Below, one piece after another: positions 1-15,546 of a stretch of DNA of 15,546 nucleotides. The notes under the pieces were generated by a model. It searched no databases. It was given only the letters and a program-made list of their open reading frames with translations, and had not been told where the DNA came from. The translations under genes were made by a program, and so were the position numbers. Position 1 is the first letter of the stretch, and every line of letters begins with the position of its first letter. The stretch is from NCBI GenBank assembly GCA_024741835.1, contig JAENRP010000497.1, forward strand, positions 8,604 to 24,149. Reading direction: 5' to 3'. Source of the DNA: Diplocarpon mali (Eukaryota; Ascomycota; Leotiomycetes; Helotiales; Drepanopezizaceae).

Positions 1-142
1 TTATATTTTTAGATTTATTTATTAACCTATTTTGCGTCTGGCCTATTATCTTTTAAGTAACTATAATCCTTTATATTGCTTTCTTAAGCCTTTAGCTAAG
101 CTTATAAGTTCTAAGGTAGTCTTAGCTTTATAGGATTAGCCT

Positions 143-293
143 AATGAAAGTCGCGAATCTTATGCAAGGACCTTATAAAATTTAAGGCGTAATACTAACT
201 TAAATTAAGGTTATAACTAGTCTATTTAACCTAGTACTTTAGTTTTCCTTAAGATAGGCGTATACCTAGTACCTCGGATACTTTATACTCTTC
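143..293 (-). pseudogene. Chromodomain at the C-terminus of Gypsy integrase (remnant)
   Basis: The frame read leftward from 293 gives EEYKVSEVLG, then a GKLKY block, then a segment ending HKIRDFH at 143-163. This matches the chromodomain layout of fungal chromoviruses: an acidic strand with E-Y/W-x-V, a G-K-L-x-Y turn, a W-P-x-x-N-F segment (here degraded) and a closing L-R-x-F-H. In this family the domain targets integration to methylated histone H3 heterochromatin. The degraded aromatic positions and several stops show it no longer encodes a working protein. Roughly 140 bases of further tail follow to base 1 without a recognisable domain. Confidence 0.75.
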
Positions 294-559
294 TTACTTA
301 GCGATCTTCTTTATAGTAGGCTAAGGTTATTCCTAACCTAGCAAAGGGTTTTACAGATCTTTAAATAGTAGCTTTAGTATAAAGATATTATATATTATAA
401 AGCCTATAGGTAGCTTGATTTAATATAAATTGCCTACCTTTTTAAAAACCTTAAAAGGATTATCCTATTAATTAGCCAGTTTCCTACTAAGGCGGTAGTT
501 CTTAAGATTTTTTATTAAAAGGTAGATTATATCTTTAGGTTTCTAATCAATCTCCTTTT

Positions 560-1763
560 AATATTGATTTATAGACTTTTGCATTTTCTTTTAAGCGCAT
601 TCCATATTGCCTTTCGCTACCTCTTAGGCTAAGTATATCCTTTCTACTACTAGCCTAGCCTTTGCTTAGTTTATTCTCTTTTATAAGCTAGAAGGTTTTA
701 AAAAGATCTAGTCCTAACTTATTTAAAGTGCAACTCTATACTTAAGCTAATATAGGGTTATACTAATTAAAGTATAAGGGAGAGTCGATTATATACAATC
801 TATTAATAGAATTAGCTTACTCTAATTATCTTAATAGTAATTAATAAAAGGCTATAGCCTTAAATTAATATACTTATTTATAATCTCCGTTTAGCTATCA
901 GTCTCCTTATAGTATACTATAGAGAGTTTAATCTTAATACTAATAATATGGTAGAACTCTCTTTAAAATAAGGAGACGAATTAAGGGCCTCGGTCGAAGG
1001 TAATTATCTCTAAAGTATAGCCGAATTAATATATCTATTAAACGAATAATCGGGCAGTTCCTTAAGCGTTAATATCTTTTTAATAAGAGATTATAATAGC
1101 GCTTTTATTAAGTCGGTCTATAAAAACCAGGATTTAATCAAAACTATGCTTATTAAAAGGGAAATCCTTAAAATCTATATATAAGTGCTATATAGGATAG
1201 TTAAGAATAGGAAAGGGCTATAAGAGGCCTTATTATTTAGTTGTCTTTAAATATAAGAATTAGTAAGGTCTGCAGTTTGTAATAAATCTTTTATAATCTA
1301 AACCTATCCCGACCTAATAGTACTTAAGAGTGAGTAGCTAATAGGTCTTTAAGCTACTAAGGTGCGCGCTTAAAGGTTAGTTATAAGCTTCTTAAATTAG
1401 ATAAGTATATAAGGGAGTATTATAGTATATATAAAGACGCTCTTTAAAGTAAAGTAATCTATCTTTTAAGGAGTAGTTCTTAAGGAAGTTGGTATAAATC
1501 TTTTAAAAGGATTTGCAATTATTTTAATAAAGCTTTTTAATTAAATTAAAGGAATCCTTAGGTCGATTTAAAGTCGAATTAAAAGTATCAGTTGATATTA
1601 AGGCAAGGGTACCTTTAGCAGATTCGGCGAGAAATTTATCGGCCAGTTTAATATTAATTCAAAGGTTTAATTAGGCTAGGGAAATCAGAACCTAGGATCA
1701 GCTATCTAGCTTCGCTTATTTATAAACTAGCATATCCTACTCTTAGCGGCTAAGAATATTAGC
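560..1763 (-). pseudogene. Ty3/Gypsy integrase (DD35E) remnant plus RNase H C-terminal tail
   Basis: Bases 1763 to about 1725 hold the last residues of RNase H (K-A-N-I-L-S-R), continuing the domain cut by the Copia insertion. A zinc-binding type region follows near 1280-1390 (remnants of H...C-R-P). The catalytic core then has D1 in IDFKDFP (codon 1173-1175), D2 in FDRGP (984-998, codon 993-995) and E in the TEIIN block (codon 885-887). D1 and D2 are 60 codons apart. D2 and E are exactly 36 codons apart, the DD35E spacing. A typical QSTLPHT-like stretch and C-terminal part follow toward 560. All three catalytic codons survive, but more than a dozen TAA/TAG stops interrupt the frame. Integrase would insert the cDNA into the genome; this copy is non-functional. 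Confidence 0.85.
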
Positions 1764-1768
1764 CTTTT
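1764..1768. repeat. Target-site duplication of Copia element, left copy
   Basis: The five bases CTTTT directly left of the Copia LTR are repeated exactly at 8826-8830. A 5-bp duplication is normal for Ty1/Copia integration. Confidence 0.93.
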
Positions 1769-1966
1769 TGTGGTGCGGTCGGCTGGAGGGCCTTCATTAG
1801 GTCGCTCAAGAGGCTCGCTGATATAGGAGAAGATGATTGATTGTATTATTATCTAGTATATATCTGGTAAGAAGACTTCAGAAAGAAAAGGGAGAGTCTA
1901 TGACTTAGCAGGAGTTACGTAGAGGGTCTCTAGAATAAGTGGAGACTCCGCCTATTCTATACAATA
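1769..1966 (-). repeat. Copia 3' LTR
   Basis: This is 198 bp long, begins TGTGGTGCGG on the plus strand and aligns without gaps to 8628-8825. I count 17 differences, all transitions. The terminal CA seen in the other copy (8824-8825) is TA here. Confidence 0.95.
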
Positions 1967-1975
1967 TACCCCCTA
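1967..1975 (-). promoter_or_regulatory. Copia polypurine tract (second-strand primer)
   Basis: Read on the minus strand, the bases directly before the 3' LTR are CTAGGGGGTA, a short G-rich run in the position expected for the polypurine tract that primes plus-strand DNA synthesis. The tract is short and is assigned mainly by position. Confidence 0.6.
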
Positions 1976-2280
1976 GTTAGGCGATGCTCCTAGAATCGCT
2001 CAGCTATATAGATAAAACAAAAGAAAGAATAGCAGTTGTAAGGAAAAGAGGCTCCATCTTACGTGCCGCCCCTTCAAAGGTCGTTTCTTCTAGAATAAGA
2101 AGGGTCGCTATAAGCAACAAGCGCGCTTAGGAATCTTCGCGATTCTACGCTAGTGCTCCATTGGGCTTCCTATAGAGTATTTCCATCGTAGAGGTTCTCC
2201 TTCCCTTCTTTTAAAAACAACCCTCCTTTATTATTTAAAAATATCGTCTTTATACTAATAATTTTTAAATATAGAAGGAA
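1976..2280. other. Copia untranslated tail, AT-rich part
   Basis: This stretch between the purine tract and the GC-rich block has no coding frame I can recognise on either strand. Bases 2210-2275 are strongly AT-rich (TTTAAAAA-type runs) and lie directly upstream of the plus-strand frame starting at 2293. They could hold a core promoter for it, but I see no definite element. Confidence 0.4.
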
Positions 2281-2292
2281 CTCCCGCTCGTC

Positions 2293-2706
2293 GTGGCCCC
2301 AGCCGCCTCCGCAAAGTAAGACCCTTAGAGTCCCTATACCCTGCGTTATACTGACTTTGCGCTAGGTCGCTGGCGCTCCTTTGGGAGCTGCAACCCTGGC
2401 GTGATCGTCCCAGCGCTTGCTGGGCAACGAGCCGCTGCCGCCGCCGCTCCTGTCCCGTCCGCCGCCGCTATCGCAGCCGCTGCTATGGTGTCTCCCTTCG
2501 TCTCCCCCGTCCCCGCCCCCGCCATCGCTGCTCCCGCTGTCGCCGCCGCCCCCGCCGCACCCCCCGCCTTCGCCCCCGCCGTCGCTGGTATATTCGCCGG
2601 CGGGCCTCTGGCCGAGGGAGTACCTCCGGGCCTCTCTCGAGAGGAGATCTGTGCGGAGCTTATGGCTGTGGCTTCGCGGCTCCTAGCGCTAGCTAGGAGG
2701 ATCTGA
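2293..2706 (+). CDS. GC-rich antisense open frame in Copia tail, Ala/Pro-rich protein, function unknown
   Basis: I do not recognise this protein. From GTG at 2401 the frame is open for 101 codons to TGA at 2704-2706. Upstream, the same frame continues to 2293 with only a TAA at 2317 and a TAG at 2326, both explicable as RIP-altered CAA and CAG. The middle is a low-complexity Ala/Pro/Val segment. The end (about the last 30 residues, containing SREEICAELMAVASRLL) is a plausible amphipathic helix. Codon third positions are strongly biased to C or T (GCC, GCT, CCC, GTC), as in fungal coding DNA. It runs opposite to the Copia genes and is far richer in GC than its surroundings. A 126-codon minus-strand frame overlaps it (2346-2726), but its Ala/Gly composition looks like a by-product. 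It could be a captured host fragment, an accessory antisense gene, or chance openness in GC-rich DNA. Confidence 0.4.
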
Positions 2707-2709
2707 GAA

Positions 2710-2900
2710 AGGGTCGCGCTTTGCAATAGCGGCTTAGGAACGTTACTTATCCTATATTTTTAGAAAAGGAGAGCTTTTGCAATGCACTTTATAAGAGAAA
2801 AAAAATGAACGTGACTATAAGAGAGTAGGAGCTTGTAAGTATAAGTCTCCTAATAATAAGTGACTACTCGCTAGCGAGTGCGAGTTATTAAACGATTGTT
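2710..2900. other. Spacer between antisense frame and end of Copia pol
   Basis: No gene is seen. It contains a 14-bp perfect palindrome, ACTCGCTAGCGAGT (2866-2879), close to where the degraded pol frame fades out. Confidence 0.4.
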
Positions 2901-3330
2901 TAAAAGCTCTAGAGGTTTAATAAACAAACAAAGCTCTTAAACTTCTGGCGGTCTAGGTTCTTAGTAAGCCTATCTGCGTGCATCTCCCTAGTAGGGAGGT
3001 AGATTATCTAGAAGCTTCCTCTCTAATACTCTTGGCGGATCTATATATTGCTGATTTCGACATATCGGAGGCTCGTCTTAATCTTCTCGTTCTCTATGAT
3101 AATTAGCCAAATCGTCTATTAGTTATCGCAATATATATTCTATTTAAAGAGGGAGTCTATGCGAATCTCTTTAAAGAGGCGTTTTATAGCTATTATCTCC
3201 TTTGCAGTAGAAACTATACTATAGAGTTCTACTTTAATAGAGGAGAGCGTGATAGTCGCTTGGCGATTCGCTTTCCAAATAATCAGTCCTTTAAATAGGA
3301 AGAAGACGTATCCCTAGGAGGATCTGCGGG
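2900..3330 (-). pseudogene. Copia RNase H and pol C-terminus (remnant)
   Basis: Read leftward, the frame shows KANRQATITLSSIKVEL, followed by the STAKEIIAIKRLF helix, a CDN motif and, near the end, a LTKNLDRQKF block. These match Copia RNase H: the W-K-S-x-x-Q-x-x-x-x-L-S-S-T-E-A-E-Y strand and helix, the catalytic D in CDN, and the terminal A-D-x-L-T-K motif. The catalytic Glu of the E-Y pair survives as V-E-L. The domain would remove RNA from the RNA/DNA hybrid during reverse transcription. Stops of the RIP type interrupt it. It follows the reverse transcriptase (3560-4330) in the same polyprotein. Confidence 0.85.
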
Positions 3331-3559
3331 TCTCTCGGTCATCTCCGAAAGAAGCATCTAAAGACGCGACCAATTAGTGTTCCTTAGCCTTAAAGCTATA
3401 GGCAATTCCTAAGAAGCGTATGCTATATAGGTATCGAAGCGTCCAGTCCGCGGCTAAGAGGTACTTAGAGCTTGGATTAGTTAAAAAGAAAGATAGTTAG
3501 GAGACTGCGAACGCAACGTCCAGGCGTATTATAATCGCTGTATAAAGAATAAAGCCTAT

Positions 3560-4330
3560 TTTTTCTTAGTACTCCTTTACCTTTTCTAAAGAAGCTTGCC
3601 TTAAGTTCTTAATAAACTCCTTCTTTAGCAGTAGAGTACTAGGCACTCTCTCTATATCAGCTCTGAACTTTTGAGCGATCTTCTTAATATAGGTATTATA
3701 AACTAAGGAGATCCTCTTTGCCTTCTTATCCCGAATAATCCTTACTCTAAGGAACTAGGAGATATCTCCTATAATAGTAAGCTTATACGCCCTCTTTAGG
3801 TCTTTAATCAGACGAGTCGCCCGATCTAAGTTAGAGGCCTTATATAATACTTAAATATCGTCGACGTAAAACGCTATAAAGACTATGCGATCCTTTATTA
3901 TGAAAATACAAGGCTCCTCGCCTAGTAGCTCGAGTTGAAGGCCCTTGAGCGTTCCTGCGAAGTTCCTATACTATAGCGCTAAAGAGTCTTTCAGCTTATA
4001 AAGCGCGCGGTCCAGTTCTACTACCATACTAAGGCGCTTAAAGCCATCTAGTAGGAAGCATATAACTAGAGCACTCCTTAGGTCTCTAGGAGCGTTAACG
4101 AATGCGTTAACGATGTCGAACTGCTTTACTTCCATATCGAAGTACGCGGCAAGCGCTATTAATACCTTAAAAGACCTCGCTGCAAGCGTGGCTGCGTAGG
4201 TTGAGAAAATTGAAGCTTTGTCTTAGAGATCCTCTTGTATAACTAGCTATGATCGGCACTTTAGAAGCTCGCTAGAGCTATTAACCTTATAGGTAAAAAC
4301 CCATTTTAATAGTATTAGCAGAGGCTTTAA
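3560..4330 (-). pseudogene. Copia reverse transcriptase (remnant)
   Basis: The frame begins near 4320 with KWVFTYKV, the classic start of Copia RT. It continues with FDIVNAFVNA (family form F-D-V-x-x-A-F-L-x-A, with one catalytic Asp), LDRALYKLKDS (family form Y-x-L-x-x-A-x-R/L-x-W) and the active-site YVDD at 3857-3868, which is intact. Downstream are K-A-x-x-L-D-R-A-T-R and the L-T-I-I-G-D-I-S block (family form G-x-x-x-F-L-G). The domain copies element RNA into cDNA inside virus-like particles. Stops within the frame (for example directly after YVDD-I) make it inactive. RNase H follows downstream. Confidence 0.9.
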
Positions 4331-5590
4331 GTAATCCCTTTGTATGATTTTCTAGCAACTTCGAGATTCCAAATTCCTAATCTCCTAGCGCCTTCCTTCT
4401 TTAAATCGTTTGCTAAAAGGGTGCTTCTCTAAGTCCTACCATCCTTTTAAAGGCTTCGGCAAAGAGCCTTAATACTATAGGCGGTTAGGAGACTGCGCTC
4501 TATCCTTTGCCCGACTATCAACTGCAGCTTTAATAATTGTATAAACTATCAAATGGTCCTTCCTATCCTCCCTTGTCTATTCGTTCGCTTAGAAGGTTGA
4601 TACAAACTCTTGCGTACGTAGGGAGCAGGGTAAATTAATATTGCTTTAAGAGAGCATATACTTTAGAGCAGTAGCGTACACTTTTGAAGTCTCCTATTGC
4701 TTAACGCTTGAGCGTCTTATCCTCTTTTACTTAAGAAGAGGGAGTTCCTCTTTACGCTTTTCTCTACAGGTCTCCTCCTCTATTTTTATTATTGCTAGAG
4801 GTTCCTTTAAGAGTCTAGGTAACTTTATCTCCTAAGCCTATAGTCTTTAAGTTGGTATTATAACTTAAGGTATTATATTATTAAGGCCTACTCCTTTTAT
4901 TAGGTCGCTTCTTATAAGACTATTAAAGCTCCTCCTAGATCTTGGTAGCAGTGCCTTTAGCCTTTTACTAGAGTTTACTAGGGCTTGCTTTTATAATTGA
5001 AGACTTTGTCTTAGAGCCCTTAAGCCATCTCTATTCTTGCGCAGAATAGCGGCTAAAGATCTGCCGATCGCTTTATAGAACTCGTCTTTAAAGACTCCCT
5101 TAGAGTCGTCTACAGTTCCTTCTTCGGTAGGGCCTCTATAAGGAATTATCACCCCTAAGCTCTAGTCGCCATTTGCCTTTTTAAAGACTAGCGAAGTAGC
5201 TTCCAGTTCGCTTGCTTCTACCTCCGAGTTTCTAAGCGGGTCTCTTAGAGAATTTGAATTTAAGTTAAGGCCTTCTATATTATTAGTTGGAGGCTATAGA
5301 GCAGCGTCGGTCTATGATGCAGACTCTTCTTATACAGCGGCTTCTTTTGCGGCGATTGCGTTCGGCCCTGCGATAAGCTCCGATTCCTCGAAAATGCCTT
5401 CGAACTTAGCGTCCTAAGCTCTCTCTCCCTCTCCGATTAATTAGAGGGTCGTCTTAAGTTCCTGGCGCGATATAGGGTTTGCGCGCTTAGCTTTTGGACT
5501 ATAGAAGAGAGACTTATCGAATTCGATATTATAAGTTATCATTACTCGCTAGAGCATAAGAACCCAGATTCTATAAACATTAGAGGTAAT
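4331..5590 (-). pseudogene. Copia pol linker between integrase and reverse transcriptase
   Basis: This stretch joins the integrase C-terminus to RT in the polyprotein order. I see no named motif in it. Copia polyproteins normally have a long, poorly conserved, Ser/Glu-rich linker here, so the length is in keeping with the family. It carries many TAA/TAG stops on the minus strand. Confidence 0.55.
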
Positions 5591-5599
5591 ATATTTAAT

Positions 5600-6510
5600 T
5601 AAGTAACTTAAGTGCCCTTATGGTTCAATTTTAAAGGTTCAGCGGTCCCTCCCCGCCTCCCTCTCCTTAATTAAAGGGTATGCGCGAGCGCTATACGCAT
5701 AAACGCGACTCTAGTTGGGCTTTAAGCTCGCTGTTATCTACTTAATAAGCAGCGGCTTATAAAATTGAAAATACTACTTAAACCAATTGTAGAGAGCCTC
5801 GCTTAATAAGATCATCTTTTTCCTAGCGAGTAGGGAGATATTATAGAGGTATATAGCAGCCTTTACAACCTCTGGCCAAAGGCTTGCTAGAAGCTTAGCG
5901 TAGATCCTCATTTTAATAGAGCGTTTAATCAACTCCCTTCTTACTCGCTCTACGCCTCTATTAAGTTAGTGTATATAAGCGGGAGTAAGCTCTAAATCGA
6001 TTCCCTCCTCTTTTACCTATCTCTAGTACTTTATAAGAGAGTCTTCCCTTAGGGAGATTACTAAAGTGTTATTATCTTACTTGATTTTGCAAATAGAAAG
6101 CCTATATTAGCGTTTCACTTGTGCTTTAAAGGCTTAGAGGACCTCTATAACTATATCTCCGCCCTTTGATCTTAATAGGAACGTCTAAAGTATACCGCTG
6201 TACTCGTCCTTAATTAAAAGAACCTATAAGCAACTGTTGTACAAGTTGTTTAAAAAGTTAAAGAGATCCTAGGAGATTTTGAAGAAGGGCCTCAGAGATC
6301 GGTTCTCAAAGGTAGCATAAGAAATAACTTGCTTAACAGACGCTACTACGCATATAAGGCACTCTAGCCTTTATATTCCCTTGATCTTCACTCCCTTAGC
6401 GCACTTGACTAGCGCTTAGAGAGCCTCTGCGCCTAGGTAGCTAGCGCAAAGGTGCCAAGTGTACGCGTCGTTATCCCGCACCTTAGTAGGTATATAGCTA
6501 GATTAGAACC
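5600..6510 (-). pseudogene. Copia integrase (remnant)
   Basis: A GAG-pre-integrase region starts near 6470 with DAYTWHLCASYLG, the family W-H-x-R-L-G-H zinc-finger start with the second His changed. It runs through a GVKIKGI block to a Cys near 6365. The core shows D1 in the KDEYSG segment near 6210-6218, D2 in a D-N-N remnant near 6065-6080 (family D-N-G, a G-to-A change) and the catalytic Glu in LNRGVERVRR near 5960. LLASLWPEVVKAAIYLYN follows (family L-P-x-x-L-W-x-E-A-V-x-x-A-x-Y-L-x-N). Placement before RT is diagnostic of Copia. Stops and the D-N-N change make it inactive. Confidence 0.85.
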
Positions 6511-6849
6511 TATTATAAAGCGTTGTCTTAGCTGTAAGGAACACTATTAAGGCAGAGAAGTTATATTAAAGTATATTTAAAAGATCTAAATAGTTGATAG
6601 GCTTATATTTAAAGAAAACGAGATTGTAGCAACGCTTTAATTAAGCTCGCTTTACAGAATCTCTAATGCTCCTAGAGCGTAAAGTGAGGTCTACCCTAGA
6701 GTACTAAAAACCCTTATCCGCAAGGAGCCTCTTTAAGATAATATTAATAGTAAACTCCTCTATAATAGCAATATTGCAAAGCGTTATTCCTATAGGAGAG
6801 CCGTCACGCTATAGAAGAAAGTCTACTATATATCTATTACCTTTCCTAA

Positions 6850-7090
6850 TGATTAGGAGTCTCGAAGTACCTGCTTTAATATATTGCTACGAGTCGCCAG
6901 AAGGCTTGAAGGTGCCTGCGATAAGTAAATCCTTTAAATTAACAATATAAGTAGCTGCGCAATTGTCAAGGAGCGTACTTAAGGAGAGCGGGTGGCGTTT
7001 TAGCTTAAAGAGGTAGTAGACGTTGAACGATTCTTTAAAAGCATTAAAGGCAGAGGGATCCATTACTATAAAGACTGGTAAGTTCTCCCT
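6850..7090 (-). pseudogene. Copia aspartic protease (remnant)
   Basis: The minus-strand frame DPSAFNAFKESF leads into LSTLLDNCAATYIV. The DNCA at 6956-6967 matches the D-S/N-G/C-A active site of Copia proteases, preceded by the usual hydrophobic strand. The enzyme would cut the Gag-Pol polyprotein. This stretch is short of stops compared with its neighbours. It lies between the Gag zinc knuckle and the GAG-pre-integrase region, as expected. Confidence 0.8.
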
Positions 7091-7249
7091 TTTACTACTT
7101 AAACCGTCCTTCCTAAAGGCTAAAGCCTTTCCTTTGAATTTGTCAATCGCTATTACCGTAATATCATTCTCCTTAAGCTATGCTCAGAGACCCTTGAACT
7201 AGTCTCCTGCGTTTAAAGCCTTTTGTATTCGTAGGACCTCCTCTCGCGA

Positions 7250-8422
7250 GGGGAGAACCTTTATGTTTTCCTTACGCCTATCTATAGTATACAACAGTTT
7301 CCGACAGTCCTAGGGCTTCCAATAGTGATTTTTAAAGCCTCCACAAGGGCACTTAGGCCTGATCTCCCTCCTGGAGCTTATGGAGCGATTTCGGGAGCTG
7401 CTCGCTAGAGCCTGCGAAGGGGTTTCGGCATCTAAGAGAGACTCTCGAGTAGCAAAAACTGCTAGCCCTTTATTATCGATCGCTCTATTAGATTTAATGC
7501 CTGCTAGGGCGCGGCTCAGCTACATTAGGTCGTGCTTGCATAGGGTTCCTATCTACTTATTAGTAATGATTTCCTCCTTTAGGCGAGTCGCCTAACTCGG
7601 ATTGATCTTCACTGCGACTAAGTCTAAAAAGTCAGTAACTCCCAGTCTCCCTTTGATCTTAGGAAGACTATATTGCTCTGCTAGGCGGTACGCCTCCTAC
7701 TACTCCCAGATCTACTATTAAGTATTAGTTCTCCCAGTTTTGCCTTAGCGTAATATGTTGCAGTATTAAAGCCTTATCTAAGACTGAATAGCCTTATTAG
7801 AAGGCGCAATATCACGCTTTAAGATAGATACTAGGCCTTAGAGTAAGAGTTGCTAATTGACCAAATTAGCATGCGGGTCGTTAGTAGTAGTTCCACTTAT
7901 AGGAGTATCTCTATTAGGTATTAAAGAGGAGAGCTTCTTAGCTTGGATTTATACTTAAGCCATCGCAGAAGCTAGGAGCGTTCCGTCGACGGTCTTAGAG
8001 ACCCATTTTAAGAGTAGCTTATAGTATTTGCATTAGGTCTTCTAAGTTTCCTTACGCAAGTGGTACTCCTTTATTAAGATTTTATATTTATCCTTAATAT
8101 CCTTATAAGAAGCCTATGGAAGAGGAGCCTTTGACGGATCTCCTAAGGGAAAGCGGGCGTAAATCTATTCGGATAGAGTCGCCGCATACTCTTCACACAA
8201 CCTCGCGTATACTACGCAGAAGTTAGCCGTTTCCAATTCCTTAAGCTCCTATATAAAGGAAGCTTAAGGCTCGGTCTCTATAATTGACTTAAATAGGAGT
8301 CTCAGATCGGCAAAAATGGTAATATTATAAAGCTTAGCGAAGAATATGTATTTACTAAACCACTTCACTTAAGAGGCAGAGGTATTAAGGCGAGGCTCGG
8401 AGATGCTCGAAGAGTTAGACAT
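7250..8422 (-). pseudogene. Copia Gag with zinc knuckle (remnant)
   Basis: The start is the ATG at 8420-8422, giving MSNSSSISEPRLNTSAS, a Ser-rich Gag-like N-terminus about 200 bp inside the 5' LTR. The body contains Leu/Lys-rich helical segments such as LYNITIFADLRLLF and ends in a zinc-knuckle remnant at 7304-7351, KCPCGGFKNHYWKP followed by a stop and DC (C-x-C-x5-H-x6-C as read). Gag forms the virus-like particle, and the knuckle binds element RNA. About a dozen TAG/TAA stops (CAG, CAA or TGG derived) break the frame. A plus-strand open frame at 7380-7595 is its shadow. Confidence 0.82.
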
Positions 8423-8614
8423 TTTAAATAGAGTCTAGTGAGAAAGGTTAAGTATATAAATGAGGTTTGCAAATAAGATTCGATCGGAAAATAGAGATTT
8501 ATTAATTAAAAATAAAGGTCCTTCAAGTTGTTATAAGTATTCGAAAAGTCGGTCAGGAGCTCGAAGGGCCCTCTAGCCGGTTGCATGCGAAGAGAAAGCA
8601 TATTAAAGTGCTCA

Positions 8615-8627
8615 TAGGGCTTATAAT
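8615..8627 (-). promoter_or_regulatory. Copia primer-binding site, half-tRNA(iMet) type
   Basis: The 13 bases abutting the 5' LTR read TAGGGCTTATAAT on the plus strand. This resembles the anticodon stem-loop of initiator tRNA-Met (CAGGGCTCATAAC in the yeast form as I remember it), with three differences, all C-to-T. Copia and Ty5 elements are known to prime from a half-tRNA cut in this loop. A near-identical site adjoins the TRIM LTR at 9145. Confidence 0.65.
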
Positions 8628-8825
8628 TGTAGTGCGGTCAGCTGGAGGGCCTTTATTAGGTCGCTTAAGAGGCTCGCTAATATAGGAGAAGATGATTAAT
8701 TGTATTATTATCTAGTGTATATCTGGTAAGAAGACTTCGGAAAGAAAAGGGAGAGTCTATGACTCAGCAGGAGTCACGTGGAGGGTCTCCAGAATAAGTG
8801 GAGACTCCGCCCATTCTGCACGACA
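8628..8825 (-). repeat. Copia 5' LTR
   Basis: This is 198 bp long, with TG at 8628 and CA at 8824-8825 on the plus strand. In the element's sense it starts TGTCGTGCAGAA. It carries the element's promoter by position, although no definite TATA box was picked out. Confidence 0.95.
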
Positions 8826-8830
8826 CTTTT
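8826..8830. repeat. Target-site duplication of Copia element, right copy
   Basis: CTTTT is identical to 1764-1768. Removing the element and one copy restores the Gypsy RNase H frame. Confidence 0.93.
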
Positions 8831-9054
8831 AGTTGTCTTTGCTTAAAGTATATACAATTTGAAAATTGAAGTCAAATAGGAATTCCATCTATTAGTACTA
8901 TTTTATAGTTAGAACCTTAATAGTTATAAAGTACTTAAGGGAGCGGTAATCTAAGTAAATATTAACTCGCTTCTTAAGTGATATAAGCTTAGGTCTCCAT
9001 TTATAGTAGGATTTAATAATAGCAAAGAGTTCCTTATTATATATTTCCTAATTA

Positions 9055-9059
9055 GGTTT
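9055..9059. repeat. Target-site duplication of TRIM, left copy
   Basis: GGTTT stands immediately before the first 85-bp repeat and is repeated at 9558-9562. Confidence 0.88.
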
Positions 9060-9144
9060 TATTATACAGAAAATAGGCTAAATATGCTAGTACGCGCCCT
9101 AAGGTGTGGATTCACATTTTGGCTGAGCGGTATTATACATAACA
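9060..9144 (+). repeat. TRIM 5' LTR (85 bp)
   Basis: It begins TATTATACAG and ends ATACATAACA. It differs from the 3' copy at five positions, all transitions. The least-mutated ends (TATTATGC...GCACAACA) suggest original inverted termini TGTTGTGC...GCACAACA. Confidence 0.87.
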
Positions 9145-9156
9145 GTTATAAGCCCT
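9145..9156 (+). promoter_or_regulatory. TRIM primer-binding site, half-tRNA(iMet) type
   Basis: GTTATAAGCCCT directly follows the LTR. It is complementary to the initiator tRNA-Met anticodon loop (GTTATGAGCCCT in the yeast form as I remember it) apart from one G-to-A change. The same site in the Copia element reads ATTATAAGCCCT on its sense strand. Confidence 0.65.
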
Positions 9157-9462
9157 ATAAGCGCAGCGATAATTCTTTTTGCATTCCTCTTGCGCAAGGT
9201 TTAGCCGACTTTTCTCACTTCGAAGTTCTACTAGTAAACCACTTTTCAAATTCTTAGTAATGATTATACTCAGTTTCGACTGCATTAATAGAAGTTTCAA
9301 TAGATTTGAGTAAAACGACCTCCGATGTATGGCCGAAGAAAATTGCATTCCGGCCCTTCCGACCACCTATTTTCTACTAGCTTAGCAGTCTATGCGCCAC
9401 ATCTACGCTACTATAGACTAGGCTAGTACTTAGGCCGTTGGAAAAACTGTTCTTCCGGCGGC

Positions 9463-9472
9463 CTAAGGGGTA
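9463..9472 (+). promoter_or_regulatory. TRIM polypurine tract
   Basis: AAGGGGTA stands immediately before the 3' LTR, where plus-strand DNA synthesis would be primed. It closely resembles the Copia tract AGGGGGTA. Confidence 0.65.
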
Positions 9473-9557
9473 TATTATGCAGAAAATAGGCTAAATATGC
9501 TAGTACGCGCCCTAAGGTATGGATTCACATTTTGGCCGAGCGGTATTATGCACAACA
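9473..9557 (+). repeat. TRIM 3' LTR (85 bp)
   Basis: It begins TATTATGCAGAA and ends GCACAACA, is colinear with 9060-9144 (offset 413) and shows no gaps. The open frames on both strands over 9475-9682 are by-products of this repeat. Confidence 0.87.
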
Positions 9558-9562
9558 GGTTT
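9558..9562. repeat. Target-site duplication of TRIM, right copy
   Basis: GGTTT is identical to 9055-9059. Confidence 0.88.
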
Positions 9563-9879
9563 ATAGCTAAAGAGTATATGCGAATAGAAGCCAATTGGGT
9601 ACTATTGCTTATCAGAGTATTGCTAAGAAAGTACTCTAGCGATAATGCTATTAGAAGCATTAGTTTCCAGCTTTATAAGTAAGTTAAGGTTAAAATAGTA
9701 AATCTGCTAAATTAAGAGTAACTACTTATAAAGCTCTTTAAAAGCGATTCGGCACTCTTCTATTTAATTCTAAGGTACTATTAGTTAGGTTAAAATAAAA
9801 AGGGGTTTAGCAATTAGCTTAAAGTTGCAAATAAATTATTAATAGAACTTGCAAAATCCTAAGTAGGACTTCACTTTAA

Positions 9880-10620
9880 TAATAGTTTTTAAGTACTTTT
9901 AATTATATAATAGTTCGACCTTTTTAAGGTTTAGTTCGATCCTAGTTATTATTAGAATATATTTAAGATATTAAGTTTAAGTAATATAGAACTCGCACTT
10001 TTTAATATCTACTTAAAGGCCAGCCTTTAAGAGTCGTTTTAATACCTTTTCGATATGACCCTAGTGCTCTTTAACATTCTTAAAGTAAATTAAAATATCA
10101 TTTAAATATACTATATAAAAATCATTTAAGTAATTTAAAAGAATATTATTTATATACTGCTAATAAGTACTAGGTCTATTATAAAGGCTAAATGGGAGAA
10201 CCTTGCATTTATAGGATCTATATCTTATTTGAAAGGTGGTATATTCCTTTAATTTAGGGTCCATTTGTATCTAATTAAAAGCGGCCTAAATATCTAGTTT
10301 TATAAAAATCTTAGCTTTAGATACTTGCTTTAAAAGCTTATCTATCCTCGGAATTAGGTAAGCGTCTTTTTAAGTTAAGGCGTTTAGTTTCTAATAGTCT
10401 ATATAAAATCGGAGGCTACTGTCGGCCTTCTTTATAAATAGTACTAGCAAAGCAAAGGGGCTAGTACTTATCTTAATAAAGCCTTTGTTTAAATTCTTAA
10501 GTAAGTACTCTTTTATAACCTTAAGCTCTTTAGTAGATTGATAGTAAAGGGGCAAATAGGCATTAGGCAAAGGCCCTTTTAGCTATATCTTATAATTATA
10601 GTACTAATAGGAAAAGAGGG
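9880..10620 (-). pseudogene. Gypsy reverse transcriptase (remnant)
   Basis: Leftward from about 10.5 kb the frame gives the block FALLVLFIKKADSSLRF (family S-P-x-x-x-P-V-L-F-V-K-K-x-x-G-x-L-R-F), IDY-x-K-L-N, PRIDKLL, FIKLDI-x-AAFNQI (catalytic Asp present), LPFSLYN (family L-P-F-G-L-x-N) and the active site YLNDILIYFKN at 10097-10108. The family form is Y-L-D-D, so the first Asp is now Asn, a G-to-A change consistent with RIP. EHQGHIEKVLKRLLKAGLQ follows, the usual thumb-proximal helix. RNase H continues downstream. Stops plus the Asp loss make it inactive. Confidence 0.9.
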
Positions 10621-11323
10621 TATTTATATCTCTTTTTAAAAAGGCTTATCTTAGAAATCGGTACTATTTTAGGAGTCGATTATTAATTAGCTTTTTAATA
10701 TTAGGATTCTTAGGCTTATATCTTTCCTTTAGAATCCTATCTACTTTATAAATACTGGTTTAAAAGAACTTAGTCTCTTTACGCTTTATATTATAATAAA
10801 AGGTATTAGCGCTGATTTCGCAAATAAGAATTGCAGCTTTAGTATATTTATAAACAAGGTCAGATTATAATCGATTTATATTAGACTATTTTCTTAGATC
10901 TGGCTTAATTATAGGTAGGGGCGCTAGCTTAATAATAGCAATAGGGATTTTGCGCTTAGCTAAAGCTATTAAATTGATATAAGACTATCTTTTATTAATC
11001 TATCGAGCTTTATCTATAGCCATTTCCTATTCTTTATAATTAATATTAGCTTAATAATTAGATCAGATCTAAAGTCCTTTAAAAGGGGGAAGATAAATAA
11101 CGATTTCCTTTGCGAATTAGAAAGATAGGAGGTAATATAAAGGCTATATAAATCGGTTTTCCTTTAGGTTAAGTTTAAGTTAGAATCGGCATATCTATTT
11201 AATTCTAATAATAGTATTGCGCTAGCTTAAGTTGAAAATAACCTAAGGGTAGTTATAAATATATCTTCTATTAATTATTAAGTAAAAGTATATATAGTAT
11301 ATAACTTACGTACAAATGGTATT
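10621..11323 (-). pseudogene. Gypsy pol linker between protease and reverse transcriptase
   Basis: This is a continuous but stop-ridden minus-strand frame with segments such as AKRKIPIAIIKLAPLPIIKP and a KFFQTSIYKIDRIL block near 10.75 kb. It fits the poorly conserved stretch before the RT palm in Gypsy polyproteins. No catalytic motif is visible. Confidence 0.6.
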
Positions 11324-11557
11324 TTAAAATCTATAGATAAAAATAAAAGCTAGAAAAGGAAGAATTTTAAAGCCAATCGCTTTCGAAAGATATATAGAAA
11401 GGGAATAATTTAAAAATAAGTAATTAAGGGCTTTAGTATCTACTAAAGCTAATAATAATACTTTAAGTCCATTTATACTAATAGTATAAGAGGTTAGGAA
11501 TTGCTTCCTTCCTATTAAAGAGTTAAGATCTAGCTTTAATAAGTCGCACTTTCGCAA
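11324..11557 (-). pseudogene. Gypsy aspartic protease (remnant, 77-codon open stretch)
   Basis: The open stretch contains QFLTSYTISINGLKVLLLAL, then VDTKALNYLFLN, then a long hydrophobic-charged tail. This is the pepsin-like retroviral protease fold start: a strand, then hydrophobic-D-T-G-A. The Asp and Thr are present (codons 11438-11440 and 11435-11437). The following Gly is now Lys, requiring at least two G-to-A changes, so activity should be lost. The methionine at 11557 is simply the first in the open stretch; the protease would have been released from a longer polyprotein between Gag and RT. Confidence 0.78.
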
Positions 11558-11649
11558 GCCTAAGTAAGAGTCTTTTCCTAAGCCTCTTTATTTTCCTAAT
11601 CTTCTTCTATTTTAACCCTATTCTTAATTAAGTCTAAAGTCAGATCAGC

Positions 11650-13060
11650 TTCCTTTATATCTTTTAAAGTATTAATCTTACTTATAAAAGGGCACTTAAT
11701 CTTATAGTGATTAGTTTTACTATAGGTCTAGTAGGTAGCTTACTTAAAGGGTAAAGTAGGAGAACTCGCCTTAGTTAGCGTATCTTAATAAAAAGGGGTA
11801 GTCGGCTTTAGGGCTAATAGTCTAAATACTTAAGTAGTACTTCTAGCGCTTAGACCGCAAGTAGTCTTATTAAAGAGCGAACTAGATATCTTTTAATATA
11901 ATATTAGAGTTGTCTTACTTTTAATTAAAAGGTTAAAAAGTTGATTGCTTTAGCATTTAGCATTAAGGGCATTTAATTAGTTAATTATAATAGTATAGTC
12001 CTTCCTTTAAAAGGCCTTAGCTAAAGCGCAAGCAGCTTTAAGCTAAGGGGTAATCTTATTCTATATAAAGAAGAACTACTTAGATCTTAAGACCTCTTTT
12101 TAAATTGCTGCAAATTAGAATCAGGCTTAAAACTAAGGGAAAGTTTCTTTAGAATAACCGGCTTCTTTTATATAAAGGTAATAGAAAGTAGATTAAAATA
12201 GGTCTACCTCTTAGCTAATTAAAAAGTAACTACTTAATAGTTCTACTATTTCTTAATAGTTTCGAAAAGGGTTAGTCTTTAAAAGGTATTAGGGTTTAAG
12301 GTATATTTGGACTTATCTTATAATAAATCCTTAAATAAGGGCTTAGCGAGCTCGCTTATTTAAATATAAGTCGGCGTTAACTTACAATCGGTCTTAGACT
12401 AAAGCTAACTACTACTTATATATTAAAAAGGTCCTATTATTAAAGGGGGTAATCTTTTCAATTAGCTGAATTTTTAGCTATTTCGTATCTATATCGACTT
12501 TTAAAAGAGGCTAAGTCTTGCTTTATCAAAGGTAGGTAGATTCTCACTTAATAGTCTAATATACGCGCTAAGCTATCTCTTAGCTTTAATAAGCTAAGGT
12601 CTTTAAGCTAAAGATAGCCTAGGCAATTCTACTAATCTTACTTTATAATTATCAATTAGATTAATCTTAGCATTATATAGATTCTTTTAAACCTAAGACT
12701 ATTCCTTATAAGACGTTTGAGTTTAAAAAGTCTTATTTATCTTAATTAGCTCGGTTATAGCATTATAGTTTCTTACCCTTAGTAATAGAGGAAGGTCTGG
12801 CCTTAAGGGCTAGGGTAAGGGTACTCCCTATAGAAGCTAGTTCCTTAAATGAATTAGGTACGTTTTGGGTTTGCTAATTTCCAGCTAGTAGGGAATTCAT
12901 TTTACCAATTTTAGTTTCGATAGTAATTCGGTTAAAAAGGGATTCTATAGAAAAAGGGTTTTAATAGCATAGTGCTTTCCTAACTTCTGCCTATAGTACT
13001 TTTACAAAAGGAGTAATTAAGAAAATCCAGCTAATAAAAGCGTTCTTCAATTATACTAGT
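11650..13060 (-). pseudogene. Gypsy Gag region (remnant)
   Basis: The region upstream of the protease on the minus strand is where Gag belongs. A stop-ridden frame runs from about 13060 through segments such as SIESLFNRITIETKIGKMN and NVPNSFKELASIG (ATG at 12898-12900). A Cys-rich remnant near 11.7 kb (C-F-T..., and CPFYK in the same frame) may be the decayed zinc knuckle, but the full C-x2-C-x4-H-x4-C pattern is not visible. The assignment rests mainly on position. I cannot fix the start codon. Confidence 0.55.
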
Positions 13061-13476
13061 TAATAAGCTATACTTAAGCTCTTAGTTTATTTAAAAGATC
13101 TTTAAGATCCTAACTCTATCGAAAGTCGAAATAACCGCAAATCGATTTTTAAAAGAGGTAGGATATTATTAAAAGCCGTCTTTAGCAAAAAAGAACTTCT
13201 TTATTTAATATAATAATATAGAACCGCTAAAGTATAAGATTAAGTATAAGAGTAAGAAGTGGTATAAAAGGCGTATTCTATAGGTTTAATATAAAGGAAA
13301 TAAAGAAGTTAGAGAGCCTTCCTTAAGGGAGAGCCCTTCTTCCTTATATATATAAGTAGCTTAAGGCTCTTTATCCATTTATATAATATTATATAAGAAT
13401 ATCCTTTTATACCTTTGGAGTCGATTTGAGATAATCCTATATCGAATCGAGATTGCAAAACCTTAAAACGCCGTAC
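13061..13476. other. Gypsy 5' leader
   Basis: No gene is visible between the presumed Gag start and the presumed primer site. The stretch is AT-rich, with a run of direct TATA-type tracts near 13340-13410, and has no clear repeats. Confidence 0.45.
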
Positions 13477-13494
13477 TCCTGGGTAATTGCGCCA
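13477..13494 (-). promoter_or_regulatory. Candidate Gypsy primer-binding site
   Basis: On the minus strand the sequence reads TGGCGCAATTACCC. It starts with TGG, as sites complementary to a tRNA CCA tail do. It lies two bases inside a position that fits an LTR end. The primer tRNA was not identified. Confidence 0.4.
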
Positions 13495-13496
13495 AG

Positions 13497-13740
13497 TAGA
13501 GGTGCAGCTATTACAGGTATATATATCGAGCTTCCCTCCTCCTTTGATCTCTTAACTTTAACTCCTACTTCTTATAAGTAGGTCGATTCCCCCTCTTGCT
13601 TTTAAGTTGATTAATCCTATAGTAGATCTTATCCTATACTATCCTATTAATAATATCATTATTAGTAAGTGCTCTGATTATTAGCCGACCCCCTTTAATA
13701 TATATATCGCTGACTTAGATAGTGCTTGAATGTAATCCTA
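13497..13740 (-). repeat. Probable Gypsy 5' LTR (inner end placed, outer end uncertain)
   Basis: This non-coding segment is bounded on its inner side by the candidate primer site. It begins TAGAGGTGC on the plus strand, which could be a RIP-altered TG. The partner LTR is off window, so the outer boundary (here near 13740) cannot be fixed by comparison. Confidence 0.35.
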
Positions 13741-13774
13741 AGGACCTACTTAAGGCTTTTTAGGTGCTATGCGT

Positions 13775-13794
13775 ATATTATATGCATATAATAT
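13775..13794. repeat. Perfect 20-bp AT-rich palindrome
   Basis: ATATTATATG is followed immediately by its exact reverse complement, with no spacer. It lies just outside the presumed Gypsy LTR. Confidence 0.8.
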
Positions 13795-13829
13795 TAAGAA
13801 AGGAGGCTAGTAAGAATAATACTAGCTAT

Positions 13830-14650
13830 ATATACGTATTTAATACTCTTACTTTTAAGAAGTATAATTACTATATTGCGTAATAGGCAAAGTATATCTT
13901 AATAAGTGCCCTTTAATATCCTTTTGCTTTAATAACCTTTAATAGATATCTATTTTAAATACCTATTTAGGCTTAGGATAAGTATATTATCCTTTAAGAT
14001 ACTTAGGTTAGCGGCAATATTAAAGCGATCTAAGAGGCGGCCTAAATCCTATTTAAGGAGACTTAGATACAAATCTCTATAGTCCTAAAGACTTAAGATG
14101 CCCTTTAGCTAGCTTAGCTAAATAAAGCTTATACCCTCTATTATAGTATCAACCTTATAAATACTTAATAGGCTATAAGTGCCTTTGAATCTATCTAATA
14201 TTAATAACTAACTATTTATAGGATCTATTGCGCACTATCTAAAGTAGCAATACTACCCTTAGGTATTTTAAAACTTAAGGCGCTAAGGTGCTTAGCTCCC
14301 TCTAGTATATAAAGGGGCTATTTAGCTTAGCTAAGGGCCGCTCTTAAGCTCCCTTTAATAATATCTGCTGCTAAAAAGGCAAAGGTAGATAGGTGCCTTC
14401 TAAGGGCTCTTTAAAGGGTAAGGATCTGGATCTTAGTAATTTAAATAAGCCGAATCTAAAGGAGATCGCGGCCGCTCTTACTTAAGTATAAGCTTAAGAG
14501 GAGTAGGCCAACTTGGCCGCTGCTTTAGGTAGTAAGGCTTCTAGGCCTTAAGGGTTTAAGGATCTACACTTTAAAAATCCTAGTACTTAAGATAGGTACT
14601 TATTAAGGGTAGAATTATTAATAGATTATTATCTTTAGTAATATAATAAT
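13830..14650 (+). pseudogene. Degraded plus-strand coding stretch, unrecognised
   Basis: I do not recognise this protein. In one plus-strand frame, 14370-14640 reads as a plausible polar sequence, with GSLKGKDLDLSNLNKPNLKE followed by an Ala/Gln/Glu-rich helix and DLHFKNPST. It is broken only by stops that RIP can explain (TAA and TAG at former Gln positions). Upstream (13850-14400) another frame gives Ala/Leu/Gln-rich segments such as AISAFES and ISAAKKAKVDRCLLRAL, so a frameshift near 14400 is likely if this is one gene. It runs opposite to, and converges with, the second Copia remnant. It could be Gag of another element or a relic host gene. Confidence 0.35.
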
Positions 14651-14940
14651 CGCTGCTTTACTATAACCTCCTTCTCTAATACTACTTAAGTGATAAAAAA
14701 AATGCAAGTATGCGTAGGTAAATAAGAAAAGATAAAAAGAAGGTAGTAATAGCAAGTATAAGAATATAGTAAGAAAAGATAAAAAAGAAGGTAGTAATAG
14801 TAAGTATAGGAATATATCTTATAGTAAAATAAAAAATAAATAAAAAAAATTGCTAATAGCTTGCAATTAAAAATATCAGATATTATTAATCTAAGACCTT
14901 TTTAGGTCTAGTTATACCCTAATAGGCCTTTATACCTATC
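14651..14940. other. Purine-rich intergenic stretch between convergent remnants
   Basis: No gene is seen. The plus strand is very A-rich and contains the tandem duplication at 14723-14817. It may include the 3' end or LTR of the second Copia element, whose other LTR is off window. Confidence 0.45.
14723..14817. repeat. Tandem duplication, 47- and 48-bp units
   Basis: Unit 1 (14723-14769) and unit 2 (14770-14817) both begin TAAGAAAAGATAAAAA. They differ by one extra A and by transitions only (for example GCAAG versus GTAAG). Confidence 0.85.
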
Positions 14941-15546
14941 CCTCCTTTTTAATAGTTATCGAATTAGTATCTACCAGTTGCTAAAGGGCCTGATTTAGAT
15001 TGGCTTTTATTATAGTATTAGCAGGGTTACTAGTACTATCGATCTAACGTATCTCTATAAGCTCCCTATTCTTATACGATTGTCGAATAGCTATTATATC
15101 GATTATTAATCGCTTTTCCTTTATAGTACCTAATTTAATAATACACTTATATAAGGAGAGGGAATCTGTATATATAATAGTAAGGAGGCAGGGTAGACTT
15201 AGCTTAGCTGTTACTATATCAATTATTATAGCTATAGAAACTAGCATATCAATACCCGCTACTATGGCATACAGTTCGGAGGCCAGTATAGCTCTTATCA
15301 CTCTTTTACACTTCGTCGAGCTGTAGTATAGAATATTGCCTTTTAAAGTAAACTGCGATTCTCCTTCCTCTTTAATAGCTAGTACGATGATATAGCCGAT
15401 CTGCGAGCTTAAATCCTTATTATTGTTAAGATGGGTGATACAGCTATCACTCCGATATATTATCATATGACCCTACTGCTTAGTCAGTAGGATATTAATA
15501 CATATATAGCTATAGGGAAGAAAGGGGTAACCTTCCTTCCTTAACT
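14941..15546 (-). pseudogene. C-terminal RNase H of a second Copia-type polyprotein, cut by window edge
   Basis: The minus-strand frame is open for 140 codons (15466 to 15044). It then continues past a TAG at 15044-15046 with NPANTIIKA and LVDTNSI to about 14945. Motifs match fungal Copia-type RNase H. There is a first-strand Asp in YRSDSC (family Y-T-D-x-S), then SSQIGYIIVL and KCKRVIRAILASELYAI (catalytic Glu in the S-E-L-Y block). YTDSLSLYKCIIKLGT (catalytic Asp) and EKRLIIDI follow. The closing N-P-A-N-T-I-x-K-A resembles the family N-P-A-D-x-x-T-K ending. RT and the rest lie to the right of the window. The methionine at 15466 is internal. This sequence differs clearly from the RNase H at 2900-3330, so it belongs to another family. 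Confidence 0.82.

What the first reader, a model, noticed from the sequence alone, without database searches (positions are those of the whole stretch)
9055..9562. A complete TRIM with 85-bp LTRs, all hallmarks present, in a fungal genome
The sequence shows two colinear 85-bp repeats 413 bases apart, a perfect 5-bp duplication (GGTTT) and a primer site touching the first repeat. A purine tract touches the second, in a unit of only 498 bp. TRIMs are well known in plants and less often described in fungi. LTR ends resemble TGTTGTGC...GCACAACA, decayed by transitions.
Basis: partly seen in the sequence, partly recalled or inferred. Interest (0 to 1): 0.75.

Follow-up and report, generated by a model that had tools for sequence, protein, structure and literature searches.

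The report
Tiny fungal retrotransposon and its helper
A 498-base jumping element with no genes of its own, present in many copies in an apple-blotch fungus, seems to borrow the copying machinery of a larger kind of element lying next to it, and two hybrid insertions suggest that the two were copied together.

Summary
In detail: 9060-9557 is a complete TRIM (85-bp LTRs, 328-bp noncoding interior, TSD GGTTT). The host is Diplocarpon (Marssonina) coronariae or close kin, an ascomycete (one gene). The LTR core occurs at 216 places (control 0); 53 of 57 testable loci have perfect 5-bp TSDs; joined flanks close without a gap in 42 of 43 spanning cases. Decay is RIP-like: 226 transitions, no transversions between the LTRs of 40 elements. 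The primer site complements the 5' half of a host tRNA-Met.

Beyond the finding: the window also holds a decayed 7,057-bp element, probably Copia, at 1769-8825 (minus, TSD CTTTT), with similar LTR ends, primer site and purine tract but a different LTR body and interior. Two hybrid insertions join these two families at the LTR/primer-site junction, both with perfect TSDs and empty sites. One has the form expected from plus-strand transfer between co-packaged cDNAs, so that family is the likely mobiliser. Sequence signals alone hardly separate it from a second Copia family. Kind: known; pairing and hybrids: not seen in print in my searches.

The parts
9055..9059 (.). TSD GGTTT, left copy
   Evidence: empty site in L039
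9060..9144 (+). 5' LTR of the TRIM (85 bp)
9145..9157 (+). Primer-binding site, complementary to the 5' half of a host tRNA-Met (CAT), anticodon-loop type; in most copies 5 exact bases then a G-to-A change, and 15 of 15 if read as purine/pyrimidine
9145..9472 (+). Noncoding internal region (328 bp)
9429..9467 (+). Hairpin just before the purine tract; it lies in the last 99 alignment columns, where no column has two or more purine/pyrimidine-odd copies among 64 (4 columns have one)
9465..9470 (+). Polypurine tract AAGGGG, followed by TA and then LTR2
9473..9557 (+). 3' LTR of the TRIM (85 bp)
9533..9543 (+). A-box-like TGGCCGAGCGG in LTR2 (LTR1 equivalent at 9120-9130); no B box found, so function doubtful
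9558..9562 (.). TSD GGTTT, right copy
1764..1768 (.). TSD CTTTT of the larger element (low side)
1769..1966 (-). 3' LTR (198 bp) of the larger Copia-like element
1967..8627 (-). Internal region of the larger element; longest stop-free stretch 137 codons; purine tract abuts the 3' LTR, primer site abuts the 5' LTR
3974..4222 (-). Reverse-transcriptase-like piece (RVT_2, E 0.0032, below the curated cut-off)
8628..8825 (-). 5' LTR (198 bp) of the larger element; the two LTRs differ by 17 transitions and no transversions
8826..8830 (.). TSD CTTTT of the larger element (high side)

Best explanation
It is one copy of a young TRIM family. A short noncoding RNA is made from the element (inferred) and packaged by the particles of an autonomous LTR element of the family now lying dead at 1769-8825 (inferred, chiefly from two hybrid insertions). 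It is reverse-transcribed from the 5' half of initiator tRNA-Met (complementarity shown, use inferred), copied off the purine tract (inferred) and inserted with a 5-bp target duplication (shown). The LTR, the first 28 internal columns and the last 99 stay nearly constant while the middle drifts (pattern shown; that these are the needed signals is inferred). Because both families share the primer site, plus-strand strong-stop DNA of one can jump to the minus strand of the other; L050 has that form (structure shown, route inferred). RIP-like mutation then hits the copies, tandem arrays worst (pattern shown).
For: Copies, solo LTRs and distinct TSDs. Empty sites with two-TSD control. Primer match: 13 exact bases in 3 of 64 copies, 11 in 2, 5 in 59; 15 of 15 as purine/pyrimidine in 64 of 64. 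Larger element in the window with a perfect TSD. Shared signals under purine/pyrimidine coding: runs of 20 bases from the primer site on, 10 back from the 3' LTR, 12 at the LTR start, 3 at the LTR end. Hybrids L050 (TSD CACTC, empty site in L043) and C565:8384-16279 (TSD ACATC, empty sites in several loci). RIP context: CpA mutated at 0.34 and 0.53 (LTR, interior) against CpT at 0.02 and 0.09; 226 transitions and 0 transversions in 3,401 LTR-pair sites. RIP load: array outer LTRs above single-element LTRs (p 2e-5), inner above outer (p 1e-4). Conservation of interior ends.
Against: Only two hybrids, and gene conversion could also swap an LTR. In the hybrids the Copia LTR differs from the window copy by 3-4 transversions, so the helper was a relative, not this copy. 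The window's element has no long frame, its RVT_2 match is below the curated cut-off, and of three other pieces none gave a retrotransposon domain. A second abundant Copia family (124 pattern matches at its purine-tract/LTR junction) scores nearly as well: across the 5' junction 31 and 30 of 38 agree as purine/pyrimidine once its one extra base is skipped, against 33 of 38 (the 21 and 22 were out of register). It falls behind mainly at the LTR start (10 and 9 of 12 against 12). LTR body and interior are not shared. No expression data. The copies sampled were the best hits to a mutated query.
Confidence: 0.75

Rival explanations
1. A TRIM mobilised mainly by the other Copia family of this genome (L102/L103 type, LTR 237-253 bp) or by several families alike.
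For: That family has the same half-tRNA primer site and a similar purine tract and LTR start (CCTAGAGGGGTG|TGTTGCAG); 124 pattern matches. In register its 5' junction agrees at 31 and 30 of 38 against 33 of 38 for the window's element.
Against: Both hybrids found are with the window's family. The other family has an extra base before the primer site and a poorer LTR start (10 and 9 of 12 against 12). Only two full-length members were examined.
Confidence: 0.17
2. A Pol III-driven TRIM (Helenus/TRIMp3 type) whose LTR derives from a tRNA gene.
For: A-box-like TGGCCGAGCGG or its RIP forms in 111 of 119 LTRs; half-initiator-tRNA primer and 5-bp TSDs as in fungal Helenus (PMC10886601).
Against: B-box core GGTTC in 0 of 119 LTRs and GGTTCRA in 0 of 64 interiors; runs of four or more T in all 119 LTRs and all 64 interiors. 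No tRNA match in Rfam or ARAGORN.
Confidence: 0.05
3. The hybrids arose after insertion, by gene conversion or crossover, and say nothing about co-packaging.
For: Joins lie at or within about 20 bases shared by the two families; the composite at C565 could be a one-LTR Copia circle crossing into a TRIM at the primer site.
Against: L050 would need conversion anchored by about 12 shared bases at the LTR start; its TSD is perfect and its form is the one predicted for strand transfer.
Confidence: 0.25
4. A local duplication rather than a transposed element.
For: Two direct repeats.
Against: Many dispersed copies, distinct TSDs and empty sites.
Confidence: 0.01

Closest known systems
Plant TRIMs with an autonomous relative, e.g. 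OsajRetroS10/OsajLTRA10 (PMC4717578; passages and one section read)
   Same: Short noncoding LTR element, tandem arrays (TA-TRIMs), putative Copia mobiliser.
   Different: There the TRIM is deduced to be a deletion derivative, with 97% LTR identity; here only LTR ends, primer region and purine tract are alike, and hybrids provide the link.
Fungal Helenus (TRIMp3; PMC10886601: abstract, results, discussion, tables and legends read)
   Same: Mostly a half-initiator-tRNA primer, 5-bp TSD, thought to depend on Copia, LTR not shared with the helper.
   Different: Helenus is defined by a tRNA-like LTR and is reported there, among fungi, from basidiomycetes; this LTR has no B box and the host is an ascomycete.
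TRIMs in ascomycetes: Venturia (PMC4646964, passages read); search step in Pseudocercospora (PMC13041039, passages read)
   Same: TRIM predictions in ascomycetes, RIP-bearing in the case of Venturia.
   Different: Pipeline labels near effector genes, or a search protocol; no helper, primer or hybrid in the passages seen.
Dasheng/RIRE2 in rice (Jiang et al. 2002; recalled, paper not held; named in passages)
   Same: Non-autonomous LTR element paired with an autonomous partner; chimeric copies (recalled).
   Different: A large derivative (LARD) whose LTRs share high identity with the partner's.
RLG_Cereba/RLG_Quinta in wheat (PMC11302176, passages read)
   Same: Cross-mobilisation inferred, with aligned PBS, PPT and LTR-end regions.
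   Different: The non-autonomous partner contributes GAG protein; it is not a noncoding miniature.

Membership tests
TRIM | Two short direct LTRs around a short interior | tested here: met
   85-bp LTRs, 328-bp interior, 498 bp total
TRIM | No coding capacity | tested here: met
   No ORF of 120 aa or more in the element; shorter ORFs were not listed
TRIM | Primer site next to the 5' LTR and purine tract next to the 3' LTR | tested here: met
   GTTATRAGYYY at the start of 63 of 64 interiors; purine-tract pattern at the end of 62 of 64
TRIM | Target-site duplication at dispersed sites | tested here: met
   53 of 57 perfect, 51 distinct
TRIM | Mobilised in trans by an autonomous element | tested here: inconclusive
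   Shared signals and two hybrids; no live helper or assay
Helenus (TRIMp3) | tRNA-derived LTR with A and B boxes | tested here: not met
   A-box-like motif in 111 of 119 LTRs, B-box core in 0 of 119; no tRNA model match
Cassandra | 5S rRNA-derived sequence in the LTR | tested here: not met
   No 5S match in Rfam at E up to 1 in window 8900-9700 or up to 10 in 5 loci
Retrozyme | Hammerhead ribozyme in the LTR (recalled) | tested here: not met
   No hammerhead match in Rfam at E up to 1 in window 8900-9700 or up to 10 in 5 loci
Copia (element at 1769-8825) | Copia-type reverse transcriptase | tested here: inconclusive
   RVT_2 E 0.0032, 17.6 bits against a 31.6-bit cut-off, on one of four stop-free pieces tried
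Copia (element at 1769-8825) | Paired LTRs, TSD, primer site and purine tract | tested here: met
   198-bp LTRs, TSD CTTTT, signals at both junctions

The most novel reading that the evidence does not exclude
The two hybrid insertions are genomic snapshots of a TRIM and its autonomous helper being reverse-transcribed in one particle. Plus-strand strong-stop DNA crossed between the two through the shared primer site, and an integrase accepted a molecule with one end from each family. A helper can then be recognised by hybrids and short end signals although LTR bodies and interiors are unrelated. I saw no such record for a TRIM in an ascomycete in the listings.
Probability: 0.55. Interest if true: 0.6.

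Novelty: new member of a known kind. Interest (0 to 1): 0.5.

Why it matters
For 278 of 289 plant TRIM subfamilies no coding partner was found (PMC4717578), and how TRIMs stay dependent on a helper is stated to be unknown (PMC10886601). Here a member of the candidate helper family and the TRIM lie 234 bp apart, share only short cis signals, and the two families left hybrid insertions, which makes the minimal requirements for trans-mobilisation testable. The family also offers a graded natural experiment on RIP: single copies, array ends and array middles of the same 85-bp sequence carry rising mutation loads.

Tried and rejected
Local duplication: rejected by dispersed copies and empty sites. 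Pol III/tRNA-derived LTR: no B box and no tRNA model hit. Autonomous element with a similar LTR body or interior: blastn of TRIM LTR and interiors against 33 Copia loci gave best E-values of 1.4 and higher; against the window's own element the best was 46 bp at E 0.01, across the LTR end and primer site. One search, a junction pattern, found nothing; one search was spoiled by my choice of last base (1 match) and was repeated. L101 showed no LTR pair. Claim that solo LTRs escape RIP: solo LTRs average 2.2 mutated sites of 16, but full-length elements from the same list average 3.5 and 2.1, so it is not supported. Copia folds before the purine tract are only weakly structured (z -1.7, -2.2), so the TRIM hairpin is not clearly shared; the opposite strand of the TRIM hairpin folds as well. 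PF21808 on one Copia piece is taken as spurious. PMC9970103: TRIM as a whole word 0 times in the main text.

Full report
WHAT IS THERE. No ORF of 120 aa or more lies in the element. ARAGORN finds no tRNA in the window; Rfam gives only sub-threshold matches in window 8900-9700 and in five other loci.

HOST. A frame of the RNA polymerase III subunit gene in the assembly (L104) is 100% identical over 99% of its length to that of Marssonina coronariae, now Diplocarpon coronariae, Ascomycota, Helotiales. Next are Drepanopeziza brunnea at 94% and Cadophora gregata at 93%. The published genome of strain DC1_JKI is 34.15% repeats, 20.74% LTR/Copia, and no word beginning with 'rip' occurs in that paper's main text (PMC11527701, passages read). 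The species is inferred from this one gene.

FAMILY. A 24-base LTR core occurs at 216 places with up to 2 mismatches, reversed-pattern control 0. I fetched 60 loci from the best hits; each of these searches scored only 40 of 105-222 candidates, and some listed LTR hits were not fetched. With the window this makes 61: 44 LTR-interior-LTR, 7 with two interiors, 1 with three, 6 solo LTRs, 2 without a TRIM left LTR, 1 array cut by the stretch fetched. Four run into the end of a stretch or contig. Of the 57 testable, 53 have perfect 5-bp TSDs, 51 of them distinct. The other four are L042 (one base different), L049 (truncated right LTR), and L048 and L050, which proved to be hybrids with perfect TSDs once their true ends were used. 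At offset positions 9 of 2,964 matched. Three more loci fetched later (L107-L109) are not in these counts.

EMPTY SITES. Many insertions lie in other repeats, so their uninterrupted sites can be found. Of 57 loci with enough flank, joined flanks with one TSD copy aligned across the junction in 43, with no gap in 42 and a 5-base gap in 1. With both TSD copies kept, 41 of 42 showed a 5-base gap (the other 1); with 12 further bases removed, 40 of 42 showed a 12-base gap. The window's own insertion has an empty site in L039. This shows insertion with a 5-bp duplication directly.

RIP AND AGE. C in CpA is mutated at 0.34 (LTR) and 0.53 (interior), CpG at 0.14 and 0.25, CpC at 0.00 and 0.15, CpT at 0.02 and 0.09. 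Between the two LTRs of 40 elements there are 226 transitions and no transversion in 3,401 sites. So the divergence is RIP-like and the insertions are otherwise young. LTRs in tandem arrays are hit harder: of 16 variable sites the mean mutated is 5.4 and 5.2 in single elements of the same list (n 35, 33), 8.5 and 7.1 at array ends (8, 8), 11.7 inside arrays (9) (Mann-Whitney p 2e-5 and 1e-4; LTRs of one element are not independent).

CIS SIGNALS. Two genes that ARAGORN calls tRNA-Met(CAT), initiator-like by recall, give a 5' half (L099 used) whose complement matches the start of the interior: 13 exact bases in 3 of 64 copies, 11 in 2, 5 in 59 (the sixth base differs, as after a G-to-A change), and 15 of 15 as purine/pyrimidine in all 64. 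Priming by an anticodon-loop fragment is known for Copia and Ty5 (stated in PMC10886601). Interiors fall in three length groups (326-329, 338-339, 345-348 bp) and one 335-bp copy. The 38 alignment columns with two or more purine/pyrimidine- or gap-odd copies lie between columns 29 and 253 of 352; the last 99 columns have none, and 4 with a single odd copy. The 119 LTRs show 1-2 odd copies at 5 columns. The last 105 bases fold much better than shuffles (mean z -3.5, 56 of 64 below -2), whereas bases 61-165 do not (mean z +1.2, 0 of 64, mononucleotide shuffles; dinucleotide shuffles of 119-base stretches of two copies gave z -4.9 and -4.2). The opposite strand of the hairpin folds too. What the hairpins do is unknown; packaging is my guess.

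ARRAYS. Eight arrays keep a perfect outer TSD. In L030 the two interiors belong to different groups (345 and 328 bp, 11 transversions); L041 and L045 differ by 5 transversions, L035 and L040 by 2, L053 by 1, L029 and the three units of L036 by none. Set against no transversion between LTR pairs, L030, L041 and L045 at least are unlikely to come from unequal exchange between copies of one insertion; recombination with another cDNA, or before insertion, is likelier. For L029, L036 and L053 it stays open. Tandem TRIMs are known in plants (PMC4717578).

HELPER. The window repeat at 1768-1958/8627-8817 is a pair of 198-bp LTRs of a 7,057-bp element on the minus strand, 1769-8825, with TSD CTTTT and 17 LTR differences, all transitions. 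One stop-free piece matches RVT_2 weakly, and parts resemble Copia loci; I call it Copia-like. Its 5' LTR begins TGTCGTGCAGAA where less-mutated TRIM copies begin TGTTGTGCAGAA; it ends GCACTACA or GCACCACA where the TRIM ends GCACGACA; primer region and purine tract are alike. The LTR bodies and interiors do not align beyond the ends. A second Copia family (L102, L103) comes close: 31 and 30 of 38 against 33 at the 5' junction, 10 and 10 of 12 against 11 at the purine tract, 10 and 9 of 12 against 12 at the LTR start, with one extra base before the primer site. So signals alone favour the window's family only slightly; the hybrids carry the case.

HYBRIDS. L050: TSD CACTC, window-type Copia LTR (197 bp; 11 transitions, 4 transversions and 1 gap column against the window's 5' LTR), TRIM interior, TRIM LTR, TSD CACTC; empty site in L043 with no gap for one TSD and 5 for two. 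C565:8384-16279: TSD ACATC, TRIM LTR, Copia primer site and interior, Copia LTR, TRIM interior, TRIM LTR, TSD ACATC, with empty sites in several loci, no gap for one TSD and 5 for two. Only parts of its Copia interior were read (52, 701 and 502 bp); the interval is 7,201 bases against 6,661 in the window copy. The joins fall at the LTR/primer-site junction; within the shared stretch after it the exact point cannot be told. Transfer of Copia plus-strand strong-stop DNA to a TRIM minus strand predicts the L050 form; the composite can be explained by a one-LTR circle crossing in at the primer site. Both readings are inference.

NOVELTY. A TRIM in a fungus is not new. What appears new is this family, its likely helper and the hybrids. 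I saw no paper describing them in the listings, but supplementary files were not open to me and most subscription papers are not held.

Noticed in passing
window 1769-8825 (-): Complete, RIP-decayed 7,057-bp Copia-like LTR element with TSD CTTTT, 234 bp from the TRIM; now part of the explanation.
   Followed up: yes
G000:C65:57150-57420 (L112): Two TRIM LTRs directly head to tail, the first lacking its last 4 bases, like a two-LTR junction, within a larger array.
   Followed up: partly
window 2346-2726 (-): GC-rich, alanine-rich open frame inside the decayed Copia-like element, unlike its surroundings in base composition; no Pfam match.
   Followed up: partly
window 15044-15466 (-): 140-aa frame that reads like a Copia RNase H by eye; no Pfam match; 15424-15546 is 97% identical to Copia locus L092.
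   Followed up: partly
loci L009-L068: RIP load of the same LTR rises from single elements to array ends to array middles.
   Followed up: partly
L102, L103: Second Copia family, 237-253 bp LTRs, same half-tRNA primer site, 124 pattern matches at its purine-tract/LTR junction in the genome.
   Followed up: partly
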